DNA from: Roseibium aggregatum | GTDB lineage: Bacteria; Pseudomonadota; Alphaproteobacteria; Rhizobiales; Stappiaceae | NCBI RefSeq assembly: GCF_014692675.1 | Contig: NZ_JABFCZ010000011.1 | Span: 62,001-126,000 of the forward strand | Length of the DNA stretch: 64,000 nt | Direction of reading: 5' to 3' | Shown: one piece after another, positions 1 to 64,000 of the stretch | How the letters are laid out: each line of letters opens with the position of its first letter | How positions within the stretch are numbered: position 1 is the first letter of the stretch | Notes under the pieces: generated by a model | Told to the model about the DNA's origin: nothing | Database searches by the model: none | What the model saw: only the letters and a program-made list of their open reading frames with translations | Made by a program: the position numbers and the translations under genes

Positions 1-589
1 CCTCGATCGGCAGGCCAGTGCCACGCCAGATCAGGGAACAGGTGATCGCGACGACGATCGGATTGACGATCAGATTGCGGCCGATCCGCTTCAAAAGTTC
101 GGGCATCGGCGGCGGCGTGCTGACCCCGTCGAGCGCCGCCGCCCGTTCCATGAGGACGGCGGTTGCCGCGGTCATGGCCGGAAGGTGCACGGAAATGATC
201 AGGAGCAGCGGCACCAGGCCGGCATCGCCGTAAACCTGGGACACCAGCGGCAAACCGACCATGACGGTATTGGCAAAGGCGGCCGAAATGCCGCCGATGA
301 CGCCGGCCCTTGCTTCGCGCCCGAAAACCTTGCGGATCATCAGATTGCCGGCGATCCAGGTGGCCGCCATGCCGGTGAAATAGGCGGCCCAGATCGCCCA
401 CGGACTCTGGCCGTCCAGATTGACGACCGCCAGTGTCTTGAAGACCAGAACCGGAATGGCGATCACATAGACGTATTCCCCGAGAGCCTCGCCGACGGTC
501 TGCGACATCAGTCCGACCCGGGCGACAAGATAGCCGACCCCGATCAGGATGAAGACCGGGAGGACGATGCTCAGAACTTGGCCAGTCAT
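1..589 (-). CDS. AEC (auxin efflux carrier) family transporter, 3'-truncated by window edge
   Basis: Only the N-terminal 196 residues lie in the window; the gene runs off the left edge. The visible part has hydrophobic segments from residue 4 onward (SIVLPVFILIGVGYLVAR), then a second around 37-58 and more beyond 90. The early GVGYL segment and the later conserved GGISAAFANTVMVGLPL stretch are typical of the AEC/malonate-efflux permease family of 10-TM inner-membrane carriers. These move small carboxylates or related compounds, and the substrate cannot be read from sequence. The start is the ATG complementary to 587-589. The neighbouring kinase gene is divergent, with about 220 bases between them that show no other gene. 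Confidence 0.85.
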   Translation of the reverse strand, partial: MTGQVLSIVLPVFILIGVGYLVARVGLMSQTVGEALGEYVYVIAIPVLVFKTLAVVNLDGQSPWAIWAAYFTGMAATWIAGNLMIRKVFGREARAGVIGGISAAFANTVMVGLPLVSQVYGDAGLVPLLLIISVHLPAMTAATAVLMERAAALDGVSTPPPMPELLKRIGRNLIVNPIVVAITCSLIWRGTGLPIE

Positions 590-812
590 TTAAATCTTCG
601 CTCTCGTGGCGGTTTTCAGGTTTGCTAACCCTTCTTCGGGCATGATGGCGTCCGGGTAAAGCTTGCCGGGCGATGCAAACACCTCAAGCGGGTCTTGAGA
701 GGTGGCTTGAAGCCGGTGAGGGTGGGATATGAAGACTGCAGCATGACGACCGGGCCCGATGTTGGCAAGGGCGGATTGTGCAATCGCAACGAACGGACAG
801 GTCCTGGCCGAC

Positions 813-1964
813 ATGAAGGCTGAAAACGGCAATGAAACCGCCTTGCTCGCGCATGACCTGCGAACGCCGCTGGCTGCCATGAAGACCACGGCGGAGCTGA
901 TCGCCAGAGGCGAATTGAGCGAGGCGCAAAGCGAATATCTTTCCATTCTCCTGCGGTCCATCGATGCGCTTTCCGACATGACGGAAGACCTGATCCGCTC
1001 CGATTCGCCGGACGCGCGGAAATCGAAAGCTCCGAAGGAGGCCGTGTCGCTGGTTCGCGATGTCTTCGACCTGTTCCGTCCCATGGCCGAAAAGAAAGGG
1101 CTGCGCTTCGAGCTGGTGCCTGAAGCAGCCGATATGCCGATCGAAGCGGAAAAGGCGGCGTCCTTGCGCAGGGCGGTGACGACACTTGTCGACAATGCCG
1201 TCAAATATACCGCTGAAGGCGGCATCACCGTTGCCGTGCGGTCCGGCCTTTCAGAGGAACAGGAGAATTCAGGTCTGACCATCAGCGTGGCGGATACCGG
1301 ACCGGGCATCGATCCGGCGGAGCGGGACCGGCTGTTCGCGCCCTTCGTTCGCGGAAAGACCGGCCGGGCGTCGGGCGAAGGCGCCGGGCTGGGTCTTTGG
1401 GGGGCGACCCAGCTGATCAGGGGCCTTGGCGGCAAGCTCCGCCTGGTGAGCCCGAAAGCGGGAGGCTGCCGGTTCGAGATCACGGTGCCGCCGACAAGGG
1501 ACCTGGAACCGGCTTCCGAGCCTCGGAACGAGGAAGATGTCGAAAACCTTCCGCACGCCGAACAACATGTCCTGATTGTCGACGACAATGAAACCAACCG
1601 GCGGCTCCTGTCGGCTCTGCTGGAATCCTTCGGCATGACCTGTGACGAGGCAGACAGCGGCCCGGCGGCGCTGGAGATGCTGACAGCCAGGACTTTCGAC
1701 GCCGTCCTGCTGGATTTGCATATGCCCGGAATGAGCGGGCTGGAGGTTGCGGAAAAACTCCTGCAGGTACGGTCGGGTGAGAAAATCCCGCTGATTGCCG
1801 TGACCGCCGCCATGGAATCGGTTGGAGACAAAAGGCTCAAGGAAGCGGGTTTCCTCGAGGTGCTGACAAAACCGCTGTCGCCGGCCCTTCTGTACCAGGC
1901 TCTGGACCATGCCCGAGACTATCGTGCAAACGGCGTGAAGCCGGATGCTCCCGTAACGATCTAG
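813..1964 (+). CDS. Soluble hybrid histidine kinase with C-terminal receiver domain
   Basis: The protein has a short N-terminus, then a HisKA H-box (LLAHDLRTPLAAMK, phospho-accepting His about residue 14). It is followed by an HATPase core with N box (LVDNAVKY) and G boxes (DTGPGID, GAGLGLW), and a C-terminal receiver domain with acidic pocket DD, phospho-acceptor Asp near residue 301 (VLLDLHMPGMSG) and conserved Lys (LTKPL). No transmembrane or sensory domain is visible, so it probably senses through a partner or acts as a cytoplasmic relay. An alternative upstream ATG at 759 adds 18 residues; neither start has a strong Shine-Dalgarno, and I prefer 813 for its GGACAGG upstream. Its stop TAG lies in the palindrome CTAG, which also ends the convergent gene at 1961. 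Confidence 0.85.
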   Translation: MKAENGNETALLAHDLRTPLAAMKTTAELIARGELSEAQSEYLSILLRSIDALSDMTEDLIRSDSPDARKSKAPKEAVSLVRDVFDLFRPMAEKKGLRFELVPEAADMPIEAEKAASLRRAVTTLVDNAVKYTAEGGITVAVRSGLSEEQENSGLTISVADTGPGIDPAERDRLFAPFVRGKTGRASGEGAGLGLWGATQLIRGLGGKLRLVSPKAGGCRFEITVPPTRDLEPASEPRNEEDVENLPHAEQHVLIVDDNETNRRLLSALLESFGMTCDEADSGPAALEMLTARTFDAVLLDLHMPGMSGLEVAEKLLQVRSGEKIPLIAVTAAMESVGDKRLKEAGFLEVLTKPLSPALLYQALDHARDYRANGVKPDAPVTI

Positions 1965-2605
1965 CGGGTGAGCAAAAGGGCGTCGTCGAGTGCGTCTTCC
2001 AGCCGGTCGTGGCCCCAGTAAAGGTCGCCATTGACGGTGACGAAACTGGGCGCTCCGAATATGCCCAGGGCCTCCGCCTCGGAGACGGCAGCACGCAGAC
2101 CGATCTTGATGTCGATGGACTCAGCCTCCTCCAGAACGGCCTTCGCATCCGCATCTGCTTCCTGAAGAAGCCCGGCAAGGAGCGCGGGATCGGAAATATC
2201 CTGTCCCTGACCGAATTCGGCGTCGAAGACCGCGCGTACGAAGGCGCCGATCCAGGGGCGTTGCCGGCCGGCATGGGCGATACGGGCGGCCAGAAGGCTG
2301 TTCTGGGGAAACGGATCCGGCACGACGAGGGGAAGCCCGAGCTTGTCGCATTGCCGTTCCATGTCCTGCCACATGTATCGGCCCTTGGCCGGATATACGT
2401 TGAACGGCGATGTGTCCCAGCCCTGTTTCTTGAAGATCGGCCCAAGCAGAAACGGATGCCAGACAAGCTGCACGCCGCGGTCCCTCGCCACCGTTTCGAC
2501 ACGCATCGCGGACAGGTAGCTGTAGGTGGAGGCGAATTCGAACCAGAAATGCAACAGCGGCCGGTCCGGGTCAGAATGCATTTGATTTGAGGGATGGTCG
2601 GTCAT
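1961..2605 (-). CDS. DsbA-family oxidoreductase / 2-hydroxychromene-2-carboxylate isomerase-like protein
   Basis: This is a 214-residue cytoplasmic protein of the DSBA-like thioredoxin fold. The N-terminus reads LLHFWFEFASTYSYLSAMRV, where the serine/tyrosine stretch replaces the CxxC of true DsbA. That is typical of the HCCA isomerase/kappa GST subgroup, which binds glutathione. The C-terminal GIFGAPSFVTVNGDLYWGHDRLE is the conserved cis-proline loop plus the family's WGxDR(L) ending. The substrate is unknown. The start is the ATG complementary to 2603-2605, which leaves 100 bases to the divergent PAP2 gene as a shared promoter region. The gene ends tail to tail with the histidine kinase, sharing a CTAG. 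Confidence 0.85.
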   Translation of the reverse strand: MTDHPSNQMHSDPDRPLLHFWFEFASTYSYLSAMRVETVARDRGVQLVWHPFLLGPIFKKQGWDTSPFNVYPAKGRYMWQDMERQCDKLGLPLVVPDPFPQNSLLAARIAHAGRQRPWIGAFVRAVFDAEFGQGQDISDPALLAGLLQEADADAKAVLEEAESIDIKIGLRAAVSEAEALGIFGAPSFVTVNGDLYWGHDRLEDALDDALLLTR

Positions 2606-2705
2606 GGGATTTTCTGGTGATGCAGCAGCCGGCCCGGGCGGAAAGCCGTCCGCTTCCGGGGCAGAAGCATTGGCCGCACGAATTGAATGGTATAAACAGC
2701 AGGAC

Positions 2706-3566
2706 ATGAGCGCCCGAGGTTTTCGACACAATAGGCTGCATGGCGTGTGGCGCAAGGCCATCGATTGGGCGAAGCGGCATCCCATAGCCGCGGTCGCGAT
2801 CTATGTCGTCCTGGTATCGGCTTTCTTCCTAGTTTTTCCCTCCGTCGATCTGTGGGTCAGTGGCCTGTTTTATTCCGATGAAACCGGATTCTGGGCGCAG
2901 TCCGATCCGTTCCTGCGCCGTCTTCGTTATCTCGGACCCTACCTTGTCAGGATCATTGCGATCTCAAGCGGCGCGGTTCTGCTGTTGAAAATCCTGGTGC
3001 CGGGCCGCCGGCCGCTTGTTCCTTTGCGGGCGCCGCTCTTCCTGCTGACGACGCTGATCCTGGGGCCGGGCGTCCTGGTCAATCTGATCCTGAAGAACAA
3101 CTGGGGCCGGCCACGGCCGGTCATGATCGACCAGTTCGGCGGAGACCTGCCCTACCAGCCGGTCTGGTGGCCGACGAACCTGTGCGACACCAATTGCTCG
3201 TTCGTGTCCGGCGAGGCGTCGGCCGGGATATGGCTGGTTGCCGCCGTCTTTCTGGTTCCGGCCGCATGGCGGTTCGCAATGCTGTGTTTCGTGCTGCCGC
3301 TTGCCTTTGTCCTTTCCGTCAACCGGATCGCGTTCGGCGGGCACTTCCTGTCCGATACGATGATTTCCTGGGGCCTGACGCTGCTCGTCATCCTGTATGT
3401 GCACCGACTTTTTTACAAAGCCACGCCCGCGTTCCTGCAGGACAGGGCCCTGGATGAATGGTTCACGCGCAAAGGCCGCCTCGTTCATGTCGTCGCAAAA
3501 AGAACCGGCGCGCGAATATACACATCCGCACGCCGGTTTCTGGGCATGTTTTACAACCAGAGGTGA
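2706..3566 (+). CDS. PAP2-family membrane phosphatase (lipid A phosphatase-like)
   Basis: This 286-residue polytopic membrane protein carries the three PAP2 signature motifs: K-x6-RP (KNNWGRPRP), SG-centred motif 2 (CSFVSGEASAG) and SR-x5-H-x3-D-like motif 3 (SVNRIAFGGHFLSD). Motif 2 has SGE where most members have SGH, and motif 3 has N for S before R. Both are seen in the lipid A 1- or 4'-phosphatase branch. It probably removes phosphate from a lipid such as lipid A or undecaprenyl pyrophosphate at the periplasmic face. About five hydrophobic segments follow a basic N-terminal region. The start at 2706 is preceded by AACAGCAGGAC; an upstream ATG at 2604 would overlap the divergent gene and adds unconserved sequence. 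Confidence 0.85.
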   Translation: MSARGFRHNRLHGVWRKAIDWAKRHPIAAVAIYVVLVSAFFLVFPSVDLWVSGLFYSDETGFWAQSDPFLRRLRYLGPYLVRIIAISSGAVLLLKILVPGRRPLVPLRAPLFLLTTLILGPGVLVNLILKNNWGRPRPVMIDQFGGDLPYQPVWWPTNLCDTNCSFVSGEASAGIWLVAAVFLVPAAWRFAMLCFVLPLAFVLSVNRIAFGGHFLSDTMISWGLTLLVILYVHRLFYKATPAFLQDRALDEWFTRKGRLVHVVAKRTGARIYTSARRFLGMFYNQR

Positions 3567-3582
3567 GAAAGCCTGAAGCCGC

Positions 3583-4032
3583 TCAGGCCTTGGTGAGGAT
3601 CTTCTCGATTTCCGACGGCGGATGACCGGTCAGGGTCTTGTCGAATTCGGCGACGACCCTGTCCTTGACCTCCTTGTGAAATTCCTTGCGCAGATCGCCG
3701 AGCGTCATCGGCGGGGCGACGACGACGAGCTTGGAATACCGGCCCTTGTGGGCGGCCTTGTAGAGCGCGGCTGCCATATCCTTGGCAAAGCGATGTTTCT
3801 CGATCGTGTGCCAGTCCGTCGGCTCCATCGCGCTTTTCTGCGGTCCCGGACCGTCATTGCGGCGTCCCGGTTCGTCCGAGCCCTGTTCCTTGGTCAGCGG
3901 ATTTTCATTTTCCATGATCTGGATGACCTGGAGATTGGGAAACTTCTCGTCTCCCTCGTTTCGGAAAACCAACGCCTTTTCACCATCGCCAACCAGCACC
4001 CATGCGTCATGAGCGATTTGAATCCCGGCCAT
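3583..4032 (-). CDS. Host attachment family protein (baeRF family 12-like)
   Basis: The protein has 149 residues and no signal peptide. The N-terminal DAWVLVGDGEKALVFRNEGD is the typical opening of the 'protein required for attachment to host cells' family, a distant eRF1-domain-2/baeRF-like fold. The middle is charged and low-complexity (EQGSDEPGRRNDGPG), and the C-terminal half has RYSKLVVVAPPMTLGDLRKEF, also family-typical. The biochemical function is not established; the name comes from an Agrobacterium-type annotation. The start has a good Shine-Dalgarno (AAAAGGAG, 6 bases before ATG). It is convergent with the PAP2 gene. Confidence 0.85.
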   Translation of the reverse strand: MAGIQIAHDAWVLVGDGEKALVFRNEGDEKFPNLQVIQIMENENPLTKEQGSDEPGRRNDGPGPQKSAMEPTDWHTIEKHRFAKDMAAALYKAAHKGRYSKLVVVAPPMTLGDLRKEFHKEVKDRVVAEFDKTLTGHPPSEIEKILTKA

Positions 4033-4238
4033 AGCGAACTCCTTTTCCGTCCGGTTTGTTGTCGTTACTCAAAGAGAAACAGTTTCTATCTGGTGCTGCT
4101 TTGAGGCGGATCAAGCGGGTGGAGATTTCGGGCTTCCGGTGTTGCTTGTTCTCGGCCGTGTCCGTTTGAGGATGTGTGCCAGAGGAACAGGCGCGCGTTC
4201 CTCCAGATAAAGGAAGGCCTTGTCCAGTGTCCGGCGGC

Positions 4239-4694
4239 TCAGACGAGGCGCAATTCTTCAAGCAGGTCGAGGCAGCCGCTCTTTACCAGCCCGTAAACGT
4301 CCTGAAATCCGTCCGCCCCGCCGTAGTAGGGATCGGGAACATCGCGCGCGGGGCGTTCCAGGAACAGCCGGATCCTGGCCGTCTGGTCCGGCCCGCTCAT
4401 TCGCCGCAGGGAGGCGAGGTTGTCGCGGTCCATCGCCAGTATCAGGTCGAACCGGTCGAAATCGTGCCTTTCCACCTGCCGCGCCCGGAGGTTCGAGATG
4501 TCGATGCCGTTCAAAGCGGCCACCTCGACGGAACGGGGATCGGGCGGATTGCCGCGATGCCAGTTTCCGATCCCGGCGGAATCGATCAGGACCCTTCCCC
4601 CATGACCTGCCTGTTCCACGGTGTGGCGAAATACGCCTTCGGCAAGGGGAGAGCGGCAGATGTTTCCAAGGCAGACGAACAGAACTGAGGTCAT
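4239..4694 (-). CDS. Low-molecular-weight protein-tyrosine phosphatase
   Basis: The 151-residue protein begins with the P-loop signature VCLGNICRSP (C-x5-R-S, catalytic Cys8 and Arg14). It ends with the acid-loop motif DVPDPYYGG, whose first aspartate of DPYY is the general acid. Such enzymes dephosphorylate tyrosines of bacterial tyrosine kinases or arginine phosphates; the target is unknown. Residues for N-terminal LMW-PTP helices (SPLAEGVFRH) are intact. The 206 bases between it and the host-attachment gene hold no recognisable gene. Confidence 0.92.
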   Translation of the reverse strand: MTSVLFVCLGNICRSPLAEGVFRHTVEQAGHGGRVLIDSAGIGNWHRGNPPDPRSVEVAALNGIDISNLRARQVERHDFDRFDLILAMDRDNLASLRRMSGPDQTARIRLFLERPARDVPDPYYGGADGFQDVYGLVKSGCLDLLEELRLV

Positions 4695-4889
4695 GGGCTA
4701 GAAAAAGCGGTTCGCCCCGGCCCTGTCAACGGGATGACGGACATCCCTCCCGCTTGCCGCACGGCCGGGGAGTTGCGGTTTCATCGACCGGCCTTGATAA
4801 ATGGGTCCTGTCGGCTTTTGCTGTATGGAACGGAAAATTGCGGATTCTGGAAAGGCAGGGTCGTCCGCCGGTTCAAAGGCATGCAATTG

Positions 4890-6218
4890 ATGAAGAACTG
4901 GTCCACATCGGACTTGCTCGGGATCGCCGGGGGGATTCAGGCCCCATCCTGGCTGCGCCGTCTCGCCTCGGCCGGGATTCATTCAACCGACAGATATGTC
5001 CGCCGCCGCCAGATGGTGGTCAATGTGTCCGCGCTGGTCGGTGTGGCCGACAATATCTTCCACACGGCCCAGAATCTCCTTCATGCGTTTTTCGGTCTGA
5101 TGCCGATCAGCATCTACGGCATGGTGATGATCGTTCTGTTTTCGCTGACGTCGCGGTTTCATCGCTTCGGCGACAATGCGGCTGCGCTCTATTTCATTCC
5201 GGTCACCGCGGCTGGAAATGCGTTCGTGGTCTGGGCGCTGGGCCTTGAAAGCGGAACCCAGGCCTATTTTGCGCTCGGCGGAGCCGCCTTCATCTTCTTC
5301 GGCGTCCATCATTGGCGCATTTATATGGGCGTCTTTCTGGTCGCCCTCCTGCTGCTGCTGGTCTCCTACCAGTTCGCGCCGGACGTCGGGCCGGTCATGC
5401 CGCATGACATGGAGTTCCGCAGACAACTCGCCGCCCAGGTGATGGTCAACGTGCTGATCATTTCCACCGTTCTGATCGTCTATGCCCTGACCGCCCTTCA
5501 CCGGGCGGAAACGGCATTGCAGGCCGAGCACGAACGGTCAGAAACCCTCTTGGAAACGATCATGCCGCGCCCGATCGCCGACCGGCTCAAGGCCGATCCC
5601 CAGGAACGCATCGCCGACCGGCACGAAGACGTCAGCGTGCTGTTCGCCGACCTGGTCGGCTTCACGCCGGCGGCACGGCTTCTTTCACCCGATGAGGTTG
5701 TCGGCTATCTCGACGGCCTGTTCCGGTCCTTCGACCGTCTGGTCGAACAGGCGGGAGCGGAGAAGATCAAGACCATCGGCGATGCCTATATGGTGGTCGG
5801 CGGCCTGGAAGGCGGGACGGATGAAGCCGCGGTCGCCATCGGCCGGCTGGCGCTTGCCATGTTGCATGCGATCGAGACTTGCGAACCGTTGAACGGCGTC
5901 CGGCTCAATCTGCGTATCGGCATCCACACAGGAACGGCCATTGCCGGGGTGATCGGCAAGCGCCGCTATTCCTATGACGTATGGGGCGATGCAGTAAACG
6001 TGGCAAGCCGGATGGAATCGCACTCCGAGGCCGGGCGCATTCAGGTGACGGAGGCTTTTCAAAGCCGTACCAAGCACATGTTTTCGTTCCAGGAGCGCGA
6101 ACCGATCGAGGTCAAGGGCGTTGGATACATGAAAACGGCGTTTCTTGTCGGCGAAAAGCGACCCGGCGAAAAAAACGAATTGGACGTCGCAATTGAGGAG
6201 GGGAATGCCGATGGCTGA
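4890..6218 (+). CDS. Class III adenylate cyclase with membrane-spanning N-terminal region
   Basis: The protein has 442 residues. The N-terminal half has about six hydrophobic segments (roughly 45-210) forming a membrane anchor or sensor. A short helical linker ([21 protein letters not shown]) follows, then a class III cyclase domain from about residue 235. The metal-binding aspartates are visible in LFADLVGFT and TIGDAYM. The substrate-specifying residues read Lys (EKIKTIGD) and Asp ([10 protein letters not shown]), the ATP-type pair, so cAMP rather than cGMP is expected. [24 protein letters not shown] contains the transition-state Asn and Arg. The start at 4890 is chosen because AAGG lies 10 bases upstream; ATGs at 4881 and 4734 are alternatives. 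It overlaps the next gene by 8 bases. Confidence 0.9.
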
Positions 6219-6504
6219 ACGTCTGACGGATGCAGAACGCGCGGAGGAACTCAAGAAGCTGCCGCTATGGCGCCCGGCAGAGGGGCGGGAGGCGATTACC
6301 CGCAGCTTCCGGTTCCGGGACTTCAACGAGGCTTTCGGTTTCATGACCCGCGTGGCCATGGTGGCCGAAAAGATGAACCATCATCCGGAATGGTCGAACG
6401 TGTACGGGCATGTCGAGGTCACTCTGGCAACCCACGATGCCGGCGGATTGACGGCGCTGGACTTCAAGCTGGCCGCGAAAATGGACCAGATCGCGGGAGC
6501 CTGA
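6211..6504 (+). CDS. phhB: 4a-hydroxytetrahydrobiopterin dehydratase (pterin-4a-carbinolamine dehydratase)
   Basis: The 97-residue protein has the family signature [11 protein letters not shown], with the catalytic histidine pair. It also has the N-terminal [13 protein letters not shown] helix and the [15 protein letters not shown] ending. It recycles the 4a-carbinolamine of tetrahydropterin cofactors made by aromatic amino-acid hydroxylases. No phenylalanine hydroxylase gene lies nearby. The start at 6211 is set by GAGGAGGGG seven bases upstream. An ATG at 6205 is too close to it. The start codon sits inside the end of the cyclase gene (ATGGCTGA), so translation is probably coupled. Confidence 0.88.
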
Positions 6505-6538
6505 CATCCGGCGCGGAGTTTGGGGCCCGAGTTTGGAG

Positions 6539-6766
6539 TCAGCCCTTTTCCAGAATGAAACGTCCGGCTTCGCCGCTCATTTCGGCGCTTACCAGGCGAT
6601 GACCGTTTTCCTGGCAGTAATGGGGAATGTCGATCGCGGCCATGGGGTCGGTCGTCAGGACCGTGATCAGGGTTCCCTTTTCAAGATTTGCCATGGCTTT
6701 GCGGGTCTTGAGAACCGGCAACGGGCACTTCAGCCCCTTCAAATCCAACAGGATGTCGTCGCTCAC
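6539..6766 (-). CDS. TusA-family sulfurtransferase
   Basis: This 75-residue protein carries the TusA/SirA/YeeD signature LKGLKCPLPVLKTRKAM, with the persulfide-carrying Cys14 in a CPxP motif. The rest (VLTTDPMAAIDIPHYCQENGH) is the standard beta-alpha-beta-alpha-beta-beta fold and includes the conserved D-P and IP positions. It relays sulfur, for example in tRNA thiolation or molybdenum-cofactor synthesis; the partner cannot be told here. It is convergent with phhB and divergent from the DUF924 gene. Confidence 0.88.
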   Translation of the reverse strand: MSDDILLDLKGLKCPLPVLKTRKAMANLEKGTLITVLTTDPMAAIDIPHYCQENGHRLVSAEMSGEAGRFILEKG

Positions 6767-6860
6767 TGAAAACCGGTTCCTTGTCTGATCGGGATTTTGG
6801 ACCTAGCTGCTATATAGATGCAATACGCTGCATCTGTCTTCAACTCAGGAAGGGTCCACC

Positions 6861-7412
6861 ATGTCCGAGACTTTGGCAAATCCGATCGATGTTCTCGATT
6901 TCTGGTGGCAGGCGGGCGCCTCAAAATGGTTTGCCCGCGATGACAACTTCGACCGGAAAATCCGGGAGCGGTTCCTGACCACGATCGAGGCGGGCCAGAG
7001 AGGAGAACTTGACGCCTGGGCGGACACCGCTCACGGGGCCCTTGCCCTGATCCTGCTGCTCGATCAGTTCACGCGAAATATCTTTCGAAACGACAGGCGC
7101 GCCTTCGAGGCCGACGCCCTGGCACTCAGCATTGCGAAAGAGTCCGTTGCAAGGGGATATGACAAGGCGTTCCCCAAGGACGTGCGGGCCTTTTTCTATT
7201 TTCCGTTCGAACATGCCGAGGACATGGATGCCCAGCAGGAAGGCGTCGACCTGTTCCGCAAGACGGACGACCGGGACTTTTATCTCTATGCGCTGATCCA
7301 TCTGGATGTGATCCGCCGTTTCGGCCGCTTTCCCCACCGCAACGCGGTGCTCGGACGGGAGACCACGCCGGAGGAGCAGGCGTTTCTGGATGACGGCGGA
7401 TTTTCCGCATGA
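6861..7412 (+). CDS. DUF924 family protein
   Basis: The 183-residue soluble protein shows the DUF924 pattern: FWWQAGASKWFARDDNFD near the N-terminus, then ALALILLLDQFTRNIFRND and RAFFYFPFEHAEDMDAQ. These aromatic and acidic motifs are strongly conserved in the family, whose fold is all-helical and TPR-like. No biochemical role is established. A clear Shine-Dalgarno (AGGAAGGG) stands ahead of the start. It is divergent from tusA with 94 bases between. Confidence 0.88.
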   Translation: MSETLANPIDVLDFWWQAGASKWFARDDNFDRKIRERFLTTIEAGQRGELDAWADTAHGALALILLLDQFTRNIFRNDRRAFEADALALSIAKESVARGYDKAFPKDVRAFFYFPFEHAEDMDAQQEGVDLFRKTDDRDFYLYALIHLDVIRRFGRFPHRNAVLGRETTPEEQAFLDDGGFSA

Positions 7413-8232
<820 letters not shown>

Positions 8233-8252
8233 TTGTTGTGAGGAAAACCAAG

Positions 8253-9590
8253 ATGAACAAACTTGTCGCAAAAAGCGCGGCTTCTCTCGGCGCCTTCGGC
8301 CTGATGGCCGTACCGGCATTTGCCCAGGATGCTGCCCCGGCGGTTTCGCCTGAAACCCAGTATATCTTCAACACGCTGCTCTTCCTGATCGGCGGCTTCC
8401 TCGTCATGTGGATGGCAGCCGGTTTCGCCATGCTGGAAGCCGGCCTCGTTCGTTCCAAGAACGTGTCCATGCAGTGCCTGAAGAACATCGCACTCTATTC
8501 GGTCGCCGGCCTGCTGTTCTGGCTCACCGGCTACAACCTGATGTACACCGGCGTTGACGGCGGCTACATCGGCTCGTTCGGCCCTTATGCGTTCGACGCC
8601 GTTGGCGGCTTTGCAACGGACGACACCGGCGCGGTTGCCGGTTACTCCACGGCCTCCGACTGGTTCTTCCAGATGGTGTTCTGCGCCACCACGGCTTCGA
8701 TCGTGTCCGGGACCCTGGCCGAGCGCATCAAGCTGTGGCCGTTCATGATCTTCACTGTTGTCCTGACCGGCTTGATTTACCCGATCGCCGGCTCCTGGAA
8801 GTGGGGCGCAGGCTGGCTCGATGGAATGGGCTTCTCCGATTTCGCAGGCTCCACCCTGGTGCACTCCGTCGGTGGCTGGGCAGCTCTGACCGGCGCCCTG
8901 ATCCTGGGTGCTCGTAAAGGCAAGTACGGTGCAGACGGCAGCGTTCACGCAATGCCGGGTTCCTCCATGCCGCTGGCAACCCTGGGCACGTTCATCCTGT
9001 GGCTCGGCTGGTTCGGCTTCAACGGTGCTTCCCAGCTCGCAATGGGCTCCATCAGCGACGTTTCCGACGTCTCCCGTATCTTCGCCAACACCAACATGGC
9101 TGCTGCTGCCGGTGTTGTCGTCGCCATGGCCCTGACCCAGATCCTCTACAAGAAGGTCGACGTCACCATGGCGCTCAACGGTGCGCTTGCAGGTCTGGTT
9201 TCCATTACGGCCGAACCGCTTGCTCCGACCGTCCTGCAGTCGGTCATCGTCGGCGGCGTCGGTGCAGCCATCGTGGTCTTCGCGGTTCCGCTGCTTGACA
9301 AGCTGAAGATCGACGACGTTGTCGGCGCCATCCCGGTCCACCTGCTGGCCGGTATCTGGGGCACCTTCATCGTGCCGTTCTCCAACAGCGACACCTCCTA
9401 CCTCACCCAGCTGACCGGTATCGCGGCCTACGGCGTGTTCGTTGTGGTCGTCAGCACGATCGTCTGGCTCATCCTGAAGTACACCATCGGTATCCGGGTG
9501 TCCGAAGAGGAAGAAGCCATGGGTCTCGACAAGGCCGAGATCGGTGTCGAAGCCTATCCGGAATTCGGTACGGGCTCCCAGCGGGTCTGA
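8253..9590 (+). CDS. amtB: Ammonium transporter AmtB
   Basis: The 445-residue protein has an N-terminal signal peptide (MNKLVAKSAASLGAFGLMAVPAFA-Q) and then eleven hydrophobic segments. The pore residues are visible: Asp in GFSDFAGSTLVHS, the first pore His in the same stretch, and the second pore His in IPVHLLAGIWG. It conducts ammonium across the inner membrane and pairs with GlnK. AGGAAAACCAAG precedes the start, and the gap to glnK is 20 bases, so the two form one operon. A strong terminator follows. Confidence 0.96.
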   Translation: MNKLVAKSAASLGAFGLMAVPAFAQDAAPAVSPETQYIFNTLLFLIGGFLVMWMAAGFAMLEAGLVRSKNVSMQCLKNIALYSVAGLLFWLTGYNLMYTGVDGGYIGSFGPYAFDAVGGFATDDTGAVAGYSTASDWFFQMVFCATTASIVSGTLAERIKLWPFMIFTVVLTGLIYPIAGSWKWGAGWLDGMGFSDFAGSTLVHSVGGWAALTGALILGARKGKYGADGSVHAMPGSSMPLATLGTFILWLGWFGFNGASQLAMGSISDVSDVSRIFANTNMAAAAGVVVAMALTQILYKKVDVTMALNGALAGLVSITAEPLAPTVLQSVIVGGVGAAIVVFAVPLLDKLKIDDVVGAIPVHLLAGIWGTFIVPFSNSDTSYLTQLTGIAAYGVFVVVVSTIVWLILKYTIGIRVSEEEEAMGLDKAEIGVEAYPEFGTGSQRV

Positions 9591-9607
9591 CCCTAACATC
9601 TCCCAAA

Positions 9608-9665
9608 GCGGTCTAACTGGCTCAGACCGCAAACTTGAAGCCCGGGGTTCGCCCCGGGCTTTTTT
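9608..9665 (+). terminator. Rho-independent terminator after amtB, with a preceding hairpin
   Basis: An inverted repeat GCGGTCT/AGACCGC (9608-9614 and 9624-9630) is followed by a stronger GC hairpin AGCCCGGGG-TTCG-CCCCGGGCT (9639-9660) and a T run. The second hairpin is a textbook intrinsic terminator ending the glnK-amtB transcript. Confidence 0.88.
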
Positions 9666-9711
9666 CTTGGCTTTTCGAAAAGTGCTTGTTTTCTGTCGCG
9701 GGCCGACCCAG

Positions 9712-10485
9712 TCAGATACGGGCGAGGATCCAGTCGGCAGCGGCGCCGATGTCATCCACCACGGCAGTGGGTTCCGGTTCGGCGGCGGCTTCCGCGCCGG
9801 GGGCGTATTTTCCCGTCCTGACCAGAAGCGCATGGCCCACGCCGGCGGCAAGCGCCCCCGACACGTCGCTTTCCACATCGTCGCCGATCATCGCCAGGTC
9901 GTTAAGGTCAACGCCCATTTCCCGGGCGGCCTCGGCGAAGAAATCCTTGGACGGTTTTCCAAGGACCGTGGCCGTGCGGCCGCTGGCATATTCCAGCGCT
10001 GCGACGAAGGCGCCGGTATCGAGGCTGAGGCTGCCGTCCGCGTCGAGAAAGGTCCGGTTTTTCGCCAGCGCCAGAAAGACCGCGCCATTCGCCAGTTCCC
10101 GGAATGCCGCATTCAGGGCTTGATAGGTGAAGCCGTCGGCCGCGTCCCCGACGATCACGGCGCGCTCACCCCCGATCAACGGCGGCAGGCCTCGGAAATC
10201 CTCTTCCAGGGCCGGATGGATCAGAAGATGCGGCGTCAGCCCGCGCTCGATCAAAAGCTCGCGGGCCGCCTGCGCCGGTGTGAAGAGCTCTTCGGCCGCA
10301 ATCTCGAACCCCATCTTCGACAGGCGCCGCAACAGGCCCCGTTTCGGTGTGCGAGTGGTGTTGGTCAGAAAACGGACGGGAAGGCCGGATCTCCGTATCC
10401 GGGACAACGCCTCCAGCGCGCCGGCAACGGGTTCATCGCCGATGTAAACGACGCCTGACAGATCGATGAGAATGCCGCGGATCAT
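9712..10485 (-). CDS. HAD-superfamily subfamily IIA hydrolase (LHPP-like)
   Basis: The 257-residue protein opens with ILIDLSGVVYIG, the DxSG nucleophile motif of the HAD-IIA phospholysine/phosphohistidine pyrophosphatase-like group (Asp8 nucleophile). Motif II (FLTNTTRTPK), motif III Lys (LGKPSKDFF) and motif IV (AMIGDDVESDVSGA) are all intact. It is probably a small-molecule or protein phosphatase; the substrate is unknown. It lies on the opposite strand between two ammonium transporter genes, and nothing else ties it to nitrogen. Confidence 0.85.
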   Translation of the reverse strand: MIRGILIDLSGVVYIGDEPVAGALEALSRIRRSGLPVRFLTNTTRTPKRGLLRRLSKMGFEIAAEELFTPAQAARELLIERGLTPHLLIHPALEEDFRGLPPLIGGERAVIVGDAADGFTYQALNAAFRELANGAVFLALAKNRTFLDADGSLSLDTGAFVAALEYASGRTATVLGKPSKDFFAEAAREMGVDLNDLAMIGDDVESDVSGALAAGVGHALLVRTGKYAPGAEAAAEPEPTAVVDDIGAAADWILARI

Positions 10486-10684
10486 GGCGGAACCATGCCA
10501 ATCCGGCCGGGTCAGGTCAAATCAGGTTTCCCCGGAGCGGATGACAGGCGATTTTCCAGAAATGCATAGAAAATAGTCAAGTTGCCTAGCAATAATGCCT
10601 ATTTATTGGTCTTTTTTGAGATTTGGACCGGGAATTCCGAACGATTGACCCTAAAAATGATCCGGTTTTCGCCAACCTGCCTGT

Positions 10685-10701
10685 TTGGCATGCAGCTTGA
10701 A
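10685..10701 (+). promoter_or_regulatory. Sigma-54-like promoter for the second ammonium transporter
   Basis: TTGGCATGCAGCTTGAA fits TGGCAY-N5-TTG with correct -24/-12 spacing and lies 59 bases before the start of the second amt gene. The upstream 10560-10650 stretch is AT-rich, as at glnK. The site is weaker than the glnK one (T for C in the -24 element; A for C in the -12). Confidence 0.65.
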
Positions 10702-10760
10702 AGCTGTGGCTTCCAAAAATACGCTCAGATAATGGGCATCTGCATAATCGGGAGCCAGAA

Positions 10761-11981
10761 ATGACCGACACGAACGTGGGCGGAGATGTCTTCTTTGTCC
10801 TTCTGGGAGCCATTCTCGTCTTTGCGATGCATGGTGGCTTCGCATTTCTGGAGGTCGGTACGGTCCGCCAGAAGAACCAGGTGAACGCGCTGGTGAAGAT
10901 CTTGGTCGATTTCGCGATCTCGACCATCGCCTATTTCTTCGTCGGATTTGGGGTCGCCTACGGAACCAGTTTCTTTGTGAATGCCGCGACATTGTCCGGC
11001 GGGGGCAGCGGATTTGAACTGCAGGGCTTGACCCTGGTGAAATTCTTCTTCCTGACCACATTCGCCGCAGCAATCCCGGCCATCATTTCAGGCGGGATCG
11101 CCGAACGGATGAAGTTTCTGCCGCAGTGCCTGGCCACCGCGGCCCTGGTCGGCATCGCCTATCCGCTTTTCGAAGGTGTCGTCTGGAACGGCAACTTCGG
11201 AATTCAGGGATGGCTGGAATCCGGTTTCGGCGCTAAATTTCACGATTTTGCCGGTTCCGTCGTGGTTCATGCAATCGGAGGCTGGATTGCGCTCGGCGCC
11301 GTCCTGCTTCTTGGTGCCCGCAGGGGACGTTACGACAGCCGCGGCAGGCCGATCGGGATCCCGCCGTCGTCCCTGCCCTGGCTGGCCATGGGATCCTGGA
11401 TGCTTTGCGTCGGATGGTTCGGTTTCAACGTGATGAGCGCGCAGTCGCTTCAGGGCATTTCAGGACTGGTCGCCATCAATTCGCTGATGGCCATGGTTGG
11501 CGGTATCCTGACGGCGCTGATTGCCGGCCGGAACGACCCCGGGTTCGTCCATAACGGCGCTCTGGCCGGTCTGGTCGCCGTCTGCGCCGGGTCGGACATC
11601 ATGCATCCGATCGGCAGCCTGATCGTCGGCGGCGTTGCCGGTGTCGTCTTCGTCAAGGGCTTCGAAATCTGCCAGAACCGGCTGAAGATCGACGACGTGC
11701 TCGGCGTCTGGCCGCTTCACGGCATCTGCGGCGCCTGGGGCGGCATCGCCGCAGGCATCTTCGGTCTGGAAAGCCTTGGCGGCCTCGGTGGCGTTTCGCT
11801 GTTGTCCCAGATTGCCGGTACGGTGACCGGAGCGGCCTATGCCGCTGTCGTCGGCTTCGTCGTCTATGGCGTCCTGAAGCGCTTTGTCGGGATTCGCCTG
11901 TCGGCCGAGGACGAACATATCGGGGCCGACCTTGCCATCCACAAGATCAGCGCCAACCCGGAGCACGATCTGGGCCGCTGA
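10761..11981 (+). CDS. Second ammonium transporter (Amt family)
   Basis: This 406-residue Amt protein lacks a cleavable signal peptide and starts directly with the first membrane helix (FFVLLGAILVFAMHGGFAFLEVG). The conserved pore is present: Asp and His in FHDFAGSVVVHAIGGW and the second His in VWPLHGICGAWGG. It diverges clearly from the AmtB at 8253 (shorter, different extramembrane loops) and has no adjacent PII gene. It may therefore differ in affinity or act as an ammonium sensor. An intrinsic terminator follows. Confidence 0.93.
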   Translation: MTDTNVGGDVFFVLLGAILVFAMHGGFAFLEVGTVRQKNQVNALVKILVDFAISTIAYFFVGFGVAYGTSFFVNAATLSGGGSGFELQGLTLVKFFFLTTFAAAIPAIISGGIAERMKFLPQCLATAALVGIAYPLFEGVVWNGNFGIQGWLESGFGAKFHDFAGSVVVHAIGGWIALGAVLLLGARRGRYDSRGRPIGIPPSSLPWLAMGSWMLCVGWFGFNVMSAQSLQGISGLVAINSLMAMVGGILTALIAGRNDPGFVHNGALAGLVAVCAGSDIMHPIGSLIVGGVAGVVFVKGFEICQNRLKIDDVLGVWPLHGICGAWGGIAAGIFGLESLGGLGGVSLLSQIAGTVTGAAYAAVVGFVVYGVLKRFVGIRLSAEDEHIGADLAIHKISANPEHDLGR

Positions 11982-12009
11982 CGGTTGGAACCAGGTTTGC
12001 AGACTTGAG

Positions 12010-12039
12010 AACACCCGGGCCTTCCGCCTGGGTGTTTTG
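12010..12039 (+). terminator. Rho-independent terminator after second amt gene
   Basis: The inverted repeat AACACCCGGGC / GCCTGGGTGTT with a short loop is followed by TTTTG. It stands 28 bases after the stop codon. Confidence 0.75.
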
Positions 12040-12060
12040 CCAGGCACTAGGATCCTGACT

Positions 12061-12882
12061 CTAGTGCATGCCGTCGAAGAGGCCTTTGACGAACTTGCGC
12101 TGAAACAGGAGCAACAGCCCGGCCGGCGGGATGACCGCCAGCACAGCCAGAATCATGCCGTTAAGGCTTGTCTGCCCGAAAAACTGCAAGCCGCGGACAA
12201 GGGTGTAGCTTTTCTCGTCGGTGGTCACCATGACCGGCCACAGATACTGGTTCCAGCCGTTGACGAAGGCGACCAGAAACAGAGCTCCGGCCATGGGCAG
12301 GGACAGGGGCAGCAGGATATCCTTGAAAAACAGGAACGGTCCGGCACCGTCCAGCCGCGCCGATTCCAGCAAGGTCTCGGGGATGTTTCTGTAATATTGC
12401 CGGAAGAAGAAGGTCCCGATCCCGGAGGCGGCGAGCGGCAGGATCAGGCCGACCTGCGTATTGACCAGCCCGAGGCCGGCAACGACGTCATAGGTCGCAA
12501 GAAAGCGGGATTCGAGCGGCAGCATCAGCGAAAACAGCAACACCCAGAAAAGGACGCCGGCAAACCGCAGCCGGAAATAGACAAGTGCATAGGCCGCAGC
12601 AAGCGACAGACAGACCTTGGCCGCGGCGAAACCGGCGCCGAGAAGGAAAGAATTCCAGATCATGCGAAGGGCGCTAATGTCGTCCTGGAAGCCGCCGCTT
12701 ACCGTCAGGACCTTTGAATAATTCTGCACTAGCCGATCGCCGGGGAAGAGGGCCATGCCGTCCGTCCTCAGAGCTTCGGGGCCGTGGGTCGTCGTCAGGA
12801 AAAGCGCCAGCACAGGGCCGCACATGAGGACGGCGCCAATTATCAGGATCAAATGGTCCGGAAGGGTGGACAAGCGGCGCAT
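12061..12882 (-). CDS. UgpE-like carbohydrate ABC transporter permease without visible partners
   Basis: The 273-residue protein has six hydrophobic segments and the permease EAA loop (ETLLESARLDGAGPFLFFKDILLPLSLP). It is closest in appearance to the CUT1-family UgpE/MalG permease of sn-glycerol-3-phosphate or sugar importers. The usual companions (binding protein UgpB, permease UgpA, ATPase UgpC) are absent: the upstream neighbour is a CDF exporter and the downstream one is a convergent amt gene. The gene is full length with no frameshift. The start ATG at 12882 gives a normal N-terminus; longer extensions run into the CDF gene. Partners may lie elsewhere in the genome, or this may be a remnant of a broken operon. 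Confidence 0.82.
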   Translation of the reverse strand: MRRLSTLPDHLILIIGAVLMCGPVLALFLTTTHGPEALRTDGMALFPGDRLVQNYSKVLTVSGGFQDDISALRMIWNSFLLGAGFAAAKVCLSLAAAYALVYFRLRFAGVLFWVLLFSLMLPLESRFLATYDVVAGLGLVNTQVGLILPLAASGIGTFFFRQYYRNIPETLLESARLDGAGPFLFFKDILLPLSLPMAGALFLVAFVNGWNQYLWPVMVTTDEKSYTLVRGLQFFGQTSLNGMILAVLAVIPPAGLLLLFQRKFVKGLFDGMH

Positions 12883-12905
12883 GTGACCGGCTTTTTTGCC
12901 CCTGA

Positions 12906-13793
12906 CTACAAGACGACGATGCCGGAATGCTTGGCCTTGTATTCCGGTTCGACGTGAATGGTGACATGGGATCCCGGCAGGCCCTTGCCGATGGCCTGTT
13001 CGATCCGGTCGCAAATGTCATGGGCGGTATCCACCGTCATCTCACCCGGCACGACCAGGTGGAATTCGATGAAGGTCGTCCGGCCCGCGATCCGGGTCCT
13101 GAGGTCATGGGCCTCCAGCGCACCTTCCCCCTGTTCGGAGATGAGGTTGCGGATCCTGTCCAGCGTATCGGCCGAGGCCGCCTCATCCATCAGGCCGCTG
13201 ATGGATTCCTTCATGATGTCCCAACCGGTCCACAGTACGTTCAGGCCCACCAGGCCCGCCAGGATCGGATCGAGACGGGTCCAGCCGGTCAAGGCAACAA
13301 GGACCACGCCGGCAAGAACGCCGACGGACGTGACGACGTCGGTTCGAAGGTGACGGCCGTCCGCCACCAGCGCCGGCGAGCGGTGTTTCTTGCCGAAGCG
13401 GATCAGATACCAGGCCCAGACGCCGTTGATGAGGGCGGCTGCCGCATTAACCCCGAGACCCAGCGGAGAATAATTGGCGGGCTCATTGGCGATAAAGCCG
13501 AGCCATGCGGACTGGAAGATCGAGATCGCGGCCAGAACGATCATCACGCCGACCAGGACGGCGGCGAAATATTCTGCCTTGTCGTGGCCATAAGGATGAT
13601 TGGAATCGGCCGGTTTGGACGCGAACCAGACGGCGAAGACCGCCGCAATGGAGGACGCGACATTGATCACCGTTTCCAGCGCATCCGAATAGAGCGCGAC
13701 CGATCCGGTCAGCCAGTAGGCGGCGAACTTCAGGCCGAGCACGACCACGCCGACACCTATGCTGGCGAAAGCTATGCGCAGTCTGAGACTCAT
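12906..13793 (-). CDS. Cation diffusion facilitator (CDF) family transporter
   Basis: The 295-residue protein has six TM helices and a cytoplasmic C-terminal domain. The metal-binding helices are visible: SDALETVINV in TM2 and DGRHLRTDVVTS in TM5. HPYGHDKAEYF is the family signature loop. The C-terminal domain (GALEAHDLRTRIAGRTTFIEFHLVVPGEMT) contains the conserved His/Asp residues for dimer metal sites. It exports divalent cations (Zn, Fe, Mn or similar) by proton antiport. It has a DALET motif in TM2 rather than the DxxHD zinc type, so metal specificity is open. It is upstream of, and co-oriented with, the orphan permease (23-base gap). Confidence 0.9.
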   Translation of the reverse strand: MSLRLRIAFASIGVGVVVLGLKFAAYWLTGSVALYSDALETVINVASSIAAVFAVWFASKPADSNHPYGHDKAEYFAAVLVGVMIVLAAISIFQSAWLGFIANEPANYSPLGLGVNAAAALINGVWAWYLIRFGKKHRSPALVADGRHLRTDVVTSVGVLAGVVLVALTGWTRLDPILAGLVGLNVLWTGWDIMKESISGLMDEAASADTLDRIRNLISEQGEGALEAHDLRTRIAGRTTFIEFHLVVPGEMTVDTAHDICDRIEQAIGKGLPGSHVTIHVEPEYKAKHSGIVVL

Positions 13794-13925
13794 AAACCGT
13801 CCCCATCTTGCCGGATGCGCCGGATAAGCGCCGTGAACGCGGCAAGGGGTAGCAGTTTTTAGCCCGGAAACAACCCCGGAGTTTCGACAGTCCTCAGGAC
13901 ATGCGTGTCCGCAGGTCAGACGGGA

Positions 13926-14693
13926 TTACGAATGGGGCGGCATATCCAGTATGGCGGCGCCGATAATCTGGCCGGGCCCCTCGTCGTCTTCAAGCTGGAT
14001 CAGGACGGCGCAGCGCTCGTCGCCGGAGCGGATCAGCTCGCTCTTGGGCATGCGGAAGGTCTCGGTCTTGCCGTCCCACATGCCGATCGGCTGCAGGCTG
14101 CGCACCACATTGACGTAGTTAACCGTTGCGCCGGCATTTTCCCCGCGACCGATGGCGACTTTCTTGTGATCCTTGACCCTGAGAAACAGGACCGTGGCCA
14201 TATGCGCGCCTTTCGGCAGGGCGCCGTCCACCGTGGCCTCGATCGCCATGTCGCTGGCCTTGAGGCTGACATGCGCCGTGAAGGGGGCGGCGCGTTTCAG
14301 GGCGCTGCCGACGGCCGCCTTGTTGCTGCCGACGACATGCTCATCGCCGTTGACCACGATTTGCGGCGTATAGACCGACCGGTCGCCGCGCCGGGCGGCA
14401 TAGGCCCGCTGCCGGGCCGAGTAGGCCGGCCGGGCCAGGGTGTCTTTCCAGCCGAGATAGTCCCAGTAGTCGACCGGCAGCACCAGGGCGAGGACGTCGT
14501 CTCTCGTGTTCACCATCTTCTCCACCAGCCGGTCGGCCGGCGGACAGGAGGAGCACCCCTGGCTGGTGAAGAGCTCCGCGACGGCCTGCGGTTCGGCGGA
14601 AACCGGTCCGGCGGCGGTCAGAGCTGTAACAATCGACGAAACGATGATCGTGCGGCGAAGCAGGGCGCTTGCCGGGCCTTTGAGCTTGCCCAT
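13926..14693 (-). CDS. DUF1223 domain secreted thioredoxin-like protein
   Basis: The 255-residue protein has an N-terminal signal-like hydrophobic stretch (IIVSSIVTALTAAGPVSAEP). A thioredoxin-fold CxxC region, AVAELFTSQGCSSCPPADRLVEK, then defines DUF1223. The central YTPQIVVNGDEHVVGS is the conserved cis-proline region. It is exported and probably redox-active; its role is not established. Proximity to the ccm genes, another periplasmic thiol system, may be meaningful. The start at 14693 follows AAAGGACGAG; a longer start at 14738 adds unconserved residues. Confidence 0.87.
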   Translation of the reverse strand: MGKLKGPASALLRRTIIVSSIVTALTAAGPVSAEPQAVAELFTSQGCSSCPPADRLVEKMVNTRDDVLALVLPVDYWDYLGWKDTLARPAYSARQRAYAARRGDRSVYTPQIVVNGDEHVVGSNKAAVGSALKRAAPFTAHVSLKASDMAIEATVDGALPKGAHMATVLFLRVKDHKKVAIGRGENAGATVNYVNVVRSLQPIGMWDGKTETFRMPKSELIRSGDERCAVLIQLEDDEGPGQIIGAAILDMPPHS

Positions 14694-14811
14694 AGGGGCT
14701 CGTCCTTTTGGTTCTTGCGATGCCGCCAAAATAGGCACAAGCCGGATAAAGAGCGAGTCACGAGGCGGTGACCTGCTGATTTTGGTTGTTCGGAGGTGTC
14801 GAGGTTCGGGA

Positions 14812-15408
14812 TCAGCCGTTACCGGCTTTCACTTTCTCAAGCTCGGGAAGGAACGTGTTCACGTAGGACTCGGGCGACAGGGGACCGATGAACTTGTAAC
14901 GGATGGTGCCTGCAGGGTCGACGATATAGGTCTCCGGAACGCCGTAGACGCCCCAGTCGATCGAGACCCGGCCCTTTTCGTCCGCGCCGACCCGGGAATA
15001 GGGATTGCCGAGGCTGCCGAGGAACCGGCGCGCGTTTTCCGGCTTGTCCTTGTAGTTGATGCCGATCAGCTGGATTCCGTCCACGGTGGCGAGTTCTTCC
15101 AGGATCGGGTGTTCCTGGCGGCAGGGCACGCACCAGGAGGCAAAGACATTCACCACGGAGACCTTGCCCATGAGATCCGCGGTGGAAACGCCGGGGACCG
15201 GGGTGCCGTTGTCCACAAGGCCTGTGACCGGCGGCAGGTCCGTTTCGGGGGCTTTCTTGCCGATCAGGGCGGAGGGAATCGTGTGCGGATCCTCGCCCAT
15301 GGTGAGCTGGAACAGAAAGAGAGCGGCAAGGGCTGCGAAAATCACGACCGGAAGCAGCACCAGAACCGGAATCCGGCGCTTCTGCGGCGTCTGTGTCTGC
15401 TCACTCAT
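14812..15408 (-). CDS. ccmG: Thiol:disulfide interchange protein CcmG/DsbE
   Basis: The 198-residue membrane-anchored thioredoxin has a TM segment at about 13-36 and a periplasmic domain with active site WCVPC (Cys93, Cys96). The conserved GVYGVPETYIVD gives the cis-Pro and acidic loop of CcmG. It reduces the CXXCH cysteines of apocytochrome c before haem attachment. Its ATG overlaps the ccmD stop (ATGA), so it is the last gene of the ccmABCDG run. ccmE, ccmF, ccmH and ccmI are not in the window. Confidence 0.95.
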   Translation of the reverse strand: MSEQTQTPQKRRIPVLVLLPVVIFAALAALFLFQLTMGEDPHTIPSALIGKKAPETDLPPVTGLVDNGTPVPGVSTADLMGKVSVVNVFASWCVPCRQEHPILEELATVDGIQLIGINYKDKPENARRFLGSLGNPYSRVGADEKGRVSIDWGVYGVPETYIVDPAGTIRYKFIGPLSPESYVNTFLPELEKVKAGNG

Positions 15409-15617
15409 GCTTTGGCGGCCTCTGATGTTTTGGGTCCGGTCTGCCCGGTATCGCCTTTTGCGGCGCCGGCGCGGGTGATCCCCTGCTCCGCCAGTTCCTC
15501 AAGGTCTGCTTCCTGGCGCTTCCTGTCGATCACGACCCACAGGATCAGGCCGATGACGACAGCAAGGCAGACGGCATAGGAGGCGATGATGAAGCCTGCG
15601 TGCGTTCCAAGGTCCAT
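15405..15617 (-). CDS. ccmD: Haem exporter protein CcmD
   Basis: This 70-residue protein has one TM segment (about 7-28: HAGFIIASYAVCLAVVIGLILWV), followed by the charged stretch DRKRQEADLEELAEQG typical of CcmD. It stabilises the CcmABC-CcmE release complex. The ATG at 15617 has GGAG eight bases upstream, so it is preferred to the GTG at 15626 that overlaps that site. It lies 5 bases after ccmC and overlaps ccmG by 4. Confidence 0.9.
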   Translation of the reverse strand: MDLGTHAGFIIASYAVCLAVVIGLILWVVIDRKRQEADLEELAEQGITRAGAAKGDTGQTGPKTSEAAKA

Positions 15618-15622
15618 GAAAC

Positions 15623-16390
15623 TCACTCCGCCGGCTGGGCTGTCGCCGTAACGGTGGCAGGACGCGCCGTGGCGGCTGCTTTCAGGCGCATGGCGCGCAC
15701 GCGGCGGCGCAGGATTTCATTGCGCATGGCCATCAGGTGCAGCACGAAGAACAAAAGGGTGAAGGCGATCGCCATCACGAACAGCGGGATCAGCATCGAC
15801 GTAGCGATGGTCGGGCCGCCCATGCGCATCACGCTGGCCGGCTGGTGCAGCGTGTTCCACCACTCCACGGAAAACTTGATGATCGGCAGGTTGAGCGCGC
15901 CGACCAGGGTCAGGATCGCGGCGGCCTTGCCGGCCTTGATCGGGTCTTCCATGGTCCGCCACAGGGCGATCAGCCCGAGATACATGATGAACAGCACCAG
16001 GACGGAGGTCAGGCGCGCATCCCAGACCCAGTAGGTGCCCCACATGGGCTTGCCCCAGAGCGAGCCGGTCACCAGCGACATGAAGGTGAAGGCAGCGCCG
16101 ATCGGGGCTGCAGCCTTGGCGGAGACGTCGGCGAGCGGATGCTTCCACACCAGCGTGCCGAGCGAGGAAATCGCCATGATCGAGTAGCACATCATGGCAA
16201 GCCAGGCGGCCGGCACGTGAATGTACATGATCTTGACCGTGGCACCCTGCTGGTAGTCGTCAGGGGCGGTGAAGAAGGTCATGTAGAGACCGGCGGCGAA
16301 TGCGATGACGCACAGGCCGATCAGCCAGGGCAGAATGATCTGCACCAGCCTCAGAAACCGGGTCGGATTTGCATAATCCCAGATAGCCAT
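15623..16390 (-). CDS. ccmC: Haem exporter permease CcmC
   Basis: The 255-residue protein has six TM helices. The tryptophan-rich haem-handling motif GTYWVWDARLT is intact, with flanking periplasmic histidines (IHVPAAW and TLHQPAS). It presents haem to CcmE in System I cytochrome c maturation. The C-terminal tail beyond residue about 235 is Ala/Arg-rich and probably cytoplasmic. It follows ccmB after 71 bases. Confidence 0.95.
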   Translation of the reverse strand: MAIWDYANPTRFLRLVQIILPWLIGLCVIAFAAGLYMTFFTAPDDYQQGATVKIMYIHVPAAWLAMMCYSIMAISSLGTLVWKHPLADVSAKAAAPIGAAFTFMSLVTGSLWGKPMWGTYWVWDARLTSVLVLFIMYLGLIALWRTMEDPIKAGKAAAILTLVGALNLPIIKFSVEWWNTLHQPASVMRMGGPTIATSMLIPLFVMAIAFTLLFFVLHLMAMRNEILRRRVRAMRLKAAATARPATVTATAQPAE

Positions 16391-16461
16391 GGAACCGTTC
16401 TAGTGTAGAGCCGCCCAACCTTCAATGGACAACACCGTCGCATGAAGAAAATGCGGGCTGT

Positions 16462-17133
16462 TCAGTCCGACGAAAACCTGAGGGCGGCAGCAGAAGCGAG
16501 CGGTCCGATCACGGCGGTGATCAGGGTGAGCGCGCACAGGATCAGAAACGGGGTCATGAAGGGCACCGGATCGTGAATGGCGGCGTCCGCCGAACTGACG
16601 CCGAAAATCAGGACCGGAATTGCGAGCGGAATGACGAGGACGGCGAGGAGCAGCCCGCCCCGGCGCAGGGACACGGTCAGCGAGGCGCCGACGGCGCCGA
16701 TCAGGGTCAGGGCCGGCGTGCCGACAAGCAGCGTCAGGGTGACCGCCCCGATGGCAACCGGTTCCAGGTTGAGAAAGATGGCAAGCACGGGGGCAGCGAT
16801 CACCAGCGGCAGGCCGGTCGCCATCCAGTGGGCCAGGCATTTGATCAGAACCAGCAGTTCCAGCGACCGACCGGACATCAAGAAGAGATCCAGCGCGCCG
16901 TCTTCGCGGTCGGCCTGAAACAGCCGGTCGAGGCCGAGCAGGGTCGCCAGCAGCGCGCCGATCCACAGAACGGCCGGGCCGATGCGGGCCAGCAGGTTCA
17001 GGTCCGGGCCGACGCCGAAGGGAATGACGGTGACGACCGCCAGGAAGAACAGCACGCCGACCATGGCGCTGCCGCCGACCCGGACCGCCAGGCTGATCTC
17101 ACGGCGGAAAAGGGAAAGAGCCCAGCCGGTCAT
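16462..17133 (-). CDS. ccmB: Haem exporter permease CcmB
   Basis: The 223-residue protein has six hydrophobic segments and the CcmB hallmarks: the LFRREISLAVRVGGS start and FQADREDGALDLFLMSG in the first cytoplasmic loop. It forms the ABC complex with CcmA and CcmC/D that releases holo-CcmE. Its ATG overlaps the ccmA stop by 4 bases (17130-17133). Confidence 0.94.
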   Translation of the reverse strand: MTGWALSLFRREISLAVRVGGSAMVGVLFFLAVVTVIPFGVGPDLNLLARIGPAVLWIGALLATLLGLDRLFQADREDGALDLFLMSGRSLELLVLIKCLAHWMATGLPLVIAAPVLAIFLNLEPVAIGAVTLTLLVGTPALTLIGAVGASLTVSLRRGGLLLAVLVIPLAIPVLIFGVSSADAAIHDPVPFMTPFLILCALTLITAVIGPLASAAALRFSSD

Positions 17134-17798
17134 GCGAGTTCCCCCACGATCCGGACGTCCTGCGGCGCTTCCAGGTGAAGCGTGCGGATGGAGTTGAGGG
17201 GAAGGTCCGTGTGGGTCGCGGTCACGATCATGCCGCCCCGGTCCAGATGGGCATTCATGAGGCCCAGCAGCTGGGCCTCGGAGTGCCGGTCGAGCGCCGA
17301 CGTCGGTTCGTCCATCAGCCAGATCGGCCGGGACGAAACCAGAAGGCGGGCAAGGGACAGGCGCCGTTTCTGGCCGGCCGACAGATAGGCGGCCGGAAGC
17401 CGGGCGGTATGTCCGATGCCTAAAAACTCCAGCGCGTCCGCCGGCTTGTGGATTTCGGTCGGAAACACGTCGGCGGAGATCGGCGCTGTGAAGGCCTGCC
17501 AGAAGGTCAGGTTCTCCAGAACGGTGAGCGCCGGCTTGACCGCGTCCTGATGGCCGAAATAGTGGGAATGCTCGAAGGCCGTCCGGTCGTCCTCGCCGCC
17601 CTCAAGGGAAATGCCGCCTTCCTTTAGCGGAACCAGGCCGGCAAGGGTCCTCAAAAGGGAGGATTTCCCGACGCCGTTGGCGCCGGTCACGACCAGGGCG
17701 GACCCGCTTTCCAGGGCAAAGGTCAGATCCGAGAAAACCCGTCGGTCTCCGCGGTCGACGGCAAGATTTTCGGCAATCAGTTTCAGGGGCAGCTTCAG
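17130..17798 (-). CDS. ccmA: Haem exporter ATPase CcmA, probable CTG start
   Basis: The ABC ATPase has Walker A (TGANGVGKSS), Q-loop (GHQDAVKP), signature (LSAGQKRRLSLARLL), Walker B (PIWLMDEPTSALD) and a switch His (TATHTD). The frame is open back to a stop near 17838 but contains no ATG, GTG or TTG until a GTG at 17690, which lies directly at Walker A and would remove the first beta strands. A CTG at 17798 has GGAG eight bases upstream and gives a 222-residue protein of normal length, starting LKLPLKLIAENLAV. I therefore place the start there. The alternative is an undetected sequence error that hides a normal start. Confidence 0.88.
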   Translation of the reverse strand: MKLPLKLIAENLAVDRGDRRVFSDLTFALESGSALVVTGANGVGKSSLLRTLAGLVPLKEGGISLEGGEDDRTAFEHSHYFGHQDAVKPALTVLENLTFWQAFTAPISADVFPTEIHKPADALEFLGIGHTARLPAAYLSAGQKRRLSLARLLVSSRPIWLMDEPTSALDRHSEAQLLGLMNAHLDRGGMIVTATHTDLPLNSIRTLHLEAPQDVRIVGELA

Positions 17799-17933
17799 GG
17801 AACAGACTCCGCAGGAAAATGAACGTCCGCCTTGTTAGTTGGCAAGGCGGCGATCATGCAAGGAAAATCCAGCCCTTAAAGTGTGGCAAAGGGTATCCTC
17901 TGCTGGAGTCCTGCGCTTCATTCCGGACGGGTC

Positions 17934-18752
17934 TCAATCGAACACTGCTGCAATCTGGTCGACGCTGACGCCTTCCTTGATTTCGCGCAGGCGAACGTAG
18001 GTCAGCACGAATAGGACACTGACAAAACCCGAATCGAGCGCAACAACCAACGAGGACAGGATCATGCCTGCAGCACTGCCTCCCAGGTTTGTGACAACGT
18101 CGATCACATAAATCATGCCGATGGCTACTGCCAAGAAAACGATGTTTATCAGCACGACCAATCCCACAATTGGCCAGCGATAACCCTTGGTCAGGCCTGC
18201 GCTGCGGCCAAAGCCGCGAACGCCCAAGTATTCGATGACGATGGCGGGAGCCATGACGAAAAATACCGAATAGAGCCAGAACTGCGGAATGCAAAGCAGG
18301 AGGTATCCTACGCTCCCCAGGGACAGCCTGGTGATATTTTCCAAGAGAACCTCGATCGCCAGGAGGCTAAAGGCGAGGTTCAGGACAAACATTGGCAAAA
18401 TCACGCTCGGCACCCGATCGAAAAGGCGGACAAGCCGGACCGACTGGCGGAGTTTGATTTCATAGACCAGTTGGACGAGTAAAATGGTTCCAAGGGAATC
18501 GGCTATTGTTTTCGAGAGGAAGGACAGCACATAGGCGACCGCCTCGCCGGTCGTGGTTATGTTCGGCGCCTTCACCTCGATTGCCACTTCATAACCAACC
18601 AAAAGGCCCGAAATCAGGTTGCCGAGCAGGATCGGTACAAAAGCAATCGCGACGATCAGCACGAAATTCCTGAACAACACCGAAAAACTCTCGCCTATGA
18701 GCGAACCGACGCCGAGCGGGGTCTTGGGCCGGCTGAAGGTGTTGTCCATCAT
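17934..18752 (-). CDS. Tandem membrane-protein paralogue 1 (unrecognised, YciC/GPDPase-membrane-domain-like)
   Basis: The 272-residue polytopic protein has about six hydrophobic segments. It shares its layout with the next three genes on this strand: an N-terminal PLGVGSLIGESFSVLFRNF, a central RSAGLTKGYRWPIVGL loop and the exact C-terminal family tail LREIKEGVSVDQIAAVFD. The general pattern (short amphipathic start, G-E-S-F, then paired helices) recalls the YciC/UPF0259 or GPDPase membrane domain, but that is only resemblance and no function is assigned. GGGAGC lies 8 bases before the ATG at 18752. It is 25 bases after paralogue 2, so probably co-transcribed. Confidence 0.78.
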   Translation of the reverse strand: MMDNTFSRPKTPLGVGSLIGESFSVLFRNFVLIVAIAFVPILLGNLISGLLVGYEVAIEVKAPNITTTGEAVAYVLSFLSKTIADSLGTILLVQLVYEIKLRQSVRLVRLFDRVPSVILPMFVLNLAFSLLAIEVLLENITRLSLGSVGYLLLCIPQFWLYSVFFVMAPAIVIEYLGVRGFGRSAGLTKGYRWPIVGLVVLINIVFLAVAIGMIYVIDVVTNLGGSAAGMILSSLVVALDSGFVSVLFVLTYVRLREIKEGVSVDQIAAVFD

Positions 18753-18777
18753 TTTAAGCAGCTCCCGCCCCCTTGCC

Positions 18778-19554
18778 TCAGTCAAAAACGGAAGTGATCT
18801 GGTGGACGCTGACGCCGTCCTTGATCGCCCGTAACCGGACATAGATCAGTGCGGTGAGAACGACGGCGAAGCCTTTTCCCAGGGAGTTCATTGCTGCAAT
18901 GAGGATAAGGCCTGTGGCCATTCCAGCCGCAGGAACGATGATATTGGCAAGAAATGTCGCCGCGAAGTTGATAGAGAAAATGAGGATCAGTATCAGAGCA
19001 AACAGGCCGGCCAGCGGCCAGCGATAGTTTTTGGTCAGGGCAGCACTGCGGTGCAGTCCGCGAAAGCCGACGCGTTCGATAACGACGGCGGGATCCATGA
19101 CAGAAAAAACAGCGAGGATCCAAAGACCGGGAACAATCAGCAAAACGAGTCCAACCATGAAGCAAATGGACTGAACAATGCTCAAAATCACCAACGGGAC
19201 AATGGCACTCAGAGCTGGACCTAAATAACGGACAAGCTGTATGGATCGGCCAAGTTTCGCGTCATACGCCAACTGAAGGAGCAGGGCAGTTGCAAAGGAG
19301 CCTGTCGTTATTTTTATGACGGTCGACGAATAGGAAACGATAGCGGCACTGAAGTCGGTGACCGAGGGGCCTTTGATGCCGACAGCGGAATCGAAACCAA
19401 CGATCGGGATCGAAATTACGAGGCCGATTGCGCCAAATACGAAAGCCACGATCGTGATTGGCAGGAAATGTCTGGCGTAGATCGAAAAGCTCTCGCCGAT
19501 CAATGAGCCGACGCCAAGCGCGGCTTTGGGCTGGCCCAGGGTCGAGTCTGTCAT
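18778..19554 (-). CDS. Tandem membrane-protein paralogue 2
   Basis: The 258-residue polytopic protein is very like paralogue 3 in its opening (MTDSTLGQPKAALGVGSLIG) and length. The central RSAALTKNYRWPLAG and the tail LRAIKDGVSVHQITSVFD show that it belongs to the same set. The tail is the least conserved of the four (A for E, D for E, H for D). The start ATG is complementary to 19552-19554; the longer frame upstream has no family similarity. The 192-base gap to paralogue 3 holds no gene. Confidence 0.78.
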   Translation of the reverse strand: MTDSTLGQPKAALGVGSLIGESFSIYARHFLPITIVAFVFGAIGLVISIPIVGFDSAVGIKGPSVTDFSAAIVSYSSTVIKITTGSFATALLLQLAYDAKLGRSIQLVRYLGPALSAIVPLVILSIVQSICFMVGLVLLIVPGLWILAVFSVMDPAVVIERVGFRGLHRSAALTKNYRWPLAGLFALILILIFSINFAATFLANIIVPAAGMATGLILIAAMNSLGKGFAVVLTALIYVRLRAIKDGVSVHQITSVFD

Positions 19555-19746
19555 TGATATTGCTCCGGAAAAAATTCTGTACGGCAGGGAACCGTTTGGG
19601 GATGCGGATGCGCAAGTCATCCGATCCACGCGCGCTGATTGGATCTTACGGCACAGGTTTCCCGGGGACGGCTCAAGCGAAGAGTGATGCACTGGCGGGC
19701 GCCTGCTGCACCCGCCAGATCTGCAATAGGATGGCTGCAGAGAATG

Positions 19747-20523
19747 TCAGTCGAAGACGGACGCGATCTGGTCGATGCTGACGCCTTCCTTGATTTCGCG
19801 CAGCCGGGCGTAGATCAACGCGACGAGGATACTGAGAAGGCCGGCTCCGATGGCGGCGAGCGCCGCGAACAGGATCACGCCCAGAATGGTGCCGCCGATG
19901 GCGACGACAATTCCGATCACGAACCCTGTCACCAGGTTGATGATCATCATGCAGATCAGCCCGAGCAGGAGCGTTCCCACGATCGGCCAGCGATATCCCT
20001 TGGTCAGGGAGGCGCTGCGGCCCAGGCCGCCGAAGCCGGCGCGTTCGATCACGATGGCAGGAGCCACGACCGAAAAGACCGCATAGACCCAAAGGCCCGG
20101 AACGATCAGCACGGCGAAGCCGATGCCGATAAGAATGGTGGCAATGATACTCAGGATCGTCAGGGGCAGGATCGTGCTCAGCGCCGGCCCGAAGTAACGG
20201 CCGATCTGCACCGGTCGGCCGAGTTTGGCATCATAGGCCAGCTGAACGAGAAGGGCGGTCGTGATGGAATAGATGGCCATGTTCACGAGAAGCGACAGCG
20301 CGAATGCGATGCCAGTCCCGGGATTGGTGAACTGCGGCTCTGCCAATCCGATTGCGACGCCAAAGCCGTTCAGCAGGCCGGAAATCAGGTAGCCGATCAG
20401 GGTCGGTACGAAGGCGATAAAGACGACTTGCAGGAATTTTCCGAAGAGGATCGAAAAGCTGTCGCTGATGATTTCGCCAACTCCAAGAGAGGCTTTCGGC
20501 TGGCCGAAGGTCGTGTCAGTCAT
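19747..20523 (-). CDS. Tandem membrane-protein paralogue 3
   Basis: The 258-residue protein is the same length as paralogue 2, with opening MTDTTFGQPKASLGVGEIIS, loop LGRSASLTKGYRWPIVG and tail LREIKEGVSIDQIASVFD. Five to six hydrophobic segments include a long one around residues 195-240. Function unknown. The ATG complementary to 20521-20523 is clear. The 182 bases separating it from paralogue 4 hold no gene. Confidence 0.78.
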   Translation of the reverse strand: MTDTTFGQPKASLGVGEIISDSFSILFGKFLQVVFIAFVPTLIGYLISGLLNGFGVAIGLAEPQFTNPGTGIAFALSLLVNMAIYSITTALLVQLAYDAKLGRPVQIGRYFGPALSTILPLTILSIIATILIGIGFAVLIVPGLWVYAVFSVVAPAIVIERAGFGGLGRSASLTKGYRWPIVGTLLLGLICMMIINLVTGFVIGIVVAIGGTILGVILFAALAAIGAGLLSILVALIYARLREIKEGVSIDQIASVFD

Positions 20524-20705
20524 TCTATTGGCTCCGAGAAAAAGATCTGAAAGGCAGTTTCCTGAATTCCGGTATGCGCAGGTCTTGTCCGAGACTGCGC
20601 GTTCTTATCGCAATTTTTCACAATAGGTATTTTAGGTAGCAGGCTCAAGCGGTGAGCGGAGCCTTGCGCGGCGCAGGTCTTGCCGGGTGCCGGCTTGCGC
20701 TGTTT

Positions 20706-21575
20706 TTACCCGAATACGGCGTCGATCCGGTCGAGGCTGACGCCTTCCTTGATCTCGCACAGGCGGGCGTAAATGAGCGTTATGAGAATGCAGAAAATGA
20801 CCACGCCGAGGCTGTCGAATGCTGACCCCAGCAGTTTGGCCGCACTCAGGCTGCTGATTCCCGCGATCCATGCGACAAGGAACCCATATGCGACATGAAA
20901 GAGGAACAGGCAGGCGACAGCAAGATACAGTACGCCGGCCGTCACCCACCGATAGCTTCTTGTCAGCGTCAGGCTGCGGCTCAATCCGCGGATACCTGTC
21001 CGTTCGATGACGATGATCGCCCCAATGATGGAAATCGGAGCCCAAAGCCATAAAAGAAGCCAAAAGCCTGCTCGAGCCAGAATGATGATTTCCAAGGTGC
21101 TCAATACATCAAGATATAGAGTGAGAAACATAGACCCCAGCAGGGTCGTCATGACGATGACGCCAAGAATCGTCAGGACGAAAGCCGAGGTTATGGTTGG
21201 CAGAATGTAGCGTTTTATTTTTACCGGGCGCTCCAGTTTCGCATCATAAGACAGACGCACAACAAATGCGGCTATCGTCGCGTAGATCGCGATTTGAGGA
21301 ATTGCGAATAGAATTACGCGAGCCGCGATCACGCTCGGCAAATCCAATTGCAGCTTAAAAGGACCCATCTGCGCGTATATTTGCGTGCTGATAACGGTCG
21401 CTACAAATCCGATGGTTATTATCGGAACGATTTGCCTCAGGAGTATCGAAAAAGTGTCGCGGAATATGGCGCCTACTCCGAGTGGCGGTACTTGGTGAGG
21501 TGGGGAACCATCGGGAGTCGGATTGCCGTGCTTCTGAGAAAAAGCCCCGGTGGGCGGAGTGTCATTGTCTGGCAA
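20706..21575 (-). CDS. Tandem membrane-protein paralogue 4 (most divergent)
   Basis: This 289-residue protein has an extra Pro/His-rich N-terminal segment of about 30 residues before PLGVGAIFRDTFSILLRQ. The loop is RSLTLTRSYRWVTAG and the tail LCEIKEGVSLDRIDAVFG. Several hydrophobic segments follow. No ATG or GTG is available near the conserved beginning; the frame opens after a TGA and the only candidate is TTG at 21575, without a clear Shine-Dalgarno. It lies 93 bases downstream of the RDD-protein gene and is the first member of the paralogue array. Confidence 0.72.
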   Translation of the reverse strand: MPDNDTPPTGAFSQKHGNPTPDGSPPHQVPPLGVGAIFRDTFSILLRQIVPIITIGFVATVISTQIYAQMGPFKLQLDLPSVIAARVILFAIPQIAIYATIAAFVVRLSYDAKLERPVKIKRYILPTITSAFVLTILGVIVMTTLLGSMFLTLYLDVLSTLEIIILARAGFWLLLWLWAPISIIGAIIVIERTGIRGLSRSLTLTRSYRWVTAGVLYLAVACLFLFHVAYGFLVAWIAGISSLSAAKLLGSAFDSLGVVIFCILITLIYARLCEIKEGVSLDRIDAVFG

Positions 21576-21668
21576 CGTGATAAAGCCCGTTTGCGGAGGT
21601 CCAACTCATTGACAAGGCTCACGTTAAACGCGCTTTCATGAGGCTGCAAGCAGCGCGTGCAGTTCGTT

Positions 21669-22619
21669 CTAGTTCCCGATCCGGTTTTCCTCGTCGGCCT
21701 GCGCGTAGTGCTTGTTCTCGCGCCTGTCCCCGAACAGTTGCCGCTGTTCCAGATGTTCGCGCTGCGCGTTGTAGAAGGCCTGCAGGAACCGCAGCCGGTC
21801 CGCGGGCGGCACCGGGTCCGCGTAGCCGATCTTGTTGCGGATCTTTTCCACGATCGCCTCGATGGTCGCCTGGCGCTGCTGTTCGGCGCCGGCGGCGGGG
21901 CGCATGCTTTGGGCGCGCAGGAGGGTTTCCAGCGTCTGCAGCTCGAAGGCGCCGTAGTGATCGAGCTGGTGGGAGAGGAAGACGATTTTTTTCCGGTCCT
22001 CGCTCACGACCGGTGTTTCGGTCGCCAGATCCTTCAAGAGCACGGGCACGGGCAGGTGGATCACGTGGGTGCCCGCCATGATGTCGCCGAGACGGCGGCG
22101 ATAGCGGTTGAGAAGGGGCACCATGAGACCCATCGTTATCCAGGCCAGCGAAGCGATGGACTCAATGGGCGTCGCCACATCCAGGGTCAGGAGAAGCGTT
22201 GCGGGCAGGAAGATCTCCGCCTCCTTCATCAGGTTGCGCAGGACGAGCGCATGGGCCGTCAGCGGACCGCCGTCATGGGAGACGACCTTGATCTTCATGA
22301 AGCGCTTGCCCAGCGTCTGGCCGTTCCAGCCGAGTTCGGCGACGATGTAATAGGGAACGCGGATGAAGAAGAAGAGCAGCGCGCCGATGGCGAAGATGGT
22401 TCGCGGGCTCGTCAGGTTGAAGGCCGCGAGCAGGATCAGCAGGCAGCCGGCGGCGAGCACGGTGATGATGACATCCGTGATCTGCGCGGCGAGGCGAACG
22501 CCCACGCCGGCAATCGGAAGGGTCAGCGCAACCCCTTCGGGCGGCATCAGGATGTCGGGTGAAGGTCTGTCCTTCTTCCGCTTGCGCCGGAGACGGGGGA
22601 GCATCGGACGGGGAATCAT
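21669..22619 (-). CDS. RDD-family membrane protein
   Basis: The 316-residue protein has a basic N-terminus (RLRRKRKKDRPS), then the RDD domain: GVRLAAQITDVIITVLAAG (with the R...D positions), YIVAELGWNGQTLGKRFMKIKVV and a third helix pair ending LLNRYRRRLGDIMAGTHVI. A cytoplasmic C-terminal region follows (YGAFELQTLETLLRAQS), rich in Gln and charged residues. Its ATG overlaps the SpoIIM-like gene's stop (22616-22619), so it is the last gene of the MoxR operon. RDD proteins are of uncertain function; some act in ion homeostasis. Confidence 0.85.
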   Translation of the reverse strand: MIPRPMLPRLRRKRKKDRPSPDILMPPEGVALTLPIAGVGVRLAAQITDVIITVLAAGCLLILLAAFNLTSPRTIFAIGALLFFFIRVPYYIVAELGWNGQTLGKRFMKIKVVSHDGGPLTAHALVLRNLMKEAEIFLPATLLLTLDVATPIESIASLAWITMGLMVPLLNRYRRRLGDIMAGTHVIHLPVPVLLKDLATETPVVSEDRKKIVFLSHQLDHYGAFELQTLETLLRAQSMRPAAGAEQQRQATIEAIVEKIRNKIGYADPVPPADRLRFLQAFYNAQREHLEQRQLFGDRRENKHYAQADEENRIGN

Positions 22620-23614
22620 TGCCGCCTCCGTCCGCCGTAGAGGAACCAGCTCAGCCAGAGCGCGCCGACGCCCCAGCCGATCACGAAACGGGCGTTGAGA
22701 TCCTGGACCAGTTGCCGGGCGAAGCCTTCCAGAAAGGCGGCGGCCACGAGCATGAGCGCGGCCACAAGCGCGAGCTTCACCGCATCGCGGCCGGCATGAT
22801 GAAGCGCATCGGACCGTGATCTCTCCCCGGGAAAGAGCACCGCGGCACCGAGTTTCAATCCGCCGCCGCAGGCGATGCAGATCGCGGAAATCTCGGTGAC
22901 ACCGTGGATGGAGAGCCAGCCGGCGAGATCCGCGCCCAGACCGCGGTCGACATGAAGTCCGAGGAAGGCCCCAAGCATGAGGCCGTTGTAAAAGGTCAGA
23001 AGGATCGCCGGTGCGCAGGCAAAAACGCCGAGCCCGAAGACGAAGATCGCAATCCGCGTATTGTTGGAGAAGAGAAAGGCCGCAAAAGCGCCAAGTCCGG
23101 TTGTTTCCCTGTCGCCGCCGTAAATGACTGCCCGCAGGGCTTCCGTCGTGGCATCCGGTCCCCGGCCGCCGGCGAGGCCCGATGGTGTGAAGACGTAAAA
23201 CCAGTCGTTGTTTTCGAAATAGAGCAGGTAGCCGGTCAGGGCGCCGAGCGCCATGCAGACGAAACCCAGCAGGATAAACGGCCAGCACCGCCGCATCGCC
23301 TGGGGCGCACTGGAGGTGAAGAACCGCTCGACCAGTCCGCCGACCCGTTCCTGGGGTGCATAGACGCAAAGATAGGCGCGGGCGGTCAGGGCCTCCAGAT
23401 AGCCAAGGAGCGCCTTGTCGAGGGAGATCTCGCGGGCAATCGCCAGGGACGTCGTTGCCTGGCGGTAGAGGGAGGCGAGGTCGCGGGCGTCGGCGAAGTC
23501 CATCCGCTGCAGGCCCTTGCCCTCCGCCTCAATGACAAGGCCCTCCAGGCGGCGCCAATCGGCCTCTCTCTCTTTCCGGAACCGCGCCGAGCGCATGAGA
23601 TCCTGATTGTCCAT
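22616..23614 (-). CDS. Stage II sporulation protein M (SpoIIM)-like membrane protein
   Basis: The 332-residue protein has a soluble N-terminal helical region (READWRRLEGLVIEAEG...DLASLYRQATTSLAIAR). At least five TM helices follow, with the SpoIIM/DUF95 signature FSNNTRIAIFVFGLGVFACAPAILLTFYNGLMLGAFLG and HGVTEISAICIACGGGLKLG. This non-sporulating lineage uses it in the MoxR/DUF58 operon; it may be a membrane assembly factor, but its action is unknown. The start overlaps the DUF58 stop by one base (TGATG). Confidence 0.88.
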   Translation of the reverse strand: MDNQDLMRSARFRKEREADWRRLEGLVIEAEGKGLQRMDFADARDLASLYRQATTSLAIAREISLDKALLGYLEALTARAYLCVYAPQERVGGLVERFFTSSAPQAMRRCWPFILLGFVCMALGALTGYLLYFENNDWFYVFTPSGLAGGRGPDATTEALRAVIYGGDRETTGLGAFAAFLFSNNTRIAIFVFGLGVFACAPAILLTFYNGLMLGAFLGLHVDRGLGADLAGWLSIHGVTEISAICIACGGGLKLGAAVLFPGERSRSDALHHAGRDAVKLALVAALMLVAAAFLEGFARQLVQDLNARFVIGWGVGALWLSWFLYGGRRRQ

Positions 23615-24891
23615 CAGATCAGCTCCCGAGCCTTGATTTCCAGATAGGCCGAAATCAGCCGCGCGGTCACCGCACTCGGCTTGGCATCGACAATGGTAAC
23701 ACCCATGCGGGTGAGGCGTTCCAGGACCAGGCGGCGCTCGTTGATCGACTGATTGGCGGCCACCAGCGTCGCGGCGCCGTCCAGGTTTGCGGGAGCGGTT
23801 TCCAACAGCGTCTCCATATCCGGGTCGCGGATGGCGACGAAGATCAGCAGATGGCGCTTGGCGAGAATGCCGATGTTCTCGATCAGGAGTTCGGCCGACG
23901 TGGTGTCGATGAAGTCTGTGAAGATGATGATCAGGCTGCGCTTGGGGGTGCGGGCGTTCAGTTCCGTCAGCGCCAGGGTGTGGTTCGTCTCGCGGCTGAC
24001 ATAGGAGAGTTCGGCCGTCCAGTGGCGCAGCCGCGCGAAGGCATTGCGGCCGGGGGCGGGGGCGGCAAAGGTGCGCGGCCGTACGTCATAGGAATAATAG
24101 CCGACCAGATCGCCGCCGATGGCCGCGGCCCAGGCGGTCGCGAGCGCCGCCGTGATGGCATGATCGATCTTCGGCAGTCCGCCGATCTCCTCGCGCATCA
24201 GGTAACCGTTGTCGAGCGCAACGATCACGTGGTGGTTGCGCTCCGCGCGGAGTTCCTTTGCCACCAGCGACCGGCGGCGGGCCGAGCGCTTCCAGTCAAT
24301 CGTCTTGATGTCCATGCCCGGAACGAAGTCGCGCAATTGCTGGAACTCGGAGCCTTCGCCGATGGCGCGGTTTTCCTTCACGCCATAAAGCGTGGACAGC
24401 ACCGTCGTCGTGATCTGACCGGATTGGACCAGGCGGATATTCGGCACGACGCGCAGTTCCGCCCCGAGATCCAGGCGCGGGACGAATTCCAGGAGCCCGA
24501 GACGGGAGCCCCAAAGCAGCCAGAGATGATCGAAATGCCAGAGACCCCGCCGCACGGCCAGGCACTTGACCTCGGCCGTGGCGGTGCCATCAGGGCCTGT
24601 TCGAAAGATGATTTCGCCTTCGCCGCTCAGCCCTGCGGGCCAGTCCAGCTTTGCCAGAAGATCGCGCGTCGCGCCCTCGATGGTCAGGTGCAGCGTGGCC
24701 GTTTCGCCGACAAAGATTTCCGGCGGCGCCTCGAACGCCAACGATTTCGGACGCCGGAAGGAGAGCGCCAGGTCGAGGCCGGTCAGGGCCGCCAACACCA
24801 CCCAGGGCAGGAACGCGATTTCCCGTCCCGCTCCCCCGGCCACGACGGCGACCACCGAAAGGACGAGGGCGGCCGCGCCGAAGGCCAGCAA
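23614..24891 (-). CDS. DUF58 domain-containing protein
   Basis: The 425-residue protein has two N-terminal hydrophobic segments (about 1-45) and a cytoplasmic DUF58 core with FVPGMDIKTIDWKRSARRRSLVAKELRAER. A von Willebrand-like region follows (VIVALDNGYLM...IIIFTDFIDT). It normally partners MoxR ATPases. The start is uncertain: TTG at 24891 has no Shine-Dalgarno. A CTG at 24912, whose CTGA overlaps the MoxR stop and has GAGG seven bases upstream, would add IRPSKR just before LLAFGAAAL and looks at least as likely. Confidence 0.88.
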   Translation of the reverse strand: MLAFGAAALVLSVVAVVAGGAGREIAFLPWVVLAALTGLDLALSFRRPKSLAFEAPPEIFVGETATLHLTIEGATRDLLAKLDWPAGLSGEGEIIFRTGPDGTATAEVKCLAVRRGLWHFDHLWLLWGSRLGLLEFVPRLDLGAELRVVPNIRLVQSGQITTTVLSTLYGVKENRAIGEGSEFQQLRDFVPGMDIKTIDWKRSARRRSLVAKELRAERNHHVIVALDNGYLMREEIGGLPKIDHAITAALATAWAAAIGGDLVGYYSYDVRPRTFAAPAPGRNAFARLRHWTAELSYVSRETNHTLALTELNARTPKRSLIIIFTDFIDTTSAELLIENIGILAKRHLLIFVAIRDPDMETLLETAPANLDGAATLVAANQSINERRLVLERLTRMGVTIVDAKPSAVTARLISAYLEIKARELI

Positions 24892-24908
24892 TCTTTTCGA
24901 TGGACGGA

Positions 24909-25865
24909 TCAGCGGGGGGCCTCGATCTGGTTGAGAATGTTTTCCAGAACCTGCGCCGGGCTGCGGCCCTCGATCTCCGCCGCCGGGCCGAGCACGATCC
25001 GGTGGCGCAAGGTCGGGATGAACAGCCGCTTGACGTCGTCGGGGATGGCGAAGTCCCGGCCGCTCAGCGCCGCGGCGGCTCTGGTCGCACTCGCAAGGGC
25101 GTCCGCGGCGCGCGTCGAGGCGCCGAAGGCGATTTCGGAGCTTTCGCGCGTCGCCCGGATCAGGCGGAGGATATAGGCCAGGATGTCGTCTTTTAAGGTG
25201 ATGCCGTCGACCAGCGTCCGCGTTTCGGCCAGTGCGGCCGAATCCAGCACCTTTGAAAGGGCGGTCGTCTCCAGGCCTGCTTCGAGAGGTTCGGCGGCAT
25301 GCTGGCGAAGGATCGCCATTTCGATGTCTTCCGGCGGAAAATCGATCACGAGCTTGAACAGGAAGCGGTCGAGCTGCGCTTCGGGAAGCGGATAGGTTCC
25401 CTGCTGCTCGATCGGGTTCTGCGTGGCCACGACGATGAATTCCCGGCCGAGCGGATGGTCGGTGCCGTCGATGCTGACCGTCCGCTCGCTCATGGCCTGC
25501 AGGAGCGCGGCCTGGGTCTTGGGCGGCGCGCGGTTGATCTCGTCGGCGAGCAGGACCTGGGAGAAGACCGGCCCCTTGGTCAGGACGAACTTGTTGGTCC
25601 GGAAATCGAAGATCGAGGTGCCGAGCACATCGCCCGGCATCAGGTCCGGGGTGAACTGGATGCGGCCGAAATCGAGGGCAAGGGCCGCGGCAAAGCTGCG
25701 GGCAAGCAGGGTCTTTGCCGTGCCCGGAGGGCCTTCCAGAAGCACGTGGCCGCGCGCGAACAGCGCGACCAGCAGAAGTTCGACGACCTCATCCTGGCCA
25801 AGAACGGTCCGGCCGATCTCTGCCCTCAAGGCGTCCGTGCGTTCGCGCAGGGCTTCAAGCGTCAT
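24909..25865 (-). CDS. MoxR-family AAA+ ATPase
   Basis: The 318-residue protein has the AAA_3 core: Walker A (GPPGTAKT, about residue 42), the ILAR-type [16 protein letters not shown] loop, Walker B ([22 protein letters not shown]), sensor 1 (VVATQNP) and a C-terminal AAA lid with [12 protein letters not shown]. MoxR ATPases act as chaperones that insert cofactors or assemble membrane complexes with DUF58/vWA proteins. The gene overlaps DUF4350 by 11 bases and probably couples to DUF58. Confidence 0.94.
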
Positions 25866-27192
25866 TGGTTATTTGCTCCAAAACCTGTTCCAATTCATCG
25901 ATAAGCTGGATTGCGTCCGTGGCCGGCAGGCGCGCCGGGGCGGTTCTGATCCGGGACAGGACGTTCCGCAAGCGGGCCGCTTCTTCCGGATGCCGCCGGT
26001 CCGCGAATTTCAAAAAACCGTCTTCGCTGGCGTAGTGATGCGCATTGGCGCGGCCGAACAAGGCGTCCGCCGTGGCCGAAAGCCGCGCGGCGGCGTATTC
26101 GCCGGTCAAGGCCCCGTCCTGACCGGAAAGCCGCATGAGCCGCGCCCGTGCGCGCACCGCCAGGTTCTTGCCCGCGCCGGGCGTTGCCGTATCGGACCGG
26201 ATCGGGCCGTATCTGAGCGCAGAGCGCCAGAGAAACAGCCCGAGTACCAGGGCGGCGCCGATCCAGAGCGTCAGGAAGGGCGGGCCGAAAAAGCGGCGAA
26301 GATCGTCCCAGCTGCGTTCGCGTCTCGGTTCGGCTGAAGGATCGCGCAGCCAGTCGGATTGGCTGTAATCGATCACGATATTCTTCTTGCCCGCCCTGGA
26401 ACGGAGAATATCCAGGGCGATCGTCGCGTTGTCGCCGAGTCGCAGTCCATGATTGTTCAGAAGATCCGGGTCGGAAAGAACCAGAACCGTTTCGCCTTTT
26501 TTATCCGAAGCCGTAACCAGCGGGCATTCGGCGAGGATCATGGCGTCCTCGGTTCCAAGCAATGGAGTACAGAGGTAGCTCCGGAACATTTGCGCGGCAT
26601 AGATCTCGGCGTTGAGATCTTTGCCTTCTGACGAGCGGTACGGGAAACGGGTAAATGGCGTCCTTGCAAACACGGGCGTGAAACTGCCGTCTGGCGTCAG
26701 CTTGCTGACGGTCGCCTTCAGCCGCTTCGTTTCCACGTTCAGGATCGGATGGGCGAGACCGGTCAGGCGCATGCCGCTGCGCCATTTCGGCAGGACGAGG
26801 AGCGTCGGCACCTTCTGCGCCTTGGCCGAGATCACGGAAGTGGTGAGGTCGTACTCGTCCTGCTGAAACAGGAGCTCATCCTTGGTCGTCGGGGCCTTGC
26901 GGTCCTCGTTGAGAGCCGTGTCATAGATCGGCACGATCAGGAGCCCGACCGATGTCTGGTCCATGAGCCAGCCGCCGGAAAAGTTCCGGGCGCCGACGCC
27001 GTTCGATGCCAGCCAGATCTGCAATCCGTCCAGTCCGGCAGGGGAGCTGCGCAAGGTCTGTTGCCGCTGCGCCAGAAGATACCAGCCGGCGGCAAGCACG
27101 ATCGCGCAGACAACGGCGATGACGACCGTTTCCAGGCGCAATCCCTGAAACGGCGATCCCCGGGTCGCCGACATAGCCCTGGCGTCGCTCAT
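25855..27192 (-). CDS. DUF4350 domain-containing membrane protein
   Basis: The 445-residue protein has one N-terminal TM (about 22-42, [19 protein letters not shown]), a large periplasmic domain and a second TM around 315-335 ([17 protein letters not shown]). A cytoplasmic tail follows. The domain begins [23 protein letters not shown] and contains [28 protein letters not shown], typical of DUF4350. Function unknown; it is a standard member of this operon type. The ATG overlaps the DUF4129 stop (27189-27192). Confidence 0.83.
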
Positions 27193-27896
27193 GAGGCCTC
27201 GGGCCCCAGTATTTGCCTGCAGGCGAAAACATGCTCGCGGAACTCGTGTTCGCTGACGTCGCGCCCACCGAACTGCACGCGCTCGCTCGCCAGGACGAGC
27301 GAGCGCAGGATATCGCGTTGTGTCCAGGTGGCGGGGATATGCTGCAGGGCCTCCCGTCCGGTCCAGCTGCGCTGCATGAGCACGCCGTTTGCGGCCACCA
27401 CCGAGGCCAGCACCTTTTGCGTTAAAAGCACCAGCGCACGCCTGCGGTCCTTCATGCCGACGATTTCCTGGTAGGAGCCCAGCCTTTCCGCCCAGGCAGG
27501 CGTCGCGAGCGGGGATCTTCCGTGTTTCCGGTCGGGATTCTGCGCATCGCGACGAAGAGAAACGGCTATGCCGCCGCCGAAACGCAGGAAAATATAGGCG
27601 ATGACGATCAGCACGGCGCCGGCGATGAGGCCTGTCGGCCAGTCGATCGCGGTTTGGAATCCGTCCCGCTCCGGCTTCGGTTTGACCGGTTCCTGTTTGA
27701 TGTCCAGGTCAGGCGGGGGGGCGGACGGAGCGAAATAGGCAACATCGGAATCGATGCCGCGCAACCGGATCGAGCGAAGATAGGCCTTGCCGGCGTCCCC
27801 GATTTCCAGTGATTCCCGTACAGCTTCCTGCCCGTATGACGGGGCCGACAATCCAAGGAAGCTAAAAAGGACAATCAGTAAAAAAGACGGGTGCAT
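27189..27896 (-). CDS. DUF4129 domain-containing membrane protein, first gene of the MoxR operon
   Basis: The 235-residue protein has a signal peptide (MHPSFLLIVLFSFLGLSAPSYG-Q), a proline-rich periplasmic linker (PSAPPPDLDIKQEPVKPKPER) and one TM segment at about residues 92-112. The C-terminal region (TGREALQHIPATWTQRDILRSLVLASERVQFGGRDVSEHEFREHV) corresponds to DUF4129. The start at 27896 is chosen for the signal peptide; no Shine-Dalgarno is evident. It is divergent from acnA. Confidence 0.8.
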   Translation of the reverse strand: MHPSFLLIVLFSFLGLSAPSYGQEAVRESLEIGDAGKAYLRSIRLRGIDSDVAYFAPSAPPPDLDIKQEPVKPKPERDGFQTAIDWPTGLIAGAVLIVIAYIFLRFGGGIAVSLRRDAQNPDRKHGRSPLATPAWAERLGSYQEIVGMKDRRRALVLLTQKVLASVVAANGVLMQRSWTGREALQHIPATWTQRDILRSLVLASERVQFGGRDVSEHEFREHVFACRQILGPEAS

Positions 27897-28383
27897 ACCG
27901 AAATTTATTAATGGGAACCCCGTTACGACGCAATAGACAGTGCTGCTACCGCTGCTTGTGCGGTCCGGTCGAAGGCAAAAATGGCGCGGAGAGGCTTTTC
28001 GAGCGGATCGGCGATAGCTGCTTGCGAAAAATCCGGATCTCGCCAAAAGAGGGGGGTGACTTTTGTATACGCTTGTATATAAAGCTCGCCAAACGCTCCT
28101 CATCGGAAGGGTCTGGCGGCCGGCGGTTTGAAAAAATCGACTTCGGACCGGGTGCAATTCGCACCGGTCTCTGGTGGTCGCAGCCAAATTTCTGTATAGG
28201 GGCGTCGAAGCGTTCGGGCCAGGGTTTGCCGGCAGGATACCTGCGGTGAAACGGCCCTTAAAACGCATGCCCGTCAGAGGCAGAATATCCGAGCCGGCTT
28301 GCCGGATCGGTCAGAGAGTTTCAGACCCAGGCTGCCCCTCGTCTTCCCGGGGGCTCCCAAGGACCGCAAGGAGATCGCCCGCC
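27897..28383. other. Divergent intergenic region between the MoxR operon and acnA
   Basis: This stretch of 487 bases has no convincing gene; the open frame running into acnA from 28174 lacks family similarity before the GTG at 28384. A near-repeat TTTGTATACGCTTGTATATAA sits around 28062-28082 and could be a promoter core (TATAA-type -10) or an operator. I cannot assign a regulator. AAGGAGA at 28368-28374 is the acnA ribosome-binding site. Confidence 0.4.
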
Positions 28384-31059
<2,676 letters not shown>

Positions 31060-31089
31060 GCTTCACGCAGGAGCTTGGTATTGAATTGG

Positions 31090-31117
31090 AAACGGGCCCT
31101 TCGGGGCCCGTTTTTGT
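31090..31117 (+). terminator. Rho-independent terminator after acnA
   Basis: AAACGGGCCC-TTCG-GGGCCCGTTTTTG is a perfect 7-bp GC stem with a UUCG tetraloop and T run, 30 bases after the acnA stop. Confidence 0.9.
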
Positions 31118-31473
31118 TCGAACCCATCGTTATCGGGTCAGTGCCGGAGGTGGCGGTGCAGGGTATTGTCCACTGGATCCGGCCAGGATGGGCCGATGGC
31201 GATCCGGTGGTTTGTCATTAAATCGTGCGTGCCTCACGGTCCGCTTGGTTTCCGGGGAGGCGCCGCGATCGCGACCGAACGCGCAAAATATTCGCTTCCC
31301 TTATCGCTTTCGGGCTGCAACAATAAGTTGTATATTTTAAGGTTATTCAACTGATTAAGCTGTGATTTGGTCGTGTTAACGAGAAACGAGACGGATTATT
31401 CCGATCCCTATCTCAAGGAAATTTCCGGGGCAGAACGTGGAATTGGGTACCGGTATTTTATGTGGGGGGAAAC
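31118..31473. other. Intergenic region between acnA and the 31.5-kb membrane protein
   Basis: About 355 bases lie here without a supported gene. The second half (from about 31280) is AT-rich and contains the small hairpin CAAC-AATAA-GTTG near 31318, followed by TATATTTTAAGG, so it may hold the promoter of the downstream gene. Nothing else is recognisable. Confidence 0.35.
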
Positions 31474-32517
31474 ATGGGCAGGCTGTTCTTTGAAGGCATG
31501 AATTTCGGCAGACGCCTGGGGTCGGTTCTGGCATTGATGCTGCCGCTGCTGTTGCTCGGCGGTCCGGCCGCAGTCGCGCAGGCTGTGTATCAGGTCAAGC
31601 CGGCGGGGTCGCTGGAGGTCGAGAAGTCGCCGGACGAGATAACGGAGCAGAAAGCCAAATACGGGACCGTCAAGGTCATTCAAAAGGCGGACGGCGAAAA
31701 CAACGTGCTCATGTATTTCGCGCCCAAGGAAGGCGGGCAGTTCACCGATACCGTGACCTACAAACTGAGCAGCAAACCGAACGAATCCGTCTCCGCGACC
31801 GTCGAGGTCCGCGACGAATTTGGGGCCTTCGGCAGCGAAGATATCTATAATGAATCGTTCAAGGCGGTCTTCATCCTGTTCATTCTGGCTGTGCTTGTGG
31901 AGAGCGGCCTGCAGCTCATCTTCCGGTGGCGGCCGTATTTGCGGATATTCGATACGGCTTCCGCGAACGCCCTGATCGCCTTTGCCTTCTCGCTGATTCT
32001 GGTCAGGCTGTTTCACCTCGATGTGGTCACCAACCTGTTCAACATCTATACGCAGCCCGTGGATCAAGTGAAAAATACCATCCCGGGATATATTCTGACG
32101 GCCTTGATCATTGCCGGCGGCAGTGCCGGGGTGAACCGGCTCCTGCGGACCTTCGGTTTCCGGCCGATCGAGCCGCCGGCGGAAATCGTGGGGCCCAAAC
32201 AGGAAGACCAGGCCTGGATTTCGGTCACGCTTACCCGTGATAAGGCCGTCGGCCCCGTCAACGTGCTTTTCGGCGAGCCGGGGAAGCTGGCCGTCATCGG
32301 AACGATCCCCGGCGGCGGCAGCATGAACTGGTTCCTGTCCCTGTTCCTCCGCAACAAGGCCCGGTTTCCGCAAAGCGGCGGCTACGCCGTTCCCGTCGGC
32401 GGCCCCTACGAGGTCAAGGTTGAGGCGGTCGATGCGGGCAAGAAACCGATATCCGAAGCCTGGCCGCCGAATTCCATCGGCAAGCGCGCCGTCATCGACT
32501 TGCAGTTCACCTTGTAG
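31474..32517 (+). CDS. Unrecognised membrane protein with secreted N-terminal domain
   Basis: I do not recognise this 347-residue protein. It has a signal peptide (LGSVLALMLPLLLLGGPAAVAQA) and a small beta-rich extracytoplasmic region (KPAGSLEVEKSPDEIT...DTVTYKLSSKPNESVSATVEV). That region resembles a cadherin/Ig-like repeat, as used in large adhesins. Three TM helices follow, at about residues 130-150, 165-185 and 200-220 (AVFILFILAVLVESGLQL; NALIAFAFSLILVRLF; GYILTALIIAGGSAGVNRLL). A C-terminal soluble domain follows (about 230-347, AWISVTLTRDKAVGPVNVLFG). It stands alone. The start at 31474 follows GGGGGGAAAC; GTG 31462 and ATG 31498 are alternatives. Confidence 0.7.
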   Translation: MGRLFFEGMNFGRRLGSVLALMLPLLLLGGPAAVAQAVYQVKPAGSLEVEKSPDEITEQKAKYGTVKVIQKADGENNVLMYFAPKEGGQFTDTVTYKLSSKPNESVSATVEVRDEFGAFGSEDIYNESFKAVFILFILAVLVESGLQLIFRWRPYLRIFDTASANALIAFAFSLILVRLFHLDVVTNLFNIYTQPVDQVKNTIPGYILTALIIAGGSAGVNRLLRTFGFRPIEPPAEIVGPKQEDQAWISVTLTRDKAVGPVNVLFGEPGKLAVIGTIPGGGSMNWFLSLFLRNKARFPQSGGYAVPVGGPYEVKVEAVDAGKKPISEAWPPNSIGKRAVIDLQFTL

Positions 32518-32773
32518 CTCTGCCAGCCGCGGCATGGCCCGTCTGGCCGGGCGGGTCTTCGCCATCGCGTTCGCCCGTGCCGTCAGGGTGGCCCTTTTTG
32601 TTATGTGTTGATGGCCGGGTCATTTTCCGGGCGCCGTTCTTTGAATAAGCTGACGCTGGGTCAAATATTCACCATCCATTTACCATAATCATGTTGCTCT
32701 CAATGCAAAGCGGTGCATCTGTCGGATCATGGATCTGACGCGGCCGGTCGGGCCGGGAACGAGGAAAGCGATC

Positions 32774-33436
32774 ATGGCGTTGAAGGTGAGCCGCCGGAGT
32801 TTCGTTGTGGGATTGTCCTGCTTTATGGCCGCGTGCCAGAGCAAGGAAAGCGGTATACGTCAGGCGGGGCTTGATCTGAGTGCCGACGGGAGCCCCGATT
32901 ATGCCGCGGCCTATGCGCCAATCCGGGACGGCGGGTTCTCGCTTCCCGCCATCCAGTACCAGAACTTCGATCCGATCTACCTGCGCCAGACCGTTTCCTA
33001 TTCGTCGCGCTATCCGGCGGGGACGATCGTTGTCGATCCGCGCAAGAAGTTCCTCTATCTGGTCCAGCCCGGCGGGCGGGCGATCCGCTACGGGATCGGT
33101 GTCGGACGGGCGGGGTTTGCCTGGAACGGCGAGGCGGAGGTCGGTTTCAAGCGGGAATGGCCGAAGTGGTTCCCGCCGGACGAAATGATCGACCGGGATC
33201 CCAAGCTGGCGAAATTCCGGGACGGCCAGCCGGGCGGTCCGAGCAATCCGATCGGCGCCCGCGGCCTTTATCTCTGGCAGGGCAACAAGGACACGCTCTA
33301 CCGCATCCACGGCACCAATGTACCGAGCAGCATCGGCACCAATGCGTCCAGCGGCTGCATCCGCATGTGGCAGCAGGACGTGATCGACCTGTACGACCGG
33401 GTGCATGTCGGCACCAAGGTTGTCGTGCTGGGGTGA
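32774..33436 (+). CDS. L,D-transpeptidase (YkuD/ErfK family), Tat-type lipoprotein
   Basis: The 220-residue protein has a twin-arginine-like signal SRRSFVVG and a lipobox-type FMAACQ (lipidated Cys about residue 21). The YkuD domain begins at about 85 (TIVVDPRKKFLYLVQ) and has the catalytic motif HGTNVPSSIGTNASSGCIRM, whose Cys is the nucleophile. Such enzymes make 3-3 peptidoglycan crosslinks or attach outer-membrane proteins to peptidoglycan, a prominent role in Hyphomicrobiales. GAGGAAAGCGATC precedes the ATG. The 256-base upstream gap holds no gene. Confidence 0.9.
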   Translation: MALKVSRRSFVVGLSCFMAACQSKESGIRQAGLDLSADGSPDYAAAYAPIRDGGFSLPAIQYQNFDPIYLRQTVSYSSRYPAGTIVVDPRKKFLYLVQPGGRAIRYGIGVGRAGFAWNGEAEVGFKREWPKWFPPDEMIDRDPKLAKFRDGQPGGPSNPIGARGLYLWQGNKDTLYRIHGTNVPSSIGTNASSGCIRMWQQDVIDLYDRVHVGTKVVVLG

Positions 33437-33552
33437 AACCGTCCGGTTTGCGGCCTGCGCATACGACATTTGTGTGATGTTTGCCGGTGAGAATTCGGTA
33501 TTCTCCGGTTTGATGGATTTGAATTAAGCGCTTTTCAAAAAGGGGTCAGCCG

Positions 33553-34149
33553 ATGAAACCAGCCGTTGCGGCCGCGGGCCTTCTGCTCGGCACCATTCAG
33601 GCCGGCCTCGCCGATCCGTGCCACGACCGGTTCGTCGAGCTCTACATGCAGCTCGATCAGGGCGTGCCGACGAAGACCTTCGTCACGACCGAGTTCAAGG
33701 GCGCGCCGCCCATGAGCAACGATTTCCTGTACCTCAACCACGATCATCACATGAGCGTGCCGATCAACCCGCCGCAGGCCTGGGTGCTGACCTATCAGAA
33801 CGTCATGTACCAGTCGTCGGACGAGGGCAAGAGCTGGGCGAAAGTGCGCGATCTCGACGCGAGCCAGAATGCGGAAGGCGCCATCGCCGCAAAGGCGGAA
33901 AACGCGAAGACCATCCGCAACGCCGCCTGCGGCACGGAGGAGATCGGCGGTGTTGCGCACGACACGCTGGAGGCGGATCTCACCGTCTCCCAGGGCATGG
34001 TGACGGAGAACCACTACAAATACTGGGTCCGGCCGGATGACGGTTTCATCGTCAAGGCGACCTATGACACCAAGGCGCCGAACTTCGAGATGGCGATTAC
34101 CCAGGCGATTGAAAAGGCACCGGACCTGAAGCTGCCGACGCCGGAGTGA
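33553..34149 (+). CDS. Secreted protein of unknown function
   Basis: The 198-residue protein has a signal peptide (MKPAVAAAGLLLGTIQAGLA-DP) and two mature cysteines (DPCHDRFVEL and NAACGTEEIG) that could form a disulfide. Motifs such as LNHDHHMSVPINPPQAWVLTYQNVMYQSSDEGKSW and VTENHYKYWVRPDDGFIVKATYDT suggest a lipocalin- or LolA-like beta barrel with an aromatic face, but this is inference. It sits alone, 116 bases after the L,D-transpeptidase. Confidence 0.72.
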   Translation: MKPAVAAAGLLLGTIQAGLADPCHDRFVELYMQLDQGVPTKTFVTTEFKGAPPMSNDFLYLNHDHHMSVPINPPQAWVLTYQNVMYQSSDEGKSWAKVRDLDASQNAEGAIAAKAENAKTIRNAACGTEEIGGVAHDTLEADLTVSQGMVTENHYKYWVRPDDGFIVKATYDTKAPNFEMAITQAIEKAPDLKLPTPE

Positions 34150-34265
34150 TGGGGTCAGCGGGTTTAAACCAGGCGATTTCGGTGACAGCCTGGTCCCTTG
34201 CTCCTCTCTTTCTCGTTGAGGGGGAGATCCCGTGTCAGCGGACGGAAAGGGGCAAGGCCGCCTTT

Positions 34266-35270
34266 TTATGCGGTCACATCCACCACGATCTTGCCCCGCG
34301 CACTGCGATCCTCGATCGCCGCATGCGCCTCGGCCACCTGCTCCAGCGAAAACTGGCGGGGATCGAGGACTGGCACAAGCTTGCCATCCTCGGCCAGACG
34401 GGTCGCCTCACTCATGATCTCGCCGTGGTGTTCGCGGCCGATGCCGGTCAGGAGCGGCAGAAGCGTGAAAACGCCGGAATAGGTGCCGCCCTTGAAGGAC
34501 AGCGGCGCCAGCGCATGATTGCCCCAGCCGAGACTGCTGACCACGTGGCCGAAGCGGCGGATCGCCTGGAACGACCTGTCGAGGATCGCACCGCCGCCGG
34601 TATCATAGACAATGTCGAAGCCGTTGCCGCCGGTGTATTCGGCGACGTAGTCCTCGACCGTTCGGGTGCGATAATCGATCGGGGTCGCGCCGAGCGCCGC
34701 GATCATGTCCTTCTTTTCCGCGCCGTCGGTAGCGTAGACCTCCGCACCGAAGGCACGGGCAATCTGGATCGCTACATGGCCGACGCCGCCCGCTCCGCCC
34801 TGGATCAGGACTTTCTGGCCGGCGCTGACATGCGCCCGGTCCACAAGACCTTCCCAGGCGGTGATGAAGACGAGCGGCAGGGCCGCGGCCTCGCGCATGG
34901 TCAGGTTGGCGGGCTTGCGGGCCAGGAGACGGGCATCCACGGCGGCGAACGTTGCCAGAGAGCCCTGATTGCCGCCGACACCGCCGGTCATGCCGAAGAC
35001 CTCGTCACCGCGGCTAAAGGCGGTCACGTCGGGCCCGACCGCTTCCACGACGCCGGCCAGATCGATCCCGAGAATGGCGGGAAGCGGATGTTTTGCATGT
35101 CCGGCGATGCCGGCACGGATCTTCGTGTCCAGCGGATTGACGCCGCTGGCCTTGATGCAGACGAGGACTTCACCGGGTCCGGGCTGCGGCCGGGCAATAT
35201 CAGTGATGCGGAAAGGTCCGCCGTTGGTTTCGAGCAGGGCCGCCCGCATGGTTTCCTGGGTCTGTGACAT
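34266..35270 (-). CDS. Zinc-independent quinone oxidoreductase-like alcohol dehydrogenase (MDR)
   Basis: The 334-residue medium-chain dehydrogenase/reductase has the N-terminal GroES-like domain (GEVLVCIKASGVNPLDTKIRAG and LGIDLAGVVEAVGPDV). The Rossmann domain carries GGAGGVGHVAIQIARAFGAEVYAT, the NADPH-type AxxGGVG motif. No structural-zinc cysteine cluster is present, which fits the zeta-crystallin/quinone reductase branch. The substrate is unknown. It is transcribed divergently from a LysR regulator 108 bases away, which likely controls it. Confidence 0.88.
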   Translation of the reverse strand: MSQTQETMRAALLETNGGPFRITDIARPQPGPGEVLVCIKASGVNPLDTKIRAGIAGHAKHPLPAILGIDLAGVVEAVGPDVTAFSRGDEVFGMTGGVGGNQGSLATFAAVDARLLARKPANLTMREAAALPLVFITAWEGLVDRAHVSAGQKVLIQGGAGGVGHVAIQIARAFGAEVYATDGAEKKDMIAALGATPIDYRTRTVEDYVAEYTGGNGFDIVYDTGGGAILDRSFQAIRRFGHVVSSLGWGNHALAPLSFKGGTYSGVFTLLPLLTGIGREHHGEIMSEATRLAEDGKLVPVLDPRQFSLEQVAEAHAAIEDRSARGKIVVDVTA

Positions 35271-35349
35271 CCCGGTCTCTCCGTTTGAGGTGTTGACGAA
35301 ACCAAGATGGGAACAGATGCTACTGTTTGAAATTTACGTTTTTGATTTA

Positions 35350-35369
35350 CATTCATTCATAATTGAATG
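35350..35369. promoter_or_regulatory. Palindromic operator candidate in the LysR/oxidoreductase divergent region
   Basis: CATTCA-N8-TGAATG forms an interrupted palindrome within the AT-rich 108-base divergent region, a placement and size like a LysR recognition site (T-N11-A core). It overlaps the first possible ATG (35367) and sits just before the chosen start, so binding could autoregulate the regulator. Confidence 0.5.
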
Positions 35370-35378
35370 GGACATCAA

Positions 35379-36224
35379 ATGGACTGGAGCGACGTCAGGA
35401 TCTTCCTGGCCATAGCGCGCAACGGAACCCTTGGCGCGGCTGCCCGGGCGCTCGGACAAAGCCAGCCGACCATGGGCCGCCGGCTAAAGGCCCTGGAAGC
35501 CTCGGTCGGTCACGCCCTGTTCCAGCGCACGACCGAAGGCTTCGTCCTGACCGACGAGGGCTCGGCCGTCTTGCCCCACGCGGAGCGGATGGAAGAAGAG
35601 GCCCTGTCCTTCGAACGCGAGCTGGACGGCCAGGGCGGGCAGCTGGAGGGCACGCTGCGGATCGCAAGCTCCGACTGGTTTGGCACCTATGTGCTGACGC
35701 CGGTCCTGTCGCAGCTCGTCGCAGAGCATCCGCAACTGACGATCGAACTCCTGACCGATGCCAGGATCTATAGCCTTGCCCGGCGCGAGGCGGACCTCGC
35801 CTTCCGGATCACGCCGTTCAAGGAGAGCGGCGTGATCCAGCGCAAGCTGACCCGGATCGACTACGGGCTATACGGCAGGTCGGATACCGAACCGCCGGAA
35901 ACCGGATCGGGTGCGGGGGCCAAGCTGGTGACGATGGATCATGCCTTCGAGACTTTTCCCGATGCGGCCTGGCTGCGGGACACCTTTCCGCAGGCGATCG
36001 TCGCCTTTCGCAGCAACAACCGCGAGGTTCAGGCGAAGGCCGTCCAGTCCGGCGCGGGCATTGCCGTGCTGCCGGACCGGCTGGCTCAACACATGACCGG
36101 ACTGGTCCGCTTCGACACGCAACCGCCGCCGCCTGCCCGGGATGTCTGGGTCGGCTATCACAGCGACCTCCGCCGCCTGCGTCGGTTGCGCGTCGTGCTT
36201 GATACCGTTCTGGATACCATTTGA
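35379..36224 (+). CDS. LysR-family transcriptional regulator
   Basis: The 281-residue protein has the N-terminal winged helix-turn-helix: WSDVRIFLAIARNGTLGAAARALGQSQPTMGRRLKALEASVG, then LFQRTTEGFVLTDEG. The C-terminal substrate-binding domain follows. The effector pocket cannot be assigned. The start at 35379 gives the usual first residues MDWSDVRIF; ATG 35367 is 12 bases upstream and also possible. It probably regulates the divergent MDR gene. Confidence 0.93.
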   Translation: MDWSDVRIFLAIARNGTLGAAARALGQSQPTMGRRLKALEASVGHALFQRTTEGFVLTDEGSAVLPHAERMEEEALSFERELDGQGGQLEGTLRIASSDWFGTYVLTPVLSQLVAEHPQLTIELLTDARIYSLARREADLAFRITPFKESGVIQRKLTRIDYGLYGRSDTEPPETGSGAGAKLVTMDHAFETFPDAAWLRDTFPQAIVAFRSNNREVQAKAVQSGAGIAVLPDRLAQHMTGLVRFDTQPPPPARDVWVGYHSDLRRLRRLRVVLDTVLDTI

Positions 36225-36271
36225 GCGGCGGTGAGGCATCCGGCCACCAGCGGGGAGCAGAGACGGCCGGA

Positions 36272-36907
36272 TCAGCTCTCCACGAACTTCTCCCCCTTGA
36301 AGCAGAGCACCGCGTTGCCGCGTTCCAGGCGCTTGTGCAGGATGTTTTCCGATGCCTTTGACCGGGCATCGGCGATCTCCTTTTGCAGGTAGAGCCGGTC
36401 GGCGAGGCGGCGCAGGGCCGCCTGTTTGTTGCGGTGCTGGGAGCGTTCATCCCGTGAGATGACGGCGATGCCGCTCGGCAGGTGGGTGAGGCGCACGGCG
36501 CTGTCCGTGGTGTTCTGGTGCTGGCCGCCCGGTCCGCCGGCGCGGAAGGTCTCGAACTTCAGCTCCTTCGGATCGAGTTCGGTCGAAACCGCATCTTCCG
36601 CTGAAACCCGGAAGACGCCGACGAACCAGTTGCGCCGCTTGTGATGGGGCCGGAACGGGCTCTGGGCGATCCATTGCACCGTTCCGACCCACCGTTTCGC
36701 AAAGACCTCCGCAGCCTCGCCGGACAGGCGGACGATGGCCGATGGCGGATCCTGGGCATCCGGGTCGGACAGGGTCTCGTCAAAGGTCAGGGTCCGCCGG
36801 GCGGCCTCTTTCCGCATCTGGCCGAGGATCAGGTGGACGGCCCGCCGGCATTCGCGCGGACCGTCGCCGCTGGTCACCAGAAGGCGCAGGTCCTTATCGG
36901 AGGTCAT
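36272..36907 (-). CDS. prfH: Peptide chain release factor H (PrfH)
   Basis: The 211-residue RF-like protein has the GGQ motif (FETFRAGGPGGQHQNTTDSAVRLTHLP), which triggers peptidyl-tRNA hydrolysis, and the SRDERSQHRNKQAALRRLADRL segment found in RF-H. It lacks the RF2 domain that reads stop codons; the short N-terminal domain (LLVTSGDGPRECRRAVHLIL) is characteristic of the family. PrfH is reported to rescue ribosomes with a cleaved decoding centre, letting RtcB seal the 16S rRNA. Its ATG overlaps the rtcB stop by 4 bases, so the two are translationally coupled. Confidence 0.92.
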   Translation of the reverse strand: MTSDKDLRLLVTSGDGPRECRRAVHLILGQMRKEAARRTLTFDETLSDPDAQDPPSAIVRLSGEAAEVFAKRWVGTVQWIAQSPFRPHHKRRNWFVGVFRVSAEDAVSTELDPKELKFETFRAGGPGGQHQNTTDSAVRLTHLPSGIAVISRDERSQHRNKQAALRRLADRLYLQKEIADARSKASENILHKRLERGNAVLCFKGEKFVES

Positions 36908-38097
36908 GATTTCTCCCTCCGTTTCCGTACGCGTTTCCAGGTTTCCTTGTCGCCGGTGTCCCGCTCCGCCTTTGCCTTCTTGAAGGTCAGCAGGGGCTTG
37001 AGCGAGGCGACGGCGGTTGCGAGGCCGGCGGCTTCCAGATCCGCCAGCACCTGGCCGGAGGGCTTGTAGGCGACCGGAGCCTCCTCGATCAGAAGCTGGC
37101 GGTCCTCGCAGACCACGTAGCCGCCGAAGGAGGTGCGCTCCAGCTGCTTGCGGTCCGACTTCGTCGCACCGGCCCGGCCGGCCATGGAGGCGCGGTCGTA
37201 TTTGCGGCCGGATCCGTGGGCGAGAGAGGCAAGCGCTTCCGGTTTGGTGCCGGTCGGCCTGACCAGATAGCTCAGCGCATCGCGGGAGCCGGCCAGCGGC
37301 ACCAGACCGCCATCCGCCTTCGCCGCGCCCTTGCGGTGGAGATAGAGGCCGTCGAAGACCTCGATCAGGTTGTGCGGCGCATCGGCGACCAGCGTCAGGT
37401 CGGCACGCAGGGCGCTTGCCGCCCGCTCGGCGATGATCTGACGGTTGAGCCCGGCCCAGGCGACCGCGTCGTTATGGCGGTTCAGGTAGTTTGCCGCTTC
37501 GCTCGAACCTGCCGCCAGACCTTCATGGGCCTGATCGACATCGTTGAAGACCGCCATGCCGAGCGAGCGGGAGCCGGAATGCACCAGCATCACGAGTTGA
37601 CCTTCGGCAAGGCCTGCGTCTGCCAGCGCAGTGCCGTCGCAAACACGGTCGACGACCTGCAACTCGCAGAAGTGGTTGCCGCCGCCAATGGTGCCGAGGG
37701 CTTGCGGGTGAAGGTCGGACGCAAGGCCCGCCTCAACGAGGCGTTGGGATGCATCGCCGTCCCAGGGACCTTCGAGCGCGCGCAATTTGACCGCAGCCTT
37801 GTCGAGCCGCAGCTTGCGGGCGGGAATTCCTAAGGCGAACAGCGACATGCCGCAACCGATGTCGTTGCCGATCAGCGGCGGATAGATACGCTCCGACAGG
37901 ATGGCGCTGCCGACCGGGCCATATTTTCCGGGATGCAGATCCGGAAAGGCGGCAACGGCCCTGACGCCGTCCAGCCCGGCAACGTGGCGAAGTTGATCGA
38001 CCGCCGCGCCTTCGATCCAGGAGGCTTCTGAATAAAACATATGAATGGACGCAGGCGCGGCGTCGGCCGGCCCGGCATCCGGGATGGAATTGCCCAT
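36904..38097 (-). CDS. rtcB: RtcB-family RNA ligase, PrfH-associated type
   Basis: The 397-residue RNA-splicing ligase joins 3'-phosphate or 2',3'-cyclic phosphate ends to 5'-OH ends using GTP and Mn2+. Metal and guanylate-site residues are visible in FPDLHPGKYGPVGS, GNDIGCGMSLF, IGGGNHFCEL, LVHSGSRSLG and SLAHGSGRKYDRASM (the nucleophilic His region). The first gene of a two-gene operon with prfH, it is the RtcB2 type linked to ribosome repair. Start ATG 38097, with GGAAA upstream; the 50-residue upstream extension lacks similarity. The 282-base gap to queF means it is probably a separate transcription unit. Confidence 0.93.
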   Translation of the reverse strand: MGNSIPDAGPADAAPASIHMFYSEASWIEGAAVDQLRHVAGLDGVRAVAAFPDLHPGKYGPVGSAILSERIYPPLIGNDIGCGMSLFALGIPARKLRLDKAAVKLRALEGPWDGDASQRLVEAGLASDLHPQALGTIGGGNHFCELQVVDRVCDGTALADAGLAEGQLVMLVHSGSRSLGMAVFNDVDQAHEGLAAGSSEAANYLNRHNDAVAWAGLNRQIIAERAASALRADLTLVADAPHNLIEVFDGLYLHRKGAAKADGGLVPLAGSRDALSYLVRPTGTKPEALASLAHGSGRKYDRASMAGRAGATKSDRKQLERTSFGGYVVCEDRQLLIEEAPVAYKPSGQVLADLEAAGLATAVASLKPLLTFKKAKAERDTGDKETWKRVRKRREKS

Positions 38098-38257
38098 GGG
38101 AGATTTCCATTTTGAATAGGGGTCGTGCGGGTACAGGCTGGTCCCTGTCCCGTTGACACCGGCCGTCCCGTCGTCGCGGGTTAGCGCGGGTTTGCTGCCC
38201 CTTTGGGCGAGCGGCTCATGATCGGCATGTCCGGTACCCCGTTTCAAAATGGTTCAA

Positions 38258-38274
38258 AAAGGAGGCCGTCCTTT
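38258..38274 (-). terminator. Possible intrinsic terminator downstream of queF
   Basis: On the minus strand AAAGGA-CGGCC-TCCTTT followed by TTG forms a short stem and ends in five T. It sits about 105 bases after queF stops and before rtcB. The 6-bp stem is modest. Confidence 0.4.
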
Positions 38275-38379
38275 ACACCCGGCGCCGGTCTCCCTCAAGA
38301 GCCGCTGCGGCTGTTTGGGGAGGTTCGGAGCCGGGTGTTGTTTTACGGCAACTGTGGCGGCTGCTGCGCCGGACAGGCC

Positions 38380-38847
38380 TCACCCACGTCCGCGGTAAGG
38401 CGCGACGCCCTGTTCGGGGATCCACACCCCATCGGGGACCGGACCGGTCTGGTAGAAGACATCGATCGGGATGCCGCCGCGCGGATACCAGTAGCCGCCG
38501 ATCCGGAGCCACTTGGGCTCCAAGAGGTCGACCAGGCGCTTGGCGATGGAGACTGTGCAGTCCTCGTGGAAGGCGCCGTGGTTGCGGAACGAGACCAGGA
38601 AAAGCTTCAGCGATTTGCTCTCCACCAGCCATTTGTCCGGCACGTAGTCTATCATCAGGTGGGCGAAGTCCGGCTGGCCGGTGATCGGACAGAGCGAGGT
38701 GAATTCCGGCGCCGTAAAGCGGACCATGTAGTCCGTGCCTTCCTGCGGATTGGGCACCTTTTCCAGAACCGCCTCTTCCGGGGACTGGGGCTGTTCGGTC
38801 TGGCCGCCGAGCTGGGTCAGGTTTTCGTAGATGCTTTTGTCGGTCAT
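38380..38847 (-). CDS. queF: NADPH-dependent preQ0 reductase QueF
   Basis: The 155-residue unimodular QueF reduces 7-cyano-7-deazaguanine (preQ0) to preQ1 in queuosine synthesis. The catalytic Cys is in [14 protein letters not shown], and the signature [21 protein letters not shown] is intact. One base separates it from queE, so the order queC-D-E-F forms a single operon. Confidence 0.95.
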
Positions 38848-38848
38848 T

Positions 38849-39577
38849 TCATACTCCGCGAAGGTTGCCCCAGATGAGTGTGTGAAGTTGCGGCAGGACG
38901 GTGGCGTCGAACCAGCGGTCCCGGGTGACCGTGTCGACCAGCCAGCGCATGCGGTCCATGATGCCGTCCAGGTCGAGAGGGGTGTCGTCCTCCCAGATCA
39001 TCGGCGGGGTGTGATTGCCGGGCTGCAGGTAAACGGGCAGTCCGGGAAGTCGTTCGGCCACGGTTCGGGCAAAGGCGTAGTCTTCATCGTCGAAGACGAC
39101 GATTTTCAGTGCGACCTCAATGTCGCCCGCCGTTTCGATACAGTCCGCAAGCATCTGCCAGTCGGGTTCCATGCCGCTCGACGGCGGTTTGGGACTGAGC
39201 ATCAGGACATCGAGCCTTGCGAACCAGTCTTTGGCCACGCTTCCCTGGGTTTCCAGGGCAAAATGATAGCCTTTGGCGCGGCCGAGGTCGATCAGTTGCC
39301 CAAGCGGCTGGATCGCCGGATTGCCGCCGGACAGGGATACGGTCAGCGGCGAGCCGCCGGAAAGCGCCTCCACACGGCTGAAAACCTCGGCCGCGGTCAT
39401 GGGTTTCCATTCGCTGCGGTATCGGCTGCTGACGGCATGCAACGTGTCACACCAGGAACAGCGGTAGTCGCAGCCGCCGGTGCGCACGAAGACCGTGGGC
39501 TTGCCGATCAGCGCGCCTTCGCCCTGGATCGTCGGGCCGAAGATCTCGCTGATGCGGATCGTCTCGGGCGTTGTCAT
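38849..39577 (-). CDS. queE: 7-carboxy-7-deazaguanine synthase QueE
   Basis: The 242-residue radical SAM enzyme has the Cx3CxxC cluster motif ([16 protein letters not shown]). It carries [10 protein letters not shown] for SAM binding. It makes 7-carboxy-7-deazaguanine from carboxytetrahydropterin. The start ATG at 39577 overlaps the queD stop; the upstream 25 residues are not part of the gene. SWC is typical of the family. Confidence 0.94.
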
Positions 39578-39930
39578 GGCCGGTACTCCGCACAGGTTTT
39601 CGGCGTTTCCTTGACCCGAACCGCACTCACTTCCGGCCAGCGCGCCCTGCACCAGTCATAGAAGTGTTTTGCCATCCGTTCGGCGGTAACCTGATCGTCG
39701 CCGAGCACGTCGTTCAGGTGCCGGTGGTCGAGGGTGTCGTCGATGTAGCTCTTGAAAGCACCGAGATCCCGGTAGTCGCGGACGAAGCCGGTGCTGTCGA
39801 GGGTTTCCGACTGCAGTTCGACCTCGACCACATAGTTGTGGCCATGAAAGCGCGCGCAGGGGTGGTCCTCCGCCAGGCCGACCAGCCGGTGAGAGGCGGA
39901 GAAATGGAATTCCTTGTGGATCCTAAACAT
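39574..39930 (-). CDS. queD: 6-carboxy-5,6,7,8-tetrahydropterin synthase QueD
   Basis: The 118-residue enzyme has zinc-binding histidines in FSASHRL and [11 protein letters not shown], and the catalytic CxxxHGH motif in [11 protein letters not shown]. The C-terminal [10 protein letters not shown] is a queuosine-type ending. It converts dihydroneopterin triphosphate to carboxytetrahydropterin. The ATG overlaps the queC stop by 8 bases. Confidence 0.94.
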
Positions 39931-40612
39931 GGCAGGCGGCTTTCCAGAACTCCGGATCCTCGTAGACGGTCGGATCCTCGCCGCCGGCGAGATGGAACGC
40001 CTCGCGCCGTTCGACGCAGGTGCCGCAACGCCCGCAATGGTGCTCGCCGCCCTTGTAGCAGGACCAGGTCTTGGTGAAATCGACGCCAAGCCTCAGGCCC
40101 TCGGCGGCAATGTCGGCCTTGGTCCGGTGCACGAACGGTGCATAGAAGCGGATCTCGCCCAGGCCTTCCAGCGCATGGCGCTGCATGGTTTCGAACGCCT
40201 CGACGAAACCGGGGCGGCAGTCGGGGTAGATGAAGTGGTCGCCGCCGTGAACAGCAGCGGCCACCGCATCGGCGCCGCGCGAGGCGGCAATGCCGAAAGC
40301 GATCGCCATCATGATGGCGTTGCGGTTCGGAACCACCGTGATCTTCATGCTGTCTTCGGCGTAATGGCCGTCGGGCACATCGACGTCGTCGGTCAGGGCC
40401 GAGCCGGTGAGCTGGCGGCCGACATTGGCGATGTCGATCAGGGTGTGTTCGGTGCCGAGTTCCTCGGCGCAGGCCCTGGCGAAGGCCAGTTCCTTTTTAT
40501 GCCGCTGGCCGTAGTCGAAGGAGACGAGGCCGACGAGCTCGTTTTCGCGCGCGACCTTATGGGCGAGCGTGACGGAATCCAGTCCGCCGGAGCAGATGAC
40601 GAGTGTTTTCAA
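39923..40612 (-). CDS. queC: 7-cyano-7-deazaguanine synthase QueC
   Basis: The 229-residue ATP-dependent enzyme has the PP-loop SGGLDSVTLAH and the zinc cluster SCYKGGEHHCGRCGTCVERREAF. It forms preQ0 from 7-carboxy-7-deazaguanine and ammonia. It is the first gene of the operon. The 242 bases upstream, between it and the divergent acyl-CoA synthetase, contain a hairpin ATCGCC-CGAA-GGCGAT (40661-40676), but no convincing preQ1 riboswitch. Confidence 0.95.
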   Translation of the reverse strand: MKTLVICSGGLDSVTLAHKVARENELVGLVSFDYGQRHKKELAFARACAEELGTEHTLIDIANVGRQLTGSALTDDVDVPDGHYAEDSMKITVVPNRNAIMMAIAFGIAASRGADAVAAAVHGGDHFIYPDCRPGFVEAFETMQRHALEGLGEIRFYAPFVHRTKADIAAEGLRLGVDFTKTWSCYKGGEHHCGRCGTCVERREAFHLAGGEDPTVYEDPEFWKAACHV

Positions 40613-40854
40613 GATGTTTGACCCTTGTTTTCGCTGGGACCGGGTAGGCTGCGACCGGTCATCGCCCGAAGGCGATGGCAGGCTTCTAACAAGACTGGCC
40701 GAAAAGGGAAAGAAAAACCGGGCCGGGGGCGGACGGCGTGCTTGCCGGAATATCGTCTGATCGGTCGGATTTACCCTCTCGCACCGCCTCTATTGCACTG
40801 CAGCACCGGCAGGAGTAGGCTCCGCTGCACAATAAATCAGCAACGGACTACGGA

Positions 40855-42483
40855 ATGTTCAAGCAGGCCGGAGACTACGATACTCTCCTCGCCAATTTCC
40901 GCTGGCAGATACCCGGGACTTACAACATCGCGACCAGCGTCTGCGACCGGTGGGCCGCGGAAGATCCCGACCGCCTCGCCATTCGCCATCTCCGTGAAGA
41001 CGGACGCGCAGAGGCCTGGAGCTATCTGGAGCTTGCGCGCGCGGCCAACCGCTTCGCCAATTCCCTTGCCGCAAAGGGGATTGCCCGGGGCGACCGGGTC
41101 GCGCTGCTGCTGCCGCAGGCGCCGCAGACGGCGATCGCCCATCTGGCGATCTACAAGATCGGCGCCATCGCCGTGCCGCTGGCGGCGCTGTTCGGCCTGG
41201 AGGCGCTGAAATACCGGCTGAACGATTCCGGTGCCCGGGCCCTGGTGACCGATACGGCAGGTCTGGAAAAACTGGCGGAGATCCGGGGCGACATTCCCGG
41301 CCTGGGTCTGGTGGTTTCCATCGACGGGCCGGAAAGCGGCGTCGAGAGCTTCGACGCCCTGGCAGAGGCCGCCTCCGACCGGTTCGAAACTTTGCAAACG
41401 ACCCCGGACGATCCGGCGATGATGATCTACACCTCCGGCACCACCGGCCAGCCGAAGGGGGTGCTGCACGGTCACCTGGTGTTGCCGGGTCACCTGCCGG
41501 GCATCCAGATGTCGCAGGATTTCATGCCCCAGGCGGGCGATCTGTTCTGGACGCCGGCGGACTGGGCGTGGGCCGGGGGGCTCTTGAACGCGCTGTTCCC
41601 GGCGCTGCATTTCGGCGTGCCGGTCGTCTCCTTCGCCTTCCGCAAGTTCGATCCCGAGCGCGCCTTCCGGCTGATGGCGGATGAAGGGGTGCGCAATGCC
41701 TTTATCCCGCCGACGGCGCTGAAGATGCTCAGGGCGGTCGAACGTCCGGCAAGCCGCTTCGATTTGAAACTGCGCAGCGTCGGCTCTGCCGGCGAGGCTC
41801 TTGGCCGGGAGACCTACGACTGGTTTGCCGGGGAGTTCGGGTTCCAGGTCAACGAGTTCTACGGCCAGACGGAATGCAACGCAGTGCTCGGCTCCTGCGC
41901 GGCATGTGGGGTGTCCCGGTCGGGCGCGATCGGCAAGGCGATCCCGGGCCACGAGGTGGCGATCATCGATGACGATGGCAACGTCCTGCCGCCGGAAACG
42001 CTCGGCCAGATCGCGGTCAGGCGGCCCGATCCGGTGATGTTCCTGGAATACTGGAACAAGCCCGAGGCGACGGAAGAGAAATTCATCGGCGACTGGATGA
42101 TCACCGGCGACCAGGGGCTGCAGGACGAGGACGGCTACGTCCATTTCGTCGGCCGCGACGACGATGTGATCACGTCGGCCAGCTACCGGATCGGCCCCGG
42201 TGAAATCGAGGACTGCCTGCTGATGCATCCGGCGGTGCAGCTGTCGGCCGCCATCGGCAAGCCCGATCCGCTGCGGACCGAAATCGTCAAGGCCTATGTG
42301 GTGCTCAAGGACGGTGTGGCGGCCGACAAGGCCCTGGAGGACGAGATCCGGACCTTCGTGAGAAAGCGGCTGTCCGCCCATGAATATCCCCGCGAGATCG
42401 AATTCGTTCCCGACCTGCCGATGACAACGACCGGCAAGGTCATCCGCCGGATCCTCCGGGAAAGGGCGCGTACCGAGGGGTGA
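40855..42483 (+). CDS. AMP-dependent acyl-CoA synthetase (medium-chain/acetyl-CoA synthetase-like)
   Basis: The 542-residue adenylate-forming enzyme has the P-loop MMIYTSGTTGQPKGVLHGH, the motif VNEFYGQTECN and the hinge DVITSASYRIGPGEIEDCL. The C-terminal catalytic lysine is in TTTGKVIRR. It activates a carboxylic acid to an acyl-CoA. The TPADWAWAGG segment is typical of the ACSM/medium-chain group. It stands alone, divergent from queC. Confidence 0.9.
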   Translation: MFKQAGDYDTLLANFRWQIPGTYNIATSVCDRWAAEDPDRLAIRHLREDGRAEAWSYLELARAANRFANSLAAKGIARGDRVALLLPQAPQTAIAHLAIYKIGAIAVPLAALFGLEALKYRLNDSGARALVTDTAGLEKLAEIRGDIPGLGLVVSIDGPESGVESFDALAEAASDRFETLQTTPDDPAMMIYTSGTTGQPKGVLHGHLVLPGHLPGIQMSQDFMPQAGDLFWTPADWAWAGGLLNALFPALHFGVPVVSFAFRKFDPERAFRLMADEGVRNAFIPPTALKMLRAVERPASRFDLKLRSVGSAGEALGRETYDWFAGEFGFQVNEFYGQTECNAVLGSCAACGVSRSGAIGKAIPGHEVAIIDDDGNVLPPETLGQIAVRRPDPVMFLEYWNKPEATEEKFIGDWMITGDQGLQDEDGYVHFVGRDDDVITSASYRIGPGEIEDCLLMHPAVQLSAAIGKPDPLRTEIVKAYVVLKDGVAADKALEDEIRTFVRKRLSAHEYPREIEFVPDLPMTTTGKVIRRILRERARTEG

Positions 42484-42490
42484 GGGCGAC

Positions 42491-43624
42491 TTATCCCTGG
42501 TGCCTGAGAAGCCTGCGGGCGAGGCGGCGCAGGTCGCGTTCCAGCGAAAGATCCAGGTGTCCGGCCAGCTGCAGGAGGCGTCCGGCGGGGGAGGCGGCGC
42601 ACAGCAGGGTGGCGTAGCGGACCCGGCCGCGCCAGAGGGGCTCGATCATCCGGTGTCCCGGAACGGCGAGCGAATCGGCGCCCTTCAGCTGTTTGTCCTG
42701 CAGGTTTTTCTCCAGCGCATAAAGGGTCACCTGGCTGCCGGGTGAAAAATGCGCATAATCCTCGTCGAAGGCGATCTTCCAGGAAAAGGCGTGATTGCCC
42801 TCAAGCAGGATGACCAGCATGGCGATCGCCTTGCCGGAGACCGAAAAGACGTCGATCCGCACCCCGTCCGATCTGGCGCGCGCGGCAATCATCCTGCGGG
42901 CGAATTGGGTTGAGGCCGGGTCGTTCAGGAGGGCCGTACCTTTCTTTCCCTTCCAGCCCGAGGCTTCCAGCTCCATGAAGGTTTCGAACATGCGGACGGC
43001 GTCCTCGCCTCGGACGCTTTCCAGGCGGACCTCGCCCTGTTCGGACAGGCGGCGGACCAGACGGGGCAGCTCCTTGCGCCTCTTGCCGCTGAAGGCCTTG
43101 GTGAATTGCCGTTCGCCTTCCGCTCCGCCGTCATGGCCGGCGCGCGCTTCCGGATGGGCGTCCCTCGGGTGCCAGGCGGCGGTCTTCAGGAGCGGAGCGG
43201 CGGCGCAATCGAGCGGCAGATAGGGGATGGCCACCAGGGGAAGCCCGACCGCCTGTGTCGCCAGTTTCAGAAAGATCTCGCCGGTTTCCGCGGGTGCGGT
43301 CCGGTCCAGAAGGGGCGTGCCCAGGGGGCCGTATTCCGTAGCCCAGGCCGTTGCCGCCGGGATGCCGAGACCGAGGCGGCGGGGACCGAAGGGAGCGGCC
43401 ATCATCCAGCGGCCGGTCCGTTTGTCCGTGACCGCGCACAGGCGGACATTTGCCGGTCCCATGTCTTCCAGAAAGGGCATGAGGAAGTCGGGGCCGAAGA
43501 ACGGATTGGGGTCGGCGGCGCTTTCGGCCAGGGCCTGCCAGGCGCTGAGCCGGTCGCCGGGATGCACCGGGTCGATGACAATCGGTTCGAGATTGCCAAC
43601 TGCCGGAAGATCGGGTGCGCTCAA
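42491..43624 (-). CDS. GNAT-type acyltransferase (BioF2-like/CelD family)
   Basis: The 377-residue protein has a C-terminal Acetyltransf_6-type domain: FTKAFSGKRRKELPRLVRRLSEQGEV, then FMELEASGWKGKKGTALLND and GNHAFSWKIAFDEDYAHFSPGSQVTLYALE. Such enzymes acylate exopolysaccharides or cell-wall peptides. The start is inferred as TTG at 43624, whose TTGA overlaps the flippase stop; no ATG exists near the N-terminus. It pairs with the preceding flippase gene, suggesting a surface-polysaccharide role. The usual GNAT Gly-rich loop is weak. Confidence 0.8.
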   Translation of the reverse strand: MSAPDLPAVGNLEPIVIDPVHPGDRLSAWQALAESAADPNPFFGPDFLMPFLEDMGPANVRLCAVTDKRTGRWMMAAPFGPRRLGLGIPAATAWATEYGPLGTPLLDRTAPAETGEIFLKLATQAVGLPLVAIPYLPLDCAAAPLLKTAAWHPRDAHPEARAGHDGGAEGERQFTKAFSGKRRKELPRLVRRLSEQGEVRLESVRGEDAVRMFETFMELEASGWKGKKGTALLNDPASTQFARRMIAARARSDGVRIDVFSVSGKAIAMLVILLEGNHAFSWKIAFDEDYAHFSPGSQVTLYALEKNLQDKQLKGADSLAVPGHRMIEPLWRGRVRYATLLCAASPAGRLLQLAGHLDLSLERDLRRLARRLLRHQG

Positions 43625-45039
43625 GCCTCCGTTCCCTTCCGGTTCAGGATGAGCGGCAGGATGAAGGTCTGGACGCCCAGGTTCCTGCGGGCGGAAACGG
43701 TCAGGCAGGTTGCCTCGAAGATGATCGCGAGACTGGTTCCAAGGGCTGCACCCATCAGGCCGAGATGCGGGATGAGGGCGAAGTTCAAACCCACGTTGAC
43801 CGCAAAGGTGGCGGCATAGATGAGGGCGCAGCTCTTCTGGTTGCCGCTCATGTTGAGAAGGGCATCGACCGGTCCGACGGAGGCGCGCGCCAGAATGCCC
43901 ACCAGCAGGACCGCAATCAGGGGGAGGCCTGCGGTAAAGTCCTTGCCGAACAGGCTGAGCAGCACGGGGGCCGCGATCAGGACGGCAAGACCGGTGGCTA
44001 GCGACGGCCAGAAGGTCCAAGTGGTCGCCTTGTGCACATAGGCGGCAAGGCCTTCGCGGTCATCCGTGGTGACGAAGCGGGAGAACCGGTGCGCGGAGGC
44101 GGCGCGGACGGCGAAATAGACGAAATGCACCAGCGCCAGCGTCTTGGAGGCGGCGAAATAGACCGCCACTTCGTCCGGATCGCGCCAGAAACTGACCATG
44201 ATCACGTCCGCGCTGGTGATCAGCTGGAAGAAACCTTCCACCATGAGCATGGGCAGGGAAATGGCGAACCAGGTACCGAGTTCCAGGCGGCGGGGGCCTT
44301 TCGGGATCCGGGTGGTGAGCCGTCCGGCCAGCCTGATCTGCTGATAGATCGCGATGGCCCATGTGGCGGCAACGGCGGCAAAGGCCGCGGTCAGGGCGGT
44401 GGCGGGCTGGCCGATCAGGATGAAGACAAGCAGGAAGGCGAGAATCGCGCCGGGCCGCCAGATATAGGTCGGCAGCATGGCCAGCGACGGCCAGTCGTAG
44501 GAGCGGGCAATACCGTCCAGAACGCCGCCGAAGGCGAACATGGGCAGGGCCAGGAGGACGATGACCATCGGCAGCGTATACTGGGAATCGATCCTCGAGT
44601 GGAGCAGGAAGACCACGGCGATCGCGGCGCCTGCGACGAGGCTTGCGCCCAGGAATGCGATGGTGCGGCTGGCGAGCAGAAAGCCGCGCAGGCGGTCCAT
44701 GTCTCCGGTTTCGCTGTATTCCGGCACGAAGCGGGTGGAGGAGGAGGAAAATCCGCTGCAGGCCATGACGCCGAGAACCACAATCCAGGTCCAGGCCACG
44801 GAAAAGATGCCGTAGTCATGGGCGCCCATCAGGCGGGCGAGGATGATCTGGGAGACATAGGCAAGGGCCGCGCCGCCGACGCGGATCGCAAAGGTGGACA
44901 GGGCCATGCGGCTCGCACCGCCGCTGCCGTCTGCCGGGTCGCGAAGGGCATCGAGGATCTGGGTCAGCATGTCTGCGGCCGGCCGCAGGGCCGGCATGTG
45001 CTGCAGTCGCTGTGTCCAGGTCGTGGCGAATTGGCGCAA
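43621..45039 (-). CDS. Polysaccharide flippase (Wzx/MOP-family membrane protein)
   Basis: The 472-residue protein has about 12-14 hydrophobic segments. The N-terminal FAIRVGGAALAYVSQIILARLMGAHDYGIFSVAWTW is the classic opening of lipopolysaccharide O-unit/oligosaccharide flippases. It moves lipid-linked sugar across the inner membrane. The start is uncertain: TTG at 45039 has no Shine-Dalgarno, and ATGs at 44997 or 44970 are possible. It overlaps the GNAT gene by 4 bases. Confidence 0.86.
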   Translation of the reverse strand: MRQFATTWTQRLQHMPALRPAADMLTQILDALRDPADGSGGASRMALSTFAIRVGGAALAYVSQIILARLMGAHDYGIFSVAWTWIVVLGVMACSGFSSSSTRFVPEYSETGDMDRLRGFLLASRTIAFLGASLVAGAAIAVVFLLHSRIDSQYTLPMVIVLLALPMFAFGGVLDGIARSYDWPSLAMLPTYIWRPGAILAFLLVFILIGQPATALTAAFAAVAATWAIAIYQQIRLAGRLTTRIPKGPRRLELGTWFAISLPMLMVEGFFQLITSADVIMVSFWRDPDEVAVYFAASKTLALVHFVYFAVRAASAHRFSRFVTTDDREGLAAYVHKATTWTFWPSLATGLAVLIAAPVLLSLFGKDFTAGLPLIAVLLVGILARASVGPVDALLNMSGNQKSCALIYAATFAVNVGLNFALIPHLGLMGAALGTSLAIIFEATCLTVSARRNLGVQTFILPLILNRKGTEA

Positions 45040-45229
45040 AGAGGAGTCCCCGATCGTTATCCGGCGCTGTTATGACACGAGGGACTTAAGATTCCGTGGC
45101 TTTGAAACGCTCTTCGGGCGATCAAACCTCCGTGAGAGGTTTCGGGAGGATTCCCTTGCGGTATTGCACATTGCTTCGGTCCGTTTCGCAAAGGCTCTTG
45201 ACTCTGCGTCCGGGATTCGGAATCTATAA

Positions 45230-45244
45230 GAACAAAGAGAGAAC
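45230..45244 (+). promoter_or_regulatory. SOS (LexA) box controlling imuA-imuB-dnaE2
   Basis: GAACAAAGAGAGAAC is a GAAC-N7-GAAC direct repeat, i.e. GTTC-N7-GTTC on the other strand, the alphaproteobacterial LexA recognition form. A TTGACT -35-like element stands at 45198-45203 and an AT-rich CTATAA at 45224-45229, so LexA would cover the promoter start. Its position ahead of imuA, the usual target, supports it. Confidence 0.82.
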
Positions 45245-45269
45245 AAAATCCAAAGTGATTGGATGGACT

Positions 45270-46229
45270 GTGCCCAGATCGCCAGAAAACCGGCGAGAAA
45301 GCCGGCCTGAGAACAAAACAGAAATCCGGCCGGAAAACCGGACTGATCTTGCCGAGCTGCGCCGCCGCATCGCGGCCCTTGAGGGAGGCCTCCCCTTCAA
45401 CGGGCAGCTTGGTCCGGCCCCTGCTTTTGCCGCCGTAAAGCAGGGGCCGGAACCGGTCCGCCTGTCCTTCGGTCTCGACGCGCTGGACGGGCTGTTTGCC
45501 GCGGGCGGACTTGCCTGCGGCACCCTGCATGAGGTGGTGAGCGGCGAAAGCCGGGATGCGGGGGCCTTGTCGGGCTTTGCCCTTGCGCTGCTTGCCCGGG
45601 TAATGACGGCCCGTTCCGGGGCCGTACTCTGGGTTCTGGACCCGCTTGCCGGCCGGGAAGCCGGGCTGCTGCACGGGCCGGGCCTCTCTCGTTTCGGCGT
45701 CGATCCGGCCCGCCTGATCGCCGTTCGGCCGCGCCGCACCGAAGAGCTTTTATGGGCGATGGAGGAAGGCGCGCGTTCGTCCGTCCTGGCGGCTGTGGTC
45801 GGCGAGGTGCAGGGCGCGCAGAAGGCGCTCGACCTGACGGCGACCCGCCGGCTTCTGCTGCGGGCCCAGGCAAGCGGCGTGCCGGTGTTCCTGGTGCGCC
45901 ACGGGGCCGCGTTCGAGCCGACGGCGGCTCTGACCCGGTGGTGCGTCACCCCCGGACGTTCGCAGGCTCCGGCGCTTTTGCGCGCCGGACCGCATGAGGC
46001 GATCGGCGAGGCCGCCTGGATCGTGGACCTGACCCGAAACCGCGACGGCCGGTCCGGCCGTCTTGACCTGGAGTGGAGACATGCAGAAAGGCGTTTTGCC
46101 GCGCCAGCGCGTTCTGTCGCTCTGGTTTCCGGAACTGGCCTGCGACCGGATTCTGCGCCGGACGATGGGACCGTCGTGGCGGGTCCGGAGAGCACCGGAC
46201 AGCGGATCGACTTCCCCGCGGCCGGTTGA
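45270..46229 (+). CDS. imuA: ImuA, RecA-like damage-induced mutagenesis protein
   Basis: The protein has about 319 residues. A charged, repeat-like N-terminal region (ENRRESRPENKTEIRPENRTDLAEL) precedes a RecA-like domain: LSFGLDALDGLFAAGGLACGTLHEVV and the ATPase-like strands AVLWVLDPLAGREAGLLHGPGLSRFGVDPARLIAV. ImuA partners ImuB and DnaE2 in translesion synthesis. The start is inferred: GTG at 45270 follows GGATGG, and GTG 45255 is an alternative; the long frame from 45096 would start before the SOS box. Its last 149 bases overlap imuB. Confidence 0.85.
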   Translation: MPRSPENRRESRPENKTEIRPENRTDLAELRRRIAALEGGLPFNGQLGPAPAFAAVKQGPEPVRLSFGLDALDGLFAAGGLACGTLHEVVSGESRDAGALSGFALALLARVMTARSGAVLWVLDPLAGREAGLLHGPGLSRFGVDPARLIAVRPRRTEELLWAMEEGARSSVLAAVVGEVQGAQKALDLTATRRLLLRAQASGVPVFLVRHGAAFEPTAALTRWCVTPGRSQAPALLRAGPHEAIGEAAWIVDLTRNRDGRSGRLDLEWRHAERRFAAPARSVALVSGTGLRPDSAPDDGTVVAGPESTGQRIDFPAAG

Positions 46230-47790
46230 GGCCGTGCCGCCGCTGGCGGTGGTCGCGAAAATCCGCAATGCACAGCGGATCACCTGTCTGACGGCGTCGG
46301 CGCGCGCGCTGGGCCTGCGCTCCGGCGAGGCTCTGGCGGATGCCCGGGCCCGGGTGCCGTCGCTGCTGGCGGAAGAGGCCGCTCCCCGGGAAGATGCCCT
46401 CCTGCTCGGCTTTGTGGCTGACTGGTGCGACCGCTACACGCCGCTGGTGGCGATTGACGGGGACGACGGGCTGTTCCTCGATATCACCGGCTGTGCCCAT
46501 CTTTTCGGCGGCGAAGAGGCGATGCTGGCCGATGCGCTTGACCGACTGGAACGGCAGGGCTTTGCCGTGCGCGGTGCCATTGCCGATACGCCCGGAGCTG
46601 CCTGGGCGGTCGCCCGCTATGGCGACGGCGGGTCGATTGCCTCCGGACAGCAGGAACAGGCGCTGGCGTCCCTGCCGCTTGCCGCCCTGCGGCTCGACGC
46701 GGAAGCGGTCGAAGGGCTGGAGCGGGTCGGGCTGAGCCGGATCGGCGATATCGCAACGCGGCCGCGCGCGCCACTGGCCAACCGGTTCGGGCCCGCGCCG
46801 GTGCGGCGCCTGGACCAGGCGTTCGGCCGGGAGGGCGAACCGATCTCGCCCCGGTTCGCAGCCCCCCTGATCATGGCCGAACGCCGGTTTTTCGAACCGA
46901 TCGGCCGTCTGGAGGACGTCAGCGCGGTCGCCCTGTCGCTGGCCGGCCAGCTCTCGGACGCGCTGGAACGGCGGTGCCAGGGCGGTCGGGCCTTCGAACT
47001 GGCGCTGTTTCGGGTCGACGGCGCGGTTCAGAAGCTTGCCGTCGGCACCAGCCGGCCGTTGCGGGTGCCGAAACGGATCCTGGCGCTCTTCGCCGAAAAA
47101 CTGAAAGCGGACGAAAGCGTGCTCGATGCCGGGTATGGCTACGATCTCGTGCGTCTTGCGGTGCTGGAAGCGCAGGACGAGGACCCGGCCCAGCTCGATC
47201 TCGGCGGGCAGGGCGTGGCGGAGGCCGAAGCCGATCTGGCAGGCCTGATCGACCGGCTCGGCGCGCGGCTCGGGCTTGACCGGGTCACCCGGCTTCTGCC
47301 TGTGGACCGGCATTTGCCGGAATCCCAGACAGCGCTGGTGCCGGCTGCCGCCGTGCGCGAAGACGCGCTCGCCTGGACCGGGTTTTCCTCCGTGGTTCTG
47401 GGCTGCGACGATCTCGGTCTCGGGGCTTCGGGCGAGGTGGGGCTCCTGCAGGCCCGGCAGAGCTCCGAGATGCCTCTTGAACGTCCCTTGCGGCTGCTCG
47501 ATCCGGCGGAACAGGTGGACGCCATCGCCATGGTGCCGGAAGGTCCGCCGCTCCGGTTTCGCTGGCGGCGTACGCTTTACCGGGTGGTCCGCTCGGAAGG
47601 TCCGGAGCGGATCGCCCCGCCCTGGTGGGTGGGGGCGCCGGACGCGCCACCGTTGACCAGAGAGGGCGTGACCCGGGATTATTTTCGCATCGAGGATGAC
47701 GCCGGCCGGCGGTTCTGGCTTTACCGGGAGGGGCTTTACGCCCGCGAAACGGCGACCCCGCGCTGGTATCTGCACGGGGTGTTCGCATGA
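46081..47790 (+). CDS. imuB: ImuB, Y-family polymerase-like mutasome protein
   Basis: The 569-residue protein has a Y-family polymerase fold that appears catalytically inactive: the N-terminal catalytic aspartates are replaced (LSLWFPELACDRIL). The palm pattern DGLFLDITGCAHLFGGEEAML and finger/little-finger regions (LRLDAEAVEGLERVGLSRIGD) remain. A possible clamp-binding motif QLDLGG occurs in PAQLDLGGQG. ImuB joins DnaE2 to the sliding clamp. The start at 46081 has GGAGTGGAGAC upstream, inside the imuA frame. It ends with ATGA overlapping dnaE2. Confidence 0.9.
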   Translation: MQKGVLPRQRVLSLWFPELACDRILRRTMGPSWRVRRAPDSGSTSPRPVEAVPPLAVVAKIRNAQRITCLTASARALGLRSGEALADARARVPSLLAEEAAPREDALLLGFVADWCDRYTPLVAIDGDDGLFLDITGCAHLFGGEEAMLADALDRLERQGFAVRGAIADTPGAAWAVARYGDGGSIASGQQEQALASLPLAALRLDAEAVEGLERVGLSRIGDIATRPRAPLANRFGPAPVRRLDQAFGREGEPISPRFAAPLIMAERRFFEPIGRLEDVSAVALSLAGQLSDALERRCQGGRAFELALFRVDGAVQKLAVGTSRPLRVPKRILALFAEKLKADESVLDAGYGYDLVRLAVLEAQDEDPAQLDLGGQGVAEAEADLAGLIDRLGARLGLDRVTRLLPVDRHLPESQTALVPAAAVREDALAWTGFSSVVLGCDDLGLGASGEVGLLQARQSSEMPLERPLRLLDPAEQVDAIAMVPEGPPLRFRWRRTLYRVVRSEGPERIAPPWWVGAPDAPPLTREGVTRDYFRIEDDAGRRFWLYREGLYARETATPRWYLHGVFA

Positions 47791-50700
47791 TCGGAGATTC
47801 TACTCCCGCCTTTGCCGAACTGTGTACGGCAAGCAATTTTTCCTTCCTGCGCGGCGCGTCCCATCCCGAAGAACTGGCCATGACCGCCGGCGCGCTCGGA
47901 CTGTCCGGGCTGGCCGTGTGCGACCGCAATTCCATGGCCGGCGTGGTCCGGGCGCATATGGCGGCCAAGGAAGTGGGCCTGCGCTTTGTCCCGGGCTGCC
48001 GGCTCGCCTTCCTGGACGGAACGCCGGACCTGATCGTCTGGCCCCGGGACCGGGAGGCCTATGGCCGCCTGACCCGGCTGCTCACCACCGGAAACCGGCG
48101 CGCGCCCAAGGGGGAGTGCCATCTGGTTGCGGACGACCTGGCGGTTCTGGAAGAGGGCTTTCCCATGGCGCTGGTCCTGCCGGCCGGTCTGCCGGAGGCC
48201 GATGACGTGACACGTGTTCTCACGCGGCTCAGGCAAGACTTCGGCCCATCCGTGCGGCTGGCCTGTGCCCTGCCGCGCGGCCCCTCCGACCGGCGGCGGC
48301 TGCAGCTTGCCGCCGAGCTTGCCGAGGCGTGCGGCGTGCCGCTCCTGACGACCAACGACGTGCTCTATCATGCGCCGGGGCGGCGCCCCTTGCAGGATGT
48401 GGTCACCTGCATCCGCCTGCACGAACGGCTGGAGACGGCGGGGCGGAAGCTGCAGGTCAATGCGGAACGCCATCTGAAGGATGCCGAGGAGATGGCGCGC
48501 CTGTTCGAGGCCGTCCCCGGCGCTTTGCGCGAAAGCCTGAAGATCCTGGACGAGGTGTCCTTCTCCCTCGACGATCTTGCCTATGAATACCCGGAAGAAC
48601 CCGCGGGCGAGAGCGCCACGCCCCAGGCGGAGCTGGAGCGGCTGGCGGAGGAGGGCATGCGCCGGCGCTACCCGGCCGGAGCGCCGGAGAAGGTCAAAAA
48701 GGCCGTCGCCCATGAACTGGCCCTGGTCGAACAGCTGCAGTATGCGCCCTACTTCCTGACCGTCTACGACATCGTCCGCTTTGCCCGCTCGCAAGGCATC
48801 CTCTGCCAGGGGCGCGGCTCGGCGGCGAATTCCGCCGTCTGTTTCTGCATCGGCATCACGGAAGTGGATCCGGAACGGGCCGATCTCCTGTTCGAGCGGT
48901 TCATCTCGCCGGAACGGCGCGAGCCGCCGGATATCGACGTCGATTTCGAGCATGAGCGGCGCGAGGAGGTGATCCAGTACATCTATGAGAAATACGGTCG
49001 CGAACGGGCCGGGCTTGCGGCCACCGTGATCACCTATCGTTCCCGCTCGGCCCTGAGGGAGGTCGGCAAGGTCTTCGGTCTGTCGGAGGATGCCATCGGT
49101 GCGCTGTCCGGCACCGTCTGGGGCCGCTCGTCCGCGGGCACGGAGGACACCCAGGTGCGCGAGGCCGGCATGGACCCGGCCGACCCGCTGCTGACGCAAA
49201 TGCTTGCCTGCGCCAGGATCCTGATCGGGTTTCCGCGGCACCTCTCCCAGCATGTGGGCGGCTTCGTCATCACCCGCGGCCGGCTCGACGAGGTGGTGCC
49301 GATCCAGAATGCGGCCATGGAAGACCGCACGGTGATCGAATGGGACAAGGACGATCTGGATTCCCTCGGCATCCTGAAGATCGACATCCTGGCGCTCGGC
49401 ATGCTGTCGGCGATCCGCAAGGCGCTGGAGATGCTGCGCGCGGAGTATGGTGTCGATTACTCCATTGCCCGCATTCCGGCGGAGGAACCGGAGGTCTACG
49501 ACATGCTGTGCCGGGCCGATTCCATCGGCGTCTTCCAGGTGGAAAGCCGGGCACAGATGACCATGCTGCCGCGGCTTCGCCCGCGCTCCTTCTACGATCT
49601 CGTCATCGAAGTGGCGATCGTGCGTCCCGGGCCGATCCAGGGGGACATGGTGCATCCCTATCTGCGCCGCCGGCAGGGGCTGGAGCAGGTCAGCTATCCG
49701 TCGAAGGCCCTGGAAGAGGTGCTCGGCAAGACCATGGGCGTGCCGCTCTTCCAGGAGCAGGCGATGAAGATCGCCATCGTCGCGGCGGGCTTCACCCCCG
49801 GCGAGGCGGACCGTCTGCGCCGGGCGATGGCGACCTTCCGCCGGGTCGGCACCATCGGCACCTTCCAGACCAAGATGATCGAGGGCATGGTTCAAAACGG
49901 CTATGAGCGGGAGTTCGCCGAGCGCTGCTTCCGCCAGATCGAGGGCTTCGGCGAATACGGCTTTCCGGAAAGCCATGCGGCCAGTTTCGCCCTGCTCGTC
50001 TATGCGTCGGCCTGGATCAAGGCGCATTATCCGGATGTCTTCTGTGCCGCGCTGCTGAATTCCCAGCCCATGGGTTTTTACGCCCCGGCCCAGCTGGTGC
50101 GCGACGCCCGCGAGCACGGGGTGGAAGTGCGCGAGGCCGACGTCAACCTGTCCGGCTGGAACGCGATGCTGGAACCGGGCATGGAGGCGGCCCGTCATCT
50201 CCACCGCAGGCATGGCGAGATGAAGGACGTGGTCTGGTCGACCAAGGCCGTGCGGCTCGGCCTGCGCATGGTGAAGGGCCTGAGGGAAGAGGATGTCGGC
50301 GCGATCATCGCCCTGCGCGGGCAGGGTTACGATTCGGTTCGCGATCTCTGGCTGAGGACCGGGCTTGGCCGGCAGGTCATCATGCGCCTGGCGGAGGCGG
50401 ACGCCTTCCGCTCGCTCGGGCTCGACCGGCGCACGGCGCTGTGGGCGGCGCAGGGACTTGAAAGGGGTGTTGCGCGCGACCGCCTGCCGCTGTTCGACAC
50501 GGCCCGCCTTGCCGATCTTCGTCCCGAGCCGGATGCGGACCTGCCGCCGATGTTGCCCGGCGCCCATGTCATGGCCGATTACCGTGCCTTAAGCCTGTCC
50601 CTGAAAGCCCATCCGGTGTCCTTCGTGCGCGGCGCCCTGTCGGAGATGCGGGTCCTGCCCTGCAAGGATCTGGATCGGATCCGCTCGGGCCGGGTGGTGA

Positions 50701-51146
50701 CGGTGGCCGGTCTCGTCCTGGTGCGCCAGCGCCCGGGTTCGGCCAAGGGTGTCATCTTCCTCACGCTGGAGGACGAGGGCGGTGTCGCCAATATCATCGT
50801 CTGGCCGAAGGCCTTCGAGAAATACCGCCCCCTGATCATGGGCGTGCGGTTCCTGAAGGTAACTGGCAAGCTGCAGTCGGAATCCGGCGTCATCCATGTG
50901 GTGGCGGATCATGTGGAGGACGCCACGCCGCTCTTGGCCCGCCTGTCGGACATGGCCATCGAAAATGCCGGTCTTGCCCGCGCGGACGAGGTCAAGCGCC
51001 CGGTGATCGAGCTGTCGGAAAAGATCAAGCCGGCGAGCCGCCTGGCCCAGCTTGTCAGGGACGTGCCGGAACTCCGGCAGGACCTGGCGCCCGAGGTGCC
51101 GCGCCAGACCCTGAAGGCCCTGCCCGGCGGCCGGAATTTTCATTGA
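47787..51146 (+). CDS. dnaE2: Error-prone DNA polymerase DnaE2 (ImuC)
   Basis: The 1119-residue C-family polymerase has an N-terminal PHP domain (FAELCTASNFSFLRGASHPEEL and AVCDRNSMAG) and the polymerase core GRGSAANSAV with the catalytic aspartates in PDIDVDFEHERR. A helix-hairpin-helix region follows (VKGLREEDVGAIIALRG). The C-terminal OB fold is VTVAGLVLVRQRPGSAKGVIFLTLEDEGG. It replicates past DNA damage with low fidelity. Translation is coupled to imuB by ATGA. Confidence 0.97.
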   Translation: MIGDSTPAFAELCTASNFSFLRGASHPEELAMTAGALGLSGLAVCDRNSMAGVVRAHMAAKEVGLRFVPGCRLAFLDGTPDLIVWPRDREAYGRLTRLLTTGNRRAPKGECHLVADDLAVLEEGFPMALVLPAGLPEADDVTRVLTRLRQDFGPSVRLACALPRGPSDRRRLQLAAELAEACGVPLLTTNDVLYHAPGRRPLQDVVTCIRLHERLETAGRKLQVNAERHLKDAEEMARLFEAVPGALRESLKILDEVSFSLDDLAYEYPEEPAGESATPQAELERLAEEGMRRRYPAGAPEKVKKAVAHELALVEQLQYAPYFLTVYDIVRFARSQGILCQGRGSAANSAVCFCIGITEVDPERADLLFERFISPERREPPDIDVDFEHERREEVIQYIYEKYGRERAGLAATVITYRSRSALREVGKVFGLSEDAIGALSGTVWGRSSAGTEDTQVREAGMDPADPLLTQMLACARILIGFPRHLSQHVGGFVITRGRLDEVVPIQNAAMEDRTVIEWDKDDLDSLGILKIDILALGMLSAIRKALEMLRAEYGVDYSIARIPAEEPEVYDMLCRADSIGVFQVESRAQMTMLPRLRPRSFYDLVIEVAIVRPGPIQGDMVHPYLRRRQGLEQVSYPSKALEEVLGKTMGVPLFQEQAMKIAIVAAGFTPGEADRLRRAMATFRRVGTIGTFQTKMIEGMVQNGYEREFAERCFRQIEGFGEYGFPESHAASFALLVYASAWIKAHYPDVFCAALLNSQPMGFYAPAQLVRDAREHGVEVREADVNLSGWNAMLEPGMEAARHLHRRHGEMKDVVWSTKAVRLGLRMVKGLREEDVGAIIALRGQGYDSVRDLWLRTGLGRQVIMRLAEADAFRSLGLDRRTALWAAQGLERGVARDRLPLFDTARLADLRPEPDADLPPMLPGAHVMADYRALSLSLKAHPVSFVRGALSEMRVLPCKDLDRIRSGRVVTVAGLVLVRQRPGSAKGVIFLTLEDEGGVANIIVWPKAFEKYRPLIMGVRFLKVTGKLQSESGVIHVVADHVEDATPLLARLSDMAIENAGLARADEVKRPVIELSEKIKPASRLAQLVRDVPELRQDLAPEVPRQTLKALPGGRNFH

Positions 51147-51233
51147 AACCCACCGAGCGCTGTCCGGTGTTTTGGGAGGTTTGGTGAAAGGAACTCAATT
51201 CTGTTATACGATGTATTACAAAAGGAGGCTTGC

Positions 51234-51494
51234 ATGGCCAAATCCCCATTATCCGATCCCATTGCCACCCGAATCCCCGTCGATGTCCTGTCATCGATCG
51301 ATGAGATTGCCGAAATGACCGAACGGACTCGCAGTTGGGTGATCGTTCGCGCCTTGAAGACCTATCTTCTCAATGAAGGTGCAGACATTCTGGCGTTCAA
51401 GAACGGTCGAAAGCAAATCGACGCAGGCCGGCATGAGGATATGGACGACGTCATTCGTGACATCGAGCAGATTGTGGCCGGCAAGGTCGCCTGA
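51234..51494 (+). CDS. Ribbon-helix-helix antitoxin (CopG/ParD-like)
   Basis: The 86-residue protein has an N-terminal ribbon-helix-helix: ATRIPVDVLSSIDEIAEMTERTRSWVIVRALKTYLL. A C-terminal helical tail (IDAGRHEDMDDVIRDIEQIVAG) would normally bind the toxin. Shine-Dalgarno AAAAGGAGG is excellent. The stop overlaps the start of the broken ParE/RelE-type toxin gene by TGATG. It is intact and probably expressed, and may now act as an orphan repressor. Confidence 0.88.
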   Translation: MAKSPLSDPIATRIPVDVLSSIDEIAEMTERTRSWVIVRALKTYLLNEGADILAFKNGRKQIDAGRHEDMDDVIRDIEQIVAGKVA

Positions 51495-52059
51495 TGCGCA
51501 TACGCCTGTCGTCGTAGGCTGCGGATTATCTAGGGTCAGGATCCAATAATTTTGCTCATTCTGTTTGCCAGGGAAGGTTGGAATGAGCGTAAGAGCGAGC
51601 GCAGGACAGGTTGTTTCTATCCAAGCTCGATTTTGCGGTCAGGCCGGCCTTCCCTGGCAAACCCGTAGGGCGGGGCGTCTTTGCCTCCTGACAGCGTTAG
51701 AGACCCTTGAAAACCGGATGGTTTCCTGCGGCTCTCTGCCTTGTCTGCAGACAAAGCCACTCCCGCAGAATGTGTAAAATTATTGGATCCTGACCCTAAG
51801 ATCCGAGGCTAAGTATCTGCGTGCTCACAGCCCCAAAGCCGCCCAGGATTTTCTTGTCGTCATTCAGGAAGCGCGCCGTAATCTACTGCGCTTCCCCGAT
51901 CTTGGTAATGATTGGCGAAGCCTGCCCATCCCGGGTGCCCGAACGCTGGTGGCCGGAGATTATCTGCTGGACTATGTCTGCTCAGACGACCTGATCGAGG
52001 TCATCTCGATCAGGCACGGCAGGCAGCATCCTCTTACTCCGGATCCGGATGACGAATAG
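51494..52059 (+). pseudogene. ParE/RelE-family toxin gene disrupted by nonsense codon and element insertion
   Basis: The frame begins MRIRLSS, then TAG (51515-51517), AADYL, and is interrupted at 51533 by a 264-bp element. Removing the element with one TA copy restores the frame exactly: RSEAKYLRAHSPKAAQDFLVVIQEARRNLLRFPDLG, then LVAGDYLLDYVCSDDLIEVISIRHGRQH and the stop at 52059. The reconstructed 99-codon gene has the usual ParE/RelE pattern, with the C-terminal strand VISIRHGRQ. Two independent lesions imply inactivation of the toxin while the antitoxin stays intact. Confidence 0.88.
51533..51796. mobile_element. MITE-like non-autonomous element with TA target duplication
   Basis: This 264-bp element is bounded by TA on both sides (51531-51532 and 51797-51798). 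It has terminal inverted repeats beginning GGGTCAGGATCCAATAAT; the outer 21 bases match perfectly, and 29 of 31 match overall. An internal inverted repeat GTTTGCCAGGGAAGG (51563-51577) pairs with 51648-51662, so the sequence can fold on itself. It encodes no transposase. The TA duplication fits an IS630/Tc1-mariner- or IS5-type transposase acting in trans. Confidence 0.88.
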
Positions 52060-52106
52060 CCTAATCATTCCGGATATCCGTCCCGTCTTATTGGGACGGC
52101 TTCGCC

Positions 52107-52859
52107 TCAGATCGATCCGGCCTCGACCATGTAGTTGTTGGCCGTGCACATGGCGGCGTCGTCGGAGGCGAGAAACAGGACCATGCGGGCGAGGTAGACC
52201 GGTTCGATCAGGTCCGGCAGGCACTGGCTTTCGCGCTGCCGGTCCAGCTTCTCCGGCGTGGTCCAGAGTTCCTTCTGGCGCTCGGTCATGACCCAGCCCG
52301 GCACCACCGTGTTCACCCGGATGCGATGTCGGCCGAGGTCGCGGGCAAAGGAGCGGGTCATGCCGTGCACGGCGGCCTTGGCGGTGGTGTAGACAGGCAT
52401 GCCGCCGACCGCCTCGAACCAGGAATTGGAGCCGAAGTTGATGATCGAGCCCTTGCCGGCGGCGATCATGCCCGGCGCGACCGCCTGGATGGCGAAGAAC
52501 ATGTGACGCAGGTTGGTGGCGATCCGCTCGTCGTAATAGTCGGGCGTCACGTCCTGCCAGCCGTGGCGGTCGTCACGGGCGGCGTTGTTGACCAGGACTT
52601 CCGCCGGTCCGATCGCCGCCTCAAGCCCGGCAAAGGCCGCTTTCAGCGCATCGATGTCGCGCAGGTCGCAGGCGATGAAATGAACGTTGCCGCCAAGTTC
52701 CGCGGCGAGCGCCGTGCCGTTTTTCTCATCCAGATCGACGAAGCCCACTTTTGAGCCCTGGTCGGCAAAGGCTCTGACCACTTCCGCGCCGATGCCCGAC
52801 GCGCCGCCGGTCACGAAGACGACGCGGTTTTCCAGGCTGGGATAGCCGGCGAATTGCAT
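52107..52859 (-). CDS. Short-chain dehydrogenase/reductase (SDR)
   Basis: The 250-residue classical SDR has the cofactor motif TGGASGIG, NNAARDD, and the active-site set with Ser (FGSNS), Tyr and Lys (YTTAK). The acidic FVDLD after strand 2 points to NAD. The sequence ends MVEAGSI rather than the usual DGG ending. It resembles sugar 1-dehydrogenases or 3-oxoacyl reductases; the substrate is not resolved. It stands 36 bases from the next gene on the same strand. Confidence 0.9.
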   Translation of the reverse strand: MQFAGYPSLENRVVFVTGGASGIGAEVVRAFADQGSKVGFVDLDEKNGTALAAELGGNVHFIACDLRDIDALKAAFAGLEAAIGPAEVLVNNAARDDRHGWQDVTPDYYDERIATNLRHMFFAIQAVAPGMIAAGKGSIINFGSNSWFEAVGGMPVYTTAKAAVHGMTRSFARDLGRHRIRVNTVVPGWVMTERQKELWTTPEKLDRQRESQCLPDLIEPVYLARMVLFLASDDAAMCTANNYMVEAGSI

Positions 52860-52895
52860 GGGTTTTCTCCATTCTTGGCAAGCTTCGGACGGGTT

Positions 52896-53303
52896 TCAGG
52901 CCTGACTTTCGGGCAGGGCCTCAACGTAATACCAGCGTCCGGCCTTCTTGCGAAAGCGGCTGAGTTCCCGGTGGGTGTTGAACCTGACGCCGGCAAGGAA
53001 CTTCGCTTCGAACAGAACCGTGCCTTCCCGGTCTTCCGCCGTGCCCTTTTCCGTTTTCAGAACCGTCAGGCCGGTCCAGTGGTTCTCCGCGGCCCATCGC
53101 GCCGTGCCGGCAAAATCGAAACGTGCCTGCTCCTTCGGCCAGAGCGTGTCTTTCAGGTAATCGATCTGCTGAAGCACATAAGCCGTGTAGCGCGAGCGCA
53201 TTAGGGCCTCGGCCGTTTCCGGAACGCGTTCGCCGGCGAGACAGGGGCCGCAACAGGCGGACAGGCTGCGGCCCGAGCCGCAGGGGCAGTCTGATTCGCT
53301 CAT
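52896..53303 (-). CDS. YchJ-family (UPF0225) protein with SEC-C motif
   Basis: The 135-residue protein begins with a zinc-binding SEC-C-like motif CPCGSGRSLSACCGP, then the YchJ domain with ALMRSRYTAYVLQQIDYLKDTLWP and an NTF2-like fold ending RELSRFRKKAGRWYYVE. Function is not established. The start ATG at 53303 gives the normal N-terminus; the open frame extends upstream without similarity. Confidence 0.9.
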   Translation of the reverse strand: MSESDCPCGSGRSLSACCGPCLAGERVPETAEALMRSRYTAYVLQQIDYLKDTLWPKEQARFDFAGTARWAAENHWTGLTVLKTEKGTAEDREGTVLFEAKFLAGVRFNTHRELSRFRKKAGRWYYVEALPESQA

Positions 53304-53415
53304 CGGGATCTCATCTAAAAAACCAGTGCCTTGTCCTATCACCGGCTGTCGGGCAAGGCTATGGTCAGAGACTGTGTCTCGAAAAAACGAAACCCGAACG
53401 TTGTGGAAGAAACCC

Positions 53416-54390
53416 TTGATCCGGCTGGCCACGTTCAACATTGAATCCTTCGGGGATGACAAGTTCAAGGCGGAGCGGCTGGAGCCGAGGATCAGGGCAT
53501 TACGCCCGAAACTTCTGGAACTGGAAGCCGATATCCTCTGCCTGCAGGAGGTCAACGCGCAGAAGCTTCCCGGCGAAAGCGAACGGAAATTCCTGGCGCT
53601 CGATGCGCTTCTTGCCGGGACGCCTTATGAGACGTTTCACGCGGTGACCACGACACGGCCCGATGCCCCGTCCCCCGGCGACCGGCACAATCTCGTCGTG
53701 CTGAGTCGGTTTCCCGTTCTTGAAAGCAGGATCCACCACGAGGCCGCCATGCATGTGCCGCTGTGGCAGCCGGATCATGCGAGCCCGGCCATGGACGCGC
53801 CGGAAGCGCTTTCCTTTGACCGTCCGGTCCTGGAACTGACGCTCGATATCGGAGGAGAGACGCCGCTTCACCTGTTTGCGGTTCATCTGCGCGCACCGAT
53901 CGCAGCCCCGATCCCGGGGGGCAAGACGGCGCCCAAGGTCTGGAAAAATGTGCCGGCGTGGGCAGAGGGTTATTTTCTGGCCTCCATGATGCGGACGGTG
54001 CAGGCGCTCGACCTGCGCCTGAAAATAGACGGTCTGTTCGATCGTCACCCCGAGCCGCTGATCGCGGTTGCCGGCGATTTCAACGCCACGGAGGATTCCA
54101 CCGCGCTGCGCCTGCTGTTGGCCGATCCGGACGACACCGGCAACCCGGATCTGGCGAACCGCCAGCTCTTTCAGCTCGATGCGGCCCTGCCGCCGGAACT
54201 GCGCCGGACCGTCATTCACAAGGGCCGCGGGCAGGCGCTGGATCACATCCTGGCAAGCCCGGCGCTATTCAGCCGGATGCGGGATATCGAGGTTTTCAAC
54301 GACGACCTGGCCGACGAGGTGCTGGACGAGGGCACGCTCGCGGAAGACGGCTCGTTTCATGCCGCCGTCCGCGCGTGTTTCGAATTCTAG
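53416..54390 (+). CDS. Endonuclease/exonuclease/phosphatase-fold protein
   Basis: The EEP-fold protein has the motifs IRLATFNIES (Asn metal site), ILCLQEVN (catalytic Glu), FAVHLRAP (the H/L strand), VAGDFNATED (Asp/Asn) and RGQALDHILAS (final Asp-His). These suffice for Mg-dependent phosphodiesterase or nuclease chemistry; no secretion signal is clear. The start is uncertain: TTG 53416 has GGAAG six bases upstream; ATG 53326 adds unconserved residues. It is convergent with the cytochrome gene, 3 bases apart. Confidence 0.83.
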   Translation: MIRLATFNIESFGDDKFKAERLEPRIRALRPKLLELEADILCLQEVNAQKLPGESERKFLALDALLAGTPYETFHAVTTTRPDAPSPGDRHNLVVLSRFPVLESRIHHEAAMHVPLWQPDHASPAMDAPEALSFDRPVLELTLDIGGETPLHLFAVHLRAPIAAPIPGGKTAPKVWKNVPAWAEGYFLASMMRTVQALDLRLKIDGLFDRHPEPLIAVAGDFNATEDSTALRLLLADPDDTGNPDLANRQLFQLDAALPPELRRTVIHKGRGQALDHILASPALFSRMRDIEVFNDDLADEVLDEGTLAEDGSFHAAVRACFEF

Positions 54391-54393
54391 AGG

Positions 54394-54720
54394 CTATTCG
54401 GAAAGCGAGCTGATGTAGCGCGCGATATCCGCGATCTCGCCGTTGGAAAGCGTCATGTTCGGCATCTTGGGATGGGGATCGGCGAGAAAGATCTTCAGCC
54501 CCTCCTCGTCGAAACCGGGCGCCTTGGCAACGTCGTAGAAGCTCGGCACGGAAGCGCCGCTGACCTTTTCCTGATCGTTGGAGACAAGGTGGCAGGCCGA
54601 ACACCACTGAAGGGCGAGTTCCTTGCCGTGGTCTGCATCTGCCGCAAAACCCGGACCGGCGGCCATGGCGGTGATGACTGCTGCAAATCCGGTGCGTTTG
54701 AGCGTGTTCCAGCCTGTCAA
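54394..54720 (-). CDS. Class I c-type cytochrome, periplasmic
   Basis: The 108-residue protein has a signal peptide (TGFAAVITAMAAGPGFA-AD) and one haem motif CSACH (Cys40, Cys43, His44). The distal Met is likely in PKMPNMTLSNGEI. It is a small mono-haem electron carrier of the cytochrome c552/c551-like type. It depends on the Ccm system encoded at 14.8-17.8 kb. Confidence 0.9.
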   Translation of the reverse strand: MTGWNTLKRTGFAAVITAMAAGPGFAADADHGKELALQWCSACHLVSNDQEKVSGASVPSFYDVAKAPGFDEEGLKIFLADPHPKMPNMTLSNGEIADIARYISSLSE

Positions 54721-54899
54721 AGCAAACTCTCCCTCGTCGCTGCCTGAACGGGATTTTCAGGATAACCCCCGGCAGACTATGCCATTCGCACCTGATCAGT
54801 CACCTTGTCTGAGGTCAAGGTCCCATGAAGTGATTGTGTAAAACGGGACCCGCACCCCGGAATAGGCCTTGTACGCCAAACAGCCGCCCGACACCTGAT

Positions 54900-56018
54900 T
54901 CATTTCGTGAGCGCTTTGCACAAGGTCTCAGCGACAAAGTCCACCTGATCGTCGCTCAGGGCCGGATGGATCGGCAGGCACAGCACCTTCTCCGCCATTG
55001 CCAATGCATTTTCGAGCGATCCCGAACAGCGGCAGTCCTGCAGAACCGGTTGCCGGTGAAGCGCCTGCGGATAATGGACTGCCGTCTGAATGCCGGCGGC
55101 TTCCAGCGATTTCGCGACGTTCTCGCGATCCTTGACCACGACCGCATATTGGGATCGTGCGCTGTGCCCGATCCCCTCATCCGTCACGAAATCCAGCAGA
55201 CCGGACCTGCGGGCATCGCCGAGCAGCCGGTCATAGGTCCGGCCGATGTGGCGGCGCTTTTCCAGCAGCGGTTCGAACATTTCCAGCCGGACAAGAAGAG
55301 CGGCGGCAGCCATGGAACCGAGCCGGCCGTTCAGGCCGGTGCGGACATGATGATATTTGCCGGATTGTCCGTGGTCGCGGATTTCGGCCAACCGCTTCGC
55401 CGTGTCCGCGTCATCGGTAAAAAGCGCGCCGCCGTCACCGGCGCCTCCCAGCGCCTTGGTGGGAAAGAAGCTGGTGCAGCCGATCCCGGCCAGCGTTCCG
55501 CTGGATTTGCCGTTCCGGGTTGCGCCCAGGCTCTGGGCGGCATCCTCGATCACCGGGACACCCTTACGTGCTGCTATTTCATTGATCCTGTCGAAGTCGG
55601 CTGGCAATCCGAAAAGCGAAACGGCGACGATGGCCCTGGTCCGGGGCGTGATTGCCGCTTCAAGAGCATCGGGGTCGATGAGCCCGGACGGCACCTGCAC
55701 GTCCACAAGGACGGGCGAGGCGCCCAGGATCAGGGCGCATTCCGCAGGTGCAATGAAGGTGAAGGCCGGAACGATGACCTCGTCGCCCGGCCCGATGCCG
55801 AGCGCCATCATCGCCATGAGGAGGGCGGTCGTTCCGGAGGCGCAGCTTATGGCGAAGTTCGACCCGACAGTCGCTGCAAGCCGCTGTTCGAGTTCGGCAA
55901 CCTCCGGACCGGCGACAAACCGGCCGTGGTCGAAGACGTCTGCGATGCGTCTGAGCGCCTCGGCGCGGACAGGTTCCCACTCGGCGGAAAGATCAACGAA
56001 GGGGACTTTCGGCGTCAC
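54900..56018 (-). CDS. DegT/DnrJ/EryC1-type sugar aminotransferase
   Basis: The 372-residue PLP enzyme has the family motif IEDAAQSLGA, the PLP-binding Lys in SFFPTKALGGAGDGGAL, and the substrate-site CASGTTALLMAMMALGIGPGDEVIVPAFTFIA. It transfers an amino group to a keto-sugar nucleotide, in the style of WbpE or PseC. Start is GTG at 56018, which overlaps the dehydrogenase stop (GTGA). This coupling fits the WbpB/WbpE partnership in making 2,3-diamino sugars. Confidence 0.9.
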   Translation of the reverse strand: MTPKVPFVDLSAEWEPVRAEALRRIADVFDHGRFVAGPEVAELEQRLAATVGSNFAISCASGTTALLMAMMALGIGPGDEVIVPAFTFIAPAECALILGASPVLVDVQVPSGLIDPDALEAAITPRTRAIVAVSLFGLPADFDRINEIAARKGVPVIEDAAQSLGATRNGKSSGTLAGIGCTSFFPTKALGGAGDGGALFTDDADTAKRLAEIRDHGQSGKYHHVRTGLNGRLGSMAAAALLVRLEMFEPLLEKRRHIGRTYDRLLGDARRSGLLDFVTDEGIGHSARSQYAVVVKDRENVAKSLEAAGIQTAVHYPQALHRQPVLQDCRCSGSLENALAMAEKVLCLPIHPALSDDQVDFVAETLCKALTK

Positions 56019-56932
56019 GCAAATCTCTCGGCGGGTTCAAGCACGGGATCGCCAAGCGCGCGGATGCGCTCGATCAGATGATAAACGGCCAGAGCGTCGG
56101 ATGCGGTTGCCAGTTCAGTCTCTCCGCCGTGGCAGGCGTCTACAAAGGCCTGGGCCTGCCGCGTCAGCGGGTCGAGGCGTTTTCCGCACATGAAGTCGAG
56201 AAGATCGTAGTCCTCCGCCACGCCGTCTGCCGCCGAAATTTGGACCGTCCTTTTCCGGCAATCTTCACCGTGACCGGCGCTCAGATCGTACCTGCGCGGT
56301 CCGAAGTCCAGACGGCACCGGACGTATTCAAGGCGGTCAACCGGTCCGCGGGTCTCCAGCAGATCGATCGCGCAATCGGTGGAGCCTTCGTGCCTGATGA
56401 TCCAGTCCAGATCGTGGATCATCAGGTCGGAAATCACATCCGCTTCGCCGGGCGCACCGGACCCTTGAGACAGGCGTTCGACGCGAATATCGCCCGCCTG
56501 CCTGCCAAGCCGGGCGGTGCAGTTTTCAATTTGCGGGTTGAAACGCTCCACCTGTCCGACGGCGAGAACCGCGCCGCCTGCGCGTGCCGCGGCGATCATT
56601 TTCCCGATCTCGCCGGAACTGAGCGCCAGGGGCTTTTCGACCAGGCAATTCACGCCCCTGGCGAGGAGCGGCAGGGCAACTTCGGCATGGTTGTCAGCCG
56701 GAACGGCGATGATCGCGGCATCGAATTCGCCGGCAAAATCGGCGGGGTCGGAGGAAAAGCGCAGGCCGTTCGCGGCGCCTGCCCTGCCTGCGTCGGTATC
56801 GACCACGCCGGCCAAATCGACTGACGTCAGTCCGGACAGGCACTTCAGATGCAACTGCCCCATCCGTCCGAGGCCGATCAAAAGAACCCGGACCGGAAGC
56901 CGCTGGAGGGGAGAGGAAACGATCGTGTTCAA
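56015..56932 (-). CDS. Gfo/Idh/MocA-family sugar dehydrogenase
   Basis: The 305-residue oxidoreductase has the NAD-binding motif VLLIGLGRMGQLHLKCL and the conserved catalytic Lys in CLVEKPLALS. IHDLDWIIRHEG resembles the conserved H-D-x2-W motif. It likely oxidises a UDP-sugar at C3 or a similar position to feed the aminotransferase. The start is TTG at 56932, overlapping the glycosyltransferase stop (TTGA), followed by NTIVSSP. The length is short for the family (usually 330 or more). Confidence 0.88.
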   Translation of the reverse strand: MNTIVSSPLQRLPVRVLLIGLGRMGQLHLKCLSGLTSVDLAGVVDTDAGRAGAANGLRFSSDPADFAGEFDAAIIAVPADNHAEVALPLLARGVNCLVEKPLALSSGEIGKMIAAARAGGAVLAVGQVERFNPQIENCTARLGRQAGDIRVERLSQGSGAPGEADVISDLMIHDLDWIIRHEGSTDCAIDLLETRGPVDRLEYVRCRLDFGPRRYDLSAGHGEDCRKRTVQISAADGVAEDYDLLDFMCGKRLDPLTRQAQAFVDACHGGETELATASDALAVYHLIERIRALGDPVLEPAERFA

Positions 56933-58170
56933 AGCTTCAGCCTGCCAAGAATGAATTTCAGTTTCGACGACTTGATTTGGTTCGATTTGCTCCGGGCCGC
57001 TGCCAGCTCCTTTTCGTGCTCGGCCCTTTCGTTCCGGAGCTTTTTTTCAAGCTCGGGAACCTTCTCCGCTTCCCTGGACACGCGGGCCAATTCCGCCTCG
57101 GCGTTTTTCCGGTCGCGGATGTTCTGGTCGGCCGCCTTGATGCGCGGCGACAGCGCGCCGGCAAGATACTCCGAGATCGCGGCAAACCGCGCTTCGTCCG
57201 TAATGGCCGGGCCCAGCTCCCGCCAGCGGTCGATGGCATTGCGGTACAAGCCGATCCAGGCGTCGGCAACAGCCTCCATGTCGGCGCTGGAGCGGATCGC
57301 CTGCGTGACCCTGCCTGCAGCGGCCGCATTATAGAGCTTCAGTTCGCGTTCCACATTGTCGCTGGTAAACGCCTGCTGCTGCAGGGTTCGAATGCCGAAA
57401 TTCAGGCCCTGGAAGGTTGCCAGGTTCTCCGGCGTGACCATCCCGGCGAGGCGTTCCTTGTCGGCGACCACGACAGCGCATCCGGACGCCATTGCCTCGA
57501 TTGCCGAGCGTGCCTTGGCGAATACGATGTCATAATCGGCAAGGATCATTTCCGGGTGCGCCACCGCATTGCCGGAAGCCTGACCGACGATATCAACCTT
57601 GTCGATCCCGAGCCGGTCGCAGGCTTGCCTTATGGCTTGCGGGATCTCGGGCCTTGTATTGCTGAAGACCAATGCGGAACCCGGTTTTTCCGGCAGTTCG
57701 CGCACCCGGTGAAACCGCTTGAGATCGACGAAATTGTAAAGCGTGGTGATTTGTTCCGGTTCGATGCCGTGGGTCGTCAGCAGGCGTTCCCGGCACAGGT
57801 CGTCGACGGCGACGTATCTCATGATGTTGGGAAAGGCCGGCGGCAGTTCCGGCCAGGGAACCCAGCCGTGACAGGTGTAGACGACCGGCACGTGCGGGAA
57901 ATGCGTCGCGGCGGTCATGGTTTCCAGGTGATGCTGGCCGTGGATGATGTCCGGGGCAATCGCCATCTCGTTCAGGTCGTCGATCACGGGGATCGTGGCG
58001 GCGCGCAGCTCGTTTGCCACCGCACCGAGCGTCCGGCTGTAGGCGACAGGAAAATGCCCGCGCTTCATGAAGGAGATCGCAAGGTCCCTCAGATAAAGCT
58101 CCGACCCGGCCCGAAGGCTCAGGGTGTTGTTGGTCATCAGGATGCGCAGCGGACGGGTCTCAGGCGTCAT
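56929..58170 (-). CDS. Family 4-type glycosyltransferase with C-terminal coiled coil
   Basis: The 413-residue protein has an N-terminal GT-B domain (ILMTNNTLSLRAGSELYLRDLAISF, and PDIIHGQHHLE) and a C-terminal domain with IVFAKARSAIEAMASGCAVVVADKERLAG, the typical donor-site E-x7-E region of GT4. The last 60 residues form a charged coiled coil (AEAELARVSREAEKVPELEKKLRNERAE). It transfers a sugar from a nucleotide donor in polysaccharide synthesis. Its ATG overlaps the BKACE gene by 11 bases. Confidence 0.88.
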   Translation of the reverse strand: MTPETRPLRILMTNNTLSLRAGSELYLRDLAISFMKRGHFPVAYSRTLGAVANELRAATIPVIDDLNEMAIAPDIIHGQHHLETMTAATHFPHVPVVYTCHGWVPWPELPPAFPNIMRYVAVDDLCRERLLTTHGIEPEQITTLYNFVDLKRFHRVRELPEKPGSALVFSNTRPEIPQAIRQACDRLGIDKVDIVGQASGNAVAHPEMILADYDIVFAKARSAIEAMASGCAVVVADKERLAGMVTPENLATFQGLNFGIRTLQQQAFTSDNVERELKLYNAAAAGRVTQAIRSSADMEAVADAWIGLYRNAIDRWRELGPAITDEARFAAISEYLAGALSPRIKAADQNIRDRKNAEAELARVSREAEKVPELEKKLRNERAEHEKELAAARSKSNQIKSSKLKFILGRLKL

Positions 58171-59002
58171 GGCGGCCGATCCCGAGTGCTTCGCGCACCT
58201 GGCCCGCACTGGCGAACGACTTGCCGAAGGTTGTGCCGAGTTGCCGGATTCTCCCCACCATCTGCGCGTTCGTTGCCGGTTGTTTGCGCTCGGCATCCAG
58301 CCAGAGAAAATCCTCCAGTCCGACCCGCACCCCGTTTCCGAACAGCAGCCCCAGGGCGTTCGCGGCAAGCTGTGCGGCGCCGATACCGCCGGCGCACCAG
58401 TAAGCGTTATCGGGCAGGTCTTGGGTGATGGCGGCCAGATGGAGCGGTGTCGCCTGCGCACTGGCGAGGTTGCCGAGCAGAATATTGAAATAGTGGGGCC
58501 CGGTCAGGATGCCCCGGTCGGCCAGGTAATTGGCGTAGTTGACCATCCCGGCATCGAACACCTCGAGCTCGGGGCGTATCCCGCGCTCGGCCATGGTTTC
58601 GGCAAGCCGTGTCACCATGTCCGGGGCGTTCACGCTTTCGTTCCGGGCGAAATTCATCGAGGCAAGGGTCAGGCTCGCCATGTCCGGCTTGAGGTCGCCT
58701 TCCAGAAACAGCGGATCGCTGCGGTGTTTAAATTCCGGAAAGTTCCGCCCGCTCAGTGACACGCAGATGATCACATCCGGATGGGTCTCCCGGATGCCGC
58801 CGATAATCCGGGCATAGACCTCCTTGCGCCAGGTCGGCTTTCCGCTCTCGTCACGGGCGTGCACATGCAGGATCGTCGCGCCGAGATCGGCGCAGCGCCG
58901 GCAATCGGCGATGATCTCCTGCGGCGAAATGGGAACATGGGGCGACATGTCCCTGGTCGGAACCATTCCCGTCGGCGCAAGATTGAGAATGAGGTCCTTC
59001 AT
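58160..59002 (-). CDS. BKACE (DUF849) beta-keto acid cleavage enzyme
   Basis: The 280-residue TIM-barrel enzyme has the metal site HVHARDESGKP near residue 47 and the catalytic Arg and Glu in GVRVGLEDFLW. CVSLSGRNF, LEVFDAGMVNYANYL and YWCAGGIGAAQL are further family motifs. BKACE enzymes condense acetyl-CoA with a beta-keto acid, giving acetoacetate and a new acyl-CoA (as in 3-keto-5-aminohexanoate cleavage). The substrate is unknown. A location inside a sugar-nucleotide operon is unusual. It begins 8 bases after the acyltransferase gene. Confidence 0.9.
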   Translation of the reverse strand: MKDLILNLAPTGMVPTRDMSPHVPISPQEIIADCRRCADLGATILHVHARDESGKPTWRKEVYARIIGGIRETHPDVIICVSLSGRNFPEFKHRSDPLFLEGDLKPDMASLTLASMNFARNESVNAPDMVTRLAETMAERGIRPELEVFDAGMVNYANYLADRGILTGPHYFNILLGNLASAQATPLHLAAITQDLPDNAYWCAGGIGAAQLAANALGLLFGNGVRVGLEDFLWLDAERKQPATNAQMVGRIRQLGTTFGKSFASAGQVREALGIGRHDA

Positions 59003-59010
59003 GGCGAACG

Positions 59011-59505
59011 CTATGCCGGGGCGTCGGGAGCAGGCTGCCTGATCCGGGCCGGATTGCCGACGACCAGCGCGCCGGGCGGGACGTCTTTCGTCACCACGCT
59101 GCCGGCGCCCACAACTGCGTTTGCCCCGATCCGCACGCCGGGAAGGATCGTGCTGCCGCCGCCGATTTTCGCACCCTTTTCGATATAGGGGTAAATCATC
59201 GGATCGCCCTTCAGCTTGTCGTTCAGGGTAACGACATGCGGCCCGATGAAGACGTCGTCCTCGACCGTGACGCCGCGGGTGATGTGGCAGGCGGTCTGGA
59301 TCGAGACGTTGTTGCCGATGGTGCAGGCGCAGATGTTGCAATGGGATCCGATCGTCGTTCCGGTTCCCACCCGGGCGTCCCGGTGAACGATCGTCATCGA
59401 CCCGACGCGCGAGCCTGCCCCGATGACGACATTGTCCTGAACCTCGGTCAGGCCGGCGTTGTAAAACAGGACGTCCGGAAACCGCTCTTCCAAGCTTTTC
59501 TGCAT
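59011..59505 (-). CDS. Left-handed beta-helix acyltransferase (WbpD/WbbJ-like)
   Basis: The 164-residue hexapeptide-repeat protein has many V-x-G-x-x-x turns ([38 protein letters not shown]) and the C-terminal coil [33 protein letters not shown]. Such enzymes are trimeric N- or O-acyltransferases that use acyl-CoA, for example WbpD on UDP-3-amino uronate. It is the first gene of the five-gene operon. ATG 59505; upstream Shine-Dalgarno is weak. Confidence 0.9.
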
Positions 59506-59657
59506 GTTGTCACCAAAAATACCCTAGCGTCTTTTTACTGAAATTTGACAATGACATATCATCGCCATCCGGCAAACTCATCAGAAAACTCCGGGTGCCC
59601 AGGTCAGGCCATCAGGGGGTAAAGGCGGACTGGTCATGCCGGGCCGGATCCCCTTTA

Positions 59658-59689
59658 ATGCCGGCACCGGCATAACCGGGTCCCCCGGT
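59658..59689. repeat. Two adjacent GC hairpins between the sugar operon and the methyltransferase gene
   Basis: ATGCCGG-CA-CCGGCAT (59658-59673) and ACCGGG-TCC-CCCGGT (59675-59689) are two perfect stems set side by side, 28 bases before the methyltransferase start. They would lie in its leader. No T run follows on either strand, so they are not simple terminators. Confidence 0.55.
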
Positions 59690-59717
59690 GGCTCTTTCTT
59701 GAAACTGGATTTCCCAT

Positions 59718-60407
59718 ATGTCTGATGTTCAGCGCCTCGGCGAGAAAATGGCTCAAGCCCAAGGCTTTCTCGGCGTTCCGACCCATCGGTTCGACGAGGG
59801 CGGCCGCCGGCAATTCATCGCCCTTCTCCGGGAAGGCCTGGCACCGGAAACGAGGCTTTGCGAAATCGGCTGCGGCTGTCTCCGGACCGCCTACTGGCTG
59901 ATCCGCTTCCTCGATAGCGGCGCCTATTGCGGCATCGAACCCCATCGCGACCGGGTCAAATGGGGGCTGGAAACCCTGTTCGACAAGGACATGCTCGACC
60001 ACAAGGCGCCGCGCTTCGACTACAATGCGGATTTCGACCTGTCCGTCTTCGGCCGGACCTTCGACATGTTTCTTGCCGGTTCCATCTGGACCCATTGCGC
60101 CAAGGGGCACATCGAAACCATGCTGGACGGCTTCATCAACAATTCCGAGGACCACGCCATATTCCTGGCCTCCTATCTCGCCCCGACCGACGCCGAGCCT
60201 GATTACAAAGGCGACGTCTGGGTCGGCACCAGCCACGAGTCCACGGAAGCTGGCATCGTGCGCCACAGCCCTGCCTGGATAGAGGCCCAATGTATCCGGC
60301 GCGGTCTCCGGGTCGACTTCCTGCCGGGCAAGGCCTTCGACGGCCAGACCTGGCTGCGGGTCCAGCGCAAGGCGGTGAAAAGGTTTCCGAACGGGTTGGC
60401 GGATTGA
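59718..60407 (+). CDS. Class I SAM-dependent methyltransferase-like protein
   Basis: The 229-residue protein has the motif I region TRLCEIGCGCLRTAYWLIRFLDSGAYCGIEP, with the GxGxG-like loop and the acidic residue after strand 2. FDMFLAGSIWTHCAKGHIETMLDGF resembles the post-I/II motifs. The substrate is unknown. It is transcribed divergently from the sugar operon and may methylate its product or an acceptor, but it may be unrelated. Confidence 0.8.
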   Translation: MSDVQRLGEKMAQAQGFLGVPTHRFDEGGRRQFIALLREGLAPETRLCEIGCGCLRTAYWLIRFLDSGAYCGIEPHRDRVKWGLETLFDKDMLDHKAPRFDYNADFDLSVFGRTFDMFLAGSIWTHCAKGHIETMLDGFINNSEDHAIFLASYLAPTDAEPDYKGDVWVGTSHESTEAGIVRHSPAWIEAQCIRRGLRVDFLPGKAFDGQTWLRVQRKAVKRFPNGLAD

Positions 60408-60447
60408 ACGGTAAACCCGGAAAATGGTTCCGGAGTTTTGATCAGCC

Positions 60448-61827
60448 TCACCTGAGAGATCCAGTTTGATCGTTAGCGGATGACTGGTCTGTGCGGAAAC
60501 GGGACGTGAGCGTGTTTTCCGCCATCAATAGCCCGATCAGGGCCGCGACTTTCAAGGTGCAAGGCAAGGCGGCATAGGCCAGGCTGAGAACCCGGTCGAG
60601 TTGCGGCGTCATTTCGTTCCCCGGTGCGTATCCGAGCAGGCCCAGGATGGGCAGGGCCATGCCCGTGGCCGCGGCCAGAGATGACTTTGACAAGAACGCC
60701 ATGAACGAAAACAGGCGAGACGCTTCGCCCTGGCGCTTGTCCGCCTCGATATGATCGGCGAGCAGTGCCGGCGGCAGCGCCAGGTCCGCACCGAGCGCAA
60801 GTCCGGACAGGCCGCAAACGACGGCGTAGGCCGCCAGGTCCCCGCGCCCCAGCAAGGCCGCCCAGATGAACGTGACCACGGCGAGGCCGAGCGACAGTTG
60901 CCAGGCCCGAACTTTTCCAAATCCGGCAGCAAGGCGGATCCATAGTGGCATGGAGGCCGTGCCGGCCAGGAAGTAGATCAGAAGGAACAGTCCCGTAAGG
61001 GCTTCGGCCCCCAGTCTGTCTCGGACGAAAAACAGCACCAGAACCGCTGGAATGGCGCTGGCGAAGGTGTTCAGCAGCACCAGGGAGAAAAAAGTCGCTC
61101 GCCAACGGTCTTTAAGCATTGTTCGCCAACTTTCCGGCGGGGAGGTTGTCGATGGCAGAGACAGCCTTGCCGACTTCAACCACACCATCAAAAGAAAGAA
61201 GGCGCCGGCGAGCAGAGGCAGATACGCAAGGGTGAGATAGTGAAAGGCAAGCGTTTGTCCGGTCCACTGTGTCAGCAAGGTCGGAGTGATCGCGGCGGCC
61301 AGCAGGCCCAGGAGCCCGAGCGCCTCCCGGCCGCCGGTGATCCGCGTCCGCTCAGCCGGGGACGTCTTCCACAAGCCGCCGAGGGTCTGAAGATTGATGG
61401 TTACGACGGAAAAGCCCGTGGTGCATATCAGGACCGAAACGGCAAACCAGGTGAGGGGAGCTGATGCGATCGGATGAAACAGCATCCAGAAGCCGCCTCC
61501 CAGCATCACCGTTCCGGCCAGCAAGATAGCCGGTCTGCGGGCATGAAAACGGTCGCTGAGACTTCCGATCAGCGGATCCTGGACGGCATCGATCAGGCGC
61601 AGCGCGAGCAGGACCAGACCCAGGCTTGCCAAGGGCTGGGCCAGTGTGACCGCATAAAAGTCGGGCGCATGGAGATAGATCGGCAGTCCCGCGGAGGACA
61701 GGGGAAAGGCAAGGGCGCCATAGGTCAGCAGCGCCTTGGCCGGGATCCGCGTTTGAGTTGCCGGATCCCGACAAGACGATCGGTCCGCCGATGCGGATTG
61801 GAGCAGTGACGCGTCTGCGTCGTTCAC
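60448..61827 (-). CDS. GPH/MFS-type sugar transporter
   Basis: The 459-residue protein has 12 hydrophobic segments. The family signature between TM2 and TM3 (LLALRLIDAVQDPLIGSLSDRFHARRPAIL) has the D-P-x-x-G-x-x-x-D pattern of glycoside-pentoside-hexuronide cation symporters. The C-terminal half is MFS-like. The substrate is not assignable. Start GTG at 61827 overlaps the chalcone-isomerase-like gene stop (GTGA), so they form an operon. Confidence 0.86.
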   Translation of the reverse strand: MNDADASLLQSASADRSSCRDPATQTRIPAKALLTYGALAFPLSSAGLPIYLHAPDFYAVTLAQPLASLGLVLLALRLIDAVQDPLIGSLSDRFHARRPAILLAGTVMLGGGFWMLFHPIASAPLTWFAVSVLICTTGFSVVTINLQTLGGLWKTSPAERTRITGGREALGLLGLLAAAITPTLLTQWTGQTLAFHYLTLAYLPLLAGAFFLLMVWLKSARLSLPSTTSPPESWRTMLKDRWRATFFSLVLLNTFASAIPAVLVLFFVRDRLGAEALTGLFLLIYFLAGTASMPLWIRLAAGFGKVRAWQLSLGLAVVTFIWAALLGRGDLAAYAVVCGLSGLALGADLALPPALLADHIEADKRQGEASRLFSFMAFLSKSSLAAATGMALPILGLLGYAPGNEMTPQLDRVLSLAYAALPCTLKVAALIGLLMAENTLTSRFRTDQSSANDQTGSLR

Positions 61828-62387
61828 GAGTCCACGCCAACCAGTTTGGCGCGCAGTTCAGGGTTTCCCGTGCGGTCCCCGAGCCAGATGGAAAAGAAGT
61901 GCCTGGTGAAGGCCGCGTCGGAAATCGTACCTATTCTCCGGTTGCCAAGATAAAAGGCGGCGTTGCCGGATGACGTCCTTACGCCTGTGATGGACTGCCC
62001 TGCGGAAACGTTCGGAAAGATCGCTTCCATCTGCGGGATCCATTTTTCCAGTTCTCGCTCCGACGCACCCTGCTTGCGCATCTCGTCGGCAGACCTCTTG
62101 GCAATGGCACTGCCCTTGAAGTTGCGGAGATAGGTCAGCTTCAAGGCGAACGGCTCTGTTGGCGAATAGGTTCCACCCGGTGCGTGAAGCTCGGCATCAA
62201 ACACCTTGAAACCCAGGAAGGTGAGGCGTCCCTTTCCCACCAGGTCCGCCGAGGGCACATGATTTGCCGCCACGCCAAGATCCGCCCGTGCCGACACCAG
62301 GCTTGGCGGAGACATCAAGGCGACCGAGACGATGGCGCCAACGAGCAGACAACGAAAATTCCAATTGCCAGTGTTGAGATTTTGCAT
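61824..62387 (-). CDS. Secreted chalcone-isomerase-like protein
   Basis: The 187-residue protein has a signal peptide (CLLVGAIVSVALMSPPSLVSA-R) and a chalcone isomerase-like fold segment VGKGRLTFLGFKVFDAELHAPGG. It has the later GSAIAKRSADEMRKQGASERELEKWIPQMEAIFPNVSAGQSITGVR and YLGNRRIGTISDAAFTRHFFSIWLG. In bacteria such proteins are not flavonoid enzymes; they may bind fatty acids or lipids. The Shine-Dalgarno ACAGGAGGG is excellent. Confidence 0.85.
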   Translation of the reverse strand: MQNLNTGNWNFRCLLVGAIVSVALMSPPSLVSARADLGVAANHVPSADLVGKGRLTFLGFKVFDAELHAPGGTYSPTEPFALKLTYLRNFKGSAIAKRSADEMRKQGASERELEKWIPQMEAIFPNVSAGQSITGVRTSSGNAAFYLGNRRIGTISDAAFTRHFFSIWLGDRTGNPELRAKLVGVDS

Positions 62388-62587
62388 CGAACCCTCCTGT
62401 GATCGTACAGGAGATACGCAGAAACACGCAGGCCGGATTACCGGGCGTGTCGTTGTTGACTGGGACGAGAGCGGCCGGCCTGCAGACAAAAACAGTCCTT
62501 CGGAGCAATGCGCCTACAGATCGGCAGCCGGTTCATTCCGCGGCGCCTTTGGAAGTTTTTGGGGGTTGAGATACAATGGGCCAGAAA

Positions 62588-62622
62588 CAACAAAAGCCGC
62601 GGAGATCCGCGGCTTTTGTTTT
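62588..62622 (-). terminator. Terminator downstream of tRNA-Gly
   Basis: CAAAAGCCGCGG-AGAT-CCGCGGCTTTTG is a perfect 12-bp stem with a four-base loop, T-rich on both ends. It lies just after the tRNA 3' end on the minus strand and could also act on the plus strand. Confidence 0.85.
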
Positions 62623-62628
62623 GGAATT

Positions 62629-62703
62629 TGGAGCGGGCGATGGGATTCGAACCCACGACCCCAACCTTGGCAAGGTTGTGCTCTACCCCTGAGCTACACC
62701 CGC
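62629..62703 (-). tRNA. tRNA-Gly(GCC)
   Basis: The minus-strand transcript begins GCGGGTGTAGCTCAGGGGTA and folds into a complete cloverleaf. The acceptor stem is GCGGGTG/CGCCCGC, and the anticodon arm is CAACC-TTGCCAA-GGTTG with anticodon GCC. The T arm is GTGGG-TTCGAAT-CCCAT, and CCA is encoded at the 3' end. It decodes GGC/GGU. The promoter would lie in the 262-base gap that reaches the prolyl-tRNA editing gene. Confidence 0.97.
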
Positions 62704-62965
62704 ATTTTTGTCCGACCGCGTCGCTTCATCAGCGCCGTCCGTCGGCGAGGTGCGCAGTATATGGACCAAGCCGGGACGGATTGCAACAGGCAAATTCAGC
62801 AAAATTTTTTGCGACCTCCATTGTGGATCTTTTGTGGATGCATCGGCGCAGGGTCAAGGGAAGATCAAGGGAAATCGGGGCCTGTAGCCGCAATGGCGTT
62901 CTTGAGACGCGGGCCGGTTCGGGTTAGACAGCGCAGGAGATGAGTAAAATTTTTAGGGGACCTTG

Positions 62966-63487
62966 ATGCCTGCCAGCCGCGACGACCTGATGGAATTTTT
63001 CGACAGCCTCGGGATCAAGGTCACTACCGTGGACCATGAGCCGGTCTTTACCGTGGCGGAATCCGGCGACCTGCACGAGCTGATCGAAGGCGGGCATACC
63101 AAGAACCTGTTTTTGAAGGACAAGAAGGGCCGGCTGTTCCTGGTCGTCGCCCTGCATGACGCCACCATCGATCTGAAGAAGATCCATCAGTTGATCGGCG
63201 GGCAGGGGCGTGTGTCCTTCGGCAATGCGGATTTGCTGATGGAGGTCCTGGGCGTCACACCGGGGTCGGTGACGCCGTTTACCCTGATCAACGACCGCGA
63301 GGCGCACCGGGTCACGCCGGTTTTCGACGCGGCGATGATGCGCCACGACATCCTGAATTTTCACCCCTTGTCGAACGATGCGACGACAACGATTTCGCGC
63401 GACGATCTGCTTGCTTTCGCCAGGGGCTGCGGCCACGAACCGCAGGTGCTGGCGGTCAGCGAAGAAGCGCAATCGGCGGGTTTGTAA
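62966..63487 (+). CDS. Prolyl-tRNA deacylase/editing protein (ProXp-ala or YbaK type)
   Basis: The 173-residue protein has the YbaK/INS domain: VTTVDHEPVFTVAESGDLHELIEGGHTKNLFLKDKKGRLFLVVA, with the conserved Lys in TKNLFLKD and the later GVTPGSVTPFTLIND. HPLSNDATTTISRDDLLAFARGCGHEP is the ProX ending. It clears mischarged tRNA-Pro (alanyl or cysteinyl), like free-standing editing domains of ProRS. The start ATG at 62966 follows AGGGGACCTTG. Confidence 0.92.
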   Translation: MPASRDDLMEFFDSLGIKVTTVDHEPVFTVAESGDLHELIEGGHTKNLFLKDKKGRLFLVVALHDATIDLKKIHQLIGGQGRVSFGNADLLMEVLGVTPGSVTPFTLINDREAHRVTPVFDAAMMRHDILNFHPLSNDATTTISRDDLLAFARGCGHEPQVLAVSEEAQSAGL

Positions 63488-63611
63488 TTCGGCCCTGACG
63501 GGGCCATGTTAGGGACAACTTGCGGCGTGTGCGGGACACGCATCCGAAAGCGCCGCAGCAGCGGATAAACGCCCGGGAAACCGCGGCGTCTGAAAAATTG
63601 AGGCATAGACG

Positions 63612-64000
63612 ATGAACACTGGCAATTATTCCGTGGGCGGCCAATTCGGCGGCAGTTTCGGCGGAGGCATGGGCGGAAGCTTCGGCGGCGGAAATGGCGG
63701 CGGTACCGGTAACGGTGCTGGCAACGGAACTGGGGAAGCCGGCGACCTGATCAAGGAAGTCTCCACCCAGAGCTTCATGCAGGACGTGATCGAGGCCTCG
63801 AAAACCCAACCGGTCCTGGTCGACTTCTGGGCGCCGTGGTGCGGCCCGTGCCGTCAGCTGACGCCGGTGATCGAGGCTGCGGTGACGGCGGCCAAGGGCG
63901 CGGTCAAGCTTGCCAAGATGAACATCGACGAACATCCGGAAGTGGCCGGCCAGATGGGCATCCAGTCGATCCCGGCCGTCATTGCCTTCAAGGACGGACA
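63612..64000 (+). CDS. Thioredoxin-domain protein (CnoX/YbbN-like), truncated by window edge
   Basis: The visible 129 residues start with an unusual Gly/Ser/Asn-rich stretch (GGQFGGSFGGGMGGSFGGG) of about 45 residues. A thioredoxin domain follows: DFWAPWCGPCRQLTPVIEAAV with CGPC, then KLAKMNIDEHPEVAGQMGIQSIPAVIAFKDG, including the cis-Pro. In this lineage such proteins usually continue with TPR repeats and act as the co-chaperone CnoX/YbbN; the C-terminus is outside the window, so this is inference. Confidence 0.82.
   Translation, partial: MNTGNYSVGGQFGGSFGGGMGGSFGGGNGGGTGNGAGNGTGEAGDLIKEVSTQSFMQDVIEASKTQPVLVDFWAPWCGPCRQLTPVIEAAVTAAKGAVKLAKMNIDEHPEVAGQMGIQSIPAVIAFKDG

Follow-up and report, generated by a model that had tools for sequence, protein, structure and literature searches.

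A clade of BKACE proteins encoded beside acyltransferases and its possible role in glycan N-acylation

BKACE enzymes use a beta-keto acid and acetyl-CoA to form an acyl-CoA. Those characterized include Kce (2y7d) and the 3-oxoadipate (NF053568) and 3,5-dioxohexanoate (NF053538) enzymes. Two sets of genes, WbpB/WbpE/WbpD and GnnA/GnnB, which we take to be 3-amino sugar pathways, share with the locus described here a Gfo/Idh dehydrogenase, a WbpE-like DegT aminotransferase and an LbH acyltransferase. In the literature available to us, described BKACEs are mainly catabolic, the one exception being BsfD of the flavophos cluster (PMC12871164). The accessible text on this DUF849 protein gives it a biosynthetic role, Phe at the position of Tyr145 in Kce, a loop insertion of ~20 residues, a phosphonate diketone product and no retro-Claisen cleavage, and mentions no acyltransferase (PMC12871164). 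Two precedents speak for the explanation proposed below. According to the available parts of the reports, a BKACE has been proposed to form glyceryl-CoA by cleaving a sugar-acid beta-keto acid (PMC6365646), and the O-antigen genes wfpC-G of Flavobacterium psychrophilum form a dedicated acyl-building set beside a PglD-type sugar N-acyltransferase; that pathway relies on ACP, on ketoacyl synthases and on a ketoreductase, with no BKACE in its available description (PMC6519341). A search of the open-access literature, mostly at the level of titles and the starts of abstracts, found no report of a BKACE in glycan N-acylation.

The window, a 64,000-nucleotide stretch of Roseibium aggregatum DNA, carries five minus-strand genes between positions 54900 and 59505, assigned by Pfam profile search, and a divergent open reading frame beside them:

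59011..59505, minus strand: LbH (hexapeptide) acyltransferase, first operon gene (PF00132, 77 bits); proposed sugar N-acyltransferase
58160..59002, minus strand: BKACE of the acyltransferase-linked clade (PF05853, 272 bits); proposed acyl-CoA-forming enzyme
56929..58170, minus strand: GT4-type glycosyltransferase with a C-terminal extension (PF13439, 47 bits, residues 66-152)
56015..56932, minus strand: Gfo/Idh/MocA dehydrogenase, UDP-GlcNAc 3-dehydrogenase-like, TTG start (PF01408, 68 bits)
54900..56018, minus strand: DegT aminotransferase, WbpE-like, GTG start (PF01041, 349 bits)
59718..60407, plus strand: divergent ORF, methyltransferase-like by eye, kept beside the operon in some relatives

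Coordinates, profiles and intergenic gaps (8, -11, -4 and -4 bp from LbH to DegT) confirmed the order and the overlapping or near-touching arrangement given in a preliminary description of this DNA. That description had also read the sugar genes as WbpB/WbpE/WbpD logic for N-acylated diamino uronates. The DegT protein matched WbpE in the PDB (3nyu, E = 1.1e-97), in agreement with this reading. The Gfo/Idh protein agreed with it less clearly: its nearest relatives were UDP-GlcNAc 3-dehydrogenase-type proteins. It scored 88 bits on NF040723, under the cutoff of 450, and its best PDB match was 7bvj (E = 4.5e-20), with 3q2k, presumably WlbA, far weaker (3.3e-5). Also against the uronate reading, no WbpA (UDP-GlcNAc 6-dehydrogenase) was found among the five genes, and in the window's tree group, where GT4 accompanied BKACE in all eight members, L038 and L040 had LbH-BKACE-GT4 but lacked any match to Gfo or DegT within 6 kb. 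Judged by these comparisons the uronate part of the earlier reading is weaker, and the operon differs from both 3-amino sugar gene sets in a Gfo that is not clearly WbpB-like, in having no 6-dehydrogenase among its five genes and in its additional BKACE.

In the explanation that we consider moderately probable, the operon is responsible for both synthesis and transfer of an amino sugar whose N-acyl group is unusual. Gfo/Idh would oxidise C3 of a UDP-GlcNAc-type sugar, and the WbpE-like DegT would aminate the oxidised sugar to a 3-amino sugar. From a small polar beta-keto acid and acetyl-CoA, BKACE would produce acetoacetate and an acyl-CoA that is shorter by two carbons; LbH would transfer this acyl group from CoA onto the amine of the sugar, and GT4 would add the sugar to a glycan.

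The BKACE matched PF05853 over the whole protein (residues 4-275, cutoff 24.8 bits), and its AlphaFold2 model (pLDDT 90.8) had the TIM-barrel fold of the family, with Kce (2y7e) as the best Foldseek match (E = 1.1e-25, TM 0.88). It shares fold, zinc ligands and catalytic residues with the characterized BKACEs: H46, H48, E230, R226, D231 and E143 (Kce numbering) were invariant in 44 aligned rows, the first three presumably zinc ligands and the others presumably catalytic. In contrast to the characterized enzymes it fell below the curated isofunctional cutoffs of the Kce, 3-oxoadipate and 3,5-dioxohexanoate groups (216/382, 176/350 and 145/430 bits, respectively), and it belongs to a clade of its own, encoded mostly beside acyltransferases and with its own invariant residues. 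Four of these (N7, S84, T112 and N173, window BKACE numbering) were invariant in the 44 rows, M13 was found in 41 and N178 in 42, and all six were missing from 30 other BKACEs. In the model, N7, T112 and N173 are located in predicted barrel strands; together these residues point to another kind of substrate, perhaps a polar one.

At the position of Kce Tyr145, where Tyr is general according to the accessible text of PMC12871164, the clade had Phe in 44 of 44 rows, as in BsfD. The clade could thus follow BsfD-like chemistry, in which an acetyl group from acetyl-CoA is joined to a beta-keto acid, decarboxylation gives a beta-diketone, and the diketone or a derivative, not an acyl-CoA, is used on the sugar. 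The clustering of some clade members with GTP cyclohydrolase II and riboflavin-synthase-like genes is in line with this, the BsfD product being a compound that targets lumazine synthase in the available account (PMC12871164). However, Phe145 was also present in L011, which scores 494 bits (cutoff 350) on the curated 3-oxoadipate:acetyl-CoA BKACE model. Tyr145 is therefore not family-defining and Phe does not exclude cleavage, so that Phe145 was rejected as proof of non-BKACE chemistry. The clade has no loop of ~20 residues after strand 3, and only about four extra alignment columns compared with Kce; its closest solved relatives by sequence were Kce, 3fa5, 3no5 and 3chv, with BsfD fifth. BsfD was not among the 50 Foldseek matches listed, from a structure set that may lack it, and a diketone would need no acyltransferase. 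We regard BsfD-like chemistry as rather unlikely. A toxoflavin-type reading of three GTP-cyclohydrolase clusters (L065, L080 and L081), with ToxD as the BKACE, was dropped because, in the available parts of the reports, no BKACE belongs to the pseudoiodinine gene set and ToxD is called a serine/threonine kinase (PMC5851621, PMC9911603).

The proposal that BKACE supplies an acyl-CoA rests largely on its genomic neighbours. Members of the clade matched at 42-92% identity, as against at most 36% for the other full-length BKACE matches seen, and tree support for the clade was 100/99. The outgroup consisted of Kce and 10 of the 30 control BKACEs, L061 was labelled GNAT, and long-branch warnings were raised for L004, Kce, L084, L081 and L067; L072 and L085, cut by contig ends, were left out of the tree and residue counts and kept as negatives in the adjacency counts. 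After removal of copies at least 90% identical, 33 of 43 members (window included, L044 and L056 counted, L061 not) had an immediate same-strand acyltransferase neighbour, LbH in 21 and GNAT in 12, and the clade with such neighbours spans seven phyla. With a strict distance cut, a same-strand LbH or GNAT ORF was directly adjacent in 34 of the 45 clade loci outside the window, a number that includes L061 (weak GNAT match, 20 bits) and excludes L044 and L056, whose over-long ORF starts miss the cut. L006 gave no match at the adjacency-search cutoff, and L005, L007-L010 and L076-L079 were duplicates of other loci. None of 30 control loci with other BKACEs, all from the window's genus and covering 1.5 kb on each side, had an acyltransferase neighbour, and at distances above 2.5 kb from BKACE the same clade loci held four LbH/GNAT genes in 499 kb. 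The LbH and GNAT profiles were made from neighbour sequences, so that the adjacency count is partly circular; a search by hexapeptide motif alone found LbH adjacent in 19 of 45 loci, five times in 499 kb elsewhere and in none of the 30 controls. The 33 of 43 against 0 of 30, together with the motif-only search, rule out chance, and the adjacency of BKACE and acyltransferase is beyond it. The preliminary description would have been contradicted by relatives in which BKACE lacked these neighbours; an acyltransferase proved to be the usual partner of the clade, and this part of the earlier interpretation stands, while its WbpB/WbpE/WbpD logic is not supported in the form given. The same counts argue against a catabolic BKACE hitch-hiking in a sugar operon, as does the fact that the 4 of 45 genus genomes with this BKACE are also those with the Gfo and the GT4; we find hitch-hiking very improbable, even with five other BKACE genes in the window genome.

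GNAT has a fold unrelated to LbH, and the BKACE tree required at least three changes between the two. At one flavobacterial site (L049/L070) the BKACEs are 81% identical, yet the acyltransferase next to them is GNAT in one locus and LbH in the other; four flanking proteins are 68-87% identical and a fifth 41%, and the two acyltransferases have no significant similarity. The sugar genes also vary: clade BKACEs lie beside an FdtA-type cupin and DegT in L051 and L060, near a WecE/RffA-type aminotransferase on the opposite strand in L066 and L068, and in L045 and L069 as a BKACE-GNAT pair with no other seed family within 6 kb. A partner that is an acyltransferase of either unrelated fold, beside varied sugar genes, is what is predicted for an acyl-CoA-supplying enzyme. 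These comparisons support the core idea, BKACE as the source of a non-acetyl acyl-CoA for a sugar N-acyltransferase.

The variation among loci bears on two further explanations. The substrate of BKACE might be linked to a sugar, the enzyme remodelling, for instance, an N-acyl group or a keto-sugar acid before or after transfer; the tight overlap of BKACE with sugar genes and a cis-epoxysuccinate hydrolase (5zmy) among its solved relatives, an indication that other chemistries arise, would fit. However, the different sugar genes at clade loci and the two BKACE-GNAT pairs make a common sugar substrate unlikely, and we hold this explanation to be quite improbable. Alternatively, the acyltransferase might use ordinary acetyl-CoA, with BKACE working in reverse or merely balancing acetyl-CoA and acetoacetate. 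BKACE reactions are reversible in principle, and the best PDB relatives of LbH were a WxcM-like protein (4mzu, 2.6e-28) and an N-acetyltransferase (7s43, 2.4e-26); an acetyl-specific LbH would also count against the main explanation. Acetyl-CoA is abundant, so that a dedicated gene would have been kept through the acyltransferase exchange at L049/L070 without clear benefit, and the clade is distinguished by invariant residues of its own. We judge the acetyl-CoA explanation unlikely. For the wider form of the acyl-CoA-supply proposal, we see the case as evenly balanced: the widespread clade would be an anabolic acyl-CoA source for glycan N-acylation, a portable, ATP-free CoA-activation module from which an adjacent LbH or GNAT puts the same unusual acyl group on different amino sugars.

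Among the neighbours scanned, no beta-keto acid-making gene recurred beside clade BKACEs, the only candidate set being that of L055 (an AMP ligase, two ACP-like ORFs and KAS III). Ten of the 43 members had no counted acyltransferase neighbour; three of these lay in GTP-cyclohydrolase clusters, and no partner was detected in L041 and L067. These two observations, with Phe at Tyr145, weigh against the main explanation.

If true, the link between this clade and acyltransferases across seven phyla would open a further way for bacterial glycans to differ in their N-acyl groups. Proteins whose present annotation is 3-keto-5-aminohexanoate cleavage protein would gain a functional label, and the gene would provide a marker for glycans bearing non-acetyl N-acyl groups. 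The link would also bear on the meaning of the Tyr/Phe position in DUF849 enzymes.

The operon is flanked by MFS and cytochrome c genes, which had matches in 40 and 41 of 45 genus genomes, respectively. In G007 and G034, the genomes inspected for this, no empty operon site was seen: the two flanking genes are distant from one another as well as from the module. G043 has both flanks in common with the window operon. The divergent ORF at 59718-60407, missing from the gene list of the preliminary description, had no match in Pfam or NCBIfam. It was found in 3 of 45 genus genomes, near LbH in L074, L082 and L040, and as pieces in L073/G043.

Five minus-strand genes between 54900 and 59505 form a tightly packed run, with gaps of 8, -11, -4 and -4 bp, and Pfam identified all five in the order proposed for them in the preliminary description.

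59011-59505, minus strand, LbH (hexapeptide) acyltransferase (Pfam)
58160-59002, minus strand, beta-keto acid cleavage enzyme, BKACE (Pfam)
56929-58170, minus strand, GT4 glycosyltransferase (Pfam)
56015-56932, minus strand, Gfo/Idh dehydrogenase (Pfam)
54900-56018, minus strand, DegT aminotransferase (Pfam)

DegT is WbpE-like (PDB 3nyu, E 1.1e-97). The closest structure to Gfo is 7bvj (4.5e-20), and Gfo scores 88 bits against the UDP-GlcNAc 3-dehydrogenase model NF040723, below its cutoff of 450. The closest relatives of the LbH protein are a WxcM-like protein and an N-acetyltransferase. Together these matches make a 3-amino sugar likely; the uronate of the WbpB/WbpE/WbpD logic originally suggested is less well supported. 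A divergent methyltransferase-like ORF without Pfam match (59718-60407, plus strand) stays close to LbH in L074, L082 and L040, and is fragmented in L073. Elsewhere in the genome (L095, contig 52 of G000, 531-2771), a second GT4 copy, 57% identical to the operon GT4, adjoins an ORF without Pfam match that by eye resembles another glycosyltransferase.

PMC4922564 credits Bastard 2014 with splitting BKACE into seven groups. The window BKACE passes no curated isofunctional BKACE model and, judged by sequence, belongs to a separate clade, set apart with 100/99 support in a 55-row tree, some rows of which carry long-branch warnings. Among 45 genomes of the genus, the window's own included, relatives at 66% or more occur only in G000 (the source genome), G043, G007 and G034; other full-length BKACEs of the genus reach at most 36% among the matches listed. 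Clade members were present in 5 of 87 genomes of the family and, in a phylum-wide draw, in 4 of 398 (own included; one a fragment). A pattern-based, and therefore incomplete, scan of species genomes gave at least 36 loci at 45-67%. Three plasmid records matched at 46-47%, the remaining 22 of the best 25 of 588 records at 36% or less; the phages searched gave no match.

The clade is marked by a BKACE-acyltransferase partnership and by residue conservation. The adjacency, put forward from the window alone, was borne out across genomes: counted non-redundantly with the window included, 33 of 43 members have an acyltransferase partner (LbH in 21, the unrelated GNAT fold in 12). The 30 control BKACE loci, every one from the genus of the window and spanning 1.5 kb to each side, gave none. 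The count of 33 includes L044 and L056 and drops L068, L069 and L073, which are at least 90% identical to others. Outside the window, a strict distance cut leaves 34 of the 45 clade loci with a directly adjacent same-strand LbH or GNAT ORF, a figure that takes in a weak L061 match (20 bits) and leaves out L044 and L056, which have over-long ORF starts. Away from BKACE, 4 matches occurred in 499 kb. Since the profiles were built from neighbours at these loci, the LbH count was repeated with a hexapeptide motif, giving 19/45 adjacent, 5 in 499 kb elsewhere and 0/30 in controls. In a Pfam scan of eight adjacent partners, seven exceeded the LbH or GNAT cutoff (window, L039, L045, L056, L062, L070 and L083), L045, representing the flavobacterial GNATs, narrowly (23.0 versus 20.7 bits); the L042 partner gave a sub-cutoff LbH match only. 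Partners beyond these eight were assigned by similarity to seeds from these loci. Ten members lack a counted partner: L041, L067, L065, L080 and L081; L061, because its match is weak; L072 and L085, at contig ends; L050, with LbH and GT4 still within ~2.1 kb; and L084, ordered DegT, BKACE, GT-like, LbH. Adjacent partners occur in Pseudomonadota, Bacillota, Bacteroidota, Omnitrophota, Acidobacteriota, Armatimonadota and Campylobacterota.

LbH and GNAT swap at least three times on the BKACE tree. One such exchange lies at the same genomic site in L049 (4599-6148) and L070 (9998-11560). Four of their flanking proteins are 68-87% identical and a fifth is 41% identical, and their BKACEs are 81% identical, but the next gene codes for a GNAT at one locus and for an LbH at the other, and these two show no significant similarity. 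L049 has one or two additional ORFs ahead of the next shared gene. We infer that this exchange is best explained by a common need for acyl-CoA.

Zn ligands and catalytic residues are kept in the 44 aligned clade rows, near-copies included. In window numbering, N7, S84, T112 and N173 are common to all 44, M13 is in 41 and N178 in 42, and none of the six is found in 30 other BKACEs. The window structure model (pLDDT 90.8) best matches Kce, a characterised BKACE, and 3no5. The Kce Tyr145 position is Phe in the clade. The flavophos preprint (PMC12871164) suggests that a Phe at this position may matter for non-cleavage chemistry and assigns Tyr to all BKACEs. Yet the L011 BKACE, which also has Phe, scores 494 bits against the curated 3-oxoadipate BKACE model, above the cutoff of 350. 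To the extent that this model holds, Phe therefore allows cleavage, and the Tyr rule, as worded in the preprint, looks too strict.

The best reading is that BKACE provides a polar acyl-CoA for amino-sugar acylation, with chemistry, acyl group and step order as we infer them: BKACE would convert a beta-keto acid and acetyl-CoA to the polar acyl-CoA, from which the adjacent acyltransferase would move the acyl group onto an amino sugar. Precedents come from PMC6365646, which proposes glyceryl-CoA from a sugar-acid beta-keto acid, and from PMC6519341, where the genes of an acyl pathway for O-antigen lie next to one for a sugar acyltransferase. In the literature covered, mainly open-access papers, no account of BKACE paired with a sugar acyltransferase was found.

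The sugar genes beside BKACE differ between loci. The window and relatives have Gfo with WbpE-like DegT; L051 and L060 have an FdtA-type cupin with DegT (cupin Pfam-scanned in L051 only); L066 (NF008687, 576 bits) and L068 have a WecE/RffA-type aminotransferase on the opposite strand; and Winogradskyella loci have ATP-grasp proteins (Pfam for L052, otherwise by similarity). In the window's tree group (100/99; window, L037, L038, L040, L073, L074, L075 and L082), LbH, BKACE and GT4 occur together in 8/8; in L075 the GT4 is encoded on the opposite strand. Six of the eight also have Gfo and DegT, which were not found in L040 or in L038, where a sulfotransferase is next. BKACE, Gfo and GT4 co-occur in the same 4 of 45 genus genomes.

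In the Winogradskyella/Gelidibacter loci (L052, 10874-17053; L053, L054, L057, L058, L059), BKACE is followed by one or two GNATs and one to three ATPgrasp_ST-like proteins; an opposite-strand protein, which we take to be CapK-like, has no Pfam match in L052. Clade BKACEs at 45-47% also lie in clusters from a MAG (L065, 4738-10733), a Salmonella plasmid (L080, 6486-12853) and a Streptomyces plasmid with rosB (L081, 5751-10685), all with gamma-glutamyltransferase, GTP cyclohydrolase II, methyltransferase and riboflavin-synthase-like genes. L065 and L080 also encode a RibD-type deaminase, and the three clusters perhaps make an undescribed lumazine- or pteridine-type product. In Trichococcus palustris (L055, 5527-10873), an AMP ligase, an ACP-like ORF, KAS III and another ACP-like ORF stand in a row with a pair of LbH acyltransferases and then BKACE (both ACP-like ORFs called by eye), possibly a dedicated beta-keto acid pathway.
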